In this document: positions 1 through 64,000 of the stretch, piece after piece
Numbering within the stretch: position 1 is the stretch's first letter
Layout of the letters: each line of letters opens with the position of its first letter
Assembly: GCA_013041925.1 (NCBI GenBank)
Contig: JABDRB010000012.1
Location: 1 to 64,000 of the forward strand
DNA length: 64,000 bases
From: Akkermansiaceae bacterium
GTDB taxonomy: Bacteria > Verrucomicrobiota > Verrucomicrobiia > Verrucomicrobiales > Akkermansiaceae
Reading direction: 5' to 3'
Translations under genes and position numbers: made by a program
Notes under the pieces: model-generated
The model's database searches: none
What the model was told of the DNA's origin: nothing
Seen by the model: the letters and a program-made list of their open reading frames with translations, nothing else

Positions 1-2091
1 GTCGGGAAGCGTCAGTTGGGTTTGTGACGTTATCCCTGGCTGGTAGTTTGGGTTGCCCTTTTTGCCGCGGGGTTTGTAGTTGGTCTCGATGGCCGTTAGC
101 TTGTGGGTGTTGGCATCGGCTGCGGCGAGGTTGAAATTTTCTCCCTGGAGTGAAGACCAGATTGCCTGATCTCGGACGACGGTCATTTCGCGAGTTTTCT
201 TGAGTTCGTCGGGGTAGTTTTTGGGGCCGAATGGTTTATAGCGTTTACCATGAACGTGGACGCCGTTGGGCATTTTGTAATAGTTGAGCCAGCACCAGAT
301 TTTTTCTTTGACGGCGGTGTGAACGGCTTTGCGTCGGGATGGGTTTGGGATGTTGGATTTTCCGTAGAGGGCGTCCGCGAGGTAGGGTGCGAGCCATGTG
401 TAGCCTTGCTTGTTGAGCAGCGCTCCGTCGGTGGTGTGGTCGTCACGGGTGGTGTCGAAGAGGGTTTTAGATGGAGTGAAGAGATCGATGAAGATGACGT
501 CGTTGGCTGCACAGGCGTCTTGCATGGCCTGGGTATAGAGGGCAAGGTTGGTATTGGCGATTTGTCCATCGGGAGTTCCGTATTTCGCCGAGAGGTTTTG
601 AAATGCGGTGGGGGAGACGAGGGCGAGTTGCGTGGAGTTATTGCCGTTGTAGTTTTGCTTGAGCGTGTGTTGGATAAATGCGGCGAGTTCAGCTTTGAAG
701 GTTTCGAGTCCTTGTGGGCCATTGAACGATGAGTTGAATCCGAAGAAGGCGATGATGGTATCGGCCTTGAGCTGGGTTAGCCATTGATCGGGGGTTGGGT
801 AATGGCCTTGGCTGCGGGATCCTTTTGCAAGTTCGGTTTGGAATTTCTGGGCACCGGGGAATGCCCAAGGCGATATGCGGCTTGGGTGGGGGCGAAACCC
901 TGGGGTGTTGCCTTCGTCGCACATGTTGCGGATGACGATTTTTTTGTCGGGTTGGCGCAATTGCAGTTCGGTTTCGAAGTGGCCGAAGTGATTCATGCGC
1001 GAGCCAAGACCACTACCGAGAAGGACGATGTGTTCGCCTTTTCGGATATTCAGAGTGGTCTTGGCATCAGTCTTTTTTGGCGATGCTGCACCTGGCTTGA
1101 CGATGAAGTCGGTAGGTTTTCGGTCTTTCTGATAGGCGTCAAAGCTGTAGGGGGATGGGGTGTAGACGCCGGGGAGGGGGACGTCGAGTTTGTCGGGCAC
1201 CTCGAGCCCAAGTCCCCAAAAGATGCCGTTGGCGACGAGTCGGCGGAGGTTTTCATCGCTGAGGTCGGTCGCGGCCCCCATGGTGGTGGTGAATATGCGG
1301 TTGGTTTTTCCGGAAGCATTTTTATAGTTTCGAGTCCATGCGATGGCTTGCATGGGAATATTTTTCTCTCCTTCGACGGCTGGGGATTGCGGGTCGAGTG
1401 TTTGAGTGACTTCACCTCGCAGTAGAATTGTAGAATCGGCTTGTGGGTTCACTCCGTAGACATCGGTGGTTCCAAAAATGGTGCCGACGCCGTTGAGGAT
1501 GGTGTGGTTTTTATGGGTGGCTTCGATGTGGCTGCGGGTGCCTTCTTTCTTGTGCTCGCCGTGGTGATTGATCCAAGTTTCACCGAGGACGTGGCGACCG
1601 AACCCTTTGGTCCATCCTGTTTCGGGTTTGGCATTGAACGAGTATTTCGCCCACTTGCTGTCTTTGGGGAATTTGAAGGCGTGGGTGGAGGTTCGTAGGG
1701 CAACCATGGGTGTGCCTCGTTGCAGTGCATTTTCGAAGCGTTGCATCGATGTGTCATCCCAATTGCGGAAGCGCAGTCCCATGATAATCGCGTCGGCGGA
1801 ATCGAGTGCTTCTGAGTGAGAGAGGTTTTTCTGGTTGTTCGGGTTGACGGTGCCATCGGGGTTGAGGGAGAACAGGACAGTGCATTTGAACCCGTATTGG
1901 TTGAGGATCTGGGCCATCATCGGGAGAGCTTCTTCAGAGCGATATTCTTCATCGCCGGCGAGAAAAACGAGGTGTTTGCCCGTGCCGAGTCCGTCGCCGC
2001 CTTCAAAGACGAGATGATCTGCGGGTTGGGCTGCGTAGAGGTGGGCAGCTGAGAGGCACATGAGCGTGAGTTGGGTAAGTCGTGTTTTCAT
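1..2091 (-). CDS. Secreted ThuA-like / SGNH-hydrolase fusion protein, C-terminus beyond window edge
   Basis: The frame is open from an ATG at 2091 to the left edge, at least 697 codons with no stop, so the protein is incomplete. Residues 1-21 look like a signal peptide ending in HLYA. Residues about 35-300 resemble the ThuA (trehalose-utilisation, class I GATase-like) fold: a strand with FLAGDEEYRSEE, then DAIIMGLRFRNWDD and the region around HVLGETWINHHG. After a linker, a second domain begins near HIVLLGSGLGSRM and continues through EGNT and FIDLF, like the SGNH/GDSL hydrolase domains fused in planctomycete and verrucomicrobial secreted proteins. Such proteins often end in a c-type cytochrome or dehydrogenase module, which cannot be seen here. 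Function is not established; a role in polysaccharide or sugar-ester breakdown is inference. Fairly sure of gene and domain type, unsure of substrate. Confidence 0.8.
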   Translation of the reverse strand, partial: MKTRLTQLTLMCLSAAHLYAAQPADHLVFEGGDGLGTGKHLVFLAGDEEYRSEEALPMMAQILNQYGFKCTVLFSLNPDGTVNPNNQKNLSHSEALDSADAIIMGLRFRNWDDTSMQRFENALQRGTPMVALRTSTHAFKFPKDSKWAKYSFNAKPETGWTKGFGRHVLGETWINHHGEHKKEGTRSHIEATHKNHTILNGVGTIFGTTDVYGVNPQADSTILLRGEVTQTLDPQSPAVEGEKNIPMQAIAWTRNYKNASGKTNRIFTTTMGAATDLSDENLRRLVANGIFWGLGLEVPDKLDVPLPGVYTPSPYSFDAYQKDRKPTDFIVKPGAASPKKTDAKTTLNIRKGEHIVLLGSGLGSRMNHFGHFETELQLRQPDKKIVIRNMCDEGNTPGFRPHPSRISPWAFPGAQKFQTELAKGSRSQGHYPTPDQWLTQLKADTIIAFFGFNSSFNGPQGLETFKAELAAFIQHTLKQNYNGNNSTQLALVSPTAFQNLSAKYGTPDGQIANTNLALYTQAMQDACAANDVIFIDLFTPSKTLFDTTRDDHTTDGALLNKQGYTWLAPYLADALYGKSNIPNPSRRKAVHTAVKEKIWCWLNYYKMPNGVHVHGKRYKPFGPKNYPDELKKTREMTVVRDQAIWSSLQGENFNLAAADANTHKLTAIETNYKPRGKKGNPNYQPGITSQTQLTLPD

Positions 2092-2184
2092 GAGAAAATG
2101 TGTGATAGGGGAAACTATAATATCGTTGAAGGAAAGTGAGTCTTTCAGAAAAGGATAAAAAACTGGGGTGTGGGGGAGAGGGGA

Positions 2185-3012
2185 TTAGATGACTCGGTCG
2201 TTACCACCATCGATAGGGATCTGTGCTCCTGTGGTGGCCTTGAATGCTGGCCCGGCAACGGTGCTGACCATGAGTGCGATGTCGGCGGATTTGATTTCCG
2301 TGCCAAGCAGGTTTTTGGTTTTGTATTCCTGCACGGTCATGCCGTAGCGGGCTGCGGATTTTTTAAGGGCATCGTCGGTCCAGATTTCGGTATCAAAAAC
2401 GGCGTCGGGGTGGAGGGTGTTGACACGGACGCCATGGGGCGCGAGCTCGAGTGCCGCTACGCGGGCAAGCTGGGTGACGCCGGCTTTGGTGACCGAGTAG
2501 GCGGCCGCTCCTGGGCCAGGGGCTGCGAAATTGCGGGACCCGATGATGATGATCGACGCGTTGATTCCATGTTTGAGATAGGGGATTGAAAATTTGAGAA
2601 ACCGCTGGGTGGCGGTGAGGTTGATTTTGAGGTGCAGGTCCCAACTCTCGCTGAGGTCCTCGATGAGTTCACCTGATTGAAAGATGCCGGCATTGGCGAC
2701 GATGAGATCAAGTCCTCCATGTTCATCGACCACCTGATCGACCGCTTGTTGGAGGGCTGTATCGTCTGTGATGTCGCAGACCGCACCGCTAAGGCCGGGG
2801 GCGTTGAGGTTTTCGACAACGGCAGGATTGATGTCGAGCCCGACCACGGTAGCCCCATCGGCGTGGAGTTTTTCGGCGGTAGCGCGTCCGATACCACCCG
2901 CGGCACCGGTGACGATGGCGACTTTATCGAGGTTGGGTTTGAGGGGGTCGGATGGATTGTGATCGAACGATGCTTTACGTGCTTCGGCTTTTTGAATGAG
3001 GTCTTGTGACAT
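2185..3012 (-). CDS. SDR-family NAD-dependent sugar/polyol dehydrogenase
   Basis: A 275-residue classical short-chain dehydrogenase. The nucleotide-binding motif TGAAGGIG lies at 35-42, an Asp at 60 ends beta2 (predicting NAD over NADP), NAG is at 107-109 and the catalytic Ser159, Tyr172 and Lys176 (YSVTK) are in place. The C-terminal part, with YGMTVQEYKTKNLL and ending IPIDGG, resembles the dehydrogenase half of bifunctional rhamnulose-phosphate aldolase/lactaldehyde dehydrogenase proteins, but the aldolase half is absent. The start lies 18 bases after the epimerase gene, so the two are probably cotranscribed. The likely role is oxidation of a hydroxyl on a sugar, polyol or lactaldehyde-like intermediate in the same pathway as its neighbours; the substrate is inference. 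Confidence 0.88.
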   Translation of the reverse strand: MSQDLIQKAEARKASFDHNPSDPLKPNLDKVAIVTGAAGGIGRATAEKLHADGATVVGLDINPAVVENLNAPGLSGAVCDITDDTALQQAVDQVVDEHGGLDLIVANAGIFQSGELIEDLSESWDLHLKINLTATQRFLKFSIPYLKHGINASIIIIGSRNFAAPGPGAAAYSVTKAGVTQLARVAALELAPHGVRVNTLHPDAVFDTEIWTDDALKKSAARYGMTVQEYKTKNLLGTEIKSADIALMVSTVAGPAFKATTGAQIPIDGGNDRVI

Positions 3013-3030
3013 GGCAAATAGGATGCTGGT

Positions 3031-3678
3031 TTAGGATGCTTGCTGGATGGCGTTTTTCATCGATTCGATATTGGCAGCGGGGTCATGGCCATCAAAGATC
3101 GCGCTTCCGGTCACGATGAGGTCAGGATGCATGGTGGCGAGTTCGCCAACGTTGTCCATTTTGACAGCACCATCGATGGCGAGGATCAGGTCAGGCTTGT
3201 CTTGGCGTAACTGGGTGATGCGTTGGGCAACGACATCGAAGTAGGTTTGCTTGCCTGTTTCTGGTCCGATCGAAAGGAGGAAAACCACATCACAATATTC
3301 AAGGTGAGGGGTCAGTTTTTCGAGGGGAGTGGTCGGGTAGATGCCTATGCTAGCGAGGCAGCCGGCTTCTCGAATGCGGGTCATTGTTGCGGTGATGTCA
3401 TGGCATTGCTCAATCTGCACGGTGATGATATCTGCCCCTGCAGCTGCAAAATCGGCTACGTGTTTTTCCGGATGGGAGGTAAGAAGGTGGACGTCTTTGA
3501 TAAGGTCGGTTTTTAGACCTGCAAGAAAGCCAGAGCCGACCGAGATTTTCGGCCATACCGTGCCGTCCATGACATCAAGATGAAGAAGATGGATGCCCGC
3601 TTTCTCGAGGGTTTGGATGTCCTGAGCTTGATGCATCATGTTTCCCGTTAAGGTTCCAATGCTGAGTTGGGTAGCCAT
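3031..3678 (-). CDS. Ribulose-phosphate 3-epimerase family protein, LsrE/SgcE-like
   Basis: A 215-residue TIM-barrel epimerase. It has the HLDVMDG motif supplying metal-ligand His and catalytic Asp, a DVHLL motif, and the late AIDGAV strand that carries the second catalytic Asp. It departs from textbook Rpe: the N-terminus reads LSIGTLTGN rather than IAPSILSAD, and the usual H-x-E after the AGAD motif is replaced by VQIEQ. These features are closer to LsrE/SgcE-type epimerase-like proteins (from memory of the family), which suits the adjacent lsrF homologue. The start at MATQLSIG was chosen because upstream in-frame codons run back into the terminator at 3779-3806; an ATG at 3723 remains possible. 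No Shine-Dalgarno is visible. It acts in the cytoplasm, probably on a phosphorylated five-carbon sugar. Confidence 0.85.
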   Translation of the reverse strand: MATQLSIGTLTGNMMHQAQDIQTLEKAGIHLLHLDVMDGTVWPKISVGSGFLAGLKTDLIKDVHLLTSHPEKHVADFAAAGADIITVQIEQCHDITATMTRIREAGCLASIGIYPTTPLEKLTPHLEYCDVVFLLSIGPETGKQTYFDVVAQRITQLRQDKPDLILAIDGAVKMDNVGELATMHPDLIVTGSAIFDGHDPAANIESMKNAIQQAS

Positions 3679-3778
3679 GTGGGTTATGTTTTTGAGGTGT
3701 TCTCGTCTTTCTGTGTGGGTCATCGGATGGAGGGGTGTGGCCTTGGTCAGGGCTATGGGGGGGTGGAATGGCGTGGAG

Positions 3779-3806
3779 AAAAAAGCCCAGGGCAATGCCC
3801 TGGGCT
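3779..3806 (-). terminator. Rho-independent terminator after the lsrF homologue
   Basis: A perfect 10-bp stem (AGCCCAGGGC, three-base loop, GCCCTGGGCT) is followed on the minus strand by six T. It sits 72 bases after the thiolase stop codon and 100 bases before the epimerase start. It should separate the upstream three-gene unit from the epimerase/SDR pair, or attenuate between them. Confidence 0.88.
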
Positions 3807-3878
3807 GTGGTAAACCGCCTAGTTGGAATCGGGCGGTAGGCGTGCTGATATGTCAGTCGCCCATACCGTGGGTATCGA

Positions 3879-4757
3879 TTATGCCTCGTTTTTGAGCGTG
3901 TTAAAGAGGTCGAAGGCGTCCGCAGGTGTGCGGTCGTCATGGACGACGGATTTGACAGCTTTCATCATGGCGAGCGGAGCTTCGGACTGGAACACATTAC
4001 GTCCCATGTCGACACCCGCGGCACCGCACTGGATGGCCTTGTAGCAAAGTTCGAGCGCCTCGAGTTCGGGTAGTTTTTTCCCGCCTGCGATGACCACGGG
4101 AACTGGGCATGCGGCGACGACATTTTCGAAGCCTTCGGTGTAATAGGTTTTCACGATACTGGCCCCATTTTCGGCACAGACGCGGGATGCGAGGCCAAAG
4201 TAGCGTGAGTCGCGAGCCATGTCCTTACCGACAGCGGTTACGCCCATGACGGGGATGCTGTATTTGTTTCCGATGTCGACCAAACGGCTGAAGTTAGCAA
4301 CGGTAATGGCCTCGGTATCGGCATCACCGATGGCCAGCATGGCGGCCATGGCGGAAACGTTCATGCTGATCGCATCTTGCTCGGAGATGAGCACGTTGTT
4401 GTTCATGTCCGTGAGGATGGTGGTGCCGCTATCGGTACGTAGGCAGATTGGCTGGGTGTTGTCGGCTGGGATCGATGTCCGGATCATGCCGCGGCAACCC
4501 ATGAGGCAGTCAGCGTGCTCTGCGAGCGGGGCGATATTGAGGTCGATGCGTTCGAGGCCGGATGTAGGGCCCATAAGAAATCCGTGATCGAAGGCGAGCA
4601 TGACGGTGCGTCCTGATTGACGGTTAAAGATACGGGACATGCGGTTTTTGATTCCCCATGAGGCGCTGTTCATGCCTTTAAGGTAGAAGTTGCTTGTGTC
4701 TGCGGGTGTATTGAGACCGAAGTTGTCTCCGTCTCTGATGTCATCTAAATCTGCCAT
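3879..4757 (-). CDS. lsrF: 3-hydroxy-5-phosphonooxypentane-2,4-dione thiolase (LsrF-type aldolase)
   Basis: A 292-residue class I (Schiff-base) aldolase/thiolase of the DhnA/LsrF family. The length and whole sequence match enterobacterial LsrF: N-terminus MADLDDI, LSRIFN-like SRIFN, VMLAFDHG, GLERIDLNIAPL, GKDMARDSRYFGLA, and KTYYTEGFENVVAACPVPVVIAGGKKLPE in sequence. Lys203 in VKTYY falls at the catalytic lysine of E. coli LsrF. In E. coli, LsrF moves the acetyl group of the phospho-AI-2 derivative to CoA, giving dihydroxyacetone phosphate and acetyl-CoA. Here there is no LsrACDB importer, LsrK kinase, LsrR repressor or LsrG nearby, so the physiological substrate may differ. The upstream leader is A/C-rich without Shine-Dalgarno. 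Followed by a strong terminator. Confidence 0.9.
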   Translation of the reverse strand: MADLDDIRDGDNFGLNTPADTSNFYLKGMNSASWGIKNRMSRIFNRQSGRTVMLAFDHGFLMGPTSGLERIDLNIAPLAEHADCLMGCRGMIRTSIPADNTQPICLRTDSGTTILTDMNNNVLISEQDAISMNVSAMAAMLAIGDADTEAITVANFSRLVDIGNKYSIPVMGVTAVGKDMARDSRYFGLASRVCAENGASIVKTYYTEGFENVVAACPVPVVIAGGKKLPELEALELCYKAIQCGAAGVDMGRNVFQSEAPLAMMKAVKSVVHDDRTPADAFDLFNTLKNEA

Positions 4758-4808
4758 GGTGGTAGTGTTTGTTAGTTGTTGTTTTGTTAGTGTTCTGAGT
4801 TTCAGAAG

Positions 4809-6026
4809 TTAGTTTTCGATCATGCTGATGAGGGCGTTGACGGCGTGATCGACAAAGGCGGGGTCCTCTGCGGTAAGGTCAAGAGACTCGACTTTGATGC
4901 TATTGGGAAGCTCTTTTTGGAGAGATTGCCAATAGGCGTCATCGAGTTCTGGGTTGTAGAGTTCACCACCTTCGGCGGAATAGCTACTGACGCCTTTGAG
5001 AGGCATCAGGAAGAGTGTGTTTTGAGTCGAGTGCTGGAGTCGTTCTCCGATGCAAGCGGCAACGCGTGCTTGTTCGGCGGCATTGAGGCGTGGCACAAAG
5101 ATAAATGGGGAGTGCCAAGTGATCTGGTGGTTTTCGTAGCCGCTTGGGATTTGGCTTGGTTCGCTGACGAGGATGCCGAGGTGTTCGGAACCGCCGGGGC
5201 AGATGACTTGGGGGATGCCAAGTTTTCCAGCGATGGTGAGTCGTTCGGGTCCAGATGCTCGTAGGACGCCGAAGACGCCGTCGGCAATTTCTCCGAGGCC
5301 GTAATCGAAGACGGCGGTGATGATGCCCTCTTTCATCATTTGTTCCATGGCTTCTCCGCCGGCGCCGATGGCATGGAAGGTGATGACCTCGTAGCCTGCG
5401 TCTTCAAATCGTTTGATGGCATGCATGGCGCCTTTGGTGAGCACGCCGAGGTTGCTCATGCCGATGACTCCCTTGGCGGTGGAGCGGGTGATGCATTGCT
5501 CGACCTGGGACATCCCCCAGGCGCAGGCGGCGGCATTGGCGAGGATTTTACGTGAGAAGACGTTGAGTCCGAGGATGTCGCTGACGGCAAACATCATGGT
5601 GATGTCCTTGATTCCGACGAAGGGCGAGGTGTCGCCGGAGGCCGCCGTGGAGAGCATGACCTTGGGGAATCCGTAAGGGAGGGCTTGGAGGATGGGGGCA
5701 CAGGTTGAAGTCCCTTGGGTGCCACCTAGGGTGAGCACGGCGTGGATTTGCCCTGTTTGTTGGAGCTCGAGGATGATTTTGGTGGCACCAGCGACGATGA
5801 ATGGGGTGGATTTTTCTCGGCTTGGGTGGTCGAGAAGTTCGGCCAAGGTGGTGCCGCCGGCTTTGATGACCTCGTCTTTGGTAATATCGGCTACGAGGGA
5901 TGATTTGCCAATCACGCTGAGATCAATCAAGAGAGCCATGCCGCCGAGGCGTTCGATTTCTTGCCGCATGAAGTGGGCTTCATCGGCTTTGGTATCGAGA
6001 GTAGCGAGGATGGCGATGGTTTTCAT
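4809..6026 (-). CDS. Tm-1-like ATP-binding (UPF0261) protein
   Basis: A 405-residue protein of the UPF0261/Tm-1-like family at the usual full length (about 400). It has the family opening KTIAILATLDTKADE, a central GGTQGT segment, LPYGFPKVMLSTAASGD and FVGIKDITMMFAVSDI, and a conserved C-terminal PLKGVSSYSAEGG. The related tomato Tm-1 protein joins this domain to a TIM-barrel domain; here that second domain is the next gene upstream (19-base gap), a split arrangement. The family binds ATP, but no reaction is firmly established in bacteria. Position between the PEP-hydrolase-family gene and lsrF suggests one enzymatic or regulatory step in the same pathway; this is inference. Confidence 0.88.
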   Translation of the reverse strand: MKTIAILATLDTKADEAHFMRQEIERLGGMALLIDLSVIGKSSLVADITKDEVIKAGGTTLAELLDHPSREKSTPFIVAGATKIILELQQTGQIHAVLTLGGTQGTSTCAPILQALPYGFPKVMLSTAASGDTSPFVGIKDITMMFAVSDILGLNVFSRKILANAAACAWGMSQVEQCITRSTAKGVIGMSNLGVLTKGAMHAIKRFEDAGYEVITFHAIGAGGEAMEQMMKEGIITAVFDYGLGEIADGVFGVLRASGPERLTIAGKLGIPQVICPGGSEHLGILVSEPSQIPSGYENHQITWHSPFIFVPRLNAAEQARVAACIGERLQHSTQNTLFLMPLKGVSSYSAEGGELYNPELDDAYWQSLQKELPNSIKVESLDLTAEDPAFVDHAVNALISMIEN

Positions 6027-6045
6027 GGGATGAGTGGGTGGTGAG

Positions 6046-6906
6046 TTACTTCGAAAAACGAAGTGCTGTAAATTCGTTTGTGGCTTGGGTTACAGCGCGC
6101 TCGATGGGGAGACGCTCGGTTGAGGAGCCTGTCCAGAATCCGTGGCCAGAGGTGTGATCGAGCATGAATTGGGCGTCGGCTGGGTTTTCCATGGCGGCAC
6201 CGTGACCTACGAGGATGACGTCGGGGTGGACTTCTCGGCATTTCTGGTAGGCGTGTTCGGTTTGTTCAGCGGTTTCCTCGATGGTCATGCCGTTGTCGTA
6301 TCCTTTGATGCCACCTTTGGTTGTGCCGGCGTGGTAGCAGAAGATGTGAGGTTTAGCCTCGGCGCAGATACGGATGGAATCTTCGAGGGTGAAGGCGAGG
6401 CCGATGCTGACCATATCCATTTCCTCCTTAGCGAGTTTGAGCATTTCGATCTCGTTGTCGAGGGTGATACCGGCAGATGTCATCACCTTGTAGATTTCAG
6501 AATCGTGGTCGACGTAGGAGATAGATGGGCCGATGTTGGAAACGGAATTGACGCCCATGTCCTTACACTGTTGCAGCACCATACGCATATCCTTGAGGGG
6601 GTCATTGGCATTGAGGCAGGCGCAGACAAAAGCTTTTCCGTCGAGCGCAGGCATGATGTCCTCGCGTGTGTAATTGAGTGTTTGTTGGTTGGAGTCGAGG
6701 ATAGGCCACATCATGGACATCGTTCCCATGCCGTTGGCGCGGAGGCGTGCGCCTGAAAAGGTGTTGATGCAGTCGGTGCCACATTGTTCCTGAAGTTTGG
6801 CGACGAGTCCGCTGCCGGCGGATGAGATCATGATGGGTTGGCGATGATCCACTTTCGATTTAAGGTTGGCGAGGATTTGTTCGGTGGTGATGCGTTGGGT
6901 GATCAT
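6046..6906 (-). CDS. Phosphoenolpyruvate hydrolase-family TIM-barrel protein
   Basis: A 286-residue predicted TIM-barrel protein of the PEP_hydrolase/IGPS-like family that corresponds to the C-terminal half of plant Tm-1. Recognisable segments are PIMISSAGSGLVAK, NTFSGARLRANGMGTMSMM, FVCACLNANDP, SNIGPSISYVD, MVSIGLAFTLED, FCYHAGTTKGG and LVGHGAAMENP. The family name comes from C-C bond or phosphoester chemistry reported for some members; the reaction here is unknown. The start at MITQRITTEQ was preferred over an upstream in-frame ATG (6975) because family members begin close to this point. First gene of the apparent three-gene unit with the Tm-1-like and lsrF genes. Confidence 0.85.
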   Translation of the reverse strand: MITQRITTEQILANLKSKVDHRQPIMISSAGSGLVAKLQEQCGTDCINTFSGARLRANGMGTMSMMWPILDSNQQTLNYTREDIMPALDGKAFVCACLNANDPLKDMRMVLQQCKDMGVNSVSNIGPSISYVDHDSEIYKVMTSAGITLDNEIEMLKLAKEEMDMVSIGLAFTLEDSIRICAEAKPHIFCYHAGTTKGGIKGYDNGMTIEETAEQTEHAYQKCREVHPDVILVGHGAAMENPADAQFMLDHTSGHGFWTGSSTERLPIERAVTQATNEFTALRFSK

Positions 6907-7024
6907 GGTAGGTGAGAGTGGATGGATGTTTTTATGGACTGGATGACATGAGAGGGACAAGGCGAGGTTTGTCATGTCCTGCTTAGGGGGGATATGAACA
7001 GGCTGAAGATCGGGCGTGAAGTCT

Positions 7025-7807
7025 TTATTGTGTTAAAAATTTCTGGATGATTGTGTTGAGGGCCAATGCGTAGGCATCGGGTTCGTGATAGCGAGGTGGT
7101 AAGACGTTTTGATGTCGCAGGTTAGGGAGGTGGGATGCAATCATGTCCGCTGTATGGGGGGGGTGGAGTTCATCTTTACTGGTGCTGAGAACAAGGGCGG
7201 GGTGGGTGATGGTTGCGAGTTCATCAAGGGAGGGGAAAGGGGCATCTTGCCACATTTTGTAGAGAACGGAGGTGGATGCGGGGGTGACGGGTCGCTGGAA
7301 TAGGCCGCCGATGGAGTTGGCCACGGGTTTGTTTTTTTGATCGAGGCGCTGGAAGTCAGGGTCGGCGAGCAGTTTCTCGCGGGCGGCATCGATGCCAAAT
7401 TGCTCGATCCATTGACCGACGTAGGCAACAAGTTTCAGGTGCTCTGGCATTTTTTGATGCAGCCACGACGGGCGCAGGAGGATCATTTTTTGGAGGCGTT
7501 CTGGGAAGCGGCTTGCGAGGTTCAGAGTGATGCCAGCCCCCATCGAGAGTCCGCCGATATCGCAGGATTTGATGTTGAGTTCATCCATCAGCTCGACCAC
7601 ATGATCTGCGAAGCGATCAAAGTTCAGTTCTTGGGGAGGGAAATCCTGACTATCCCCATGGCCAGGCATATCGGGGGCGATGAGGTAGGTGTTCGGCAGT
7701 GCGGGAAATGCGGAAGTCGTCTGGACGGCACCCGCACCGAGTCCGTGGAGGAAAAGCAGAGGCTTGTGGGATGGTTGGCCGATGGTTCGGTAGGTAAGCA
7801 GGGTCAT
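7025..7807 (-). CDS. Alpha/beta-fold hydrolase
   Basis: A 260-residue single-domain alpha/beta hydrolase. The oxyanion-hole strand reads FLHGLGAG, the nucleophile elbow is G-L-S88-M-G, the probable acid is Asp212 (TSKDELHP) and the probable base is His241 near the C-terminus. No signal peptide, so cytoplasmic. The ATG overlaps the stop of the upstream hemolysin III gene as ATGA, which predicts translational coupling. The lid region (about 115-195) gives no clear substrate clue; esterase, lactonase or C-C hydrolase are all possible. Confidence 0.88.
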   Translation of the reverse strand: MTLLTYRTIGQPSHKPLLFLHGLGAGAVQTTSAFPALPNTYLIAPDMPGHGDSQDFPPQELNFDRFADHVVELMDELNIKSCDIGGLSMGAGITLNLASRFPERLQKMILLRPSWLHQKMPEHLKLVAYVGQWIEQFGIDAAREKLLADPDFQRLDQKNKPVANSIGGLFQRPVTPASTSVLYKMWQDAPFPSLDELATITHPALVLSTSKDELHPPHTADMIASHLPNLRHQNVLPPRYHEPDAYALALNTIIQKFLTQ

Positions 7808-8475
7808 GTGGGAGGTTCGTTGAGGACGTAGAGGATGATGGCGAGCGCGTGCAGGGTGCTGCCAGCGAGCACAAAGATATGCCAGATGGCGTGATTAAAC
7901 TTGAGTCGTTGCCAGAGGAAAAAGGCGATGCCTCCTGTGTAACAGAGCCCGCCGGCCACGATGAGGTGGAGTCCTTCTCTGGGGAGTGCTTCAATCAATG
8001 GTCGGATGGCGATGACGGCGAGCCATCCCATGGCGAGGTAGATGGCGGTGGAGATCCAGTGTTCGCGGTTATTTTTCATCATCGCTTTGATGGTTACACC
8101 GGCGATAGCCATCGACCAGACGACGCCGAACAGGCTCCATCCCCAGGGGCCACGTAAGGTGACCAGTGCGAGGGGTGTGTAGGATCCTGCGATGAGGAGG
8201 TAGATGGCAGAGTGGTCGAGGATTTGAAAAAACGCCTTCACCCGAGGTCCGCTGAAGGCGTGATAAAGTGTGGACGAGAGGTAGAGGAGGACGAGGCTGC
8301 TGCCGAAAATGGCACCGGAAGTGATCCTCCACGGGTCGCTGCCAGAAACCACCAGCATGATGACCAGAGCGAGAATACTCAGTGCCATACCGACAGCGTG
8401 GGTGATCATGCTGGCGAGCTCTTCTGCGTGGGATTCGCAGAGGTTGGAGCGTTCTTTAAGCGGGTGAAATGACAT
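7804..8475 (-). CDS. Hemolysin III / YqfA family membrane protein
   Basis: A 223-residue polytopic protein of the PAQR-like hemolysin III family. After a cytoplasmic N-terminus with EELASMITHAVGM it has about seven hydrophobic helices. Family marks are the H-x3-M type start of helix 1, SSTLYHAF with FFQILDHSAIYLLIAGSYTP, and the late FNHAIWHIFVLAGSTLHALAI. The conserved His and Asp residues resemble the metal site of PAQR proteins. Despite the name, haemolytic activity is doubtful for most members; homologues are linked to membrane fluidity or lipid control. Forms a two-gene unit with the downstream hydrolase through a 4-base overlap. Confidence 0.9.
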   Translation of the reverse strand: MSFHPLKERSNLCESHAEELASMITHAVGMALSILALVIMLVVSGSDPWRITSGAIFGSSLVLLYLSSTLYHAFSGPRVKAFFQILDHSAIYLLIAGSYTPLALVTLRGPWGWSLFGVVWSMAIAGVTIKAMMKNNREHWISTAIYLAMGWLAVIAIRPLIEALPREGLHLIVAGGLCYTGGIAFFLWQRLKFNHAIWHIFVLAGSTLHALAIILYVLNEPPT

Positions 8476-8562
8476 CGTTGGAGTTTCCTGGGTATCTCAC
8501 TGGACGTGACGGGGTGATGGGGGGGGGCGGAAACCTAGGAGCGAGGCAGATACGTTGATGAC

Positions 8563-9060
8563 TTAGCGCTGCTTGGGGAGGCGTTTTCCTTGGATGCGTG
8601 CGGAGATGAGGTTTTCACAGCGACCATGCAGGCGAAGTTGTTCGCAGCAGGCTTCGATTTTGAGGGTTTGGCGCTCGGGTCGGAACCCGAGCCGACGAGC
8701 TGCGCAGTCGTTCATGAGCTGGATATGGGCGTCTTCAAATTCAATAACCTTGCCGCAGTCGATACAAACAAGGTGATTGTGGGCTGGGCTTTCAACGAAG
8801 TTGGGGTCGTAAGTTTTCTGGTCGTCACCGAGGTCGATTTCGTGCAGCAAGCCAGCCTCAACGAGCAGGGTGATGGTGCGGTAGACGGTGGCACGGGACG
8901 AGCGCGACTGGGTTTTTCGGATACGATCCCAGAGTTCATCGGCGTTGAAGTGCTCATCGGAGGAGAAAATCGACTCGACGATGGCATTGCGTTGCGATGT
9001 GTTGCGCAGCCCCTTGGCCTGGATGAACTGATGGAGGCGCTTTTCGATATTGGGATCCAT
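8563..9060 (-). CDS. Fur-family metal- or peroxide-responsive transcriptional regulator
   Basis: A 165-residue Fur-superfamily repressor. The N-terminal winged helix covers about 10-85, with SRATVYRTITLLVEAGLL as the recognition region. The dimerisation/metal domain has the H94-N-H motif, a CxxC pair (Cys99, Cys102) for structural zinc and further Cys138, Cys139 and Cys148 near the C-terminus. Sequence alone does not separate Fur, Zur and PerR. It is divergent from a lipoprotein gene, with 92 bases between the start codons; a candidate target or own operator could lie there but I see no clean Fur box. Cytoplasmic, DNA-binding. Confidence 0.92.
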   Translation of the reverse strand: MDPNIEKRLHQFIQAKGLRNTSQRNAIVESIFSSDEHFNADELWDRIRKTQSRSSRATVYRTITLLVEAGLLHEIDLGDDQKTYDPNFVESPAHNHLVCIDCGKVIEFEDAHIQLMNDCAARRLGFRPERQTLKIEACCEQLRLHGRCENLISARIQGKRLPKQR

Positions 9061-9152
9061 GCCGGAAGACTAGCAAATCGAACGCAGGTAGCGAATTGGA
9101 AATTTCGACATTGGCATTTTTTTCCAGATAAGGTTTGATTGTGGTCGTGCGT

Positions 9153-9632
9153 ATGAATTTGATGACAAAATTACTGACGATCGGGTTGGCTGGTTTAGGG
9201 ATCAGCCTGCTGGTTTCTTGTTCTACAGGTGATAATGAGGCCTTGGAGGTAAGGCAATTTCACCTGAGAGATATCAAGCTTGCCGGAAAGGAAGCACAAA
9301 TGGTGCGTGGTGAGCAGATGTATCGCCTACGTGGCGCTATTACCATGGAGGAACGCCAGCATCGTCTGGGTCAGTATTACACGGTGAATTGGAAAAATGA
9401 TCACATGGGCCAAGGTGAGATGAAGGTGGTGATGGATTATCAGCAGGCGGCCACGGGGTCGAAGGTGCTGAGGATGAGTCGGGATCTTCCCGCTGATAAG
9501 GTGTCGGGACGTGTCGAGTTTCACGTGACGGGAGAATCATACCGTGCTGGCGGCCGTGTATTGGCTTGGCGGATCAGGTTGCTGCGTGGGGATCAGGTTG
9601 TGGAGGAGAAACGATCCTACCTCTGGCGCTAA
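9153..9632 (+). CDS. Predicted lipoprotein of unknown function
   Basis: A 159-residue protein with a short n-region, hydrophobic stretch and lipobox LVSC at about residues 18-21, so it should be lipid-anchored. An in-frame TTG lies 18 bases upstream, and a second ATG three codons downstream; the first ATG is preferred. The mature part is charged and predicted to be beta-rich, with REQ-like repeats of basic residues and an ending VEEKRSYLWR. I do not recognise a family. It is divergent from the Fur-family gene, which may mean co-regulation. Confidence 0.72.
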   Translation: MNLMTKLLTIGLAGLGISLLVSCSTGDNEALEVRQFHLRDIKLAGKEAQMVRGEQMYRLRGAITMEERQHRLGQYYTVNWKNDHMGQGEMKVVMDYQQAATGSKVLRMSRDLPADKVSGRVEFHVTGESYRAGGRVLAWRIRLLRGDQVVEEKRSYLWR

Positions 9633-9668
9633 GCGTGTGATGTTTTCTGATGGTTTGATCGGGTGATT

Positions 9669-10403
9669 TTAGGATATTGTTTCACCGAGTGCTTTTTTGA
9701 GGGCCGCTCCGAGAGGGCTTTTGTTGATGTGTTGCCAGTCGTTGAGGTTGTCCACATCGCGGAGTTCAGGGAGAAGTTCGGTGGTGAGTGGGGTCTCATC
9801 TGATTGCGCGGCTGAGAGTGTTGCCTCGAGCACGTTGCTTTGATTCCATGGGATACGGTCAAAGAGTTGGGGGGCATGGGCCTTGAGTGCGAGCAGGTAA
9901 TACCCGCCACGTGTGTTTGGTCCGATGATGGCGTGGCGTGAAGTCTTGGCGGCGAGGCGAGAAAAGGCTGCGTTGATCCAGCGGGCACCGCAGTCGGGAC
10001 AGTCAGAACCGATGGCCGCGATCTCGCTAAAGCCATCGTTGAAACCCTCTGCGAAGGCTCTTTCGAGTCGACTACCCGTGTCACCCTGTCGTTGGGCACG
10101 GAAGTCAACTTCTTGAGTCGGGGGGGTGGGTAACTGAGACGAGGGAGCGAGAAAAACGTCTTCGGTGGGGCCCGCGGTTGCGCGCATTTCAGGCAATAGC
10201 CAAAACCGGACGGCATCACCTGCGTCGTCTGGGCTGTGACAAAAGCGGATACGGCAGTGGTTGAGGCCTTGAAGCTGTCGGAGCAGGACTTCCACCAGCG
10301 CCTTGTAGTATCGTGCTGCGTTATCGTTGCCGACATCGGAGGCGAGACGCGTTTTGACCTGACCAGGGATGGGCTCCTTGAGGAAAATCAGCAGTAAGCG
10401 CAT
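9669..10403 (-). CDS. DUF2064 / TIGR04282-type glycosyltransferase-A-fold protein
   Basis: A 244-residue nucleotide-diphosphosugar-transferase-like protein. The N-terminus LLIFLKEPIPGQVKTRLA is the family's KxPxPGxxKTRL signature, followed by IAAIGSDCPDCG where family members bind substrate or metal, and GPNTRGGYYLLAL, the GPxxDGGYxLxG-like motif with Asp changed to Arg. Family proteins are often linked to unusual glycosylation or to a partner glycosyltransferase, which is absent here. It ends 37 bases from the convergent lipoprotein gene. Substrate unknown. Confidence 0.85.
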   Translation of the reverse strand: MRLLLIFLKEPIPGQVKTRLASDVGNDNAARYYKALVEVLLRQLQGLNHCRIRFCHSPDDAGDAVRFWLLPEMRATAGPTEDVFLAPSSQLPTPPTQEVDFRAQRQGDTGSRLERAFAEGFNDGFSEIAAIGSDCPDCGARWINAAFSRLAAKTSRHAIIGPNTRGGYYLLALKAHAPQLFDRIPWNQSNVLEATLSAAQSDETPLTTELLPELRDVDNLNDWQHINKSPLGAALKKALGETIS

Positions 10404-10613
10404 GCTTGTTTATAAACGCACAACCTGAATCACCCAATCATAATTTGAAACGGGCTGAAACAGGAGCATTTATTTAAGCTTTCCTGATTATCAATCGGGC
10501 GGGATTTCTCTTGCCAGAAGCCTTATACTAGGGGATGCTGCGGCAATCGAATCGGCAAAAACACATGGATTGGCATGATGAACTTGGTTGAGATGGATGG
10601 ATTGACTTGAGCT

Positions 10614-13154
10614 ATGGCTGCGCCCCGTAACAAACTAAAAAACAAGAAAGATGACCGCAAACCTTGGCCGAATGAGGTGTTGGGGATTTTATTATGTGGT
10701 GCGGCGATCTTGCTGTTGCTGTCGTTGGTTTCCTATTCACCGAATGATTTGCCCAATTTGCCGGGATTAGGGGGTGGGAGCGAGTCGGTGGAGCGTAGCA
10801 ATGTCAACTGGATCGGACCTGTCGGGGCGTTTCTTGGTTATCTTTTTCTCATGGGTTTTGGTGGTGCCGCCTACCTGATTCCTTTGTCGATGCTTTGGCT
10901 GGGTGTGGCAAAGCTTGTGGTGGATGCGCGGCCGTCATGGCGGACGTGGATGGGGTGTGGTGTTTTTGTCCTGAGTGCCTCGGCCCTGCTCGGGGTGCAG
11001 AATATGTTTTTACTTGAGTGGGCGGAAAGCAACTACATTCGGGGTGCGGGTGGTGGTGCTGGTTATTGGGTCGGGACTCGATTTCTTGAGGCCTTGCTGA
11101 ACAAACCTGGTGCGATCCTTGTGTTGTTTTGTGTTTACCTCGTGAGTTTGATTCTGCTTACGGGTTTGCATCCCATTGAGTTTACTCGCGGGGTGTTTCG
11201 TTTTGTCCTGAACTGGTTGCGTGGGCGAAAGCAACGGAAGCTTGAGGCGACCGCGAAAAAGTCGGCTTTGGAGCAAAGGCGGCTCGAACGTGACAACCGG
11301 ATTGCCGAAATCCGCGCAGGGGATGATGCCACGGATTCCGAGGTGAAACCCAAGGCGAAACGGAAAAGGAAAGCGGCGAAGTCAGACGAGGCGGCCAAGA
11401 CGGACCCGCAAGCTGAGCTGTCTCTTAAGGAGGTGCCGACGCCCCAGATTATTGATTCCTCGCAACGGCGCAAACCCAATGCGGACCCGGCGGCGAAGCC
11501 TTTTGGCAAAAAGAAACTCGATCACGCAGGGCTCAGCACGGAGGAGTATGAGAATTACGAACTCCCAGGATTCGATTTACTGGAGATCCCCGACCACGAT
11601 GAACCAGAGAAAGAGGCGGATAAAACCGAGCTCGTCACCACTCAGAAGACCATTGTTGATACACTCAAAGCCTTTGGAGTGGATGTCACGGCGGGAAACA
11701 TCACGCGTGGACCGACGATTACGCGTTATGAAGTGTATCCCAGTCCAGGGCTCAGGGTGAGTCGGATCACCCAGCTCGAAGCGGATCTTGCTCGCGCGAC
11801 CAAGGCGGAACGGATCAACATCCTTGCCCCGGTGCCTGGCTCTGACACGGTGGGCATTGAAATCGCCAACCTGGATAAAGTCGCTGTGCCACTGCACGAG
11901 TTGCTTCAGGATCCCGCTTTTGTCAGTTCGAAAAATAAAATCCCGCTTGCTTTGGGTAAGGATGTTTATGGCAACGCGGTGATTGGCGACCTCGCTGCCA
12001 TGCCGCATCTTCTGGTCGCGGGTGCTACGGGTTCGGGTAAGTCGGTTTGTATCAACTCGATTATTTCCAGTATTCTGTTCAAGTTTAGCCCGAATGAATT
12101 ACGCTTTATCATGGTGGACCCGAAGGTGGTTGAGATGCAGATGTATAACTCGCTTCCCCATCTTGCGGTGCCTGTGGTTACGGATCCTAACAAAGTGATC
12201 GCCGCATTGCGTTGGACGGTGAATGAAATGGAGCGTCGATACCGTATTTTTGCTGAGGTTGGGGTGCGTAATTTTGATGGCTTTAATAGTCGGGAGCTAC
12301 CTGAGAAGGAGGTGCCCGAGGATGGTGAGGTGTCTGAGGAGGGGGGCGAAATGGGCACCGAAGATGAGGAAAGTTATGACGCCGAGCATATTGACTCGAT
12401 TGCGCAAGCGCTTACCGATGGCGAGCTTGGGCCGTTGCCGCTGGATGGTTCTGAGGATGAGGATGAGGATGAGGATGAGCCGATCCCAGATCGCATCCCC
12501 TACATCGTGGTGATTATTGATGAGCTGGCCGACCTCATGCAGACAGCACCCGCTGACATGGAGATGAACATTGCGCGTATTGCGCAGAAAGCCCGTGCGG
12601 CTGGGATTCACCTGATTGTGGCGACTCAGACACCGCGCGCTGATGTGGTAACGGGTATTATTAAAGCCAATATCCCGAGTCGTATCGCCTTCCAGGTGTC
12701 ATCCAAGTTAGATAGTCGTGTGATCCTTGATGTGTCAGGGGCGGATAAACTTGTGGGCAAGGGAGACATGCTTTATCTTGCTCCGGGGTCAGCTAAGCTT
12801 GAACGGTCACAGGGTGCCTTTATCTCTGACGATGAAGTAGAGAACTTGGTGAAATTCTGTTCCGGCCAGGTCGAGCAAAAATTTGAGAAGACGGTTCAAG
12901 ATCACATAGAAAGTGGTGGTGACGATGATGAAGATGAGGTTTCCAGTGCTGATGAAGAAATCGTGCAGAAGTGTATGGAGGTGATCCGTCAGGAGAAAAA
13001 GGCAAGCACCTCGCTGCTTCAGCGCCGACTTCGACTTGGTTATACGCGGGCTGCCCGGATGATGGATATTCTCGAGCAGCGTGGGATCATCGGCCCTGGT
13101 GAGGGTGCCAAACCCCGGGAGATTCTCATCAACGTCGGTCAGGACGAGGCGTAA
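10614..13154 (+). CDS. ftsK: FtsK/SpoIIIE DNA translocase
   Basis: An 846-residue septal DNA translocase that pumps chromosome ends during division and activates dimer resolution. About four membrane helices occupy residues 25-195, followed by a charged Lys/Arg-rich linker (200-310), the alpha/beta motor and a C-terminal winged-helix gamma domain (about 780-840, with LLQRRLRLGYTRAARMMDILE). Walker A is GATGSGKS at 470-477 and Walker B ends in Asp636-Glu637 (VVIIDELADLM). Between them, residues about 560-627 form a highly acidic insert encoded partly by a GAGGAT tandem repeat. Stands alone on the plus strand. No Shine-Dalgarno before the ATG. Confidence 0.96.
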   Translation: MAAPRNKLKNKKDDRKPWPNEVLGILLCGAAILLLLSLVSYSPNDLPNLPGLGGGSESVERSNVNWIGPVGAFLGYLFLMGFGGAAYLIPLSMLWLGVAKLVVDARPSWRTWMGCGVFVLSASALLGVQNMFLLEWAESNYIRGAGGGAGYWVGTRFLEALLNKPGAILVLFCVYLVSLILLTGLHPIEFTRGVFRFVLNWLRGRKQRKLEATAKKSALEQRRLERDNRIAEIRAGDDATDSEVKPKAKRKRKAAKSDEAAKTDPQAELSLKEVPTPQIIDSSQRRKPNADPAAKPFGKKKLDHAGLSTEEYENYELPGFDLLEIPDHDEPEKEADKTELVTTQKTIVDTLKAFGVDVTAGNITRGPTITRYEVYPSPGLRVSRITQLEADLARATKAERINILAPVPGSDTVGIEIANLDKVAVPLHELLQDPAFVSSKNKIPLALGKDVYGNAVIGDLAAMPHLLVAGATGSGKSVCINSIISSILFKFSPNELRFIMVDPKVVEMQMYNSLPHLAVPVVTDPNKVIAALRWTVNEMERRYRIFAEVGVRNFDGFNSRELPEKEVPEDGEVSEEGGEMGTEDEESYDAEHIDSIAQALTDGELGPLPLDGSEDEDEDEDEPIPDRIPYIVVIIDELADLMQTAPADMEMNIARIAQKARAAGIHLIVATQTPRADVVTGIIKANIPSRIAFQVSSKLDSRVILDVSGADKLVGKGDMLYLAPGSAKLERSQGAFISDDEVENLVKFCSGQVEQKFEKTVQDHIESGGDDDEDEVSSADEEIVQKCMEVIRQEKKASTSLLQRRLRLGYTRAARMMDILEQRGIIGPGEGAKPREILINVGQDEA
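12453..12479 (+). repeat. GAGGAT hexamer tandem repeat inside ftsK
   Basis: Four full copies and half of a fifth copy of GAGGAT encode an alternating Glu-Asp run in the acidic insert of FtsK. Copy-number change would alter the run in multiples of two residues without a frameshift. Confidence 0.85.
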
Positions 13155-13200
13155 TAACCTCGGGTGTAGCTGTCATTGAGTGGGTTGCTGGACAGCGGGT

Positions 13201-14892
13201 CTATTTTTTCTTCGCCCACGAATCTTTGAGTGCCACGGTGCGGTTGAAAACAAGTTTTTCCCCTGTGATGTGATCCACGCTGTCGGTGCAGAAATATCCG
13301 ACACGTTCAAATTGGAAGACAGACCCTTGATCGGCACTGGCTAATGACGCTTCGAGTTTGGCGTGGGGGATGACCGAGAGAGAGTCGTTATTGAGACAAC
13401 TCAGGAAGCCCCCTTCTTCGGCGTCTGGGTTTTCTACGGAGAAGAGTCGATCGTAGAGGCGCACTTCGGCATCGATCGAGGTGCTGGCGTCTACCCAGTG
13501 GATGGCGGCGCGGCACCTTACCCCATCGGGAGCATCCTTGCCGATGGTGTCGGGGATGAACTCACAGTGAATTTCTGTGATTTCACCGGTGTCAGATTTC
13601 TCAAACCCTGTGCAGGTGATGATGTAGCCACCACGCAGTCGGGCAGATCGTCCCGGCCCTAAGCGGAAGAACTTGTTAGGAGGTTCCTCCATGAAATCAT
13701 CGCGTTCGATCCAGAGTTCCTTTCCGAGTGAAACCTCGCGTGTGCCAGCCTCATGGTTGGCGGGGTTGTTGGGGACCTCCAAGCGTTCTGAATGGGTGTC
13801 GCTGGGCCAGTTGGTGATCACGACCTTGAGAGGGTCAAGCACGGCCATTCGGCGTTCGGCATGTTGGTTAAGCTCGTTGCGGATCTCGGCCTCGAGTATG
13901 GCCATATCTGTTGTGCTGTTGACCTTGGTGATTCCGACACGATGGCAGAAGCTGCGGATGGCGCTGGGCGGATAGCCACGGCGCCGCATGCCTGAAATGG
14001 TGAGAAGGCGGGGGTCGTCCCAACCGCTAACGTGACCCTCTTGGACGAGCCGTAACAACTTGCGTTTACTCATCACGGTGTAGCTGAGATTGAGTCGTGA
14101 AAACTCAATCTGGCGAGGTTGGGCGGGCACGGGGCAGTTTTTGATAAACCAGTCGTAGAGCGGGCGGTGGTTTTCGAACTCGAGGGTGCAAAGTGAGTGG
14201 GTGATATGCTCGAGGGCATCTTCCAGCGGGTGAGCAAAATCATACATCGGGTAGACACACCAGTCGTCACCCGTATTATGGTGAGTGGCGTGCATGATAC
14301 GATACATGACAGGGTCACGCATATTCATATTGGATGAGGTCATTCCTATTTTGGCGCGCAGCACCATGGAGCCGTCTTCAAACTCACCGGCTTTCATGCG
14401 GGCAAAGAGATCGAGGTTTTCTTCCACAGAGCGATCTCGGAATGGTGAGGGAGTACCTGGAGTGGTGACGTTGCCACGGTGGGTGCGGATTTCCTCTGGC
14501 GATTGTGAGTCGACATAGGCCAGCCCTTGATTGATGAGATGTTGGGCACAGTCGTAGAAGAAATCGAAGTAATTGCTGGCGAAGTAGAGGTCTTCACCCC
14601 AGTCGAACCCGAGCCACTGGACATCGGCTTTGATGCTGTTGACGTATTCGCTTTCTTCTTTTTCTGGGTTGGTGTCATCGAACCGGAGGTGGCAGCGGGC
14701 ATCGATACCCGCATAGTCACGCGCGATACCGAAGTTAAAGCAGATCGACTTGGCGTGACCGATGTGGAGGTATCCATTCGGTTCCGGTGGGAAGCGAGTG
14801 ATGATGGTGTCGTGTTTGCCGATCTCGAGATCATTGGCGATAATTTCCCGGATGAAATCGACTTTCTCCTTTTTGTTACTTGGCTTGCTCAT
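13201..14892 (-). CDS. glnS: Glutaminyl-tRNA synthetase
   Basis: A 563-residue class I aminoacyl-tRNA synthetase that charges tRNA-Gln directly. The HIGH motif appears as HIGH at 43-46 within PPEPNGYLHIGHA, and the KMSKS equivalent is VMSKRKLL. The length and the C-terminal anticodon-binding beta-barrels (from about residue 345) match bacterial GlnRS (about 550). Its presence suggests direct Gln-tRNA formation rather than sole dependence on amidation. Convergent with ftsK and divergent from the DUF3392 gene. Confidence 0.96.
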   Translation of the reverse strand: MSKPSNKKEKVDFIREIIANDLEIGKHDTIITRFPPEPNGYLHIGHAKSICFNFGIARDYAGIDARCHLRFDDTNPEKEESEYVNSIKADVQWLGFDWGEDLYFASNYFDFFYDCAQHLINQGLAYVDSQSPEEIRTHRGNVTTPGTPSPFRDRSVEENLDLFARMKAGEFEDGSMVLRAKIGMTSSNMNMRDPVMYRIMHATHHNTGDDWCVYPMYDFAHPLEDALEHITHSLCTLEFENHRPLYDWFIKNCPVPAQPRQIEFSRLNLSYTVMSKRKLLRLVQEGHVSGWDDPRLLTISGMRRRGYPPSAIRSFCHRVGITKVNSTTDMAILEAEIRNELNQHAERRMAVLDPLKVVITNWPSDTHSERLEVPNNPANHEAGTREVSLGKELWIERDDFMEEPPNKFFRLGPGRSARLRGGYIITCTGFEKSDTGEITEIHCEFIPDTIGKDAPDGVRCRAAIHWVDASTSIDAEVRLYDRLFSVENPDAEEGGFLSCLNNDSLSVIPHAKLEASLASADQGSVFQFERVGYFCTDSVDHITGEKLVFNRTVALKDSWAKKK

Positions 14893-15026
14893 GTGCTGAG
14901 CGTTTTTTAGACAAAAATTCCAAAATGAACAGAATTTGTTGATGAGAAATCGGACTCGGGCTTTTTATGTTGTCAGCTGTCGCGGTAATTTTTAGTTTTC
15001 AACAGACGGATGAGTGGAGGCGGGGT

Positions 15027-15043
15027 CCTTATCATGGATAAGG
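15027..15043. promoter_or_regulatory. Perfect dyad CCTTATC-ATG-GATAAGG, possible operator
   Basis: A 7-bp perfect inverted repeat with a three-base centre lies 38 bases before the DUF3392 start, in the region between divergent glnS and that gene. No T tract follows, so it is not a terminator. Operator function is inference. Confidence 0.3.
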
Positions 15044-15080
15044 TGCATGGAATGGTAAAATCAGGTATGCAATAACACGG

Positions 15081-15404
15081 ATGCAAGAAATAATAAACAA
15101 CACAGCAGGATACCTGAGAGGGCATGGGGATATCATCTGTTACGCATGGACTGCCGCATGGCTTGTGCTTTATGGGAGTGTCTTGGCGAAGTTCGCCAAA
15201 AATGTGGCGAGATCCTGGCACTTCGTTTTTCGAGTGCTCTTTTTTATCGTCGTTTGTGGATTTGCTTACGGGATGCTTACCGTTTTGATCGCATCACAAA
15301 TCCATCAAAAATTATCCCGATTGAATGATTCGTGGTATATCGTTGCCGTTGTCTCGGCCTTTTTTCTGATCGGTATTTTGGCCGAAAAGAAACGGCAGAT
15401 TTAG
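15081..15404 (+). CDS. DUF3392-like small membrane protein
   Basis: A 107-residue protein with three predicted membrane helices (about 18-38, 48-70, 84-100) and a basic C-terminal tail EKKRQI. The length, the FRVLFFIVVCGFAYGMLTV segment and the ending resemble DUF3392 proteins of marine gammaproteobacteria as I remember them. Function unknown. Its stop overlaps the stop of the convergent lipase gene by four bases. Confidence 0.7.
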   Translation: MQEIINNTAGYLRGHGDIICYAWTAAWLVLYGSVLAKFAKNVARSWHFVFRVLFFIVVCGFAYGMLTVLIASQIHQKLSRLNDSWYIVAVVSAFFLIGILAEKKRQI

Positions 15405-16150
15405 GTTTCGTTTGATGTTGTTTCTGTCGGCTTAGCGTTGGAAGGTCCATCTTGTAAGAACTTGACGGTCTTTTTCATGACTCGGGGGTCGGTGGCGATG
15501 AAGGTGTGGTCGGTATCAAGGATATGGAATTCATTCATGCCGTCGATTTTACCGCGTTCGACGGAGACGATCCCGTCGTTGTCATGATCGAGAAGCCATC
15601 GAAAAAAGGGGATATTACTCCGTTTTCCCATGATGATGGCGGTGTCGGTTTGTTCGGGGAGTGACGGGGCATTGATTTGTGAACTGCTCAGCTGCATACC
15701 GGCAGGGCCGAGTCCGAACTTCATCGGTGAGCAGCGCGCGAGCCAGTCGACAATTTCGCTTCCTTGGTTAGGTGGTGCGAGCATGACGACGCGACCTGTT
15801 TGCTGCGGAGTGAGTTCGTTTAAAAGCTTTCGGGTAACGATGCCACCCAGGGAATGTGTCACAAAATGGATGGTGCGTTTGCCTCCATGTTGAGTAACCG
15901 CCTGGTGGACGACCTGCATGATTTCCTCCATCGGCTTAGTGAATGACGGGTAGGGGACGTTGATGGTGTGGTAACCGTGCTGGTTGAGGTATTTGGCCAT
16001 CGGCTCCATCGCCCAAACACTGCGCCAGAGGCCGTGAAGTAAAATGACGGCATCGGCATCTGGGTTCGGTGCGCATCTGATCCGTGGTTTATGCCACGGC
16101 ATCGGCATGCGCAGAACGCCCCATGGTTTGTTGATGAATGGATTAGCCAC
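15401..16150 (-). CDS. Lipase/esterase-like alpha/beta hydrolase
   Basis: A 249-residue alpha/beta hydrolase of the lipase (DUF676/PGAP1-like) type. The oxyanion region is VILLHGLWRS, the nucleophile is Ser100 in THSLGG, and Asp192 (NDGIVS) and His215 (DTDHTF) complete a likely triad. No clear signal peptide. The GIVSVE segment and final histidine arrangement are usual in triacylglycerol-lipase-like esterases. Substrate unknown. Confidence 0.87.
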   Translation of the reverse strand: MANPFINKPWGVLRMPMPWHKPRIRCAPNPDADAVILLHGLWRSVWAMEPMAKYLNQHGYHTINVPYPSFTKPMEEIMQVVHQAVTQHGGKRTIHFVTHSLGGIVTRKLLNELTPQQTGRVVMLAPPNQGSEIVDWLARCSPMKFGLGPAGMQLSSSQINAPSLPEQTDTAIIMGKRSNIPFFRWLLDHDNDGIVSVERGKIDGMNEFHILDTDHTFIATDPRVMKKTVKFLQDGPSNAKPTETTSNET

Positions 16151-16245
16151 GGGTTGACTGTATCACATCAGATCCAAAGTGGGGATTGATAATAGAAATG
16201 GATTCATCGACAAAATTGATGGAGGTGAATGGATGAAGTGACGGA

Positions 16246-17343
16246 TTAGTAATCCTCCACGGGTGATCGGGCCTCGCCTGAATCATCGATGGTTTTCTGG
16301 GCATGCTCCGCGCCTAATACGTCGATACGGAGTTTTGTGATATCCTTGTCGATTTTATCCCAGAGTTCGGTGCTGTATGGAAGGGGGACATAGAGCTTTT
16401 TCTTTAATTTTTCGACCCGCCGTAATGCATCGTCGATGCGGTGGTGAGGCAGCTCTTTGAGGTGATTGATCGCCACTGGTGCGGTGGTTGGTTGGTGGCA
16501 GATCATGGCCATATCGTTTCCCGCTTCGATGGCGAGTTTGACATCTGGTCCACGGCCGTAGGTTTTGGTGATGGCACCCATGTCGAGGTCGTCAGTGATG
16601 ATGACACCTTCGTATCCGAGTTGATTGCGGAGGAGATGGGTGAGGAGATTGCGGGAAAAGGAGCCTGGGAGTCCGGGAGAATCGGGGTCGATGGCTGAAA
16701 AATGCACGTGGCAGCTCATTAAGGAATCGAGCTCAGGCATCAACGCGGTGTATGGGAGGAGGTCGGAGGCGAGCATCTCATCGACTGATTTAGCGACATG
16801 AGGGAGGTCGTGATGGGGGTCGATATCGGCCAGGCCGCATGAGGGGAAGTGTTTCCCTGAGGAGAGGATGTTACAGTGGCGCAGGTTGCGGTTAAAAATA
16901 CCGGCGTTGGTGATGACCTGTTGGGCGTCGGTGCCGTAGCAGCGTCCGCGCATGGCATTATCGGTGTGATCATCGTAGGAGATGTCCAGCACCGGGCAGA
17001 GGTTCATGTTGAAACCAAGGATGCGGAGGAGGAATGCGGTTAGTTTTCCGTGTTGGGCGATCAGTCCGAGGTCATTTTTATCGCAAAGCTCCTTGGCGGA
17101 TGGTGGGGTTGCGCCAATTTTCTTGGTTCGCGATACACGGCCGCCTTCTTGATCGATGGAGATGACGGGGGTGGTTTCGCAGAGGTCTCGGAGGTCGTCG
17201 GTGAGTTTACGCAGTTGTTCGGGCGACTCGACATTGCGTCCGAAAAGGACAAATCCACCGGGCTGGATGGATTGGTAGAGTGCTGCATCCTCGGGAGTGA
17301 GTTCGGTTCCTGGGACACCGAGGAGGAGGAGTTGGCCGTGCAT
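16246..17343 (-). CDS. Glycoside hydrolase family 3, NagZ-like beta-N-acetylhexosaminidase
   Basis: A 365-residue single-domain GH3 protein without signal peptide, so probably cytoplasmic as for peptidoglycan-recycling NagZ. Typical parts are PGGFVLFGRN (27-36), SIDQEGGRVSR, KHFP (164-167) and the nucleophile region ITDDLDMGAI with Asp251. The usual KHFPGHG...DSH loop is altered to KHFPSCGLADIDPHHDLP: the GHG becomes SCG, but the Asp-x-His dyad (Asp175, His177) is kept. It starts 17 bases after argF, so it may be transcribed with argF. Hydrolysis of N-acetylglucosaminyl-anhydromuropeptides is the family role; activity here is plausible but not certain. Confidence 0.85.
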   Translation of the reverse strand: MHGQLLLLGVPGTELTPEDAALYQSIQPGGFVLFGRNVESPEQLRKLTDDLRDLCETTPVISIDQEGGRVSRTKKIGATPPSAKELCDKNDLGLIAQHGKLTAFLLRILGFNMNLCPVLDISYDDHTDNAMRGRCYGTDAQQVITNAGIFNRNLRHCNILSSGKHFPSCGLADIDPHHDLPHVAKSVDEMLASDLLPYTALMPELDSLMSCHVHFSAIDPDSPGLPGSFSRNLLTHLLRNQLGYEGVIITDDLDMGAITKTYGRGPDVKLAIEAGNDMAMICHQPTTAPVAINHLKELPHHRIDDALRRVEKLKKKLYVPLPYSTELWDKIDKDITKLRIDVLGAEHAQKTIDDSGEARSPVEDY

Positions 17344-17360
17344 GGATTTGAGGGTGGGTT

Positions 17361-18293
17361 TTATGTCAGCATCTCGCGGAATGTCTGGCCGTAGGACGCA
17401 AGTTTGGCGAGGACCGCTTTTTGGGCATGCAGGCGGTTTTCAGCCTGTTGGAAAATGACGTCGGCGTGGCCTTCGAGCACATTCTCGGTGATTTCTTTCC
17501 CACGGTAGGCGGGGAGGCAGTGGAGGACGATGTGGGCTGATTGGGCGTGTTTGAGGAGTTCGGCGTTGACTTGGTAGTCCCCAAAAAGCGCCTCTTTTTC
17601 GCTTTGGTCTTCCTGTCCCATGGAGAGCCAGACATCGGTGTTGATGACGTCGGCATTTTTGACGGCTTCGGTGGCATCGGTGGTGATGCTGACGTTGTCC
17701 GCACTAAGCGCATCGATGTATGCTTGAGGCGGTAGACAGCTTTTGGGGGCCGCGATGCTGAGCTCGAACCCGAGCCGTTTAGCGGCCCACATCCACGAAC
17801 GTGACATGTTGTTAAACCCGTCGCCGACGAAAGCAATTTTTTTCCCATCCCATGTGCCGAGACGTTCGCGGATGGTGAGAAGGTCGGCGAGGATTTGGCA
17901 CGGGTGGGCATCATCGGTGAGTGCATTGATGGTGGGGATGCCTGAGTAGTCAGCGAAGTCGATGACGTCCTGTTGGTTGAATGTCCGGATCACGGCACCG
18001 TGGACCATCCGTCCGAGCACGCGAGCGGTGTCCTTGATCGGTTCGCCACGTCCGAGTTGGATGTCGTTGGATGAGAGAAACATGACGGAGCCACCGAGCT
18101 CGCGGATGCCGACTTCAAACGAGACACGGGTCCGGGTAGATGCCTTGGTGAAAATCATGGCCCATGTTTGGCCGGTGAGAGGTTTCTCCTGATGCTCTCC
18201 GTGTTTGCGTTCATTTTTTAAGGCTGCGGCATTGTCTATCAACTTCCAAAGGGATTCTTTGGAAAGCTCTTCGATCGAGAGAAAGTGAGTCAT
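17361..18293 (-). CDS. argF: Ornithine carbamoyltransferase
   Basis: A 310-residue transcarbamylase making citrulline from ornithine and carbamoyl phosphate. The carbamoyl-phosphate loop STRTRVSFE is present, followed by LGRGEPIKDTARVLGRM, HPCQILADLLTI, the ornithine-side DVWLSMGQE and HCLPAYRG. The length matches OTCases. It follows argD by 34 bases and precedes the NagZ-like gene by 17 bases, giving an argD-argF unit. Confidence 0.96.
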   Translation of the reverse strand: MTHFLSIEELSKESLWKLIDNAAALKNERKHGEHQEKPLTGQTWAMIFTKASTRTRVSFEVGIRELGGSVMFLSSNDIQLGRGEPIKDTARVLGRMVHGAVIRTFNQQDVIDFADYSGIPTINALTDDAHPCQILADLLTIRERLGTWDGKKIAFVGDGFNNMSRSWMWAAKRLGFELSIAAPKSCLPPQAYIDALSADNVSITTDATEAVKNADVINTDVWLSMGQEDQSEKEALFGDYQVNAELLKHAQSAHIVLHCLPAYRGKEITENVLEGHADVIFQQAENRLHAQKAVLAKLASYGQTFREMLT

Positions 18294-18327
18294 GGTTAAA
18301 ACGTATTGGGTTAAGAAAAGTGATTAT

Positions 18328-19566
18328 TCAGTTTTTCCTCGTCGAATCGAGGGTGTTTTTAAGTATTTTCAGGGCATCGTCGACCTCTCTGTCGGTGACG
18401 TTGAGTGGGGGGAGCCAGCGTAGCGTGTCGGGTCCCGCGGGCACGGTGAGTAGGCCAGCGGTCATCAAGGTTTTGCAGAGGTGGAGTGCAGCGGGGGTTC
18501 CATCTGGGGCATCGATTGTATCCGGATTCAAGGCAAAGCCAAGCAGCAGGCCTTTACCTCGGATGGTTTGGATGGCAGGGTGGTTCCATGTTTGCACCTC
18601 GGTGCGGATACGTTGTTCTTGGCGGGCGGCGTTTGAACTGAGGTCGGCCGATTGGATTTCGTTGAGCACGGCGAGGGCGGCGCGGCATGCGAGTGGGTTG
18701 CCGCCATAGGTTGACCCGTGTGATCCTGCGTCCATGAGGGACGAGAGTTCCGTGCCGCGATCGTCAATGGCACGATCGCTGATGTAGAAAGCGCCGATGG
18801 GGAAACCTCCACCAAGCCCCTTGGCCCAAGCAATGGTATCGGGTTTGAGTTCGGGGCAAATAGATTGCCAGCCCATAAGGGTGCCGGTCCGACCGAGTCC
18901 GCATTGAATTTCATCGAGCATCAGTAGCAGGTCGTGGTCATTGCATAACTGTGCGACGTTTTGCAGAAACTCGGGGGTGGCTTCGTTGACGCCGCCTTCG
19001 CCCTGGATGGGTTCGAGCATGATGCCGGCTGTGATGTCCGTGATGGCGGATTTGAGGGCCTCAACATCATTGAATGGCACGTATCGGAATCCCGGCAGTA
19101 AAGGGTCAAACCCTTGATGGATTTTTGTCTGCGCCGTGGCGGCCATGGAACCTAGGGTGCGACCATGGAATGAGCTGTTGAACGTGATGACCTCGTAGCG
19201 GGCGTCGCCATGTTGATTGGGGCGGGCGTGGCCAAATCGCCGAGCGGTTTTAATCATACCGTCATTTGCCTCGGCGCCGGAGTTTCCAAAGAAGATCTTG
19301 CCGGGGATTTGGGTAAAATCTTCGACGAGGGTGCGGGCCAGCTCTTTTTGATCGGGAATTTGGTAGAGGTTGGAACAATGCATCAGGGTGGACGCCTGCT
19401 CGCTGATCGCTTGGCTCAGTGCTGGGTGGCAATGGCCGATACTGCAAGTCGCGATGCCGGCACAGAAGTCGAGATAGGATTTCCCCTCACTGTCCCACAG
19501 AAGTGAGCCTTCTCCACGGACAGCAGTGAGAGGGAAATTGGCATAAGTAGGTAGGATGTGCGACAT
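18328..19566 (-). CDS. argD: Acetylornithine aminotransferase
   Basis: A 412-residue class III PLP aminotransferase for arginine synthesis. Visible are YLDFCAGIATCSIGHCHPA, FFGNSGAEANDGMIKTAR, the PLP Asp in LLMLDEIQCGLGRTG and the Schiff-base Lys in AWAKGLGGGFPIGA. The start at MSHILPTY is preferred; another ATG lies four codons upstream. ArgD proteins can also act in lysine synthesis. Upstream gene of the argD-argF pair, divergent from the RNase P RNA gene. Confidence 0.94.
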   Translation of the reverse strand: MSHILPTYANFPLTAVRGEGSLLWDSEGKSYLDFCAGIATCSIGHCHPALSQAISEQASTLMHCSNLYQIPDQKELARTLVEDFTQIPGKIFFGNSGAEANDGMIKTARRFGHARPNQHGDARYEVITFNSSFHGRTLGSMAATAQTKIHQGFDPLLPGFRYVPFNDVEALKSAITDITAGIMLEPIQGEGGVNEATPEFLQNVAQLCNDHDLLLMLDEIQCGLGRTGTLMGWQSICPELKPDTIAWAKGLGGGFPIGAFYISDRAIDDRGTELSSLMDAGSHGSTYGGNPLACRAALAVLNEIQSADLSSNAARQEQRIRTEVQTWNHPAIQTIRGKGLLLGFALNPDTIDAPDGTPAALHLCKTLMTAGLLTVPAGPDTLRWLPPLNVTDREVDDALKILKNTLDSTRKN

Positions 19567-19641
19567 GCAGGGAGTCATAAGTTCTTAACGTGAAATTCCA
19601 AGCGCGAATCCCAACCTGTGAAATATTCCTCGATTTGGAGT

Positions 19642-19669
19642 TTGGCATTTAGCGCAGAATGACTAGGTT
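19642..19669 (+). promoter_or_regulatory. Candidate sigma70-type promoter of rnpB
   Basis: TTGGCA and TAGGTT separated by 16 bases; the -10 ends seven bases before the first paired base of RNase P RNA (19676), the expected start-site distance. Seen in sequence; activity is inference. Confidence 0.5.
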
Positions 19670-19675
19670 GTGCGC

Positions 19676-20067
19676 GCCGCTCCCCGGACGGTCGCGGTTT
19701 CAGTAGCTTGCTGGTGGAATCGAGGAAAGTCCGGACGCCATAGGGAGACGCGCCTTGTGAATAACAAGGGACGGATGGTTGAAGCCATCCGGACGGAAAG
19801 TGCAGCAGAAAACAAACCGCCCTGGCATGCTAGGGTAAGGGTGAAAAGGTGGAGTAAGAGCCCACCGCTCCGAGGGTAACCGAGGGGGCACGGTAAACCC
19901 CGCGTGGCGCAAGACATAACAGGGGAAGGGTTCCCGCCCGATCAGTATCCCCGGGTATTAGTCGCACCATTCCGCAAGGGAGGTGCCCTATTTCGGTAGG
20001 GTAAGATAAATGACCGTCCAGTTCTGCGAAAGTGGAATGGACAGAATCCGGCTTACAGGGGAGCGGC
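19676..20067 (+). ncRNA. rnpB: RNase P RNA (bacterial class A)
   Basis: The catalytic RNA that removes 5' leaders from tRNA precursors. The ends form a perfect 10-bp P1 stem (GCCGCTCCCC with GGGGAGCGGC). The universally conserved GAGGAAAGTCCGG block is at 19722-19734, followed by AGTGCAGCAGAAAAC, AAACCGCC, GGTAAGGGTGAAAAGGTGG, GATAAATGACC and the 3' block ACAGAATCCGGCTTACA. The 392-base length is normal. Any reading frames inside are not genes. Confidence 0.97.
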
Positions 20068-20119
20068 ACATTTTCTCCTTAGACGGAAGCGGACGGGGCG
20101 GTCAGGCAAGGATTGAAGG

Positions 20120-20148
20120 TTGGAATACTTATCGATTTAACCTATAAC
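20120..20148 (+). promoter_or_regulatory. Candidate promoter of the membrane permease gene
   Basis: TTGGAA and TATAAC separated by 17 bases. The predicted start site (about 20155) lies just before the ATG at 20161, and excludes an in-frame TTG at 20113. Confidence 0.45.
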
Positions 20149-20160
20149 ACCTTAAGATTC

Positions 20161-21114
20161 ATGAGTGAAGGGATGCATCAAAAAGAAGACATGCTGGATC
20201 GTTTGGGGGCGATGACCGTGAAGGAACTCAGGCAGGGGATGAGGCGTGGGATGTTTGTGGTTCCTTTTTTGGTGATTCAGGTTCTTTCGGTTTTGGCGAT
20301 GCTGGCGGAATTCAATATGGGGGATGTGGAGAAATTTTCAAAAATGACGGGGGTGCTCAATCCGCTTTTGTTTTTTGAGTCGGGGCCATTCTGGGCGGTG
20401 GCGGGATTGATTTGTGTGGTCATCATGCCATTGGGGGGGCTTGCCCTGATGAGTCAGGAGCTGGATGAGGGGAACCATGAACTTCTGCTGATGACTCCAC
20501 TGACACGCTGGCGTGTGGTCAGGGGGAAGTTTGTCGCTTTGTGGGGGCTTTGTCTGGTGACCTTTATCTCGCTGTTGCCGTATTTGATTGTGCGTTATTT
20601 CACGGGTGGCATTGATGTAGCGAGGAACGTGGTGATGGTGATGAGTGTGGTGATGGCGTCTGGGGTTATTTGTGCTGGTTCAATTGGGGCGTCATCTTTT
20701 CGGACCAATATCGGGAGGATTACCATGATGCTTTTATTTATCGGGTCGATGATGCTTTCGTGGTTGGCCCCGATGTTAGCCAGTTACGCACAAACGGATC
20801 GATGTGGTTGGATTTACCACCTTAATGCTGTGGCCTATTTTGTGTGTTACACGATTTTCGGTCTATCCTTGGCTCGATCGCGGATTCGGCTGGTGGTGAA
20901 CCACTACGAAGTGAAGCCAAGCTGGATGGTGATTGGTATGTTGATTTTCACTCCGCTGGTGGTGTCGATGGTCACAGCGATGACGCTGGGGTATGGTGGT
21001 TTTGTCGGTTTGATGGGTATGGCGCTCGTCGCATGGTTTGCCGATGTGACCCCGAAGGCACCGAGTTGGATGCCTGTGCCTCAGTCCAATTTGCCCGATC
21101 AATCGGCCGATTGA
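20161..21114 (+). CDS. ABC-2-type permease-like membrane protein
   Basis: A 317-residue polytopic protein with about seven hydrophobic segments. The short amphipathic start DRLGAMTVKELRQGMRRGMF precedes helix 1, and the loop SQELDEGNHELLLMTPLTRWRVVRGKF is the characteristic cytoplasmic loop of ABC-2 permeases. No ATPase gene adjoins. The start is uncertain: ATG codons at 20161, 20173 and 20191 all follow the candidate promoter; the last has a purine-rich AAAGAAGA leader. Export function is likely from fold, substrate unknown. Confidence 0.75.
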   Translation: MSEGMHQKEDMLDRLGAMTVKELRQGMRRGMFVVPFLVIQVLSVLAMLAEFNMGDVEKFSKMTGVLNPLLFFESGPFWAVAGLICVVIMPLGGLALMSQELDEGNHELLLMTPLTRWRVVRGKFVALWGLCLVTFISLLPYLIVRYFTGGIDVARNVVMVMSVVMASGVICAGSIGASSFRTNIGRITMMLLFIGSMMLSWLAPMLASYAQTDRCGWIYHLNAVAYFVCYTIFGLSLARSRIRLVVNHYEVKPSWMVIGMLIFTPLVVSMVTAMTLGYGGFVGLMGMALVAWFADVTPKAPSWMPVPQSNLPDQSAD

Positions 21115-21270
21115 GGCTCGGTGACGATGGCGTCAGCGGTCGCGGCTGAGTCATCAGGCCAAAGCCCGGCTGTGAAAAATAGAGCGGAGAACGCGTGATT
21201 CACCACGGTGGATGTGGTCTTGCGCGGAAGAGATGTTGTTTTTCAGATCCAAGCATGGATAATTTCAACG

Positions 21271-21299
21271 TTGTCAATTGGCATGTTTCTGCTTATATT
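21271..21299 (+). promoter_or_regulatory. Candidate sigma70 promoter of the 7TM-HD gene
   Basis: TTGTCA and TATATT with a 17-base spacer, close to consensus. It predicts transcription starting near 21306, so codons further upstream that remain in frame (GTG 21195, ATG 21255) would not be translated. Confidence 0.55.
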
Positions 21300-21368
21300 G
21301 TCGGTCCTGAGGGACGCATTCGCGTCCTTTCTCAGTCTAAGCGAGCTATTCACCGAATATTATTTTTT

Positions 21369-23030
21369 ATGGGATTTATTGATGCCTTCAAACGATGGCG
21401 GCTTGCTGAAAAAGGCATGTCATCGGGGAAAAAACGCCGAACGACCACTGCAAGTGAAAATGCGATGGTGGACTCGATGGAGCACAGCGCTTGGATGAAA
21501 TTGCTTATTTACCCAATTTTTGCGGTATTGGTATGCCTGATCACGGTGTTTTATATTTCTGATCAGACTTTATTTCATGACAATGGAATAAGGCGTATCT
21601 TTGTCTGTCTGATTCTTGCGGGTGCGGTGATCCTTTTTTATCATATTCGTCACAGTCTGAAGGGGGGGAATAGTCAGGTGGTTCTTGTTTATGGTGGAGT
21701 GCTTGTGCATCTCGTGTTGTTGCGGGCGGCTTGTTATGTCGTTGACAACAATCCGAGCTGGGATGTGGATTATCGTATTTTGCTGCCGCCGTTGGCCTTT
21801 GCTCCGATGGTGCATTCTGTGTTAGCGGGTCGGCATGCGGGGTTCTTCAGTGCTCTCAGCGTGAGCTTGTTTGGTTGTTTGTTGATGCCGGTGCAGGATA
21901 TTTTTAGTTTTATGGTGACCAGTCTGGTTGTCGGATGTGTGGCGGTGGCATTGACACGTCGGGTGCGTCGCCGTGGCAGTCTGCTCCGCGCAGGTTTTTA
22001 TGTCGGTGTGACGACGTTTCTGCTCGCGCTTGTCTTTGATAAAATTGATTTGGCTTTATTGACCTCGTCCAAAGAGGGCGTGTCTGTGGAGGGTAGTAAA
22101 ATGGCGGTGGTTCTCATGGGGGGGATGCTGACGGGGATGGTTGTCAGCGGCTTGTTGCCAGCACTGGAAAGTTTGTTTGCCATCACCACTAATATCAGTT
22201 GGCTGGAGATGAGTGACCTGAACCATAAGTTGTTGCGAAAACTTCAGCTGGAGGCACCAGGGACGTATCACCACAGTATGGTGGTGGCGACGTTAGCCGA
22301 GTCGGCCGCCGAAGAGATTGGAGCCAATGCTGCGATGTGCCGAGTTTGCTCGTATTTCCACGACATAGGAAAACTGAACAAACCGGAATACTTTATCGAG
22401 AACCAAGGTGACAGGAACCCGCATGACACCCTGACTCCGACGATGAGTGCGATCATCATCATTGCTCATGTGAAGGATGGCGTTGATATGGCGATTAAAC
22501 ACAAGTTGAATCCAATGATCATCGAAGTGATTCGTGAGCATCACGGTGACTCAGTGGTGCGGTTTTTCTACCACAAGGCACGTGAACAGAGGCTGGAGGC
22601 AGAGAAAAAAGTCGATGAGGGGCTTGAAAACCGTGATGATTTGCCCGATGTGGATGCAAAGAATTTCCGCTACCCTGGGCCGTGCCCGAGCAGTCCAGAA
22701 AGTGGAATTATTAGTTTGGCGGACTGTGTGGAAAGCGCATCGCGCAGTCTGAAAAAGCCGACACCGCAGAAAATCCGTAACATGGTGAATGATGTTGTTA
22801 TGTCCAAGGTAACCAGCGGTCAGTTTGATGAGTGTGCATTGACCATGGGTGAAATCAAAAAAGCCTGTAACAGTTTTTCTTCGACGTTGCGGAGCATGAT
22901 GCACACACGTATCGACTACCCGAAGGATGAGGAAAGCAGTCTTGGGCGGAAATCCCAAAAAACGCCGGAGCCAGCGGCCACCTCATCTCAGGTGGTGGAA
23001 ACGGAGGAAGCGGCAGAGAAAAAATCATAA
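21369..23030 (+). CDS. 7TM-HD domain phosphohydrolase (PgpH/YqfF-like)
   Basis: A 553-residue membrane protein: basic cytoplasmic N-terminus, a run of hydrophobic helices to about residue 265, then a cytoplasmic HD domain. The HD site shows YHHS, H331-D332 in YFHDIGKLNKPEYFIENQ, later IIIIAHV and REHHGD, followed by ADCVESASRSL. Gram-positive PgpH hydrolyses cyclic di-AMP; that activity is plausible here, not shown. The large extracellular 7TMR-HDED domain between helix 1 and the 7TM block of PgpH is missing. It is followed by ybeY, the usual neighbour. The start was placed after the candidate promoter; earlier in-frame starts exist. Confidence 0.88.
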   Translation: MGFIDAFKRWRLAEKGMSSGKKRRTTTASENAMVDSMEHSAWMKLLIYPIFAVLVCLITVFYISDQTLFHDNGIRRIFVCLILAGAVILFYHIRHSLKGGNSQVVLVYGGVLVHLVLLRAACYVVDNNPSWDVDYRILLPPLAFAPMVHSVLAGRHAGFFSALSVSLFGCLLMPVQDIFSFMVTSLVVGCVAVALTRRVRRRGSLLRAGFYVGVTTFLLALVFDKIDLALLTSSKEGVSVEGSKMAVVLMGGMLTGMVVSGLLPALESLFAITTNISWLEMSDLNHKLLRKLQLEAPGTYHHSMVVATLAESAAEEIGANAAMCRVCSYFHDIGKLNKPEYFIENQGDRNPHDTLTPTMSAIIIIAHVKDGVDMAIKHKLNPMIIEVIREHHGDSVVRFFYHKAREQRLEAEKKVDEGLENRDDLPDVDAKNFRYPGPCPSSPESGIISLADCVESASRSLKKPTPQKIRNMVNDVVMSKVTSGQFDECALTMGEIKKACNSFSSTLRSMMHTRIDYPKDEESSLGRKSQKTPEPAATSSQVVETEEAAEKKS

Positions 23031-23039
23031 TTCTCACGG

Positions 23040-23495
23040 ATGGCATCGTCTCGATATCAAACGCCTGAACTCAATGTGTATTGTCATCAGAGGGTGGTGG
23101 ATCTTTCACCTGAGCTGATGCTTCGGTTGGAGTTGGCAGGGCGTGCCGCGCTCCCGAAAGCACTTGCGGTTGCCACCTGTCCGGACTCGGCATTGTCGCG
23201 TCTCGATGAAGTGGAGGTGAGCATCATTGATGACGCAACCATTGCGGACGTGCATCTTCGTTTTATGGATATTGCCGGTGCCACGGACGTGATCACCTTC
23301 GATCACGGAGAAATCCACATCAGCGTGGAGACCGCGCGGAGTCAAGCGGCTGAGTTCGGGAATGCGTTTGAACGTGAGCTGATGCTTTACCTTGTCCATG
23401 GCTTACTGCATCTGGCAGGGCATGAGGATGCTACGGACTCAGGGCGGGCGCTGATGGATCAACTTCAGTTATCGATCCTCAAGGAAGTTTGGTAG
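23040..23495 (+). CDS. ybeY: Endoribonuclease YbeY (rRNA maturation factor)
   Basis: A 151-residue metalloprotein involved in 16S rRNA 3' end maturation and ribosome quality control. The zinc motif H120-G-L-L-H124-L-A-G-H128 is intact, preceded by the conserved TDVITFDHGEIHIS. Starts nine bases after the 7TM-HD gene, a conserved pairing. Its last 17 bases overlap the convergent cyclo-ligase gene. Confidence 0.95.
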   Translation: MASSRYQTPELNVYCHQRVVDLSPELMLRLELAGRAALPKALAVATCPDSALSRLDEVEVSIIDDATIADVHLRFMDIAGATDVITFDHGEIHISVETARSQAAEFGNAFERELMLYLVHGLLHLAGHEDATDSGRALMDQLQLSILKEVW

Positions 23496-24057
23496 ATTGA
23501 AGACCTTGTTCGGTGACCAGGTAATCCATGTGGATGTCATGCGCCTCGTGAAGAATGTCATCTGTGATTTGATCGGTCATGGCAATGCCGCAGGCGATGC
23601 CGTGGAATGAGTGAAGGATGCGATCGTAATACCCGCCGCCCTGTCCGAGCCTTGTGCCGTCGTGACCAAAAGCGACCCCTGGGCATAAAATAAGATCGAT
23701 GCGGGATAGCGCAACTTCGGTATGCTGTTGGATGTCGGGTTCCCGGATGCCTAACATCCCGGGTGTCAGTTCTTCGGGGGATGGGATGTGATGAAAGGTG
23801 AGTCGACTATGGGCATGGCAGAGCGGGTAGACCCATGTTTTTTCAGGGAGGTCATGATGCAGGTGTTCGAGTGATACCTCTGGCCCGTGTGCGGCGAAGA
23901 TCGCGATGGTTTGTGCACGATGCAGGAGCGCGTCGGCGTGCACGATATGATGACAGATTTGTTGTGATGCCGCATCAATCGATGTTTGAGGGATTTTGCT
24001 GAGGTGAGCCCGCATCTTCTTGCGCAGGGACGACTTCGGGGTGTTTTTTTTGCTCAC
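23479..24057 (-). CDS. 5-formyltetrahydrofolate cyclo-ligase
   Basis: A 192-residue enzyme converting 5-formyl-THF to 5,10-methenyl-THF with ATP. Visible are KSSLRKKMRAHL at the N-terminus (phosphate contact), PGVAFGHDGTRLGQGGGYYDR (the family's hallmark G-x-G-x-G-Y-Y-D-R) and LVTEQG near the end. The start is a GTG giving MSKKNTPKSSLR; an in-frame TTG lies 13 codons further up. Convergent with ybeY. Confidence 0.9.
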   Translation of the reverse strand: MSKKNTPKSSLRKKMRAHLSKIPQTSIDAASQQICHHIVHADALLHRAQTIAIFAAHGPEVSLEHLHHDLPEKTWVYPLCHAHSRLTFHHIPSPEELTPGMLGIREPDIQQHTEVALSRIDLILCPGVAFGHDGTRLGQGGGYYDRILHSFHGIACGIAMTDQITDDILHEAHDIHMDYLVTEQGLQSTKLP

Positions 24058-24174
24058 GATGGGATGGAAGCTGAAAAGTGCCCAGGGGACACGCAAAAAC
24101 TTCTCTAAAAATGTGGCTTGCGTGTTGGGTGCTGTGGCGAGACAGTGGTGCTGATGATTGGTCGATTCAAAGAG

Positions 24175-24735
24175 ATGAAGGGTTTCATGGGGGTGATGGT
24201 ATTGGCCATCGGTCTTGCTGGTTTGGTTCAGGCGGCTGGACCTGAACTCAAAGGGAGCTACCGGGAACCCACGATTAATAAGCGGATGTTTGGTGACGAC
24301 CTGGCGATGGTTAACAACGAGCGCGATGAATACGCGACCAATTTGGCGGCTTATGCCATGAAGATTATTCTGGATAGTTCGGGGAGTCAGAACTCACTGG
24401 ACACCGCGAGGCGGCTTCTGGGCTTGGCTTTACACCTTTCTCCGAGAAATAAAAAATGTGTCGTAATCAATGCCCAGTTAAAGCGGGGGCTGATGCCTGG
24501 AAAGGTGGTTGCCGATTATGATAGCCATGTTTTTGCCCGATTGCTGCTAACTCGGGGTCAGCTGCTCGAAAAAAACAAGGCGCCGGTGAATCGTCAGTTG
24601 GCGAGGTATTTTATTGCGCTTTCCGCCAGTATTGATCCCCGCAACGAGGATGCCGTGTATGAGGATGAGCTCAGACGTATCGACCATGGGAAGATCAATT
24701 GGTCAACCCTCACTGATGCTCAAGTGCGTCCGTAG
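24175..24735 (+). CDS. Exported protein with possible TPR-like repeat, unknown function
   Basis: A 186-residue protein. From the ATG at 24175 the N-terminus is a good signal peptide (KGFMGVMVLAIGLAGLVQA, cleavage before AG). Earlier in-frame starts (ATG 24154, TTG 24118) would add an unneeded extension. The mature protein is mostly helical; DTARRLLGLALHLSPRNKKC followed by a second ALSASIDPRNEDAV segment looks like two TPR-type turns. No family recognised. Followed on the same strand by another exported protein. Confidence 0.7.
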   Translation: MKGFMGVMVLAIGLAGLVQAAGPELKGSYREPTINKRMFGDDLAMVNNERDEYATNLAAYAMKIILDSSGSQNSLDTARRLLGLALHLSPRNKKCVVINAQLKRGLMPGKVVADYDSHVFARLLLTRGQLLEKNKAPVNRQLARYFIALSASIDPRNEDAVYEDELRRIDHGKINWSTLTDAQVRP

Positions 24736-24852
24736 TCGGGGACGATAGCCCTTTTTGATGCGGTGTCATGGATGTGTGCGTGGGGCATACGAGGATGGAC
24801 TTCTAAATGCTGACTTGATGCGCGCATGGATCAGTGGCATGTTTTGCCCCGA

Positions 24853-25446
24853 ATGAAAACCGTCACGGACATTATTAGGTTGATGGCTATCTCATGGGGG
24901 ATGGCGATGTTGCTGGGGTCCTGCGCCAGTGAGCAGACGGTGACCAAGACCCAAGTAAAAAAAGACATCTGGGGAAATGCCGAAAGATATAGTGTGGGAA
25001 AGGACAAGGACGGGAACCCCGTCATGAAGTCGGATCGACGAAGCAGCTTGGAAGGAAAACGCAGCCAGATGGCGGGACGTCGTGATTTCCGAGGGGAAGA
25101 TTACACGAAGGACTCGTATCGGAAGAAACGATGGGTTGGGAAGTCCTTGTTTGGGCGCAAAAAATACCAGGGGAATACCGATGCCAATCAGTATCGAAAT
25201 GAGCCATGGTTTGTCAGGAACCAGGTGAAGGTTCAAAACCAACGATCAAGTGCTGAGGGGAAGACCTATGGGGTGAACCCCTTTCGTAAGTCCACGGCTC
25301 GCGAGCAGTCTGGGGATCGGATGACGAAGCCGGAGGACGCGGAAACGGGATTCCGTCGCCGTGTTTTTAAACAGCCTGAGATCACACACTGGAAAGACCA
25401 GTCGGCGCTCAGTGTGGGCGATACCAACAAGATGTTGGGACGTTAA
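24853..25446 (+). CDS. Basic lipoprotein, unknown function
   Basis: A 197-residue protein with lipobox LLGSC about 25 residues after the chosen ATG (an ATG nine codons earlier is also in frame). The mature part is rich in Lys, Arg, Gln and Gly, low in hydrophobics, with little predicted fold: repeats of KxxKRW, GRKKYQG and GFRRRVFKQPEI. Such composition suggests a flexible, charged periplasmic protein, perhaps binding polyanions. No family recognised. Converges on ffh. Confidence 0.7.
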   Translation: MKTVTDIIRLMAISWGMAMLLGSCASEQTVTKTQVKKDIWGNAERYSVGKDKDGNPVMKSDRRSSLEGKRSQMAGRRDFRGEDYTKDSYRKKRWVGKSLFGRKKYQGNTDANQYRNEPWFVRNQVKVQNQRSSAEGKTYGVNPFRKSTAREQSGDRMTKPEDAETGFRRRVFKQPEITHWKDQSALSVGDTNKMLGR

Positions 25447-25472
25447 ATGGAGGCTGCAGCAGGGAGCTTGTC

Positions 25473-26864
25473 CTAGAAAGGGAGTTTAGGCAATTTGCCT
25501 CCAGCTCCCCCCATGCCGCCCATCATATCGCCCATGCCTTCCATGCCGCCGAGCTGCTTCATCATGTCCTTCATTTTCCCTTTGGATTTCATCATCTTAC
25601 GCATCTGAGTGAATTGCTTGAGGAAGCGATTGACCTCGATGATGGTGTTGCCAGAGCCCGCTGCAATACGTTTACGGCGTGTACCCTTGATGAGTTGTGG
25701 TGTTGTACGTTCCTTGGGGGTCATGGAAAGGACGATGGCCTCCATGCGTTTCATGCGCCCTTCGTCGAAGGCGTCAGACGGGATTTGTTTTTTGATTTTA
25801 TTGAACCCAGGAAGCATCCCTAAGAGTCCGTCGAGCGGGCCAAGTTTGCGCAGCATGTTCATCTGATCGAGGAAATCATTGAAGTCAAACTTCCCTGATT
25901 GGAGCCGCTTGGCGGCATTCATCGCCTCCTTTTCGTCGATGTTTTCGGCGGCGGTTTCGACCATGCTCACGACGTCGCCCATGCCGAGGATTCTGCTGGC
26001 CATCCGGTCGGGGTGGAAGACGCCGAACTGGTCAAGTTTTTCCCCTTCACCGATGAATTTGATTGGCTTGCCGGTGACGGCACGCATCGAAAGAGCAGCT
26101 CCACCACGGGCGTCACCATCGAGTTTGGTGAGGATGATTCCGGTGATGCCGACGGCCTCGTCAAAGTGACGGGCTACGGAGACCGCCTGCTGGCCTGTGG
26201 CGGAATCGGCCACGAGCAACGTTTCGCTGGGGTTGACAAATTGGTGCAGCTCCTTGAGTTCCTCGATGAGGTGGTCGTCGATTTCTTGGCGGCCGGCTGT
26301 ATCAAAGATGAGGGTGGTGCCATTCTGGTCTTGGGCCCATGTCAGCGCCTGCTTGGCGACTTTGACTAGGTTTTTCTCGCCGGGTTCTGGGGTGAAGCAG
26401 GGGACGCCGACCTGCTCGGCCAGTGTGGCGAGTTGATCGATCGCGGCGGGACGGTAGAGGTCACAGGCGATCAAGAGGGGGCGGCGGCCTTCTTTTTGGA
26501 GGCGCCGTGCGAGTTTACCTGCGGTGGTTGTTTTTCCGGCGCCATTGAGGCCGCAAAGAAGGATGTGGGCTGGTGGGTTGAGGTCGAGCGGGCTGGCATC
26601 GCTGCCCAAGAGTTCGGTGAGTTCGTCGTTGAAAATTTTGACAATTTGCTCGCCTGGTTTGATGGATTTAAAGACATCGGCCCCCATGGCCTTTTCTTTG
26701 ACCTTGGCGATGAAGTCCTTGGCGACGCCAAACTCGACATCGGCCTCAAGCAGGGAGAGTCGGATTTCACGGAGGGCATCGGTGATGTTTTTTTCGGAAA
26801 TTTTACCGACACCACGCAGGTTACGGAACGTTTTATCGAGATTATCGGAGAGGGATGAAAACAT
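25473..26864 (-). CDS. ffh: Signal recognition particle protein Ffh
   Basis: A 463-residue SRP54-type GTPase that targets nascent membrane proteins. N domain about 1-85; G domain with GLNGAGKTTTAGKLA (G1), DTAGRQEID (G3) and TKLDGDARGGAAL (G4); methionine-rich M domain from about 300 with the SGSGN-like AAGSGNTI and the tail MKQLGGMEGMGDMMGGM. The canonical GLQGAGKT has Asn for Gln. The SRP RNA gene is not in this window. Confidence 0.96.
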   Translation of the reverse strand: MFSSLSDNLDKTFRNLRGVGKISEKNITDALREIRLSLLEADVEFGVAKDFIAKVKEKAMGADVFKSIKPGEQIVKIFNDELTELLGSDASPLDLNPPAHILLCGLNGAGKTTTAGKLARRLQKEGRRPLLIACDLYRPAAIDQLATLAEQVGVPCFTPEPGEKNLVKVAKQALTWAQDQNGTTLIFDTAGRQEIDDHLIEELKELHQFVNPSETLLVADSATGQQAVSVARHFDEAVGITGIILTKLDGDARGGAALSMRAVTGKPIKFIGEGEKLDQFGVFHPDRMASRILGMGDVVSMVETAAENIDEKEAMNAAKRLQSGKFDFNDFLDQMNMLRKLGPLDGLLGMLPGFNKIKKQIPSDAFDEGRMKRMEAIVLSMTPKERTTPQLIKGTRRKRIAAGSGNTIIEVNRFLKQFTQMRKMMKSKGKMKDMMKQLGGMEGMGDMMGGMGGAGGKLPKLPF

Positions 26865-26900
26865 AGCTAGGGGAAAATGAGGATGGATGAGAGAGTGAGA

Positions 26901-28175
26901 TTATTGCGGCAGAGTGGGTTGATAGGCGGCTTCGCGGTCGATGCGGAAGATCCAGGTCATCGGTTCTTCGTATTGCTGGGCACCCATGGTGCGCCACTGG
27001 ACGCTGACTTGGCAGGTGCCGGAGCGGAGGCGTCGATTGAGCTTCCATGAGATCGTTTTGCTGGCGGCATCGTAAGTAGCGGGAACCTTACCAAATCCAG
27101 CCACGCGCATGACGATGGATGAGGGGTCTAGGTTGGTTACCTTGGAGAGGTCTGCGCTGATGGTGGGCATGCGGGTTGCCACTTGGGTTCCAGGTTTTGG
27201 GCTTACGGGGTGGGGGGTCGACTGGACGATGGCTCCGTCGGTGGCCGCGCTGGTGCTTGTTGCTGCGAAGCTTGTGGCATTGCGGAAGATGTAGTCGTGT
27301 GTGCCGAGAATGATGTAGCGTGGGATGATGAAGTTGGATGTGGTGCTTGTCGTTTTTCCGGGGAGGACGGTGAAGAGAAACTCGTAGCCGCTTTCGGTGG
27401 CGATGGGGAGCATCTCACCGGTGTGGTATCCACCAGGGTAGGCGTATGATCGGACTCGGGTGTTGAATTTTTTTTCTAAAACCTTACGTGAACCAGCCAT
27501 TTCCTTACGCAGGTAGGCAGAAAAAGAGTCCAGTCCTTTGGCTCGTTGTTTTTTGACGGTGGCAGGGTAAGGGTGTGAGTTCGAGTGGCTACCGATAGTG
27601 CATCCATTCTTCTGCATTTCCTTAATCATGTTTGTGGTGAGGGCGCTGGCACCTCCGTCAATATATCGGGTGTAGAGAAAAAGGGTGAAAGGATAACCGA
27701 GTTTTTTGAGGATGGGGTAGGCATCTGTGTAAACTGACTTCCATCCATCGTCGATGGTGATGACCACGGATTTGTCAGTAATTTTTTTCTCACCGCGTTT
27801 CCATGCCATGAAGTCGTCCATGCTGATGACCTTGAGCCCGAGCTCCTTGATGGCCAGCATCTGCTTGCGGAACTTGTCCGTGGAGATGAGCATCTCGGTG
27901 GCATTTTTGGTTTTGGAGAAATCGTGGTAACCAAGGATGGTGACACGTATGTCGTCGCGGTTGATGGGGGGTGCCGGAGTGGTGGTGGGGGATTTTTGAG
28001 TTGGGGTCTGTTTTTCGGTCTGAGACTGTTTTGGGCTTAGGTTTTCTTGTTGGACAGAAATTTGAGCGACGGTGACCCCCTCTAATGCATGAGCACCCGA
28101 TACTTGGCCGACGTGTGCCAGAGCAGGCACGGCCAAGGAAAGTAGGATGATGATGGTGGAGTGGACTTGTTTCAT
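26901..28175 (-). CDS. Secreted polysaccharide deacetylase (NodB domain)
   Basis: A 424-residue exported protein. The ATG at 28175 gives a clean signal peptide (STIIILLSLAVPALA); an in-frame TTG at 28211 is less likely. A Pro/Thr/Gln-rich linker precedes the NodB domain, with VITIDDGWKSVYTDAYP (metal Asp) and GSHSNSHPYP (metal histidines), then RSYAYPGGYH. The last ~110 residues form a separate beta-rich domain with SWKLNRRLRSGTCQVSV. It should remove acetyl groups from cell-wall or extracellular polysaccharide; the substrate is not shown. Downstream of NDP-sugar genes on the same strand. Confidence 0.9.
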   Translation of the reverse strand: MKQVHSTIIILLSLAVPALAHVGQVSGAHALEGVTVAQISVQQENLSPKQSQTEKQTPTQKSPTTTPAPPINRDDIRVTILGYHDFSKTKNATEMLISTDKFRKQMLAIKELGLKVISMDDFMAWKRGEKKITDKSVVITIDDGWKSVYTDAYPILKKLGYPFTLFLYTRYIDGGASALTTNMIKEMQKNGCTIGSHSNSHPYPATVKKQRAKGLDSFSAYLRKEMAGSRKVLEKKFNTRVRSYAYPGGYHTGEMLPIATESGYEFLFTVLPGKTTSTTSNFIIPRYIILGTHDYIFRNATSFAATSTSAATDGAIVQSTPHPVSPKPGTQVATRMPTISADLSKVTNLDPSSIVMRVAGFGKVPATYDAASKTISWKLNRRLRSGTCQVSVQWRTMGAQQYEEPMTWIFRIDREAAYQPTLPQ

Positions 28176-28245
28176 CGCGGGAAAGAAAGCAATATAACGT
28201 CTCAATCTCAAAAAGGAAAGGGCAGAGACGAAAGATCACGAAGCG

Positions 28246-29169
28246 CTAGCGGTATTTTTCCTTAAAAAACTCGAAAGTCGCGGCGAGACCATGATCGAGG
28301 GTGAATTGCGGCTCCCATCCGGCGGTGCGGAGTTTTTGAGATGATGCGCGGGAGTGTTTGACGTCACCGGCGCGTTCTGGGCCGTGAAGGATCGTGGATT
28401 CGGAGTTGCTGGTCTTGAGGATGGTTTGGGCGAGGTCGTTGATGGTGATTTGCCTGCCGTAGCCTGCGTTGTAAGTGCCGCGCAGATCATGGTTCATGGC
28501 CGCGAAGACAAGAGCTCCGACGATGTCCGAGACATAGATGAAGTCACGGGTTTGCTCGCCATCGCCATGGATGGTGATGTCATCGCCCTTGACGGCTTTT
28601 TCGATAAAAATCGGCACGGCTGCCGCGTAGGCGCCATTCGGATCCTGGCGCGGACCGAAGACATTAAAGAAGCGGACTGAGGCCGTTTTCATTTTCCCCA
28701 GTGTGTGGAACATCTCGAGGTAATACTCACCATCGAGTTTGGTGATGGCATACGGGCTTTGAGGCTCGGGATACATTGATTCGAGCTTGGGCACGGTCGG
28801 GTTGTCACCGTAGATGGCCGCGGAGGAGGCAAAAACCATTTTTTTGACGTTGGCGGAGGTGGCCTCCTCGAGGACGTTGAGCAGTCCGTTGACATTGATC
28901 TCCACACACTCGGCAGGCTGAGCCATTGACTCGGGGACTGAAACCATGGCCGCCATGTGGAAGATATAATCGACATCTTTTACGGCCTTTTTGACCGTTT
29001 CTCGGTCGGTGATCGACCCTTCGATGAAGGTGCAGTCGAACCCGTCGAGGTTGTGTTTGTAACCTGTGCGGAGGTTATCGAGCACGCGGATTTCCTCGGC
29101 TTTCCCTTGGAAGTATTCGACGATATGGGAGCCGATGAATCCGGCTCCTCCAGTGACGAGTATTTTCAT
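28246..29169 (-). CDS. NAD-dependent NDP-sugar epimerase/dehydratase
   Basis: A 307-residue extended SDR like UDP-glucose 4-epimerase. It has GGAGFIGSHI at 7-16, the Ser in FASSAAIYG, Tyr-x3-Lys in PYAITKLDGEYY, and FFNVFGPRQDPNGAYAAAVPIF followed by GDGEQTRDFIYVSD, the substrate-binding parts. Such enzymes epimerise or dehydrate nucleotide sugars for surface polysaccharide. Starts 32 bases after the nucleotidyltransferase, so the pair is likely cotranscribed and linked in function. Confidence 0.9.
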   Translation of the reverse strand: MKILVTGGAGFIGSHIVEYFQGKAEEIRVLDNLRTGYKHNLDGFDCTFIEGSITDRETVKKAVKDVDYIFHMAAMVSVPESMAQPAECVEINVNGLLNVLEEATSANVKKMVFASSAAIYGDNPTVPKLESMYPEPQSPYAITKLDGEYYLEMFHTLGKMKTASVRFFNVFGPRQDPNGAYAAAVPIFIEKAVKGDDITIHGDGEQTRDFIYVSDIVGALVFAAMNHDLRGTYNAGYGRQITINDLAQTILKTSNSESTILHGPERAGDVKHSRASSQKLRTAGWEPQFTLDHGLAATFEFFKEKYR

Positions 29170-29201
29170 GGTAAAGAAGGGAGCTCGGGCGAGCTCATGG
29201 A

Positions 29202-30113
29202 TTAATCGAGTGGGCTAGGGTAGTCGCCCGCATCGATGAGTTTTTGGATGTTTTCCACGACAAAGGGTTTGTCATCGGGGTAGGTGACGCCAAACCATGA
29301 GCTGGTTGTTTCCAAAACCTTGCAGTCGGCTTTGTTGTCGCGGATGAGTTCGTCTACGAGGGTGGGGATGTAGCACTCGGACTTCATCTCACTTCCATGT
29401 TCGCTCAGGAATGTGGTGAAGTGGTCTTCGATCTGGGCGAAAAATTCGTGCCCAAACCCCCAGAAATTCATCGATGCAACCGCACTTTCGGGCACTTCGC
29501 GGCGACTGCCATCGAGACTATTCCCGTAGATTTTCCCGTCATCAGCCCGTTTGATCTCGGTGACTTCTTCGACGTCGGTGAGGAAGCCGTGATTGTCCGA
29601 GCAGATGCCGCGGTTGACGTCGCCGTGGTCGGAGAGGGTTTTGGTGATGTGGTATCCGACCATGGCGTAGTGTGAGCGGCCATCAGTCGAGTCTGCGGTT
29701 GTTTGAAAGTAGCTGGCGATGCGTTGGTAGGCGTCAGCACCATAGAAGTCATCGGCATTGATCACGGCAAACGGGCCAGTAACGGCCTGGCGGGCGGAGC
29801 GCACGGCGTGGGTGGTGCCCCAGGGTTTTTCTCGGCCCTCGGGGACACGAAAGCCCTCGGGGAGATCATCAAGTTTTTGAAACACGTAGTCGACCTCGAT
29901 TTTATTTTCAAATCGAGCGCCCACCCCCTCGCGGAAGGCGTCGGCGAAGTCTTCGCGGATGATGAAGACGACGCGTTTAAATCCGGCGCGGATGGCGTCG
30001 TAGACGGAGTAATCGAGAACGGTTTCGCCGTTGGGGCCCATCGGGTCCATTTGTTTGAGGCCGCCGTATCGGCTGCCCATACCGGCTGCGAGAACGAGAA
30101 GTGTGGGTTCCAT
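29202..30113 (-). CDS. Sugar-phosphate nucleotidyltransferase
   Basis: A 303-residue GT-A-fold nucleotidyltransferase. The N-terminal LAAGMGSRYGGLKQMDPMGPNGETVLDYS in order is the nucleotide and sugar-phosphate loop (GxGxR, then K and P). Downstream come GTTHAVRSA, VINADDFYGADAY (metal Asp) and PVDFI-like segments. The start at MEPTLLVLAAG is clear; an upstream ATG would add a tail without family support. It makes an NDP-sugar, probably for the adjacent epimerase. Divergent from the dehydrogenase operon. Confidence 0.88.
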   Translation of the reverse strand: MEPTLLVLAAGMGSRYGGLKQMDPMGPNGETVLDYSVYDAIRAGFKRVVFIIREDFADAFREGVGARFENKIEVDYVFQKLDDLPEGFRVPEGREKPWGTTHAVRSARQAVTGPFAVINADDFYGADAYQRIASYFQTTADSTDGRSHYAMVGYHITKTLSDHGDVNRGICSDNHGFLTDVEEVTEIKRADDGKIYGNSLDGSRREVPESAVASMNFWGFGHEFFAQIEDHFTTFLSEHGSEMKSECYIPTLVDELIRDNKADCKVLETTSSWFGVTYPDDKPFVVENIQKLIDAGDYPSPLD

Positions 30114-30340
30114 GTTGATGATAAAAGTGGGTTTGTGAAATTGCGGAATTGTTATGATGGCTGAGGGGATGCTTGGCAATGGTTTCTTTTGCCAGTTTCT
30201 GATGGTTCTTTACGAAAAAATGCTATTGCCAGCAAGGGTCAGGATGTCAGTATGCGTCCGAGCGTGCTGCATGAACAGCGGCACGTTTTCCTATTTACTT
30301 TACGAACCCTAAAGCCTCAGCGTTTAAAAAGCACGATTGC

Positions 30341-31345
30341 ATGGATACAACCACTGAAGGATTAGAGCGCGAACATGTGCGTCATGTTTTCCGAGCGATG
30401 TTGATGTCGCGTGTTTTGGAAAATAAACTCGGCAGCCTTTACAAGGCGGGGAGGATTGTAGGTGGTGTGTATCTAGGGAAAGGGCAGGAGGCGGTGAGTG
30501 CATCACTGGCCTCATGCTTGCAAAAAGGGCGTGATGTCTATGCCCCCCTCATTCGCGATCAGGCGGGGAGAACGGCATTTGGCGAAGAAATCATCGACTG
30601 TACACGCACGTATTTAGGGTCCGTTGATGGGCCGATGCGTGGGCGCGATGGTAATATTCACCGCGGTCGTCCAGCTGAAGGGATGCCGGCGATGATCTCG
30701 CACCTTGGTGCTGCGATCTCGCTGGTTAGCGGAATGCTTTTGGCAAAAAGACTCAGGGGTGACATGGAGGGCGTGGTGGGCGCTACCTGTGTGGGTGATG
30801 GTTGCACATCCACTGGAGCCTTTCACGAGGGACTCAACTCCGCGGCTGTGGAAAATCTCCCCTTGGTCCTCACGGTCGCCAACAACCAGTATGCATATTC
30901 CACGCCCAACAGTAGCCAGTTTGTGTGTCATGACCTTGTTGACAAAGCTGCCGGTTATGGTGTGCAAGGACACAGTGTCGATGGCACGGATATGTTGGCT
31001 TGTATCGCCGTGATGCAAGAAGCTGTCGATCGTGCGAGGGCTGGTGAGGGGCCACAATTAGTGGTGGCCTCGATGCTCCGTCTCACGGGTCATGGTGAGC
31101 ATGACGATGGGTCGTATGTGAATGCTGGGCTAAAAAGCTCGGAGTTGGGGCGTGATAGTCTTGAGGTGGGGAAATCTCAGATGATTGAGCATGGATTCTC
31201 GGACGCTGCAGAAATCGAGGAATGGAAAAAACAGGATGAGGAGGCTGTGCAGCAGGCTGTTGCCATTTCGCAAAAGGAGTCTGAGCCAGATCCTTATCAG
31301 GACGATTGGTTGGCCTACTCAAACCCAGACCTACAGAACCGCTAA
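30341..31345 (+). CDS. Alpha-ketoacid (pyruvate-type) dehydrogenase E1 alpha subunit
   Basis: A 334-residue thiamine-diphosphate enzyme subunit. The ThDP motif GDGCTSTGAFHEGLNSAAVENLPLV...NNQ is present, and the SMLRLTGHGEHDD loop carries the phosphate-contact region. Together with the next two genes it makes a decarboxylating dehydrogenase that passes acyl groups to lipoate. Pyruvate is the likeliest substrate; acetoin or branched-chain ketoacids cannot be excluded. First gene of the operon, 19 bases before E1 beta. Confidence 0.92.
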   Translation: MDTTTEGLEREHVRHVFRAMLMSRVLENKLGSLYKAGRIVGGVYLGKGQEAVSASLASCLQKGRDVYAPLIRDQAGRTAFGEEIIDCTRTYLGSVDGPMRGRDGNIHRGRPAEGMPAMISHLGAAISLVSGMLLAKRLRGDMEGVVGATCVGDGCTSTGAFHEGLNSAAVENLPLVLTVANNQYAYSTPNSSQFVCHDLVDKAAGYGVQGHSVDGTDMLACIAVMQEAVDRARAGEGPQLVVASMLRLTGHGEHDDGSYVNAGLKSSELGRDSLEVGKSQMIEHGFSDAAEIEEWKKQDEEAVQQAVAISQKESEPDPYQDDWLAYSNPDLQNR

Positions 31346-31363
31346 TCGGGAAAACGACACAAT

Positions 31364-32338
31364 TTGATGAGTGATGTAACCTATATCGATGCGATTCACG
31401 CTGCTCTTGACGATGCCTTAGAGAATGACCCGCGTGTCTTCCTCTACGGACAGGATATTGGGAAATTCGGTGGTGCATTTAAAGCCACCAAGGGTTTGCA
31501 GGAAAAATATCCCGGTCGTGTCCTTGATGCCCCGATCAGCGAGGATGCTATGGCAGGTATGGCGATCGGGGCGGCGATCGAGGGAGCACGACCCGTGCTG
31601 GAGATGCAATTTGCCGATTTTTCCTCGGTGGCCTTCAATCAGATTGTCAATCAGGCCGCCACACATTTTTACCGCACTGGAGTTCCCATTCCTTTGACAA
31701 TGCGCCTTCCCTCCGGAGGGACGCCGGGTTCTGGCCCGTTTCACAGTCAGAGTATGGAATCGCTCTACGCGCATTACCCAGGGCTTGTGGTGGTGACACC
31801 AGCCACCGTTGCTGATGCCTATTCGATGTTGATGGAATCCATCGAGATGGACGACCCTGTCGTTTATTGTGAACACAAATTCCTCTACCGTTGGTTGAAA
31901 TCGTCCAGTTATGAGAGCGATCATTTACCAATCGGAAAAGCCAGGGTCACCCGATCGGGGAAACATGCTACGGTGGTCACCTACAGCGCTATGGTCCATG
32001 AGGCCGTGCGTGCCGCAGAGATGCTCCAGACCGAAGGTGGATGGGAAATCGAAGTCGTTGACCTGCGAAGTGTTAAGCCGATGGATACCGATACCATCAT
32101 TGCATCGGTCGCCCGGACGGGTCGACTGCTTGCCGTGGGGGAGGCCTTTCCTTGGGGGGGCGTGACGGCGGAAGTGGTGTCTCGCGTCTGTGCCGATGGC
32201 TTCCATTTGCTCGATGCTCCACCTGTCCGACTCAATGCGCGGGATACTCCGATTCCCTATCATCCGAAACTTTGGGCGACTCATCGTCCGACGCCAGAGT
32301 CGATTGCTGAATCTTTACGTAAGTTGCTTAATTACTAA
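31364..32338 (+). CDS. Alpha-ketoacid (pyruvate-type) dehydrogenase E1 beta subunit
   Basis: A 324-residue transketolase-like subunit. Family segments are RVFLYGQDIGKFGGAFKATKGL, PISEDAMAGMAIGAAIEGARPVLEMQFADF (the ThDP-activating Glu region), RLPSGGTPGSGPFHSQS and YCEHKFLYR, and the C-terminal swivelling domain with VDLRSVKPMDTDTI. It binds E1 alpha to form the heterotetramer. Lies between E1 alpha and E2 with short gaps and no visible internal promoter. Confidence 0.93.
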   Translation: MMSDVTYIDAIHAALDDALENDPRVFLYGQDIGKFGGAFKATKGLQEKYPGRVLDAPISEDAMAGMAIGAAIEGARPVLEMQFADFSSVAFNQIVNQAATHFYRTGVPIPLTMRLPSGGTPGSGPFHSQSMESLYAHYPGLVVVTPATVADAYSMLMESIEMDDPVVYCEHKFLYRWLKSSSYESDHLPIGKARVTRSGKHATVVTYSAMVHEAVRAAEMLQTEGGWEIEVVDLRSVKPMDTDTIIASVARTGRLLAVGEAFPWGGVTAEVVSRVCADGFHLLDAPPVRLNARDTPIPYHPKLWATHRPTPESIAESLRKLLNY

Positions 32339-32369
32339 TGCTTACTATTAAATTTACTTAAATAACATC

Positions 32370-33608
32370 ATGCCAAAAGTTCCCATTCTGATGCCGCAAC
32401 TGGGTGAATCCATTGCTGAAGCCACGATTATTCGGCTGAATATTGCCGTGGGAGAAAGCGTGGTGCCTGACCAAGAAGTGATCGAAGTCGAAACGAACAA
32501 AGCGACGATGGGGGTGACGGCGTTGTGTGCGGGTGAGGTCGTGGAAATTGTGGCTGACGAGGGTGTCAGCTACGCGGTGGGCAGTGTCTTGGGGATGCTG
32601 GAGGTGACTCAGGACGAGTTGGATCGCACTGGTGAAAAATCCATGGATGAGATCGGCATGACTGCTGTGGGTGCTTCTCAGGCCTCGGCGGATGACGATG
32701 AAGAATCCAATTTACACTTCAAAACGGAAGACGGAGGATACCATGAACCAGTTTTGGTGGAGCCCAATGTCAAAGGACTGCCAGTGCCTACTGGAAAAGG
32801 AGGCGCGCATTATATTTCGCCTCGGATGAGGGCGCGCATGGCGGAGTTGGGTCTGCGAGCCGCTGATATTTCTGCTATTTCTGGCAGTGGTGCTGGCGGT
32901 CGGGTTACGGTGGAAGATCTTGAATCATTCCTTCAATACATCAGCTCGTGGCCGCATACCAAGGCCTCACCTATGCGTCTTGCGGTAGCGGATGCCATGC
33001 GCCGAAGCTGGACGCGTCCGCTGGCGACGGTGGCACGCCCCTTGGTGATGGATAAAATTCTCGACCACCGCCGTAGTCAGGCTCCGAAGCCTGGGCCTGC
33101 GCTCTATATTCTCCGTGCCTTAGCACTTGCTCTGGCTGAAAACCCGACCACGGCGGGCTATCTCATTGGTGAAAGCATCGTGCACCCGCGAGCATTTGAT
33201 ATTGGGGTGGCTGTGCAGGTAGATGATGGTGTGCTGGTCCCGATCATTCGCAATGCGGATACCAAGACGCTCAGTGAACTGGTCGAGGACTACAATCGGC
33301 TAGTCGATCTCGCCCGCAGCCGCAAGCTCCCCGAAGATGCAACTCAGCATGGGATTGCGACGGTGACCAACTTTGGCACCTTCGGTCTTACTTGGGGGAC
33401 CCCCATTCCACTGCCGAATGAAACGTTGATTCTAGGTCTCAGCGCGGGAGTGAAGCGCCCTGTCTGGAGTGAACAGACGGGAACCTTCATCCCGGTAACA
33501 GAAGCCGAGATTGACCTGACTTTCGACCACCGCGTGGTTGATGGTGGCGGTGCTGGGATGCTGTTGAATCGTATATCTGAGCTCCTGCAGAAGCCAGAGA
33601 GTTTGTAA
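32370..33608 (+). CDS. Dihydrolipoamide acyltransferase (E2)
   Basis: A 412-residue E2 core. A single lipoyl domain (1-80) has the lipoyl-lysine at Lys44 in ETNKATM; an acidic linker follows; the E3/E1-binding domain (about 148-185) has SPRMRARMAELGL and GSGAGGRVTVEDL; the catalytic domain covers 195-412 with TVTNFGTFG and the active-site FDHRVVDGGGAG. It transfers the acyl group from lipoate to CoA. No E3 (lipoamide dehydrogenase) gene follows, so E3 must be elsewhere. Confidence 0.94.
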   Translation: MPKVPILMPQLGESIAEATIIRLNIAVGESVVPDQEVIEVETNKATMGVTALCAGEVVEIVADEGVSYAVGSVLGMLEVTQDELDRTGEKSMDEIGMTAVGASQASADDDEESNLHFKTEDGGYHEPVLVEPNVKGLPVPTGKGGAHYISPRMRARMAELGLRAADISAISGSGAGGRVTVEDLESFLQYISSWPHTKASPMRLAVADAMRRSWTRPLATVARPLVMDKILDHRRSQAPKPGPALYILRALALALAENPTTAGYLIGESIVHPRAFDIGVAVQVDDGVLVPIIRNADTKTLSELVEDYNRLVDLARSRKLPEDATQHGIATVTNFGTFGLTWGTPIPLPNETLILGLSAGVKRPVWSEQTGTFIPVTEAEIDLTFDHRVVDGGGAGMLLNRISELLQKPESL

Positions 33609-33712
33609 TTGGCTGAATGTGGTGGCCTCTCAAGTTTAACATTGATGGGGTCTGACCCATCGATGGTGCGCGGCTACCTAGCTCGCGCGGGCTCAGCTAT
33701 TGGGTTTTACCG

Positions 33713-36457
33713 CTACTTTTGTCGGACATAGACGTGATATCCTGGGTGCCAGTCTGGAGAATCGGCCTTTTTGTCGAAGCTGCCCTTCGGGATGGCAATA
33801 AAATCCCTTCCTTCCACGGTATGTAATTCGATCTTGCGCGCATCATCGCCATACTTGTTGATAAGCATGTCCCCAGACCAAAAATAACCTTTGTAATAAC
33901 CTGATTTCTTAGTTTTTCCACCTTCAAGGATGTGGATGGTGTCTTTGGCTTTTTGTTTACGGCCTTTGATCCATCGTTTAATGAATGGCACGACCTCTTG
34001 GGGGGTTTTGGGTTGCGGCCAGAGTGCCCACTTCCATACACCAACAAGCTTTTCATTCGGTGTGAATTTACCACTATAGGTGTATTTGTCTTCTTCCTTA
34101 CTACTGAGGAGATACTCGAGAGTGTTCTTCGGTTGTGTCATCACAAAGAGGTCGCCACCGGGGAGTGCCCCGAGTAACTGCGTGTAGCGAGATTTATGGA
34201 TTCGAGACCCATGTGGTAGCACATAACCACCCGGCATGGTAATTTCACCAGGGATATTATTATAGGCTTTTTTGAAGCAAGAATAGGCTAGCTTCTGAAT
34301 TGGAGCTTCGGCGGTTTGCAATTTTTTGACCATCTCAGCAATGGGGTCACCTTGAGCCCTAAAGTCCTTAAACGAGGTATAGGTATCGATCAGTGGGGGC
34401 AGAACGCTTTTGTAATGCTCTTCGGTAAAGGCTATTTGAATTAGAGTTTGTAATGCAGCTACTTGCATCCACCAGCAGTCATAATCGAGGACTTCGATCA
34501 GCCGGTTCCGGTGTTTGGCTATGGTAGCCGTATCAGCTCTTCTCAGGGCGTGGATAGCATCTTGAAGAACCCACCAAGACTCATCACGGTTTTCGATGAT
34601 TTTTCCAACGAGCTCAAACATTTCAGGTGTCAGCTTATCCTTAGGTAAGGGTCTGCCTTTAAACATGCCCTTAATACCGAGAATAGCAGCGTGACGCGAA
34701 CGAGGGTCCTTTGATTGCAGTAGATCGACCACGATATCGGTTCGACCTTGTTCGACCACAAAACGCATTGTGCCACTGCGAACGGCAAATTCAGGATGGG
34801 CAAGGTATTTGAGGAGGATTAAATCTCCGCCTTCGGATGGTTTTGCGCCGACACGTTTCATCAGCGGCAGGGAGGAGTCACGAGGCACGGTCTCGCTCAG
34901 TAACTCATCCATCGTAATTCCACCTTTTGCTTTAATCGGGGTATTCAGTTGAAAGGCATCATCGGCAGCATTACCCCAAGGGCGCGTGGGGAGGGCGTAG
35001 TTCTTGGCCCATTTGCTTTTCGGTGCACCGAAAAGTTGAAGTTGTTTTCTCGGTAAGGTATAGGTTAGGGCGAAATAAGTTCCCCAGGCAAGGTTGTGCT
35101 CCGAGGTGGACACGTCATATCGGTCGGTCATGCCTGCAATGCCGATGCCTCCGTCCCACCTCCGAGAAAGTTCCATTACCCAGCGACGGGTATCGAAGTA
35201 GGAACGGTATTGACGGGGGCGTGTCTCACGCACTGTGTTCATTGCACTGTGGTGCCAAATTTCACCAATCCCGCCACCGGTGTGGGCGGCGTGGAACCAG
35301 TTGGTGGCGTAGAATCCTTTCATGGCACTATTGTCACGGGCCTTGGCGTAGACGGAATTTTCTCCTTCCGGGGTGAGTAATGCGGCGGCCTCCATCGCAA
35401 CCGCCAGACCACCGGTCTTACCGTTGTCACGAAGTCCTCCCTCTGGTGGTTGATTGCCGTAGGCGACATTGCCGTGGCCGGCGAAGCGGTAGAAGGCATT
35501 GAGAGAACGCTGCATCATGCCTTCGTCGACCTCGACCCCGCAGTAGCGCGCCATTAGCAGAAACGTGAGGCAATGCACACCTGCGGCGTGCATCTGACCT
35601 CCTTGCATATAGCCAAAGCTCGCGCCCCCACGGCCGCTCCAGCCACCATTGTATTCAAGAACTCTAAGCTCCTCGGTCATTTGTTGTATCAGAGGCAAGA
35701 CTTTCTTATCCCCAGTGCGCAGATAGTATTCACAGAGGCTTGGCCCTACGTAGCCTTTGCCCCAAGGGTATTTGCCAACGCTTTTGACAATAAGTTCCTC
35801 GTTGGACATCCATTTCTTGACGACTTCAAGGTCCTTATCTTCACCGGTGGAGAGGAGGAAGAGAACCGACCCCCATTTTGGGGTAGACTGTTTGGCGATG
35901 AGGTCAGCCAGATTGCGTACAATTTTATCGGATTTCTTGCAGTTGAGAGGCCAGGTGCTGCTGTAGCTTCCCATTACAGGAATTTGAACAACAACATTAC
36001 CAAGGTCTTTGATGTTGAGGCTTATTTTTCCATCTGTCGCCTCAGCCTTCGTGATGATATCGCCCAAGATAATTCGAGGATCCTTGTTTTTTAAGGTTAC
36101 CCCATTGATGCTCTCAATGATCTGGCCTTTTTGGAGTTTGCCCGTTTTCTCGGCGGGTGACCCTTTTTCGACTCGGGTGATAACCATCGTCCAAATCGGC
36201 TTTTGGAGACTTATACCAATGCCGACCGGACCGAAATTTTTGACATCCCAATTGGAAAATCGTCTACCTCCTCCGGGGTAGGGGTTAAAGAGAGGTCGTT
36301 CTTTGTAATACGAAGTTACTTCTCCTGCTGAGGCACCAGAGATGCAAGGAAGGGCCGACATCGCGATGATGGGGAGCAACATGCACTGCGTGGATCGTTT
36401 TAAAAGAGTGATTAGACGGACCGAGGGTTGTTTTTTGAGTGAGGCGCGTAAGAACAT
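33713..36457 (-). CDS. Large exported PDZ-containing protein, DUF6288-like
   Basis: A 914-residue protein. The N-terminus has a long basic n-region, a hydrophobic stretch and ASA cleavage site. A PDZ-like domain lies at about 70-165 (GIGISLQKP, VEKGSPAEKTGKLQKGQIIESINGV). Residues 170-500 look like an alpha/alpha-toroid (GGWSGRGGASFGYMQGGQMHAAGV, HTGGGIGEIWHHSA); residues 540-720 have HEAT-like helical pairs, followed by a beta-rich tail. I associate this layout with DUF6288 proteins of PVC bacteria; function unknown, perhaps polysaccharide-related. The ATG at 36457 was chosen because the candidate promoter predicts a start site downstream of the other in-frame ATG at 36511. Confidence 0.78.
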   Translation of the reverse strand: MFLRASLKKQPSVRLITLLKRSTQCMLLPIIAMSALPCISGASAGEVTSYYKERPLFNPYPGGGRRFSNWDVKNFGPVGIGISLQKPIWTMVITRVEKGSPAEKTGKLQKGQIIESINGVTLKNKDPRIILGDIITKAEATDGKISLNIKDLGNVVVQIPVMGSYSSTWPLNCKKSDKIVRNLADLIAKQSTPKWGSVLFLLSTGEDKDLEVVKKWMSNEELIVKSVGKYPWGKGYVGPSLCEYYLRTGDKKVLPLIQQMTEELRVLEYNGGWSGRGGASFGYMQGGQMHAAGVHCLTFLLMARYCGVEVDEGMMQRSLNAFYRFAGHGNVAYGNQPPEGGLRDNGKTGGLAVAMEAAALLTPEGENSVYAKARDNSAMKGFYATNWFHAAHTGGGIGEIWHHSAMNTVRETRPRQYRSYFDTRRWVMELSRRWDGGIGIAGMTDRYDVSTSEHNLAWGTYFALTYTLPRKQLQLFGAPKSKWAKNYALPTRPWGNAADDAFQLNTPIKAKGGITMDELLSETVPRDSSLPLMKRVGAKPSEGGDLILLKYLAHPEFAVRSGTMRFVVEQGRTDIVVDLLQSKDPRSRHAAILGIKGMFKGRPLPKDKLTPEMFELVGKIIENRDESWWVLQDAIHALRRADTATIAKHRNRLIEVLDYDCWWMQVAALQTLIQIAFTEEHYKSVLPPLIDTYTSFKDFRAQGDPIAEMVKKLQTAEAPIQKLAYSCFKKAYNNIPGEITMPGGYVLPHGSRIHKSRYTQLLGALPGGDLFVMTQPKNTLEYLLSSKEEDKYTYSGKFTPNEKLVGVWKWALWPQPKTPQEVVPFIKRWIKGRKQKAKDTIHILEGGKTKKSGYYKGYFWSGDMLINKYGDDARKIELHTVEGRDFIAIPKGSFDKKADSPDWHPGYHVYVRQK

Positions 36458-36513
36458 TGAATGTGCGGAGTGAAGTGGTTTCAGAGAGTCGGTCAGGAAC
36501 CGTGACTGCATTG

Positions 36514-36542
36514 GATATAAATTCGATGCCTTTTTTACTCAA
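36514..36542 (-). promoter_or_regulatory. Candidate promoter of the DUF6288-like gene
   Basis: On the minus strand, TTGAGT and TATATC are separated by 17 bases. The -10 ends three bases from an in-frame ATG (36511), so the start site should be near 36507 and translation at 36457. Confidence 0.5.
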
Positions 36543-36865
36543 GGGTAATCTTGAGGTCGGGCGTGAAATGTCACCGCATAGGCACCTCCACTTTTTCATA
36601 GGTTGCTTTCTACCGGATCGGGCCAGCAAGCTGTATGCGTTTTCTTGGTCGACTTGTTAGGCAATAGAAAGGCTGACGGCGCAGTGTTTGTAATTTGGCT
36701 GACGTGAGTGGGAGTCGAAGGTCGACTGGGTGAGTTGATTGGTCTCAGGGTAGTGCATCGGCATAAAGAGTTGCCCCGGTTAGGCCGTGGGGGTGGCTCG
36801 TTGGTCACTATTGACGGCAAGGGGACACATGTTCCCTGTGTATAGATAGGTATGGATGGGAGCGG
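36543..36865. other. Intergenic stretch with no supported gene
   Basis: About 320 bases between the DUF4340 gene stop and the promoter of the DUF6288-like gene. Short frames here have Pro/Thr/Arg-biased composition without homology signs. No RNA gene or clear terminator was seen. Confidence 0.6.
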
Positions 36866-38017
36866 CTACCGCTGCGCAGGGGCGTGCACGGGTGGTGTGG
36901 TGACACTGGGTTTGTTTTTTGAGGTGACAAAATCCGAGCGTTTTTTCTGGAGCGGGGAGATAGTGCTTTGACTGATCTGATAGATGCGGTCTTTGAATAT
37001 CCCGGGGGCAGGGGTCTCTTTGTTGCCCGAGGTGACCTTGATGGTGAGGAGGTAGGTGGGCTGGACGCCGGGTAGGCGTGGATCGGAGTTGGGGTCTTTG
37101 GGTTGTTCATTTTGTGGCCAGAAATCGAGGGTGTAGGTGAGTCCGGATGAGGTGGTGATGAGGGCCTGACGTTTGAGTTTGGCATCGGGGTTGGCGGATG
37201 TGGCGGCTTCCTTCTCGCTGAGGATGTCTTTGAATGCTGAATAGCTGAAGATGTTAAGCAGAGGATTCGTAGAGGTGAGTTTCATGATTTCTTGGTCGGT
37301 CATACCCTCGAGCGTGAATTGCCCCTTGGGGTTGGGGGTTCCGTCTGAGTTAGGGTTTCTGACAAGCTTCCATGGTTTAAACTCAGGATCAGCTGGCGCG
37401 CTGAGGGCGATGGATTGGATGTGTTCGATTTTTAGAAATTCCTTATTAAGCCAGTCCTTAGGGGACGCGGTGATGCCGGGGAAGGTTTCGCCGACGGCGT
37501 AGACGCCGCTGCCGTCACCGGTGATGCGGAGGAACCGACCCCCTGTCCGGCTGGTGCCAGAATATTTTCCGAGAAAGACCTCGGCGATGGTGTCGCCGTC
37601 TTTGCCGGTCATGGTGACTCGAAGGGCGACATCACTTGGGGTGTCGCTTTCGGTTTTGAGGCCGAATCTTCCGTAGTGTTCTCTGGATGATGGATAACCT
37701 TGGGTGACCTCGAGTTCGCCGAGCGCCCCGAGGAGGTTGCGCAGAAGTTCATAGTTGAGCGCATAGTTGTCGCGCTCGGCAACACCCCACACCTGTCCAC
37801 CGTCTTGATCGAGGCGGACGAGTTGGGTTGATTGATCGCCTTGGCTCAGGGTGACACCTGTGATGCTGCGTATGGGAAGTTGCTCGATGATGTTTTGGCC
37901 CGGACTGAGCTGAGTCTGGGTGGTGTCTTCGTCGTTGCCTTGAAATTTGACAAGGTAGGCGGTGATGCCGAGCAGGATGGCGATGGCCCAGAGGGTGATG
38001 ACGGTGCGGGATTTCAT
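36866..38017 (-). CDS. DUF4340 domain-containing protein of the Gld-type ABC operon
   Basis: A 383-residue membrane-anchored protein. One helix at about 7-24 (TVITLWAIAILLGITAYLV) is followed by a periplasmic domain with DUF4340 features: QVWGVAERDNYALN, EVTQGYPSSREHYGRFGL, VFLGKYSGTSRTGGRF and the repeated TYTLDFWPQN-like strands. The start at MKSRTV is preferred over an upstream ATG that would place a non-membrane extension in front of the helix. It is the last gene after the ATPase, permease and GldG-like genes, an arrangement seen in several PVC and other genomes. Function unknown. Confidence 0.88.
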   Translation of the reverse strand: MKSRTVITLWAIAILLGITAYLVKFQGNDEDTTQTQLSPGQNIIEQLPIRSITGVTLSQGDQSTQLVRLDQDGGQVWGVAERDNYALNYELLRNLLGALGELEVTQGYPSSREHYGRFGLKTESDTPSDVALRVTMTGKDGDTIAEVFLGKYSGTSRTGGRFLRITGDGSGVYAVGETFPGITASPKDWLNKEFLKIEHIQSIALSAPADPEFKPWKLVRNPNSDGTPNPKGQFTLEGMTDQEIMKLTSTNPLLNIFSYSAFKDILSEKEAATSANPDAKLKRQALITTSSGLTYTLDFWPQNEQPKDPNSDPRLPGVQPTYLLTIKVTSGNKETPAPGIFKDRIYQISQSTISPLQKKRSDFVTSKNKPSVTTPPVHAPAQR

Positions 38018-38051
38018 GAGATGATGGAGTAAGGGGTCTAGGTGGTGGTAG

Positions 38052-39941
38052 TTAGATCGCGCGGGTTGTTTTGCGACGGATGAGCCAGATGCCGAGACCG
38101 CTAAGGGCGATGAATGCGGGGGTGATCGCAACGGTCATCCACGTGATTTTTGAATATAGTTGATCTTTCTTTTCGCGTAGGCCTTTTTGTTTTTCGCGCA
38201 GTTCGCGGCGAAGTTTGATTTGTTGGGCTTGGAGTTCATGGATTTTTTGTTCCTGTTCCTGACTCAGGACAAGGGCCTTACCCTGAGATTTTTGAGCCTG
38301 GAGTTGTTGGAGTTGAACGACGATGTCATCCATGGATTTGCGTGCTTTTTCGACTTCGCCGCGGAGTTCCTGTTCGAACTCAGTTTCCATTTCCTTGACG
38401 ACGGTGAAGGGGCGGGTGGTCGCGGCGCGACTGCGGGATCCGATTAGGTGTTTTGATCCGGTGCATTGGTCGAGGATGTTTTGGAGTAATGCCGCGTTGT
38501 TGTTGACCGCGACGTATCCCTGACCGCTTTGTTGGAAGCAGGCACGATCGAAAAGGAAATCGGCGTCTGAGATAAGGTAGACGGAGCTTTCGGTTTCGGC
38601 TGTTTTGAGAGCCGTGTCGGGTTTTTGTTTCTCAGAGGTTGGTTTTTCTTGGGTGGGATCCTCTTTTTTGGAGCTAGGGTCGCCATCGGGGAAGGCGGTG
38701 TTGAATTTTCCTTTGAGTCGCATCACAATTCCGTATTGTTTCCCCGTGAGCGTGCTGCGGGCAAAGAGGCCGGGGTCGGGTCGGGTGGCGGACACTCCAG
38801 GGATGAGCACGACCTCCTTGGATGATTTAACAAGGGTTTCAATCGCGACGCCTCCGCCATCGTTGATGGTGAATCCACCCGCAAGGGGGAAGTAGAGGTT
38901 TTCAAACCCCTGTGTGATGATTTCATCCTCTGAAGAAATGGCCTCAGGGTTGAGTGAGAGGTGGGCATACATCCGTTGGTTGTCGCCGAAGTCTGTTGCG
39001 TATTTACCATCGGCAATGACCGACGTGCTGTCCATGCCGATACCCCATGCGCTGAGTAGTGAGGTGAAGGAGGAGGACGGGGGCACGCCACCCATGCCTC
39101 GCATCCGAGGGTCGCCTTGGGGGGCGGTGAGGGCGAAGGAGTCGAGGCAAGCGACAACGATGCCGCCTTTGAGGAGGTATTGGTCGATCTGGAACTCCGT
39201 TTGCGGGGTGATACCAGCTGGGTGGATGAGGAGGAGGACGGGTGTGTTTTCAGGATCGAGCTCACCGGGGGTCATGCCAAGATATTGAAGGTCGTAGCGT
39301 TGTTGTAGGTGTTGGTAAATGATCCATGGTTGTTGAGGTTGCTGCCCTGGTTGTTGTGCGGGTGATCCAGCGAGGGGCAGTGTGGTCATGAGACCAATGG
39401 TGGTTTTTTTAAAGGTGCTGACGTTGGCGATGGAGCTGGAGAGGTGATACTCTAACATTGTTTCACCGCTGGGGTCGAGAAACGGGATTTTGGCTTGTTG
39501 GTCGAGGCATGAGATCGACAGCCCGAAGTAGAGGTTTTCATCGTTCACGCGCTGGCCTTGGATGCCGTCGAGATTGGCGGAGTCTTCGGCATCGGTATCG
39601 GGTTGGGGGTCGAGGTGTTCGATACGGATTTTGCCATGGGCAAGGTGGCTATAGCGTTTGAGGAGGTCATCGACCTTGCGCATGTAGTTTTTGATACGGC
39701 GCGGCATGGCCTCGCTTTTGCGGGTGGCGTAATAGCGGATGATGACGGGGGTTTCGAGTTCGCTGAGGATCGCTTTTGTGCCCTCGGTGAGCGTGTGGCG
39801 TTTATCTTCGGTGAGATCGATATTGCGGTTGCCGATAGTGGTGGAGCGCACCAGCCAATTGGAAAAAACGACGATCAGAATGACGGCGACAATACCGAGC
39901 ACGGCACGAAATGTTGGGTGGGTGATTTTAGCTTTGGCCAT
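38052..39941 (-). CDS. GldG-family ABC-transporter-associated protein
   Basis: A 629-residue protein with an N-terminal helix (about 14-31), a long periplasmic region like GldG (TEDKRHTLTEGTKAIL, the family's motif; VIIRYYATR; EYHLSSSIANV; LLLIHPAGITPQTEFQIDQYLLKGG), a Lys/Glu/Pro-rich low-complexity stretch (about 430-460), a coiled coil (about 535-590) and a C-terminal helix (about 600-620). GldG works with GldA/GldF in Bacteroidota gliding; gliding is not implied here. Gap of 36 bases to the upstream permease. Confidence 0.9.
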   Translation of the reverse strand: MAKAKITHPTFRAVLGIVAVILIVVFSNWLVRSTTIGNRNIDLTEDKRHTLTEGTKAILSELETPVIIRYYATRKSEAMPRRIKNYMRKVDDLLKRYSHLAHGKIRIEHLDPQPDTDAEDSANLDGIQGQRVNDENLYFGLSISCLDQQAKIPFLDPSGETMLEYHLSSSIANVSTFKKTTIGLMTTLPLAGSPAQQPGQQPQQPWIIYQHLQQRYDLQYLGMTPGELDPENTPVLLLIHPAGITPQTEFQIDQYLLKGGIVVACLDSFALTAPQGDPRMRGMGGVPPSSSFTSLLSAWGIGMDSTSVIADGKYATDFGDNQRMYAHLSLNPEAISSEDEIITQGFENLYFPLAGGFTINDGGGVAIETLVKSSKEVVLIPGVSATRPDPGLFARSTLTGKQYGIVMRLKGKFNTAFPDGDPSSKKEDPTQEKPTSEKQKPDTALKTAETESSVYLISDADFLFDRACFQQSGQGYVAVNNNAALLQNILDQCTGSKHLIGSRSRAATTRPFTVVKEMETEFEQELRGEVEKARKSMDDIVVQLQQLQAQKSQGKALVLSQEQEQKIHELQAQQIKLRRELREKQKGLREKKDQLYSKITWMTVAITPAFIALSGLGIWLIRRKTTRAI

Positions 39942-39977
39942 GTTGTGGGAAGGGTAGATGATGGGGAATCAACGAGA

Positions 39978-40703
39978 TTAGGCGCGTTTGGCGTTAAGGA
40001 TGGCGCTGGTGCTGAGCAGGCAAGCGATGATGATGGAGGCGAAGTAGACGAGGTCTTGGATGCGGACGGCGCCTCGAAGCAGGGGTTGGTAGTGATCGAG
40101 CACGGCCGTGGAGACAATCGCATCGGTGGTGGCCTCAGAAAAAGTTTGAGCAAGAACGCGGACGACATGGTCGAACCCGATGACGACGAGCAGCACGCAG
40201 ATGCTACATGAGATGATCAGGCAGGACACTTGATCACGTGTAAAAGCGGAAATCAGGCAGGTGATGGCGAGGAAGGTGCAGCAGATGAGGAAGCTGCCGA
40301 TGTAGCCGGACAAGATGGTGAGGTTATCGGGGTTTCCCAGGGTGTTGACGGCCATCACCATGGGGTAGGTGAGGAGGAGAGCAATGAACCAAACGACGGT
40401 GGCAGCGAGATACTTGCCAAGGATGGCGGACCATGTGGTGGTGGGAAAGGTGCCGAGCAGCTCGATGGTGCCGCTGCGTTGTTCATCGGACCAGAGGCGC
40501 ATGCCGAGAGCTGGGGCGAGCAGCATGAAAATCCATGGGTGCCAGAAAAAGAATGACCACTCGAGGTTGGCATCACCCGTTTTGATGAAGTTTCCCAGTG
40601 TGAAGGTCAGGAAGAGTGACATGAAGAGAAAGATACAGATCACGGCATAAGCGGTGGGCTGTGTGAAGTAGCTCTTAAGCTCGCGTTTAAAGATGGTGAA
40701 CAT
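39978..40703 (-). CDS. ABC-2-type permease (GldF-like)
   Basis: A 241-residue integral membrane protein with six helices. The start FTIFKRELKSYFTQPTAYAV is the amphipathic element typical of ABC-2 permeases with helix 1, followed by LRMRLWSDEQRSGTIELL-type coupling loop (here MRLWSDEQRSGTIELLGT). It sits directly between its ATPase and the GldG-like gene, so these form one complex in the inner membrane. Substrate unknown. Confidence 0.92.
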   Translation of the reverse strand: MFTIFKRELKSYFTQPTAYAVICIFLFMSLFLTFTLGNFIKTGDANLEWSFFFWHPWIFMLLAPALGMRLWSDEQRSGTIELLGTFPTTTWSAILGKYLAATVVWFIALLLTYPMVMAVNTLGNPDNLTILSGYIGSFLICCTFLAITCLISAFTRDQVSCLIISCSICVLLVVIGFDHVVRVLAQTFSEATTDAIVSTAVLDHYQPLLRGAVRIQDLVYFASIIIACLLSTSAILNAKRA

Positions 40704-40735
40704 GGCTTTAGGGAAGTCGGAATGTTGGAGTGGGG

Positions 40736-41458
40736 TTACTCGGTTTCCTTGGTGGTGAGGTTGCGGAAAAGGTCTTGCAGTGAATTTGTGCCTGATTGTT
40801 GGCGGAGTTCAGCGGGGGTTCCATCGGCGACGATATTGCCTTGATCGATGATCAGGGCGCGGGTGCAAGCGGCGTCGACTTCCTCGAGGATATGTGTGGA
40901 GAAGAGGATGGCCTTGGACTCGCCGAGGCGTTTAATCAAACGGCGGACCTCGTGTTTTTGATTGGGGTCAAGTCCATCGGTTGGTTCATCGAGGATCAGC
41001 ACATCGGGGTCGTGGAGGAGGGCTTGGGCGAGGCATGTGCGGTGGCGGTATCCCTTGGAAAGCGTGCTAATGGATTGGGGGGCGACGCTTTCCAGAAAGC
41101 AAGTTTCGATGGCAGAATCGACGGCCGCCTTTCCTGACCTGCCTTTGAGCCCACGCATGGCGGCGCAGAAATGAAGAAAATCACGCACGGTCATATCGTC
41201 ATAAAGTGGTGCCGATTCTGGGAGGTATCCGATATGAGCTTTGGCTTTTTTCGGGTGATCGACCACGGAGACGCCGCAGATGCTGGCGTCGCCGCTGCTG
41301 GGGGAGATGAATCCTGTGACCATACGCATGGTGGTTGATTTGCCAGCGCCATTAGGGCCGAGGAATCCGAGAACTTCACCTTTTTTGACTGTGAACGAGA
41401 GTTGGTTGACAACGGTTTTGGAGCCGAAGTGTTTGCTGAGGTTGCTGACTTCAATCAT
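40736..41458 (-). CDS. ABC transporter ATP-binding protein (GldA-like)
   Basis: A 240-residue ATPase. Walker A is GPNGAGKST (about 35-43), the Q-loop region IGYLPESAPLYDDMTV, signature LSKGYRHR, Walker B VLILDEPTDGLDP and H-loop ILFSTHILEEVD. It powers the permease encoded 32 bases downstream. First gene of the four-gene operon with a divergent barrel-protein gene upstream. Confidence 0.95.
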   Translation of the reverse strand: MIEVSNLSKHFGSKTVVNQLSFTVKKGEVLGFLGPNGAGKSTTMRMVTGFISPSSGDASICGVSVVDHPKKAKAHIGYLPESAPLYDDMTVRDFLHFCAAMRGLKGRSGKAAVDSAIETCFLESVAPQSISTLSKGYRHRTCLAQALLHDPDVLILDEPTDGLDPNQKHEVRRLIKRLGESKAILFSTHILEEVDAACTRALIIDQGNIVADGTPAELRQQSGTNSLQDLFRNLTTKETE

Positions 41459-41541
41459 AACGAATGATGGGATCTAAGGGGGAGCGATGCCACAGAGGTG
41501 AATTTTCAAAAAAAAGACAATCATTCAAGAGGAAAATAACA

Positions 41542-41559
41542 CGCGATCCATGGATTGCG
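41542..41559. promoter_or_regulatory. 18-bp dyad between divergent ABC operon and barrel gene
   Basis: CGC-G-ATCCATGGAT-T-GCG, symmetric apart from one base pair, lies in the 210-base divergent intergenic region. No T tract. An operator for either unit is possible, unproven. Confidence 0.28.
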
Positions 41560-41668
41560 CGCACCCTTGAGGTGATGGCGGAGGGCAGGATATGCGTGCT
41601 ATCGAGGTGTTTGCGCAGAGCCAATCGGCTTTGGCGTCGCTAGGTTGCCATCGAGTTTTTCTAGAACG

Positions 41669-42868
41669 ATGAACAAAGTAATCTTGCTTCTCTCTGCGGT
41701 GCTGTCCATTTCTTGGGTTTCGGCTGATGTTGGTTCTGTATCCAATACGGATAGCCCTGTTGCCCAAACACAGCACGATAAGGCGACCGTTTCAGGTCGG
41801 ATCATGTATCTTGGCATGCATCGTGATTATGACCACGGCAATCATGGCAGGGCCTCAACACTAGGAATAACCCTCAATGTCCAATCGCCTGTGTGGTCGG
41901 GGATCGATATGGGCTTGGGTTATAACTATGCGGAAAGCTTCCTCTGCGGCGGCAATACTGATTTGTTATGCAACGATGAAATCAATGTGCTGAACGAGGC
42001 ATGGCTTCGTTATGATCTGGCAAACATCGGGATGAAAAAAACGCACTTCATCGCTGGAAGAAAAATCAGCCATGGCGAGGTTTTCAGACGAGACGACTAT
42101 CGGCAAAAGGCGCGGGCCATAGAAGCGCTCCAGTTGACGAGCCAAGGGCTACCCGATACTGAGTTGACCGTGGGTCATGCGTCGAAAATGAGCAACTGGA
42201 TCGATGCGGGCGATTGCTGGGATTTTAATAATTTTGGTGACGTCTTCGGAATGGCTGATGATACCCGTGGGGTCACTTGGGTGGATATGCTCTACACGGG
42301 GATCAAACGTTGGGAGGTCGCCGTGTATGACGCCTATGCCTGGGATGTGTCCAACCTCATCGGGACCCGCATCCGTTATCAGCTCTGTAAAGAAGCCAGC
42401 TTGACGGCATACTATCGGCATGAAGGCAACCTCGGGGATGCTCCGCGACAATCGTCCAATGCCTACGGTATTTCCTATCATCAAGACATCGGCGGCGGCA
42501 CGATTGAGACTGGGTATTGGGGGGTGAGTGGTGATGCTCTTCGCTTCCAAGAGACGACCACGGGGATCAATCACGCTTTGGGTTGCTCGATGATGCTGTA
42601 TTCGGATCAGTTCAGCGGCGACTCCAACACGCTGTATATAAAAGCGACTAAAAAAATAGGGAAAACCAGTGCCTATCTTCTCTATCATTACACGTGGCAG
42701 GATCAAAAGAGCTACGACGGTCAGGAGATCGATCTGGTGCTTAAGTATCCGATTGGGGAGAATTTTTCGGCCACCTTCAAAGGTGGTGTGGGATGTCGTG
42801 ATGGTCGCGATGGCGTGGAGGATACCCTGGCAACGGATGCCCGGCTTTTTTTGACCTATACCTTTTAA
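41669..42868 (+). CDS. Outer-membrane beta-barrel protein (porin-like)
   Basis: A 399-residue protein. The ATG at 41669 gives a signal peptide (KVILLLSAVLSISWVSA). The mature part has many alternating beta-strands, for example AYLLYHYTWQDQ and TDARLFLTYTF, and ends in a terminal Phe, the sign of an outer-membrane barrel. Gly and aromatic residues are frequent. It resembles alginate-export/OprD-type 16-18 strand porins in length, but no specific family is certain. An outer-membrane channel is the likely function. Confidence 0.82.
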   Translation: MNKVILLLSAVLSISWVSADVGSVSNTDSPVAQTQHDKATVSGRIMYLGMHRDYDHGNHGRASTLGITLNVQSPVWSGIDMGLGYNYAESFLCGGNTDLLCNDEINVLNEAWLRYDLANIGMKKTHFIAGRKISHGEVFRRDDYRQKARAIEALQLTSQGLPDTELTVGHASKMSNWIDAGDCWDFNNFGDVFGMADDTRGVTWVDMLYTGIKRWEVAVYDAYAWDVSNLIGTRIRYQLCKEASLTAYYRHEGNLGDAPRQSSNAYGISYHQDIGGGTIETGYWGVSGDALRFQETTTGINHALGCSMMLYSDQFSGDSNTLYIKATKKIGKTSAYLLYHYTWQDQKSYDGQEIDLVLKYPIGENFSATFKGGVGCRDGRDGVEDTLATDARLFLTYTF

Positions 42869-42928
42869 GGGCATCATTTCGTACAAGACGCATTTGACCT
42901 TTCAATCTGACCTGCCTATTAAGGTTAT

Positions 42929-43378
42929 ATGAATGAGGTTGAAGCAGCGGGTAAGATCCTTGTGAGCATGCTAGAGAAACTGGGCTTCCATGTGGGGCTT
43001 GATGTTTCAGAGCAGGAGGACGGGCCATGCCTGAATATTGTGACCAACGAGAGTGCCGTCTTAATTGGCAAGGATGGAGATCGGCTTGAAGACCTTCAAT
43101 ACCTGACGAATCGGATATTGTGTAAACACTACCCCGATGCTCCTCGCGTGAAGGTCGACTGTGATTCTTACCGAGCTCAAAAAGAGGAACGACTGATGGA
43201 AACCATGCAGTCGTTGGCGAAGCAGGTGCTGGATGATGGTAAGACGCGTAAAGCACCACCACTCAATGCTTATTACCGCAGACTTGCTCACCACGCCCTG
43301 TCTGAGGAGGAAGGCGTCTCGACGCGTTCACCGAAGGGAAGCTCACGCTACAAACGTATTGAAATCAGGAAAAACTGA
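42929..43378 (+). CDS. KH-R3H RNA-binding protein (KhpB/Jag-like)
   Basis: A 149-residue protein. A KH-type domain occupies about 1-75, with LIGKDGDRLEDLQYLTNRIL as GxxG loop and following helix. An R3H domain follows, with LNAYYRRLAHHAL (R-x3-H) and SRYKRIEIRKN. The Jag-N domain of Firmicutes is absent. In other bacteria KhpB pairs with KhpA as a global RNA chaperone; a KhpA-like gene lies at 50293. Followed by a thioesterase gene after 29 bases. Confidence 0.87.
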   Translation: MNEVEAAGKILVSMLEKLGFHVGLDVSEQEDGPCLNIVTNESAVLIGKDGDRLEDLQYLTNRILCKHYPDAPRVKVDCDSYRAQKEERLMETMQSLAKQVLDDGKTRKAPPLNAYYRRLAHHALSEEEGVSTRSPKGSSRYKRIEIRKN

Positions 43379-43407
43379 GCCATTTGGCATCGCACACACC
43401 ACCAGCC

Positions 43408-43761
43408 ATGAAAACACACCGACTCGTCATGCCAGGAGATCTGAACCAGTATGGGTTTCTTTTTGGTGGGAAAATGCTCAGTTGGGTCGACGAAGCGTGC
43501 TGGATTGCGGCGAGTTTGGATTTTCCACAGTGTCGATTTGTTACGGTGGGGATGGCAAAGGTGGAATTTCTTCACGGTGTTGGTGAGGGTGTGATCCTCG
43601 AGATTCATTGTCATAAAACGAAACAAGGAACCACCTCGGTTACTTATGATGTGGAGGTTCGTCGTGGGCGGCACAGTCAGGATGACGTCATTTTTTCCAC
43701 CTGTGTCTCATTCGTAAACGTCGATAAAAAGGGCGACAAATGCCGCATTTTCTGCGAGTAG
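43408..43761 (+). CDS. Hotdog-fold acyl-CoA thioesterase (YciA-like)
   Basis: A 117-residue single hotdog domain. Key segments are PGDLNQYGFLFGGKMLSWVDEACWIAA (the NxxGxxFGGxxLxWxD motif with the catalytic Asp) and TVGMAKVEFLHGVGEGVILE. The start MKTHRLVMP matches YciA/BACH-type proteins. It hydrolyses acyl-CoA; chain preference unknown. Confidence 0.9.
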   Translation: MKTHRLVMPGDLNQYGFLFGGKMLSWVDEACWIAASLDFPQCRFVTVGMAKVEFLHGVGEGVILEIHCHKTKQGTTSVTYDVEVRRGRHSQDDVIFSTCVSFVNVDKKGDKCRIFCE

Positions 43762-43776
43762 TCCGTCGCCCTTGTT

Positions 43777-45354
43777 ATGAAACGGATTGAAACGACGGAT
43801 ATCATTCTCGCCCTTGAAAAGTCTGAGGATCAGGATGCGTGGCGAAAAAAATGCGCGCGCAAACTTCGGGTTCACCCGAAGCAGATCAAGCAGATGCGAC
43901 TGATGAAGCACTCGATTGACGCGCGCCAAAAAGAGATCAAGGTGCAGTTGCGTATCGAGGTGGGGGTTGAAATGCCGCTGCCACCCGAACCTGATTACAC
44001 GGCGAGCTACCCGCAAGTGCCAGAATCAGGTCGCAGGATGATCATCATCGGCTGTGGCCCTGCTGGTATGTTTGCGGCGTTGCGGGCGATTGAGCTTGGC
44101 TGCAAACCCATTGTATTGGAGCGAGGCAAGGATGCGTCTGCGCGTCGCTTTGACCTTGGACCTATCATGCGGGAGGGGAGGGTAATTGAGGACTCGAACT
44201 ACTGTTTTGGAGAAGGCGGGGCCGGAACGTTTTCCGATGGGAAGCTCTATACCCGTGCCACCAAGCGTGGTCCGGTGAGAGACGTTTATGAAACCTTTGT
44301 CGCGCACGGCGCCCCACGGCGAATCCTGACCGATGCCCATCCGCATATCGGATCCAACTTATTACCCAATGTGGTCAAGGCGATCCGGGGAAGTATCCTA
44401 GAAGCTGGGGGGGAAGTGCATTTTGGTGCGAAAGTTTCCCAGCTACTCCGGTCCGATGACGGGAGGAAAATGGCTGGCGTCGCCACGGCAGACGGGCGTG
44501 AGTTTCTGGGGGACGCCGTGATCCTTGCCACCGGCCACAGCGCGCGGGATATCTATGAAATCCTGGCTAAGGAAAAGATCCTGATGGAAAAGAAGACCTT
44601 CGCCGTCGGGGTCAGGATCGAGCACCCCCAACCACTGATCGACAGCATCCAGTATCATTATCAACGCGGCACCGAGCGACCACGTATTTTGCCTGCGGCC
44701 AGTTATCGACTTGCTTGTAAGATCGGCGGTCGGGGCGTGCATTCGTTTTGTATGTGTCCGGGTGGATTCATTGTACCTGCTGCCACCGAAAACGATGAGG
44801 TCGTGGTCAATGGAATGTCATTGTCGCGTCGCGACTCGCCCTACGCCAATAGTGGAATGGTCGTGAGTGTGGAGCCTGAGGATACGGCTGATTTTGATGC
44901 AAAGTATGGGATTTTGGCGGGGGTTGCCTTTCAGAAATCGCTGGAAGTGCTGGCATCACAGCTGGGGGGCGGGATGCAAAAGGCACCAGGGCAGAGGGTA
45001 ACCGACTTTTTGGCGGCAAGAACATCATCGGACTTACCCGGAACGAGTTATTTTCCGGGGACGACGTCCACGCCATTGCACGAGGTGATGCCGGAATTTA
45101 TTGTCTCACGCATGCAAGAGGGGCTCCGGAGATTTGGTCACGGGATGAAGGGATATATCACGGAAGAAGCGGGCTTGATTGGATTTGAAACGCGCACCAG
45201 CAGCCCCCTGCGTGTGCCTCGCCAGGAAAATAACCTGCAACATCCAGATGTCGCGGGGCTCTACCCGTGTGCCGAGGGTGCTGGCTACGCAGGAGGGATT
45301 ATTTCTGCCGCACTCGACGGGATGAAATGTGCTGAAGCGGCGGCACGCGCCTGA
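43777..45354 (+). CDS. FAD-dependent dehydrogenase, COG2509-like
   Basis: A 525-residue flavoprotein. An N-terminal alpha/beta region (1-85) precedes the dinucleotide fold at about 88 (MIIIGCGPAGMFAALRAIELG) and the acidic VLERGK. Later segments are FGEGGAGTFSDGKLYTR, VILATGHSARDIYEIL, RGVHSFCMCPGGFIVPAAT and the FAD-closing YPCAEGAGYAGGIISAALDG. It is widespread among bacteria; the reaction is not established. Starts 15 bases after the thioesterase gene. Confidence 0.9.
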   Translation: MKRIETTDIILALEKSEDQDAWRKKCARKLRVHPKQIKQMRLMKHSIDARQKEIKVQLRIEVGVEMPLPPEPDYTASYPQVPESGRRMIIIGCGPAGMFAALRAIELGCKPIVLERGKDASARRFDLGPIMREGRVIEDSNYCFGEGGAGTFSDGKLYTRATKRGPVRDVYETFVAHGAPRRILTDAHPHIGSNLLPNVVKAIRGSILEAGGEVHFGAKVSQLLRSDDGRKMAGVATADGREFLGDAVILATGHSARDIYEILAKEKILMEKKTFAVGVRIEHPQPLIDSIQYHYQRGTERPRILPAASYRLACKIGGRGVHSFCMCPGGFIVPAATENDEVVVNGMSLSRRDSPYANSGMVVSVEPEDTADFDAKYGILAGVAFQKSLEVLASQLGGGMQKAPGQRVTDFLAARTSSDLPGTSYFPGTTSTPLHEVMPEFIVSRMQEGLRRFGHGMKGYITEEAGLIGFETRTSSPLRVPRQENNLQHPDVAGLYPCAEGAGYAGGIISAALDGMKCAEAAARA

Positions 45355-45425
45355 TCCGTCAGAGCCAAGGCACAAAAAACCTCACAGTCGATAAGGTGTG
45401 GCTCTTAATCAAAGATTGGGGACCC

Positions 45426-45461
45426 AAAAAAACCGCTGCAATCGATGGGATAGCAGCGGTT
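45426..45461 (-). terminator. Rho-independent terminator of tRNA-Ser
   Basis: On the minus strand a 9-bp stem AACCGCTGC / GCAGCGGTT with a 13-base loop is followed by seven T, just after the tRNA 3' end. Confidence 0.85.
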
Positions 45462-45469
45462 GGTGAAAA

Positions 45470-45560
45470 TGGCGGACCGACAGGGATTCGAACCCTGGAT
45501 ACCCTTTTGGGGTATACTCCCTTAGCAGGGGAGCGCTTTCGACCACTCAGCCATCGGTCC
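45470..45560 (-). tRNA. tRNA-Ser (GCU anticodon)
   Basis: A 91-base cloverleaf with long variable arm as expected for serine. The acceptor stem is GGACCGA pairing with TCGGTCC before discriminator G and encoded CCA. The anticodon stem-loop CTCCC-CTGCTAA-GGGAG gives anticodon GCT (reads AGC/AGU). The T-arm GGTTCGAATCC is canonical. Confidence 0.96.
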
Positions 45561-45711
45561 TAATCGATGTGTCGGCGGGCGACGGGCGTAGTTGGAACAT
45601 ATCGGGCGGGTTTCGTCAAGGAGTGATGATGGTGTTTTTGAAAATAATGTCGATTTGAGTGGAGCTGTCGCTGAGATGACAGAATCAACCCGTCCATCTG
45701 GGAATTGAAAA

Positions 45712-45739
45712 TTGTCATAGGGGATCAATCGGCTATGGT
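45712..45739 (+). promoter_or_regulatory. Possible promoter of pyk
   Basis: TTGTCA and TATGGT with a 16-base spacer lie immediately before the pyruvate kinase ATG. If used, transcription would begin at or near the start codon (leaderless mRNA). Weak -10, so tentative. Confidence 0.3.
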
Positions 45740-45745
45740 TCATGC

Positions 45746-47158
45746 ATGCACCTTAACAAGAACAGAAAGACCCGTATCATTTGCACACTGGGTCCGGCGA
45801 CGGATTCCGATGAGATGCTTGAATCCCTTATTTTGAGTGGAGCGGATGTGTTTCGTTTGAATATGAGCCATGCCAAGCACGACTGGGTCCGGGATATTTG
45901 CCCACGTATCAGGGAGATTTCGAAAAAAGTGGGTAAGCATACTGGGATCTTGTTTGACCTTCAGGGCCCGTCGATCAGGACGGGTGATGTGGATGGCGAA
46001 TTGGTGTTGAATGTTGGGGATCTGGTCGAGTTTCGGAAAAGGGGGAGTGAACCAACGGTCGAGCTCTCCACAACGGTGAACTATGACGGCCTGATGGCGG
46101 ATGTCTCCGTAGGCGATCGATTGATTGTTGATAATGGAAACCTGCTCATGCGGATCAAGGAGACGGGATCGGGTCGGATCATTTGTGAGGTGCAAACGGA
46201 GGGCACGATGGGTAGTCGGCGTCACATTAACCTTCCTGGGGTGCGATTGAATCTTCCGTCGTTGACGAAAAAAGACCATCAGGACTTGGCGGTGGCCTGC
46301 GACTGTGGTGTCGATTTTATTGCGGGATCGTTTGTGCGGGATGCGGATCACGTGCGTGAGTTGCGAAACACGATGTTAGAACGTGGTGGGGATGCTCAGA
46401 TCATCGCTAAGATCGAGGATCAGGAAGCGGTGCGGAATATAGATGCAATTATTGCGGAGGCGAACATGGTGATGGTGGCGCGTGGTGATCTGGGGATTGA
46501 GGTGAACATTGAGGAACTTCCGATTATTCAACGCAAGATCGTCAAACGTTGTATGGTGATGGGAACACGTGTGATTGTGGCCACCCATATGTTGGAATCC
46601 ATGCTGACGAACCCACTTCCGACACGTGCAGAGGTGACGGATGTTTCCAATGCTGTTTTCGAAGAGGCCGATGCCGTCATGCTGAGTGGTGAAACCAGTG
46701 TGGGGAAGTATCCCATTGAGTGTGTTGAGATTCTCAACCGTATTGCCCGCCGCATTGAGCGAAGTGGGGGGATGGGATACGGAAAGGAGGCGCTGTTGCG
46801 GACGGAACGACAGAAAACGGTTCGTGCTGCGGTGCAGCTTGCTGATTCCATCGCCGATGCCCGCGTGGTTGTGTTTACACGTCGGGGGAACATGCCTGTG
46901 CAGACGGCCTTGCTGAGACCTCATTCCTGTATTCACGCCTTTGCCCCGGATCCTGCCACATGCCGCAAGATCAATCTATCGAGGGGTGTGGTAGCGCGTC
47001 AAATTGATTTTGACGGGGGGCAGGATGCCATGCTGACTCGGGCGATTAAGGTGCTGAAGGATGAGGGTGCGGTCAAGGAGGGAACCCCTCTGGTGGTAAT
47101 TTCTGATATGGTTCAAAAGGGACAAGTCGTCGATTCCGTGTTGCTGATCCACGCTTAG
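45746..47158 (+). CDS. pyk: Pyruvate kinase
   Basis: A 470-residue glycolytic kinase converting PEP and ADP to pyruvate and ATP. Family parts: TRIICTLGPAT, RLNMSHA, LFDLQGPSIRTG, catalytic Lys in AKIEDQEAV, MVMVARGDLGIEV, THMLESM, PTRAEVTDVSNAV and LSGETSVGKYP. The C-terminal allosteric domain is present (about 345-470). Monocistronic or with the DUF3592 gene 20 bases downstream. Confidence 0.96.
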   Translation: MHLNKNRKTRIICTLGPATDSDEMLESLILSGADVFRLNMSHAKHDWVRDICPRIREISKKVGKHTGILFDLQGPSIRTGDVDGELVLNVGDLVEFRKRGSEPTVELSTTVNYDGLMADVSVGDRLIVDNGNLLMRIKETGSGRIICEVQTEGTMGSRRHINLPGVRLNLPSLTKKDHQDLAVACDCGVDFIAGSFVRDADHVRELRNTMLERGGDAQIIAKIEDQEAVRNIDAIIAEANMVMVARGDLGIEVNIEELPIIQRKIVKRCMVMGTRVIVATHMLESMLTNPLPTRAEVTDVSNAVFEEADAVMLSGETSVGKYPIECVEILNRIARRIERSGGMGYGKEALLRTERQKTVRAAVQLADSIADARVVVFTRRGNMPVQTALLRPHSCIHAFAPDPATCRKINLSRGVVARQIDFDGGQDAMLTRAIKVLKDEGAVKEGTPLVVISDMVQKGQVVDSVLLIHA

Positions 47159-47178
47159 CCATCATTTTTCTGAAGAGG

Positions 47179-47685
47179 ATGACAAGGATAACAAAAAAGA
47201 AGGAAGGCCATTTGGCGGCAAAGTTATTTCTTTGTTTGATCGGGCTGATGTTGATGCTGGCAGGTGGCGTCTTCGAGTGGTTGATGCTGCGCAGTTATAT
47301 GCACGCAAAGGCGAGTCGCGACTGGCCGCAGGTTGAGGCGGTGGTGTTGCGCTCGGTCATTGACGAACGACAGATCCATGGGTCACCAAGGGAATTCAGG
47401 CTCAATCTGCTCTATGGATATCGCTACGAAAATAAGGACCTAACGTCAGATCGGATCTCCCCACGCGGCGCGAAGTGGACGAAAGATGTTTCCGCGGCCA
47501 AAGAGCTTGCTAAGGAATACCCTGAGGGCTCATTTCACACGGCTTGGGTGCAGCCAGATCGGGCGGACGTTGCGATATTAAAACATGACACCAAAGCGGC
47601 AGGTTATACGCTGTGGTTTCCGGCGCTCATCATCGTTGGGGGTGGGGGGATGATTCTAGGCGCTTGGAAGCGCCCGAAGGTTTAA
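47179..47685 (+). CDS. DUF3592 membrane protein
   Basis: A 168-residue protein with two helices (about 15-35 and 143-160) bracketing a DUF3592-type domain: WPQVEAVVLRS, LLYGYRYENKDLTSDRI and YPEGSFHTAWVQPDRADVAIL. DUF3592 proteins have this TM-domain-TM layout and unknown function. It follows pyk closely. Confidence 0.85.
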   Translation: MTRITKKKEGHLAAKLFLCLIGLMLMLAGGVFEWLMLRSYMHAKASRDWPQVEAVVLRSVIDERQIHGSPREFRLNLLYGYRYENKDLTSDRISPRGAKWTKDVSAAKELAKEYPEGSFHTAWVQPDRADVAILKHDTKAAGYTLWFPALIIVGGGGMILGAWKRPKV

Positions 47686-47740
47686 TTCCTCACAGTCAGC
47701 GGGTTGACTCACTGATCTTCCATGTCTCTCTTTGCTGGAT

Positions 47741-50236
47741 CTATTCGGGAACCACGCGGGCTTTAGGGGGGCTACGAAAGAGGGGATCTTTTTTGCCGCG
47801 TTTGGGATTGGTGAACATCGTGGTTTGCCACTTAGGATCGGTCAGTGAGCCTTTTCCTTTAAACTGAAAAAGTCCCATGAAGGGTCTCAGCGGAATGGTG
47901 AAAAATCCAAACACGCCACGCGCATTCATGCGCACGAGCATGTTGATTTGTTTTTTCTCAAGATCAATATCTCCTTCACCGGTAAACTTTAACGAGCGTG
48001 TCGTTGCCAGGAAGTCACTGGAATACATCACGCCATCTTTAATGACATACGAGCAGGATGCATCCTTGGCTTTTTCCTCGGTAGGATTTCTCTTGCCGAG
48101 AACGACCCCCATTAATTGGGTGATGGGGCCGAGCATCGGGACAGAAAAAAGGTTTCCTTTTTCCAAGGCAAGCGCCCCCTTGCCGTTAAATTTTCGCATG
48201 TTGTCGTCTTCACCTTGAAAGTCGATACGGCCAGTGAGTAGTCCGCGCTCAGCCCCGAAGTCATAGAGTGCTCCGATATCTTTCAGGTGGAGCCTGCGCC
48301 ATTGCATGGACCCTTGATAGCGAGTGAGAGTTTTATGGGATGTATTGACCACAAGGTTACCGCTACAGGCACCTTGAAAGGTTTGAAATGTCAGGTCGTC
48401 GACCAAGACACGATCGTCATAAATCTTCACCTGAGCCTTGGTTCTGAGGAGGGTGAGGGGTTCGTCGAGGAAATCATAATTCATCGAATCGTGACTGCTG
48501 ACATCGATTATGAAGTTTGTCTGATCACCACCGGTCCTGAGGTCGAATGTCCCGCTGGCTCGGAGTCTGGGTGGTCGGTGAAATTGGTATTGCTCAACAT
48601 GGTCAGCCACGTTGGGAGCGAACAGCCTCACGATTGGCGCAGGCCAGGCGGTTCCTGTGATACGGGAAAGGCTCACGAGGTGGTTGCGGACGTCCACGGT
48701 AATGGAGTCGACACCTACACGGGCTGAGCGAGGGCCTCCGTGTTTTTTTCTGAGCACGTAATCGGAGTAATCGAAGTGGGCTCGGATATCGGAAAAATCG
48801 GAGTTCAGTCCACTGAGTGTGTAGTTACCACTCAGGCTGTGTAGGTCGGTGTCCATGAAGGTGAAATTTTCCAGTTTGGCAAAACCTGTAGCGACCCAGT
48901 CGGTGAGGTCGTTGCGGTTCATACTTCCCTTGGCCGTTAGGTGCACCTTGGACTGTGGCGTGAAGACCGCTCGCTTTAGGGTGGCCTCGGTGGATGAGTT
49001 GCGCAAAAAGGGAGCATACGCTGAAACAGGGAGGGTGGAATCGGCTTCGTAGAGAACGGCTTCATCTTTAAATAAAATCCGACCCTTGAGTTCACCCTCG
49101 GCGTGAATGGCGTGTAAGCCGGTTAAAAAAGTATCACGGCCGTTTGCTGAGAAATCTGTTTCGAGCTGTTCGAAGCGCGAGCCAAGGCAGGAAAAACCCT
49201 TAATCGTTGCGCTGCCGGTGGCAAGTAGGGCGGGTGTATAATGCTGATCGAAACTGATCTTGCCCGTGCACTGGATGGCGGGCGGGGTGGAAAAGGTGAA
49301 CGCATCCAGGATGTCGACACCGAAGAGTTGGCGTGCCAGTTTCTGAAGGTGCAAGGTGGAATCGGCTTTGAAACGACCTTCGCGTAGGCTCGGTCGGTAG
49401 TCGGCACGAGCGACGATCTTACCTGCGCTGTCTTCCATGGAAATATGATCCAGGGTGACCGTCTTATTTTTATAATCGCCGACGATTTTAATGTTGCGCA
49501 AGATGGCGCCGCTTCGTTCGAGTTCGGTGGCGGCGAGGGTGAAGTCCAGTCGGGCTGAATCGGGTTGGTCGATATTCCCTTCGAGGTTGAGCTGGAGGCG
49601 TGGTGCTTGCCCGTCGGGCCAGTGCCATTGGTTGATTTCCTTGATGATGCGTGCGATCAGTCTGATCCTCGCTGCCCGTGCGTCTTTTAGGGGTTTTGGT
49701 TGTTTGGCTCCATGGGGAGGGTCACTCCAGAGGTGGGCGTCCATCAAGATCTGGATACCCGCAATCGTACCTGAAATCTCGCGCGCCTCCATGCTGCGTT
49801 TGTTGGGGAGGTAAATATCCCCCTGAAGGTCGTTCATCGTCACCCGTGGACCATCGGGGTCGTCGGGATCGAGGGGGAGGGAGATGTCAGCATCCTTGAG
49901 CTTCACCTTATTGACGCGGACAATCCCGCGCATGAGTTTGGTTTTATCGACGTCGATGACGAGGCGTTCAAGACGGGCGACGACGTCCTCACGACTTTCA
50001 TCGGCGTATATCCGCACCCCATTTGCCACCATCCCGCGGGTGGGGTCGAAGCGTAAGCTCTCAAAATCTGCCACAATATCGCGATTTTCAAGCTCCTGGG
50101 CGATTCGTTCGCGCCATTGGTCGTTTAACCCAGATTGGTTGAGGTAGTAGGCGCCGCCCACCAACGATCCCAAGACGAGTCCTATGCCGAGCACAAGAGC
50201 AAATCGTAAGTGGATGAAGATGCGACGGCGCAGCAT
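47741..50236 (-). CDS. AsmA/TamB-like envelope protein
   Basis: An 831-residue protein with one N-terminal membrane helix (about 11-31) and a long beta-rich periplasmic part. AsmA-type marks: SLRFDPTRGMVANGVRIY, DISLPLDPDDP, the repeated strand patterns of the middle, and the C-terminal AsmA-like domain with GKGALALEKGNLFSVPMLGPIT and TGEGDIDLEKKQINMLVRMNARG. Such proteins are thought to form bridges for phospholipid movement between inner and outer membranes. It ends PLFRSPPKARVVPE, a basic tail. Convergent with the DUF3592 gene. Confidence 0.85.
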   Translation of the reverse strand: MLRRRIFIHLRFALVLGIGLVLGSLVGGAYYLNQSGLNDQWRERIAQELENRDIVADFESLRFDPTRGMVANGVRIYADESREDVVARLERLVIDVDKTKLMRGIVRVNKVKLKDADISLPLDPDDPDGPRVTMNDLQGDIYLPNKRSMEAREISGTIAGIQILMDAHLWSDPPHGAKQPKPLKDARAARIRLIARIIKEINQWHWPDGQAPRLQLNLEGNIDQPDSARLDFTLAATELERSGAILRNIKIVGDYKNKTVTLDHISMEDSAGKIVARADYRPSLREGRFKADSTLHLQKLARQLFGVDILDAFTFSTPPAIQCTGKISFDQHYTPALLATGSATIKGFSCLGSRFEQLETDFSANGRDTFLTGLHAIHAEGELKGRILFKDEAVLYEADSTLPVSAYAPFLRNSSTEATLKRAVFTPQSKVHLTAKGSMNRNDLTDWVATGFAKLENFTFMDTDLHSLSGNYTLSGLNSDFSDIRAHFDYSDYVLRKKHGGPRSARVGVDSITVDVRNHLVSLSRITGTAWPAPIVRLFAPNVADHVEQYQFHRPPRLRASGTFDLRTGGDQTNFIIDVSSHDSMNYDFLDEPLTLLRTKAQVKIYDDRVLVDDLTFQTFQGACSGNLVVNTSHKTLTRYQGSMQWRRLHLKDIGALYDFGAERGLLTGRIDFQGEDDNMRKFNGKGALALEKGNLFSVPMLGPITQLMGVVLGKRNPTEEKAKDASCSYVIKDGVMYSSDFLATTRSLKFTGEGDIDLEKKQINMLVRMNARGVFGFFTIPLRPFMGLFQFKGKGSLTDPKWQTTMFTNPKRGKKDPLFRSPPKARVVPE

Positions 50237-50292
50237 GAGGTGCCTAATCTAGCCTGAAATGAGGGAGGGCGCAAGGCAGCTCGCTGGAGAAA

Positions 50293-50616
50293 TTAGGTTT
50301 TTGATCCGTCATCAACGATTTCACCGGCTTCGATCGCGGCCATGCGTTGGCGTTCTTCTTCATGGGAATGGATCTGAAGGCCAACGTGAATATCGTGTCG
50401 GGCCGCCGCGGCTCTCATCACATGACGGATCGCACTGGCGGTAAATCCGTTGCGACCAATGAGCATGGCAACATCTGACTGGGCAACCACGAGGCGGAAG
50501 TTGATGTTATTTTCGTCTACCTCCGCCACGCGCAGTTGGGCTTGGTCGGGGTGCTCAATAAACTGCAACGCGATAAACTGGAGAAATTCCTTAATCTGAT
50601 CCGTGGTCTCTCGCAT
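50293..50616 (-). CDS. KH-domain RNA-binding protein (KhpA-like)
   Basis: A 107-residue protein. The KH GxxG loop is in LIGRNGFTASAIRHVMRAAAA, after the strand NINFRLVVAQSDVAM. Typical KhpA proteins are about 75-85 residues; this one has a C-terminal extension ending in EAGEIVDDGSKT. An ATG seven codons upstream is also in frame. A KhpB-like gene lies in this window (42929), so the pair may act together though not adjacent. Confidence 0.87.
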   Translation of the reverse strand: MRETTDQIKEFLQFIALQFIEHPDQAQLRVAEVDENNINFRLVVAQSDVAMLIGRNGFTASAIRHVMRAAAARHDIHVGLQIHSHEEERQRMAAIEAGEIVDDGSKT

Positions 50617-50700
50617 ACCAGTAAGATGGAATCTCATGGGCGGGATGTCGAGCCAAACTCTGCACCGACAAATAAATTGGCAAACTGGTAGTTCTTAGCA

Positions 50701-50729
50701 TTGACCCGAAACCCACTCTCGCATAGGTA
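50701..50729 (+). promoter_or_regulatory. Candidate promoter of purC
   Basis: TTGACC and TAGGTA separated by 17 bases. Predicted start near 50736, about 90 bases before the purC ATG. The -10 is weak but resembles the TAGGTT of the rnpB candidate. Confidence 0.35.
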
Positions 50730-50827
50730 ATCACGCATGAAATCACTGGCCTCAATTGATGGGGAGGTTTCATTCCGCTGACTGCAATATCACCACAACC
50801 TACTACAAAACCCACTACAAAAATATC

Positions 50828-51931
50828 ATGAGTTTATCCAACCTTGCCATCGCAAAAACAGACGATCTGCCGATCCGGCACGAAGGGAATGTGCACAGCG
50901 GGAAAGTGCGATCGGTTTACTGGCTGACGGCTGACGATAGTGCACGCATCTGTGAAGAGCGTGGCTACGATGTGGTTCCTGGCACGCTTCTTGGTGTCAT
51001 GGTGATTAGCGACCGGATTTCTGCTTACGAGATCATTTGGCAAGGGGAGGACGGCTTGCAGGGGGTTCCTGGCAAGGGGGCATCGCTCAACGCGACGGCA
51101 TTGCATTGGTTTAAAGAATTTGAAAAGGCAGGATTGGCGGGCAATCATATTATGGAGTCGCCTCACCCGTTGGTGTGGATCGTTCAGAAGGCGGCCCCGG
51201 TCATGGTGGAGGGGATCGCGCGCCAGTTTATCACGGGCAGCATGTGGCGTGGTTACGCGCGTGGCGAACGCAGCATTTGTGGTATTCCGTTACCGGAGGG
51301 GTTGGAAAATGGACAGAAACTCGATCAACTTCTGATTACTCCGTCTACGAAAGGTATTCTTTCGGGCATCCCAGGTGTGCCTGAAAAGGATGACGTGGAT
51401 GTGACCCGTGATCAGATCCTTGGAAATTTTGATGCGTTTGCGTTCCATTCTGCTGACGATGTTTCCTGTTATGAAAAACTCCTTGCGGAAGGGTTTAAGA
51501 TCATTGCCGATCAAGCCGCCCAAGCTGGGCAACTCCTGGTCGATACCAAGTTTGAGTTTGGTTATATCCCGAATGCTTCAGGTGATGGATATTCGATGAT
51601 TTACATCGATGAGGTTGGCACACTTGATTCATCGCGCTATTGGGATCAATCGGCCTATGCCGATGGCCAAATCGTCGAGAACTCGAAGGAGATGTTCCGC
51701 AAGTTTTTGTGTGATTCCGTGCCTGAAGCGGATGTGCTCCTCAATAAGGAGCGGATGGATGAACGCGACGCACTCGGAAAATCATTTAAGGTGCCCGTCG
51801 ATGCCTTGATGGCAACCAGTGAACTCTACAAGAGCACCGCCGAAAAACTCACCGGCCAGCCCGTCCCAGAAATCACGGACGCACGCCAAGAAATCCTCAA
51901 TGCTCTGGCAGAATTCGGCCTCGTCGATTGA
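50828..51931 (+). CDS. purC: Phosphoribosylaminoimidazole-succinocarboxamide synthase
   Basis: A 367-residue SAICAR synthetase of purine synthesis. Family features: SGKVRSVYWL near the N-terminus, LGVMVISDRISAYE, PHPLVWIVQKAAPVMVE, ARQFITGSMWRGYARGE, and the metal/nucleotide region LVDTKFEFG and YIDEVGTLDSSRYW. The longer form with about 100 extra residues matches some non-proteobacterial PurC. The start was set at MSLSNLAIA after an A/C-rich leader without Shine-Dalgarno. purL is 5 kb away on the other strand. Confidence 0.94.
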   Translation: MSLSNLAIAKTDDLPIRHEGNVHSGKVRSVYWLTADDSARICEERGYDVVPGTLLGVMVISDRISAYEIIWQGEDGLQGVPGKGASLNATALHWFKEFEKAGLAGNHIMESPHPLVWIVQKAAPVMVEGIARQFITGSMWRGYARGERSICGIPLPEGLENGQKLDQLLITPSTKGILSGIPGVPEKDDVDVTRDQILGNFDAFAFHSADDVSCYEKLLAEGFKIIADQAAQAGQLLVDTKFEFGYIPNASGDGYSMIYIDEVGTLDSSRYWDQSAYADGQIVENSKEMFRKFLCDSVPEADVLLNKERMDERDALGKSFKVPVDALMATSELYKSTAEKLTGQPVPEITDARQEILNALAEFGLVD

Positions 51932-51953
51932 TCGCCACGTGACTGGGCGGGCA

Positions 51954-52550
51954 TCATCGTATCGATAATGCCTGCTCGATAAATTGGAGGATTTCGCCGC
52001 GTCCTTTGCCTGATTTCGATGAGCAGGTGAAAATCCTCGGTAGGCCGTCACAGAAATCGGCCATCGACTCTTTGAACAAACCGATATTTTTTTCGACCAC
52101 GCCCCACTTCACCTTATCGGTTTTGGTGAAGACAAGGACAAAGGGGATCTGGTAATGCACCAGCCAGCTGGTAAACTCGAGATCCAGTTTTTGAGGTGTG
52201 TGGCGGGAGTCGATCAAGACAAACACACAATCTCGGTTCTCGCGGTTGACCAGATAATCAGAGACAAACTCGTTGAACTTTTCACGATCCTTTCCCGGTG
52301 CTTTGGCATAGCCGTAGCCAGGGAGGTCGACCAAGGACCACTTCTTGTTGATCAGAAAAAAATTGATCATCCGCGTGCGCCCCGGCTTGCTGGAAACAAT
52401 CGCCAGATCCTTCTTGTTGGTCAGCGTGTTGATCAGGGTGGATTTGCCAACATTGGATCGACCAATAAAGGCAAACTCCGGTAATTCTGATTCCGGACAG
52501 CTCTCGAAGTCGGGTGAACTGGTCTCAAAGGTGGCGGACTGAATTTGCAT
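51954..52550 (-). CDS. engB: Ribosome biogenesis GTP-binding protein EngB (YsxC/YihA)
   Basis: A 198-residue essential GTPase for 50S subunit assembly. G1 GRSNVGKST, G3 DLPGYGYA, G4 TKTDK and the KPGRTRMINFF switch region are intact. The ATG at 52550 was chosen; a GTG two codons upstream is also in frame. Divergent from hipBA with only 78 bases between start codons. Confidence 0.95.
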   Translation of the reverse strand: MQIQSATFETSSPDFESCPESELPEFAFIGRSNVGKSTLINTLTNKKDLAIVSSKPGRTRMINFFLINKKWSLVDLPGYGYAKAPGKDREKFNEFVSDYLVNRENRDCVFVLIDSRHTPQKLDLEFTSWLVHYQIPFVLVFTKTDKVKWGVVEKNIGLFKESMADFCDGLPRIFTCSSKSGKGRGEILQFIEQALSIR

Positions 52551-52603
52551 ACCCACTGATTGTCTGCAAATCCTCCCACTGGCAAACTAAAAAGCACACT
52601 TGA

Positions 52604-52622
52604 TAAGAGTTGCTATCTTAGC
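52604..52622. promoter_or_regulatory. Overlapping dyads, possible HipB operator
   Basis: TAAGA-N7-TCTTA and GCTA-TCT-TAGC overlap just seven bases before the hipB start. Antitoxins of this type usually bind dyads at their own promoter; the match to a HipB site is inference. Confidence 0.3.
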
Positions 52623-52628
52623 TGTTAC

Positions 52629-53000
52629 ATGGCAAATTTTGCATGGATGGACAAAATAGAAGCTCTTAGCATACGTAATCCAGATGCCTTAATTCAGGTT
52701 ATTGGGCAGCGATTGCGCCGTCAGCGACTGGCAAAAGGCTGGACCCAGAAAGAGCTTGCCGAGCGTGCGGGCGTTAGTTTGTCCACGCTCAAGCTGATGG
52801 AGCATGAGGGAAAAGGCTCACTCCAACGACTCGCCAAGGTGGCCGTGGCCCTTGGGATCGATGGCGACCTACGAGCACTCTTTAGCGGGCAACGTAGTTT
52901 TGAATCACTGGAAGCGGTTGAACGCATTACGCGTCTGCGCGCGCCACGAAGAAAGATTGATCATGAACAAGAAAATTCAACAAAGAAGGGGAAGGTATGA
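52629..53000 (+). CDS. HipB-like HTH (XRE) antitoxin
   Basis: A 123-residue regulator. The XRE helix-turn-helix spans about 25-80 (IGQRLRRQRLAKGWTQKELAERAG, SLSTLKLMEHEGKGSL), followed by a Lys/Glu-rich tail. The start MANFAWMDKIEAL was preferred to a TTG 23 codons upstream that reaches into the divergent engB promoter region. Its stop overlaps the hipA start as ATGA, so the two are coupled. HipB-type proteins repress their operon and restrain HipA. Confidence 0.88.
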   Translation: MANFAWMDKIEALSIRNPDALIQVIGQRLRRQRLAKGWTQKELAERAGVSLSTLKLMEHEGKGSLQRLAKVAVALGIDGDLRALFSGQRSFESLEAVERITRLRAPRRKIDHEQENSTKKGKV

Positions 53001-54223
53001 AAATTGAAGTGCTCTATCTGGGTGGCCGGGAGAATACGGTTATTGGTCATCTCGTGGAGGCGGTTGATGGCAGGGTGTTTTTTGAATATGATGCCGAATG
53101 GGTAGCTCGCGGCATTCAACTTTCACCGATTTATCTGCCCAATGAAACACTGGGGTCGGTGGCCACACCCACACCGGGATTTGGACCGCTCTTCGGACTC
53201 TTTGCGGATAGTCTCCCTGACTGGTGGGGCGATCAAATGATGAAACGTTACTTTGGTGATAAGGGGATACCTTGGAACAGTGTAACAGCCCTTCAAAAAC
53301 TTGCCTGTGCTGGTGGCCACGCCATGGGCGCCATCGGCTATGAAGCTCCACTGAGCGGCGGTTCTTTCCGTGAGGAACTGACGGTAGAAGTCGCAGAGTT
53401 GGTGCAAAATGCTCACTCATTCCTGCATGGAAGCACCGAGAATATGCTTCCGGGCTTGATTCGGTCGGGCCTGTCACCAGGGGGCGCGCAACCCAAGGTG
53501 TTGTTGGGGTTTAATCAGGACTTCTCACGGGCGATGGCGGGTGGTGGAAGTTTACCCCGTGGCTTTGAACGTTGGTTGTTAAAATTTGATCTCGATACCG
53601 AGTATGAACATGGCAAGGAGGAGTATGCTTATTCGTTGATGGCACGTGCTGCCGGGATCCGCATGGCTGAAACCCACTTGCTGGTCGGTTCCGATGGCAC
53701 CCATCATTTTCTCTCGAAACGGTTTGATCGTCCCGGTGATACGCGTAGACACGTGCATACTTATTCTGGCCTCACGCATACCCTTGTGAGGGAAGGGGTA
53801 GAGTATGGTGAACTGATGGATCTGACCCGAGTGCTCACAGGAAGTGAGGTCGAGGTGGAAGAGGTGTTCCGCCGTGCCTGTTTTAACGTCTTTGCTGGCA
53901 ATGACGATGATCATGGGAAAAATCATGCGTTCTTGATGGAGCTGGACGGCCAGTGGAAAGTGTCACCTGCCTACGATCTCACCAGCACATCAAACCCACT
54001 GGTTACAGGCATGCGGGCGGCCTCGGTCAATGGGAAAAGCGTCGACGTCGGTCGTCTCGACCTCAAACGGCTTGGGGAGTCGCAGAGTGTGCGGAAAATT
54101 GATGATACGATCGAGGAAGTCCTCAATGCGATCAAGGACTGGGGACGATGGGCCGGCGAAGCTGGGTTGTGTAAGTTCCGCACCGAGCAAGTGCGCGACG
54201 AGATGCCCGGCACAGGTGCTTGA
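52997..54223 (+). CDS. HipA-like serine/threonine kinase toxin
   Basis: A 408-residue type II toxin kinase. HipA N-terminal domain about 1-120; kinase core with the phosphate loop PGGAQPK (161-167), ATP-Lys196 in LLKFD, the catalytic loop N302-D-D304-D-H-G-K-N and metal Asp327 in PAYDLTS. Both catalytic and metal acids are present, so it should be active. E. coli HipA phosphorylates glutamyl-tRNA synthetase; the target here is not known. A good purine-rich ribosome site (GAAGGGGAAGG) precedes the ATG, unlike most genes here. Confidence 0.9.
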   Translation: MKIEVLYLGGRENTVIGHLVEAVDGRVFFEYDAEWVARGIQLSPIYLPNETLGSVATPTPGFGPLFGLFADSLPDWWGDQMMKRYFGDKGIPWNSVTALQKLACAGGHAMGAIGYEAPLSGGSFREELTVEVAELVQNAHSFLHGSTENMLPGLIRSGLSPGGAQPKVLLGFNQDFSRAMAGGGSLPRGFERWLLKFDLDTEYEHGKEEYAYSLMARAAGIRMAETHLLVGSDGTHHFLSKRFDRPGDTRRHVHTYSGLTHTLVREGVEYGELMDLTRVLTGSEVEVEEVFRRACFNVFAGNDDDHGKNHAFLMELDGQWKVSPAYDLTSTSNPLVTGMRAASVNGKSVDVGRLDLKRLGESQSVRKIDDTIEEVLNAIKDWGRWAGEAGLCKFRTEQVRDEMPGTGA

Positions 54224-54236
54224 AGTCGGGGCGTCA

Positions 54237-55352
54237 TCAGGCGGCGATCCAGAAATCAATGCCTTCGATCCTTCCGCTTGCTTTCAGTGCATCGCGGATG
54301 CGGTCACCTGCGCCACGCGATCCAACATAGCTGACAATGACCGATTGGTTGATCGGCGGGAGTGCGGTCATGGCGACAACGGGTCGGCCATGGAGCATGC
54401 GTCCGATTTTCCGAGGGTCGACATCGATAAATCCTGATGCTGGTTTCCATGACTGTTCGAGTGGGTTTGCGCACTTGCGGGCGGGTCGTCCTGCTCCGGC
54501 AATCCACAGTGCGCGGTGCGAGCAACCGCTATCATGGATGGCTTGGGCAAGGTAGGGTGCCTTACACTGATGAAACGCCATCATGTCATAGCGCGGGTCG
54601 TTTCGCGATAGCCGCGTCGGTGGGTCATACCAATCGTAGAGGGTCTCATTGACCTTGCCGATGCGCACACGCCCAGCCAGCCAACGCAAAAACATTTCGT
54701 AATCCTCGGGGAAATCGCCGTCGCGGTAGCCACCCCAATGCTCCACGACCTCTCGGCGATACATCAGGGTGGGGTGCGGCACGGGTAGGTCGATAAAGCG
54801 GTTTAGCGCGACGGCCTCCGCACTCACATGTCGGTTAGTCCACTGGACATGATGGGCGTATCCGGCAGCCGTTTCATGGTCACCGGCAAACCTGACAAGG
54901 CATGAGACGCCGCCTAGCTCAGGGTGATTAGCCAGCGCATGTGATTGACGTGCAAGCCGACTCGGGTGGGATACGTCATCGGCATCCATCCGGGCAATGA
55001 GGGGGGTGGGTTGGGCCATTGAAAATCCATGGTTGGAGGCGGCCACCACCCCACGGTGGTCACGCTGGATAAGTCGGATCCGGGAGTCAGTTTGTGCGAT
55101 TTTTTTGATGAGTTCAGCGGAGCCATCGGTCGAGCCGTCATCCACAACGATTAATTCCCAATCGCTGATCGTTTGGTTGACGATGCTCATCACGGCGCGA
55201 GCCACGGTGCTACGGGCATTGTAGCAGGGCATGATGATTGAAATCTGAGGGACTTGGCAGGAAATAGTGACGGAGGTATAGCGGGTCACCGGCTGGGAGT
55301 GAATCGATAAACGCGTGACCGCTGCCTTTTTTTTATCATGCCACAGATTCAT
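54237..55352 (-). CDS. Glycosyltransferase family 2 with C-terminal Rossmann-like domain
   Basis: A 371-residue two-domain protein. Residues 36-260 are a GT2 domain (SIIMPCYNARSTVARAVMS, IVVDDGSTDGS, RMDADDVSHPSRL as the DxD motif, DFPEDYEMFLRWL). Residues about 280-371 are a separate domain beginning ALWIAGAGRPARK with FIDVDPRKIGRMLHGRPV and SYVGSRGAGDRI, like PglD-type nucleotide-binding folds. It should transfer a sugar to a surface glycan or lipid acceptor; the C-terminal domain may bind a nucleotide sugar. About 35 residues before the GT fold are without known features, and a later start is possible. Confidence 0.88.
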   Translation of the reverse strand: MNLWHDKKKAAVTRLSIHSQPVTRYTSVTISCQVPQISIIMPCYNARSTVARAVMSIVNQTISDWELIVVDDGSTDGSAELIKKIAQTDSRIRLIQRDHRGVVAASNHGFSMAQPTPLIARMDADDVSHPSRLARQSHALANHPELGGVSCLVRFAGDHETAAGYAHHVQWTNRHVSAEAVALNRFIDLPVPHPTLMYRREVVEHWGGYRDGDFPEDYEMFLRWLAGRVRIGKVNETLYDWYDPPTRLSRNDPRYDMMAFHQCKAPYLAQAIHDSGCSHRALWIAGAGRPARKCANPLEQSWKPASGFIDVDPRKIGRMLHGRPVVAMTALPPINQSVIVSYVGSRGAGDRIRDALKASGRIEGIDFWIAA

Positions 55353-55396
55353 GGGTTTCGGCTTTTTCCTTGTCGCTGATGCGTCACACTGCGGGC

Positions 55397-56206
55397 ATGT
55401 TGACCATTGCTCCAGATGTCATGGATTCTTGTATCCGCCTTGTCAAACAAGTGGGTCGCTTCCAGATGAAGCATTTTCGGTCGATGCCAGAGGGGGCGGA
55501 CGACATGAAAGCGGTGCGCGAGACGGTGTCGTTTGTGGATGTGGAATCAGAAAAAATCCTCATGGACGGGTTGCTTCCCATGGTCGATGGTGCTGGTTTT
55601 TTTGGTGAGGAAAGTGGGAAGTCTGGGTCGCAGGACCTCGTGTGGGTGGTCGACCCGTTGGATGGCACCACCAACTTCCTCAGCGGGATCGACCAATTTT
55701 GTGTTTCCGTCGCCTTGGTGGAAAATGGGGAACCTATCCTCGGGCTTGTCTATAAACCGATTTCAGGTGAGGTGTTTTCCTGCGTGCATGGTCATGGTGT
55801 GTTTTACAATGGGTCGCGGACCCGTGCGGTGCATCCGAGCATCACCGCATCCGATGCCCTGTTTGTGACCGGTTTTCCGTATCGGTCTCCAGATGTGACA
55901 ACACAATTTTTTAAGGCCGCGGAAGATGTATTGATGTTAGGTCGAGGGATCAGGCGTTCGGGTAGTGCCGCTCTGGATGTGGCCAACCTGAGTATGGGTT
56001 GGTTTCAAGGGTTTTGGGAAACGGACCTCCAGCCCTATGACGTTGCGGCGGGCATCCTGATGATGCGGGAAAATGGTCTTCTCGTCACCAATCAGAATGG
56101 GGAGCCGTATGACCTGTTTGCCGATCGACTCCTGGTGGCGGCCATGCCGGAGGTGCATCCCGCCTTTCTGGAAGTGATCGCACGATCATACTCAATCGAG
56201 GAATAG
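55397..56206 (+). CDS. Inositol monophosphatase family protein
   Basis: A 269-residue metal-dependent phosphatase. Metal motifs: GEESG, WVVDPLDGTTNF and the late WETDLQPYDVAAGILMMRENG. It may act on inositol phosphate, bisphosphorylated adenosine or a sugar phosphate; the motifs do not decide. In-frame upstream codons (TTG 55370, ATG 55379) exist; MLTIAPDV fits the family start. Confidence 0.92.
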   Translation: MLTIAPDVMDSCIRLVKQVGRFQMKHFRSMPEGADDMKAVRETVSFVDVESEKILMDGLLPMVDGAGFFGEESGKSGSQDLVWVVDPLDGTTNFLSGIDQFCVSVALVENGEPILGLVYKPISGEVFSCVHGHGVFYNGSRTRAVHPSITASDALFVTGFPYRSPDVTTQFFKAAEDVLMLGRGIRRSGSAALDVANLSMGWFQGFWETDLQPYDVAAGILMMRENGLLVTNQNGEPYDLFADRLLVAAMPEVHPAFLEVIARSYSIEE

Positions 56207-56272
56207 AGAGATCCACCATGGATGACGAGTCGGCCTTGTTAAACCCCTAGAACCTCTGATACACTCATCCGC

Positions 56273-56503
56273 ATGAGTAACGATCCATTACACGGAATCA
56301 CCCTTGAGCGCATGCTCACGGATCTAGTCGATGCCTACGGTTGGGACGACCTCGCCTTTCGCATTCGGATCAACTGCTTTAAAAATAACCCGAGTATCAA
56401 ATCCAGCCTCAAGTTCCTCCGGAAAACCGACTGGGCGAGAAATAAGGTCGAGATTCTTTATAAGCAGTTCATAGGAATGAGCGACCCAGAACGGAGGATC
56501 TGA
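56273..56503 (+). CDS. VF530 family DNA-binding protein
   Basis: A 76-residue protein matching the VF530 (DUF2132) family along its whole length: [45 protein letters not shown] and WARNKVE in order. The family is small, helical and described as DNA-binding from a Vibrio structure. Physiological role unknown. Confidence 0.9.
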
Positions 56504-56611
56504 TGGCGCCATACGAGGGCGATAGGGGTCCATGATCCATCGGAATCGCACTTGGGCAGGCTGGACGCATCGAGCGTAGGATTTCCTGCCTCAGCGTGAG
56601 CGATCAACGGG

Positions 56612-56845
56612 TCACCCATAAAAGTCGATACGGGCGTCCGCGTTGAGTGACGTGGGGGTAGTTTTTTCGATCAATTCCTTCAAGGGGAGTTCGGCAAGTG
56701 CTGCTGTGTCATTAGGGCGGAGTTGGATTTTTTTCTGGATAAACTCGGGTAAAGAGATTGCCTGCTTGTGCGCCTTGTTACGCAAGCTGTGATAGAGGGA
56801 TGACGGCAGGGTGATCGTGAGTTTCTCAGTGGTTTCGTTTTTCAT
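56612..56845 (-). CDS. Ribbon-helix-helix (CopG-like) protein, orphan antitoxin-like
   Basis: A 77-residue protein. TEKLTITLPSSLYHSLRNKAHKQAISLPEFIQKKI fits a ribbon-helix-helix DNA-binding domain; the C-terminal half (NADARIDFYG at the end) resembles the flexible partner-binding tail of antitoxins. An ATG at 56923 in frame is less likely. No toxin-like gene follows: the overlapping downstream frame ends after about 55 codons with no recognisable domain. May regulate its own or another promoter. Confidence 0.7.
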   Translation of the reverse strand: MKNETTEKLTITLPSSLYHSLRNKAHKQAISLPEFIQKKIQLRPNDTAALAELPLKELIEKTTPTSLNADARIDFYG

Positions 56846-56931
56846 GACATCGGCATCATGAAAAAGCGTTGTGAAAAGGTGATGAAGTTTGTGTGAAAAG
56901 TGCGTGGATTCCGAGGCGGGCAAGGGGTGAC

Positions 56932-56964
56932 AAAAAAGCGGATTTCCTCGTGGGAAATCCGCTT
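56932..56964 (-). terminator. Rho-independent terminator of purL
   Basis: A perfect 12-bp stem (AAGCGGATTTCC with GGAAATCCGCTT) and five-base loop is followed on the minus strand by a T run, starting about 30 bases after the purL stop. Confidence 0.9.
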
Positions 56965-56994
56965 GGATTGAAACGGGTGACGTGGATGGGTCGA

Positions 56995-59900
56995 CTAAGC
57001 GAAGTAAGCGACGCCAGCCTTGAATAGGGGTTGGTGTTTGTTACCTGGGAGGTTTTTAGCGATGTCGCTGCCGCGTCGTTCGGTGTGACCCATTTTCCCG
57101 AGAACCCGCCCGCAGGGCGAGGTGATCCCCTCGATGGCGTAGAGTGATCCGTTCGGGTTGTAGGCAACGTCCATGGACGGGTTGCCTGCGAGGTCGGTGT
57201 ATTGAGTGGCAATCTGGCCGTTGGCCGCGAGTTCTCGGATGTCTTCTTGGCTCGCGTAGAATTTCCCTTCGCCATGGGAGAATGGGATGTTGTGCAGGTC
57301 GCCGACCTGACAATTTTCTAACCATGGAGATTGGTTTGATGCGATACGGGTTGTGGCGTAACAGGCGACGTGACGGCCGATATCGTTGAATGTCAGTGTG
57401 GGGGCGCCGGCTTTGGGGTCGCGAATTTCGCCGTAGGGGACGAGCCCTGTTTTGATCAGAGCTTGGAAGCCGTTGCAGATTCCGAGGATCAGGCCGTCTC
57501 GGTTTTTGAGTAAGTCCATGATGGCATCGGCAACCCTTGGGTTACGCAGCACGGTGGCAATAAATTTGCCGGATCCGTCTGGCTCGTCACCCGCAGAGAA
57601 TCCGCCGGGAAGCATCAGGATCTGCGACTGCTTAATCTGTTCGGCAAGCTCGCGTAACGACGCCTCGACATGGGATGATGTCAGGTTGCGGAAGATCAGC
57701 GGGCTGGCATCAGCTCCGGCTTGGTTAAATGCTTTTGCGGTATCGTATTCACAGTTGGTGCCAGGGAAGGTCGGGATGACCACCTTAGGCAGCGAGGAAC
57801 GTTGTGAACTCTTGGGCGAGGTGAGCTTAGAGACGTCTTTGTTATACGAGAATGTTTCGATCTCTTGGTGGGCAGCGGTCACCTGCGTCGGGTAGGTCGA
57901 TTCGAGTGGTTGAGTCCAGTCGGTGAGAAGTTCGGACAGCGGCAGGGATTCTCCGGCAACGTGGATGCTGGGTTCCGTGGTGGTGCGACCGATACACTGG
58001 GTTTGGAGAGCATCGACTAGTGGGTCTGAGGATTCGATCAAGAAACTAATGTAGCGTTCGCGAAAGAGTTCGCTGGTATCGATATCGAGTGTCGCCCCGA
58101 TGTTGTTTCCAAATGCCATCTTGGCAATGCCTGCAGCGATACCACCCTCAGCAAGTGAGTGAATGGACAGGATGTTTCCTGCAGCATTTTCTGCGTAAAG
58201 AAGGTCGGCCACCTCCTTGAGTCGTTCAAAATCAGGGACGTTTTGATCGTCGCGGGGGATCTCAACGAGGAAGATGTTGGAGTTTGCTTTCTTAAACTCA
58301 GGCGATAGAGCGAGGGTGGTTTTACCTGGAGCGAGGGCGAATGAGACGAGGGTGGGGGGGACGTCGATTTCGTTGAATGATCCAGACATCGAGTCCTTGC
58401 CTCCAATCGCGCCGAGGCGGAGTTCGTGTTGCGCGAGGAAGGCTCCTAACAATGCGGCAAAAGGTTTACCCCAGCGTGCGGGGTCGGTGCCGAGTTTTTC
58501 AAAGTATTCTTGGAGGGTGAGTCGGACGTCTGAGAGGTGTGCGCCGGAGGCAACGATGCGACAGACGGACTCGGTGACGGCGTAGAGCGCACCGTGGAAG
58601 GGTGACCAGCTCGCAATGTGTGGGTTGAAGCCCCAAGCCATGTGGGTGCAGGTGGTGGTGTCCCCTTCAAGGAGTGGGATTTTGGCCACCATGGCATCGG
58701 TTGGGGTGAGTTGATTTTGACCGCCAAAGGGGTTAAGCACGGTGGCCGCGCCGATCGAACCATCAAACATTTCGCCGAGGCCTTTTTGGGAGGATGTGTT
58801 GAGGTCGGCGAGGGTCGCGGTGAACCGCTCCTTGAGGGTGCCTGATCCTTTTTCCTGACAGCCAAGCGATGCGTGACTCGGCGTGGCGTTGACTTTGATA
58901 CTCGTGGAAAGCGTGACGCCATTCGTGTCGAGGAAGGCGCGGGAGAAATTCACGATCTCCTTGCCGCGCCACTTGATGATGAGTCGTCCGCTCTCGGTGA
59001 CGTCGGCGACGTGGGTGCACTCGAGGTTTTCCAGATCACACTCGGCTTTAAAATAATCGATTTCAGAAGGGTCGACGCAGATTGCCATACGTTCTTGGGA
59101 CTCGGAGATCGCGAGTTCCGTGCCGTCGAGTCCATCGTATTTCTTAGGCACGGCATCGAGGTTGATTTCCAAGCTCTCGGCGATTTCACCGATAGCGACG
59201 GAGACGCCGCCGGCACCGAAGTCGTTGCAGATTTTGATTTTTGCTGCGAGTTCGGGGTTGCGGAAGAGGCGTTGGATTTTGCGTTCGGTGGGTGGGTTTC
59301 CTTTTTGCACCTCGGCAGAGTTATCGAGGGCGGTATCGGTGTGTTCTTTCGAAGATCCAGTGGCGCCCCCGACACCATCGCGGCCGGTGCGACCACCGAT
59401 CAGGAGGATGACATCGCCGGTGGCGGGAGAGCCACGGAAGACATTTTTCTTGGGAGCTGCGGCGACCACGGCGCCGATCTCCATGCGTTTGGCCACATAG
59501 TTCGGGTGATAGACTTCTGAGACTTGGCCGGTGGCGAGGCCGATCTGGTTACCGTAGGAGGAATACCCGTGGGCCGCTTCTTTGCATATTTTGCGCTGGG
59601 GGAGTTTACCAGGCAGTGTTTCTGAAAACGGGGTGCGGGGGTCGGCGGCACCGGTGACACGCATCGCCTGATAGACGTAGGATCGACCTGAAAGCGGGTC
59701 GCGAATACAACCGCCGAGGCAGGTGGCCGCGCCGCCGAAGGGTTCGATTTCGGTCGGGTGGTTATGGGTCTCGTTTTTAAACATGACCAGCCATCTTTCT
59801 GTGCTGGTCGCAGCAGGAGCCTCGTTGCTGGCGGGTGTCTTGATATCGACATCCACCTCGATCGAGGCCGCATTGATCTCCTCGGATATCTCGACGTTGT

Positions 59901-60756
59901 CGAGCTCGCCTGTTTTGCGCAGCTCCTTCATCGCAATCAGGGCGATGTCCATCAGCGTCTCGGGCCGATCGGTCCCGGCTCCGTAAACTTCATCACGGGT
60001 CGATTGATACTTGGCGTAGGTCTCGGCGATGACGTCCTGGTTTTCAAATTCGACGGACTGAATTTTGGTGGCGAAGGTCGAGTGGCGACAGTGGTCAGAC
60101 CAATAAGTATCGAGCATTTTAATCTCGGTGATGGTCGGGTTGCGGCTTTCTTCGTCACGGAAATAAGTTTGGGTGAAGATCAGGTCCTCGGGGGACATGG
60201 CGAGGCCGAGGTCGCGGCACTGGCTGCGCAGGTCATCAGCGGTAGCCGTGGTAAAACCATCGAGGATTTCAACATCGGCAGGAGGTTCCGATGGGGTTTC
60301 GAGTGTCGAGGGAATGTCCATGGACGCCTCACGGGAGTCCACCGCGTTGATGGTGTAGGATTTGACCCGGTCGAGATCGCTTTCAGAAATCGTGCCTTTA
60401 AGGATGATGACACGGGCTGACCCAATCAGGGGTTTTTTGTCCTGCGTGAGAATCTGCACACACTGGGCGGCGGAGTCGGCGCGTTGATCGTATTGACCAG
60501 GAAGGTATTCGACGGCGAAGGCAGTCTCATCGGATGCGAGGTCAAGCCTTTCGCTGGCAGTCTCGACTTGGGGTTCCGAAAGGATGAGTCGGGTCGCCTC
60601 GGCAAATTGCTGATCACTCAGGCCATCAACGTCATATCGTTGGACAACGCGAACGGTTTCGAGGTGGCTGAGGCTAAGGTTTTCCCGGAGATCGTGAAGA
60701 AGTTCACGGGCCTGGGAGTTGAATTCGGTTTGTTTCTCGACAAAAACGCGGTTCAT
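56995..60756 (-). CDS. purL: Phosphoribosylformylglycinamidine synthase, full-length PurL
   Basis: A 1253-residue single-chain FGAM synthetase, the large form. N-terminal PurS-like domain; ATP/FGAR parts with FKNETHNHPTEIEPFGGAATCLGG; linker; C-terminal glutaminase with PGTNCEYDTAKAF, LPGGFSAGDE, the nucleophile Cys in GICNGFQAL and later FSHGEGKF. It makes FGAM from FGAR with glutamine ammonia. MNRVFVEKQ was chosen as start: the earlier in-frame ATG is upstream of the candidate promoter. Terminator follows directly. Confidence 0.96.
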   Translation of the reverse strand: MNRVFVEKQTEFNSQARELLHDLRENLSLSHLETVRVVQRYDVDGLSDQQFAEATRLILSEPQVETASERLDLASDETAFAVEYLPGQYDQRADSAAQCVQILTQDKKPLIGSARVIILKGTISESDLDRVKSYTINAVDSREASMDIPSTLETPSEPPADVEILDGFTTATADDLRSQCRDLGLAMSPEDLIFTQTYFRDEESRNPTITEIKMLDTYWSDHCRHSTFATKIQSVEFENQDVIAETYAKYQSTRDEVYGAGTDRPETLMDIALIAMKELRKTGELDNVEISEEINAASIEVDVDIKTPASNEAPAATSTERWLVMFKNETHNHPTEIEPFGGAATCLGGCIRDPLSGRSYVYQAMRVTGAADPRTPFSETLPGKLPQRKICKEAAHGYSSYGNQIGLATGQVSEVYHPNYVAKRMEIGAVVAAAPKKNVFRGSPATGDVILLIGGRTGRDGVGGATGSSKEHTDTALDNSAEVQKGNPPTERKIQRLFRNPELAAKIKICNDFGAGGVSVAIGEIAESLEINLDAVPKKYDGLDGTELAISESQERMAICVDPSEIDYFKAECDLENLECTHVADVTESGRLIIKWRGKEIVNFSRAFLDTNGVTLSTSIKVNATPSHASLGCQEKGSGTLKERFTATLADLNTSSQKGLGEMFDGSIGAATVLNPFGGQNQLTPTDAMVAKIPLLEGDTTTCTHMAWGFNPHIASWSPFHGALYAVTESVCRIVASGAHLSDVRLTLQEYFEKLGTDPARWGKPFAALLGAFLAQHELRLGAIGGKDSMSGSFNEIDVPPTLVSFALAPGKTTLALSPEFKKANSNIFLVEIPRDDQNVPDFERLKEVADLLYAENAAGNILSIHSLAEGGIAAGIAKMAFGNNIGATLDIDTSELFRERYISFLIESSDPLVDALQTQCIGRTTTEPSIHVAGESLPLSELLTDWTQPLESTYPTQVTAAHQEIETFSYNKDVSKLTSPKSSQRSSLPKVVIPTFPGTNCEYDTAKAFNQAGADASPLIFRNLTSSHVEASLRELAEQIKQSQILMLPGGFSAGDEPDGSGKFIATVLRNPRVADAIMDLLKNRDGLILGICNGFQALIKTGLVPYGEIRDPKAGAPTLTFNDIGRHVACYATTRIASNQSPWLENCQVGDLHNIPFSHGEGKFYASQEDIRELAANGQIATQYTDLAGNPSMDVAYNPNGSLYAIEGITSPCGRVLGKMGHTERRGSDIAKNLPGNKHQPLFKAGVAYFA

Positions 60757-60797
60757 AAGTGCAGGTGGGTGGGTGCAGGTGGGCTGGAAAGAGCGGC

Positions 60798-60825
60798 ATA
60801 CTAGGTGCTGATGCTCTGTGGGCAA
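60798..60825 (-). promoter_or_regulatory. Candidate promoter of purL
   Basis: On the minus strand TTGCCC and TAGTAT with a 16-base spacer. Predicted start near 60791, about 35 bases before the purL ATG at 60756. Confidence 0.45.
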
Positions 60826-60998
60826 GACCAATGCGTAAGAATAGGCATGGAATCGATGTGAAAGCTCGTGAGGTTAAAAAAAGTTCCCCTCGACGGAATA
60901 AAATTACGTGCTATTCATCTCAGGAATGTGGGTTGAGGCAACGAGGCCTTATTCACTCCAATAATACAAACAGAACCATAAACGACCCAAACGATTCA

Positions 60999-61568
60999 AT
61001 GAAAACAACGATGAAATACCTGACTGGAGCTATTTTTCTAGGAATGACCCACCTTGCCATGGCGGCCGCCCCTTGTGATGACGCGCAGAAGCAATGCTCA
61101 ACTCAGGCGAAAGCAACGTGCAAAGCTGCAAAGTGCGACGCCTCATCCGGTAAGGGACTCACAAATGCCCATTATATGGTTACGGGAATGGTATGTAAGG
61201 GGTGCTCTGGATCCATTACCAAAAAATTGGCCGCAATCGATGGTGTCAGCGTCAAAAAAGTCTGTCATGAGTCCGGATCTGCCATCGTTGATTACGACCC
61301 GAAGAAGGTCAACAAAGACGCCATTAAAGCGGCTCTCAATCAGGGGAAATTCAAGGTTACTGCCGAGCGTGTCAGCGTCCCCGTCAAGGGAATGACCTGT
61401 GGCAAGTGCTCGGAGAAGTTGACCGCCGCCCTCAATGGTGTCGATGGTGTCAGCGCCAACCTTGTTTGTCACAAGAGCGGCAAGGCGGTCGTCGATATCG
61501 ATTGCGCCAAGAGTTGCCGAGACACCGTGGTGAAGACAATCCAAAAAGCCGGCTTTAAAGCGGAATAA
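60999..61568 (+). CDS. Exported protein with two heavy-metal-associated (HMA) domains
   Basis: A 189-residue protein. A signal peptide (cleavage near AMA-A, residues 20-23) precedes a Cys-containing linker with Cys26, Cys33, Cys41 and Cys46. HMA domain 1 spans about 57-122 with MVCKGC (Cys66, Cys69); HMA domain 2 about 125-188 with MTCGKC (Cys134, Cys137). Each domain also has a Cys-His pair in the same place (Cys89-His90, Cys157-His158), not usual for HMA domains. Total 12 cysteines. HMA domains carry Cu(I), Zn or Hg ions; an exported metal carrier or buffer is likely. Followed by a Cys-rich lipoprotein gene. Divergent from purL. Confidence 0.85.
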   Translation: MKTTMKYLTGAIFLGMTHLAMAAAPCDDAQKQCSTQAKATCKAAKCDASSGKGLTNAHYMVTGMVCKGCSGSITKKLAAIDGVSVKKVCHESGSAIVDYDPKKVNKDAIKAALNQGKFKVTAERVSVPVKGMTCGKCSEKLTAALNGVDGVSANLVCHKSGKAVVDIDCAKSCRDTVVKTIQKAGFKAE

Positions 61569-61663
61569 TTCTCGCGCTATCATCTCCTAGAGAATGAGGA
61601 GGGTCAATCGAGGCCTTCCTCACAATGAACTACCTACAACCTACAACTACCCATAACAACCTG

Positions 61664-61879
61664 ATGAAAAAAATAATCCAAAGCCTGTCCCTGATGTCCG
61701 TCGTTGCCGTTTCTGCGTTTGCCCTGAGCTCCTGTGCCGTTGATGCTGGCTCTGCTGCCCAGTGTCCTAAGAAGTGCTGCGCTAAGAAAGCCTGTGCTTC
61801 CAGTTGCTTCAAAGCATGTTGCGCAGAGAAAAAAGCCTGCTCAGTTGGCCGCGTCAAGGCGTGCTGCGTGAAACCATAA
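61664..61879 (+). CDS. Small cysteine-rich lipoprotein, metallothionein-like composition
   Basis: A 71-residue protein with a signal sequence and lipobox L-S-S-Cys24. The 48-residue mature part contains 11 Cys (including the lipidated one) and about ten Lys, in repeats such as CPKKCCAKKAC, CFKACC and KKACSVGRVKACC. Such Cys/Lys density suggests metal binding, but no metallothionein family is recognised. The start at MKKIIQSL is preferred over an ATG 13 codons earlier. It lies 95 bases after the double-HMA gene and before a terminator, so the two are probably cotranscribed and may exchange metal. Confidence 0.8.
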   Translation: MKKIIQSLSLMSVVAVSAFALSSCAVDAGSAAQCPKKCCAKKACASSCFKACCAEKKACSVGRVKACCVKP

Positions 61880-61902
61880 CCACGTTCCATCCACACTCAT
61901 CA

Positions 61903-61940
61903 CGCCCGGTGTCTCCTGTGAGATTCATCGGGCGTTTTTT
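61903..61940 (+). terminator. Rho-independent terminator after the Cys-rich lipoprotein
   Basis: CGCCCGGTG pairs with CATCGGGCG (one G-T pair) around a 14-base loop, then six T. Ends the metal-binding pair before ribF. Confidence 0.8.
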
Positions 61941-61988
61941 GTTTTGTTGTTTGTTGTTTTGTTCTTTCCAAGTAAGCATGTTGGCGCG

Positions 61989-62945
61989 ATGAACTTGCCC
62001 AGCAATATGGTGCGGATCATCCAGAACCTGAACGAAATCAAGACCGTGACCCAGCCGATCCACTTGGCATTGGGGGTTTTTGATGGGGTGCATATCGGTC
62101 ACCAGGCGGTTATTCGCTCGGTGGTGGCCGCGGCCAAAGCTGATGGCGGCGTCGCCGGCGTGTTAACCTTTGACCCCCATCCCATCCAGGTCTTGGCACC
62201 CGACGTGGCTCCTAAAAGAATCCTCGCATCCCTCAATCATAAAAGGGACCTCCTGGACACCCTCGGGGTGGATGTGATGCTCGTTCTTCCCTTCACTCAG
62301 GAGCTCGCCCACGAGGAGCCTGAGATGTTTCTGGAGAGATTGTTACAAGCCTGCAACCACCTTCAAACGTTAGCCATTGGTGAAGATTGGAAGTTTGGTA
62401 ATCAACGGCGCGGTAATGTCTCGTTACTCAGGGAGTTCGGACTCGCAAACGATATTCATATCCATTCCCACGGTGCTGTCATGTTAGGTGGCGAGCGGGT
62501 GAGCAGCACCCGTATCCGACAGGCGATACGCGATGGGGAAATGCAAGCCGCGGCGGCGATGTTGGGTCGGGATTACACGGTTCTTGGGACGGTTATCGAG
62601 GGGCGTCGACTCGGGCGCACGCTTGGGTTTCCAACCGCCAACCTCAAAGTCTACAACGAGCAGCTTCCCCGCGACGGGGTCTGGGCGGTGATGGTGACAC
62701 TGGAAAACGGGCAGATCTATGGAGGCGCGGGTAACCTCGGTAAACGACCCACGGTCGAGGGCTCCGACGCTAAACGCATGTTGGAGATCCACCTCATCGG
62801 CTTCACCGGTGACCTTTACGGGACCGACATGGAGGTGCGATTTGTTGAGTTTGTCCGGGCTGAACAGAAGTTTAATTCTCTGGATGAACTTCAGCATCAG
62901 ATCCGTGAAGACGTCGCATTCTGCCGAAACCTCTGCACATCCTGA
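61989..62945 (+). CDS. ribF: Bifunctional riboflavin kinase / FAD synthetase
   Basis: A 318-residue enzyme converting riboflavin to FMN and FAD. The FAD-synthetase domain (about 1-190) has GVFDGVHIGHQ, TFDPHPI and VSSTRIRQAI. The kinase domain has VIEGRRLGRTLGFPTANL (the PTAN motif) and GVWAVMV. The start at MNLPSNMV is preferred; a start at 62007 is possible. No FMN riboswitch was seen upstream. Confidence 0.94.
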   Translation: MNLPSNMVRIIQNLNEIKTVTQPIHLALGVFDGVHIGHQAVIRSVVAAAKADGGVAGVLTFDPHPIQVLAPDVAPKRILASLNHKRDLLDTLGVDVMLVLPFTQELAHEEPEMFLERLLQACNHLQTLAIGEDWKFGNQRRGNVSLLREFGLANDIHIHSHGAVMLGGERVSSTRIRQAIRDGEMQAAAAMLGRDYTVLGTVIEGRRLGRTLGFPTANLKVYNEQLPRDGVWAVMVTLENGQIYGGAGNLGKRPTVEGSDAKRMLEIHLIGFTGDLYGTDMEVRFVEFVRAEQKFNSLDELQHQIREDVAFCRNLCTS

Positions 62946-63036
62946 GAAAACGCAGATGTGAGGTGATATCAGTTTGACCATCACAGGAAGCTGTGGCAAT
63001 GCGTGTGCGACTTAAACCGTCACAACAAAATACATT

Positions 63037-64000
63037 ATGAAACCACCTATCACTGTTTCAGTTACAGGTGCAGCCGGTCAGATCGGCTATGCACTCCTCT
63101 TCCGTATCGCATCTGGTGCCATGTTTGGCCCTGACCAACCCGTTAACCTTCGCTTGATCGAGATCGAGCCAGGCATGAAAGCGCTCCAGGGTGTTATCAT
63201 GGAACTTGACGACTGTGCGTTCCCATTGTTGAACGACATCGCCGCTACCTGCGACCTCGATGAAGGATTCAAGGGGGCGAACTGGGCACTGCTCGTCGGT
63301 TCCGTTCCTCGTGGCCCAGGCATGGAGCGTGGTGACCTGCTTAAGGTCAACGGTGGTATCTTCACCGGCCAAGGAAAAGCCATCGCCGCTAACGCCGCTG
63401 ATGACGTCCGCGTGCTTGTTGTCGGTAACCCGTGCAACACCAACGCACTCATCGCCATGAACAATGCCGAGGGCGTGCCAAACGACCGCTTCTTCGCCAT
63501 GACTCGCCTCGACGAAAATCGTGCCAAGTCACAACTCGCAGAAAAAGCAGGATGCCACAACAGCGACATCACCAATATGTGTATCTGGGGTAACCACTCC
63601 GCGACACAATATCCTGACTACACCAACGCCAAGATCAATGGCAAGCCCGTCTCCGAGGTCATCACGGACGAAGAGTGGCTTCAAGGTGAGTTCATCAAGA
63701 CCGTGCAGCAGCGCGGTGCCGCTATCATTAAAGCCCGTGGCGCATCATCCGCCGCTTCTGCCGCCAATGGTGTGGTCGATACCGTCCGCAGCCTGACCAC
63801 TCCTACACCTGAGGGTGACTGGACCAGCGTCGCTGTCTGTTCGGATGGATCTTACGGTATCGATGCCGGCCTGATTGCCTCCATGCCGATCAAGGTGGAC
63901 GCGGAAGGCCGTTGGGACGTTGTCCCAGGTGTTGAGCTCGACGCGTTCTCACGTGAGAAAGTCGACGCCACCGTGCAAGAGCTTCGTGAAGAGCTTGAGG
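63037..64000 (+). CDS. mdh: Malate dehydrogenase, C-terminus beyond window edge
   Basis: The first 321 codons of an NAD-dependent malate dehydrogenase of the type with about 330 residues. NAD loop [12 protein letters not shown], substrate-loop arginines in [36 protein letters not shown] and the catalytic His in [12 protein letters not shown] are all present. It interconverts malate and oxaloacetate in the TCA cycle. Only the last few residues are cut by the right edge. Leader A/C-rich with no Shine-Dalgarno. Confidence 0.95.

Follow-up and report, generated by a model that had tools for sequence, protein, structure and literature searches.

A double-HMA protein and a cysteine-rich lipoprotein of Akkermansiaceae as probable members of an ECF regulon for extracytoplasmic soft-metal buffering

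The window analysed here is a stretch of 64,000 nucleotides from contig C22 of an Akkermansiaceae genome (G000) which is 98% complete. On its forward strand lie a gene for an exported protein with two HMA domains and a gene for a Cys-rich lipoprotein, followed by an intrinsic terminator (Table 1). This is the arrangement described by the original prediction, and the translations, the Pfam HMA match, the Cys counts and the fold of the hairpin all agree with it. The pair is flanked upstream by purL on the opposite strand, and downstream by ribF and mdh, all named from their own sequences. Plasmids searched for DNA similar to the locus gave none, and Rfam gave no matches near the two genes.

Table 1. 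Positions of the features discussed, in the window unless a contig (C) or locus (L) label is given.
Feature	Position	Strand	Basis
Exported double-HMA protein, 189 aa	60999..61568	+	Translation; signal peptide, Cys-rich linker, two CxxC HMA domains, VCH extra in each
Cys-rich lipoprotein, 71 aa (mature 48 aa, 11 Cys)	61664..61879	+	Translation, Cys counts, alignment of 11 homologues
ECF-type promoter, HMA gene: GGAATAA-N16-TCTCA	60895..60922	+	104 nt upstream of ATG; motif match
ECF-type promoter, lipoprotein gene: GGAATAA-N16-TCCTA	61562..61589	+	102 nt upstream of ATG; motif match
Hairpin in predicted lipoprotein mRNA leader	61594..61622	+	Fold of 61569-61663: -21.7 kcal/mol, z -3.4
Intrinsic terminator after lipoprotein gene	61902..61942	+	Hairpin ~61902-61935, -20.9 kcal/mol, z -4.5, then U6
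Exported HMA selenoprotein, G000	L079:5257-5595; contig C29 ~147256-147594	+	In-frame TGA, SECIS-like hairpin, SelB and tRNA-Sec
ECF sigma and predicted membrane anti-sigma genes, G000	C6:101570-103070 (L154:1501-3001)		
Cus-type operon behind the promoter motif, G000	C19:182668-190500 (L213:1169-9001)		

The signal peptide of the HMA protein, as predicted from its sequence, ends in HLAMA, and is followed by a linker with four Cys residues (C26, C33, C41 and C46). The first HMA domain (residues ~57-121) carries GMVCKGC and the second (residues ~123-187) GMTCGKC, and in each the Cys of an additional VCH motif (C89 and C157, respectively) is placed at the end of the second strand. The protein matched Pfam HMA (PF00403) in two stretches at 59.8 bits (cut-off 24.8), and the CxxC metal motif is present. 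The top NCBIfam model was NF041115 (metal-binding (seleno)protein UxxU), which gave 80.9 bits over two stretches and stayed below its cut-off of 95. The CopZ models also fell short (66.3 bits against 91, or lower), and the N-terminal signal peptide is at odds with the cytoplasmic location of CopZ. An AF2 model was obtained with modest confidence (pLDDT 59.7 and 56.4, for the protein alone or with one homologue), and was used for fold comparison only, with no CxxC-to-VCH-Cys distances taken from it. Its best Foldseek matches were the tandem HMA domains of ATP7B and CopA, while single domains matched CopZ and MerP. All CxxC and VC motifs are kept in five sequences, at 41-69% identity to the window's protein. 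The HMA protein is predicted to be exported and would most likely bind a soft metal at its CxxC sites, Cu(I) being the best candidate.

The lipoprotein begins with an n-region, an h-region and a lipobox of the L-x-(S/A/G)-C type as read from the sequence (MKKIIQSLSLMSVVAVSAFALSSC; lipobox LSS/C), and the Cys at position 24 is invariant in 11 homologues. The 11 Cys residues of the mature protein include this lipid-bearing one. Both proteins are thus predicted to be exported, by signal peptide and by lipobox, which upholds the extracytoplasmic location proposed for them. In ten relatives the lipoprotein has 9-12 Cys in 33-50 mature residues, or 20-27%, and aromatic residues and His are nearly absent. 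Retention of the Cys in these ten relatives, and of the CxxC and VC motifs in the five HMA sequences, indicates a Cys richness beyond chance. By its composition the lipoprotein appears metallothionein-like; in Pfam and NCBIfam it matched no family, and hence no described metallothionein model. Although Cys content is kept in the family, the spacing and number of the residues vary, with odd as well as even counts. Such variation is easier to reconcile with a metal-thiolate or thiol buffer than with a fixed disulfide fold, without amounting to proof, and it weakens the alternative that the Cys residues form structural disulfides. Profile matches outside the genus were mostly due to similarity of the signal peptide. 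Two g16 genomes encode short CC-containing lipoproteins of 44-45 aa, which are possible distant relatives.

Each of the two genes is preceded by its own ECF-type promoter-like site (Table 1), and the HMA gene ends within the lipoprotein promoter, its stop codon being part of the -35 element. The pattern GGAATAAN{15,17}TCHYA (GGAATAA-N15-17-TCHYA) has exactly two matches in the 64-kb window, one per gene and both with a 16-nt spacer, as against a mean of 0.06 in shuffled windows (0/100 shuffles reached two); this count overstates the case, since the motif was first noticed at these very genes by alignment of their upstream regions, and the pattern search is partly circular, with independent support coming from the genes found elsewhere. 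GGAATAA is also present upstream of the lipoprotein genes in four other genomes (G010, G013, G006 and G026). The predicted leaders of both genes form hairpins (61594-61622 and 60923-60960) which have CGAGGCCTT in common.

None of 200 shuffles folded as well as the terminator hairpin after the lipoprotein gene, and in the relatives inspected a comparable hairpin with a T tract was seen 3' of this gene. In G010 and G013 a terminator hairpin with a T tract also lies between the HMA and lipoprotein genes (folds with z -2.5 and z -5.8); the window has no terminator at that position. As an intergenic terminator is found in these two relatives and each gene has its own promoter-like site, a single operon with one promoter was dropped as a model, and the two genes are best seen as co-regulated units, between which read-through may occur in the window. 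The terminator that the pair had been proposed to share is strong and does follow the lipoprotein gene, but one obligatory operon does not follow from it.

The search for the pair covered 58 related genomes. The order purL-HMA-lipoprotein-ribF was found in four genomes of the genus (G000, G010, G013 and G008), at 47-69% identity of the HMA protein, and so the linkage on which the original prediction depended is conserved. The locus of G010 comes from a record named Akkermansiaceae bacterium, in a contig which begins inside purL. One scan of genome contigs with P0002 gave a single close relative. In six further members of the genus (G001, G002, G003, G005, G006 and G009) the lipoprotein gene lies directly before ribF and the HMA gene is absent, which makes the lipoprotein the more stable resident of the locus. 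In G011 there is only a single HMA domain (L029:5926-6330, minus strand), in which the Cys residues of both CxxC and VCH are replaced by Tyr (GMTYADY, VYHKSG), and the lipoprotein at the same locus is shortened to 51 aa with five Cys (L029:5596-5748, minus strand). These sequences look like joint decay, or a change of function, of the two proteins. Other genera of the family also have exported HMA proteins whose N-terminal stretch is Cys-rich, at other loci and with no lipoprotein adjacent. In four of these (G028, G033, G021 and G077) CxxC is lost from one or both domains, and the Cys-rich stretch and the VCH Cys are kept; given this loss, metal binding may not be the sole role of the exported HMA family. 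A genus member lacking the lipoprotein (G012) encodes two small exported Cys/Lys-rich proteins (L183:1223-1432 and L076 ~5991, both on the minus strand), one behind the promoter motif and one with GCxGKKKxCGKKDEATLL repeats, which are possible functional replacements for it.

The promoter motif was then followed genome-wide. Across four genomes there were 33 matches as against 13 with the reversed pattern, and in thirteen more genomes 86 as against 36; the enrichment is therefore ~2.4-fold over the reversed control, and roughly 40% of single matches may be due to chance. The kinds of gene which recur behind the motif are one ECF sigma gene and genes for exported MsrB (G000, G013, G008 and G011), exported MsrA (G008, G011 and G012), exported peroxiredoxin (G013, G008 and G012) and exported thioredoxin-like proteins, of which the sigma factor, one MsrB, one MsrA and one peroxiredoxin were confirmed by Pfam and NCBIfam and the others are named from sequence. 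Where the region upstream of an Akkermansiaceae orthologue of the ECF gene could be placed (14 genomes; those of G024 and G018 could not be), it always has a GGAATAA site, for the most part at one fixed distance, with some variants of the -10 element. This points to autoregulation of the sigma factor. The product of the gene after it is predicted to be a membrane anti-sigma factor. It has a single hydrophobic segment, and its C-terminal domain keeps GC(K/R) and (V/I/L)C(F/Y/L), in many cases with CxxC as well; G004 has lost the second Cys by replacement (LSF). Since the HMA and lipoprotein genes have their ECF-type promoter in common with the ECF gene, it is likely that this sigma/anti-sigma pair regulates them.

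Also behind the motif in G000 is a Cus-type operon, which encodes, in order, an exported protein rich in Cys, a YHS-like lipoprotein, a channel of the outer membrane (CusC), a CusB-like adaptor that carries heavy-metal-binding domains, and a pump of the CusA/CzcA family. In G022 the matching first three genes are found behind the motif. The Cys-rich leader protein (PACCCALIGC) belongs to no known family, and a similar leader gene is present in G022 (L160). In five members of the genus (76-92% complete) no ECF orthologue was found, and these have neither the HMA gene nor a GGAATAA upstream of the lipoprotein gene. This co-variation of sigma factor, motif and HMA gene agrees with the regulon model, but the genomes are incomplete. 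Persistence of the lipoprotein in these five genomes suggests that it can also be used outside the ECF regulon.

As for the metal, a Cus-type pump and the repair of methionine sulfoxide speak for Cu(I) or Ag(I), although the CusA/CzcA score does not separate Cu pumps from those for Zn, Co or Ni. Four P-type ATPases were found in G000 by PF00122, two with a CPC motif, one with SPC and a fourth in which none was read; one of the CPC enzymes has an N-terminal Cys cluster and resembles CcoI/FixI. No HMA domain was recognised in any of the four by Pfam at the usual thresholds, at which the only HMA domains of G000 are the two of the double-HMA protein and a third in another exported protein. With its HMA domains confined to exported proteins and none on the ATPases, G000 would not be using them in the usual CopZ-CopA relay. 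A parallel has been described in Caulobacter, where CopA is likewise missing (PMC12617631).

The other exported protein has an in-frame TGA at the metal site of its HMA domain (GMRUGVGC, hence UxxxC), and UxxxC homologues were found in nine relatives (G001, G004, G006, G011, G060, G088, G095, G113 and G119). A hairpin AGTGC-RGTCY-GCACT, in which the R-Y pair covaries, lies ~20 nt after the TGA, and both SelB and tRNA-Sec were found in G000. With these features present, and with U at the UxxxC position, a reading of such one-TGA HMA matches as frameshifts or decay was dropped. The nearest NCBIfam models remained below cut-off, including NF041115, whose UxxU motif differs. The promoter motif is present upstream of several of the UxxxC genes, but not of the one in G000. 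A further exported protein, with two HMA-like domains, is encoded in G100 by a gene which has two TGA codons in frame (GGGUGAAN and GGTUAQT; L140:815-1375, plus strand). The second ligand position is missing there, and the protein is possibly a divergent selenoprotein.

Taken together, we consider it probable that the HMA protein and the lipoprotein belong to an envelope regulon for metal stress and for oxidative stress on thiols and methionine, under an autoregulated ECF factor, and that they form an extracytoplasmic buffer for a soft metal, most likely Cu. According to this model, an oxidant or metal in the envelope would be sensed through the extracytoplasmic Cys residues of the anti-sigma factor, and the ECF factor, once freed, would read the GGAATAA motif and raise the expression of the pump, the repair enzymes, the HMA carrier and the lipoprotein. 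The latter two would bind and buffer the metal and keep its free concentration low outside the cytoplasm, the lipoprotein acting as a metallothionein-like thiolate buffer anchored to the membrane by its lipidated Cys. The CusCBA-type pump of the regulon would expel the metal, and exported MsrA, MsrB and peroxiredoxin would repair or prevent oxidation. Handover of metal from the HMA protein to the lipoprotein is possible. A joint role in metal/thiol stress is favoured by the predicted location of the two proteins, by the linkage of their genes and by a promoter motif which these share with the CusCBA-type operon and the envelope redox-repair genes; against the strict carrier-and-sink pair first proposed stand the lipoprotein without its partner in six genomes, the HMA protein alone in other genera and the terminator between the genes in two relatives. 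The two look like members of one regulon which are often side by side.

The strongest competitor, though an unlikely one, is a thiol-redox pair or oxidant sink, in which the Cys residues of the two would serve mainly to scavenge oxidants or to cycle disulfides in the envelope, metal binding being secondary. This would account for a promoter motif in common with the genes for exported MsrA, MsrB, peroxiredoxin and thioredoxin-like proteins, for the retention of the VCH Cys and Cys-rich linker where CxxC is lost in other genera, and for the Tyr residues in place of the HMA ligands in G011. It does not sit well with a CusCBA-type metal efflux operon behind the identical promoter motif, nor with the retention of both CxxC sites in the window's HMA protein and its four closest relatives.

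We regard it as quite improbable that the HMA protein works in the manner of MerP, scavenging Hg(II) or another metal and passing it on to an importer or a pump. Of the exported HMA proteins MerP is the best known, it is one of the fold matches, and the MerP, MerTP and UxxU models all match the protein below their cut-offs (45.9 bits against 92.55 for MerP, TIGR02052). However, the neighbours are purL and ribF with no merT or merA adjacent, and the partners found in the putative regulon indicate RND efflux and methionine repair rather than a mer system. That two unrelated small exported proteins should lie side by side by chance has very little probability, for although six genus members have the lipoprotein without the HMA gene, the two genes carry the identical promoter at a similar distance, and their pairing is kept in four genomes while the HMA proteins have diverged to 47-69% identity. 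A modified copper-binding peptide like the bufferins (Buf1/Buf2), which are Sec-exported, Cys-rich, copper-protective and in some cases lipoproteins (PMC12452194), is the least credible reading of the lipoprotein and was rejected for G000, as these RiPPs are modified by an MNIO enzyme (PF05114) of which the genome has no match, the Caulobacter control genome giving one, and no modifying enzyme adjoins the lipoprotein gene.

Work on HMA carriers has dealt almost wholly with chaperones of the cytoplasm and with domains of ATPases, MerP being the exported exception. The starting premise that HMA domains are normally cytoplasmic or fused to P-type ATPases overlooked this classic periplasmic protein. 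MerP resembles the window's protein in its export, HMA fold and CxxC site; it has one HMA domain and is encoded with merT and merA, whereas the protein described here has two domains, a Cys-rich linker, the VCH extras and no mer genes. The fold and the CxxC ligands are also those of CopZ and of the HMA tandems in CopA and ATP7B, the tandems having two domains as well, but all of these are cytoplasmic or ATPase-fused, unlike this exported, stand-alone protein. In comparison with the UxxU family of NF041115, Cys replaces Sec, and there are two domains with a signal peptide and linker. The lipoprotein is small and very rich in Cys, like the bacterial metallothioneins SmtA and PmtA. Metallothioneins of this type are not known to carry a lipoprotein signal, whereas a lipobox is present here, and the lipoprotein differs further in matching no family and in having no conserved Cys spacing.

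Parallels to the regulation are known. In H. influenzae the ECF factor RpoE2 controls MsrAB, for repair of methionine sulfoxide in the envelope, and a DoxX operon (PMC7907618), and EcfF-OsrA of B. japonicum combines an autoregulated ECF factor with a Cys-dependent anti-sigma factor (PMC3420878). The anti-sigma protein described here differs from these, and the putative regulon adds HMA proteins, a Cys-rich lipoprotein and a Cus-type pump. Among the papers searched, none described the pairing of an exported HMA protein and a metallothionein-like lipoprotein. The kinds of system involved, namely exported HMA proteins, stress regulons under ECF factors and metal buffers rich in Cys, are already known.

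In its widest form, the interpretation is that Akkermansiaceae have a redox- or metal-sensing ECF regulon in which HMA carriers outside the cytoplasm (the Cys-containing double-HMA protein and, in several genomes, the UxxxC selenocysteine form), the metallothionein-like lipoprotein and a Cus-type pump make up a copper-buffering relay without a relay of the CopZ-CopA type. We put this forward tentatively, and with less assurance than the buffering role of the pair. The regulon is open to direct testing, as the sigma factor, anti-sigma factor and promoter sequence are all named. If the interpretation is true, Verrucomicrobia, among them relatives of Akkermansia, a genus of the gut, would have a form of periplasmic metal buffering unlike CopZ-CopA, CusF or the bufferins.
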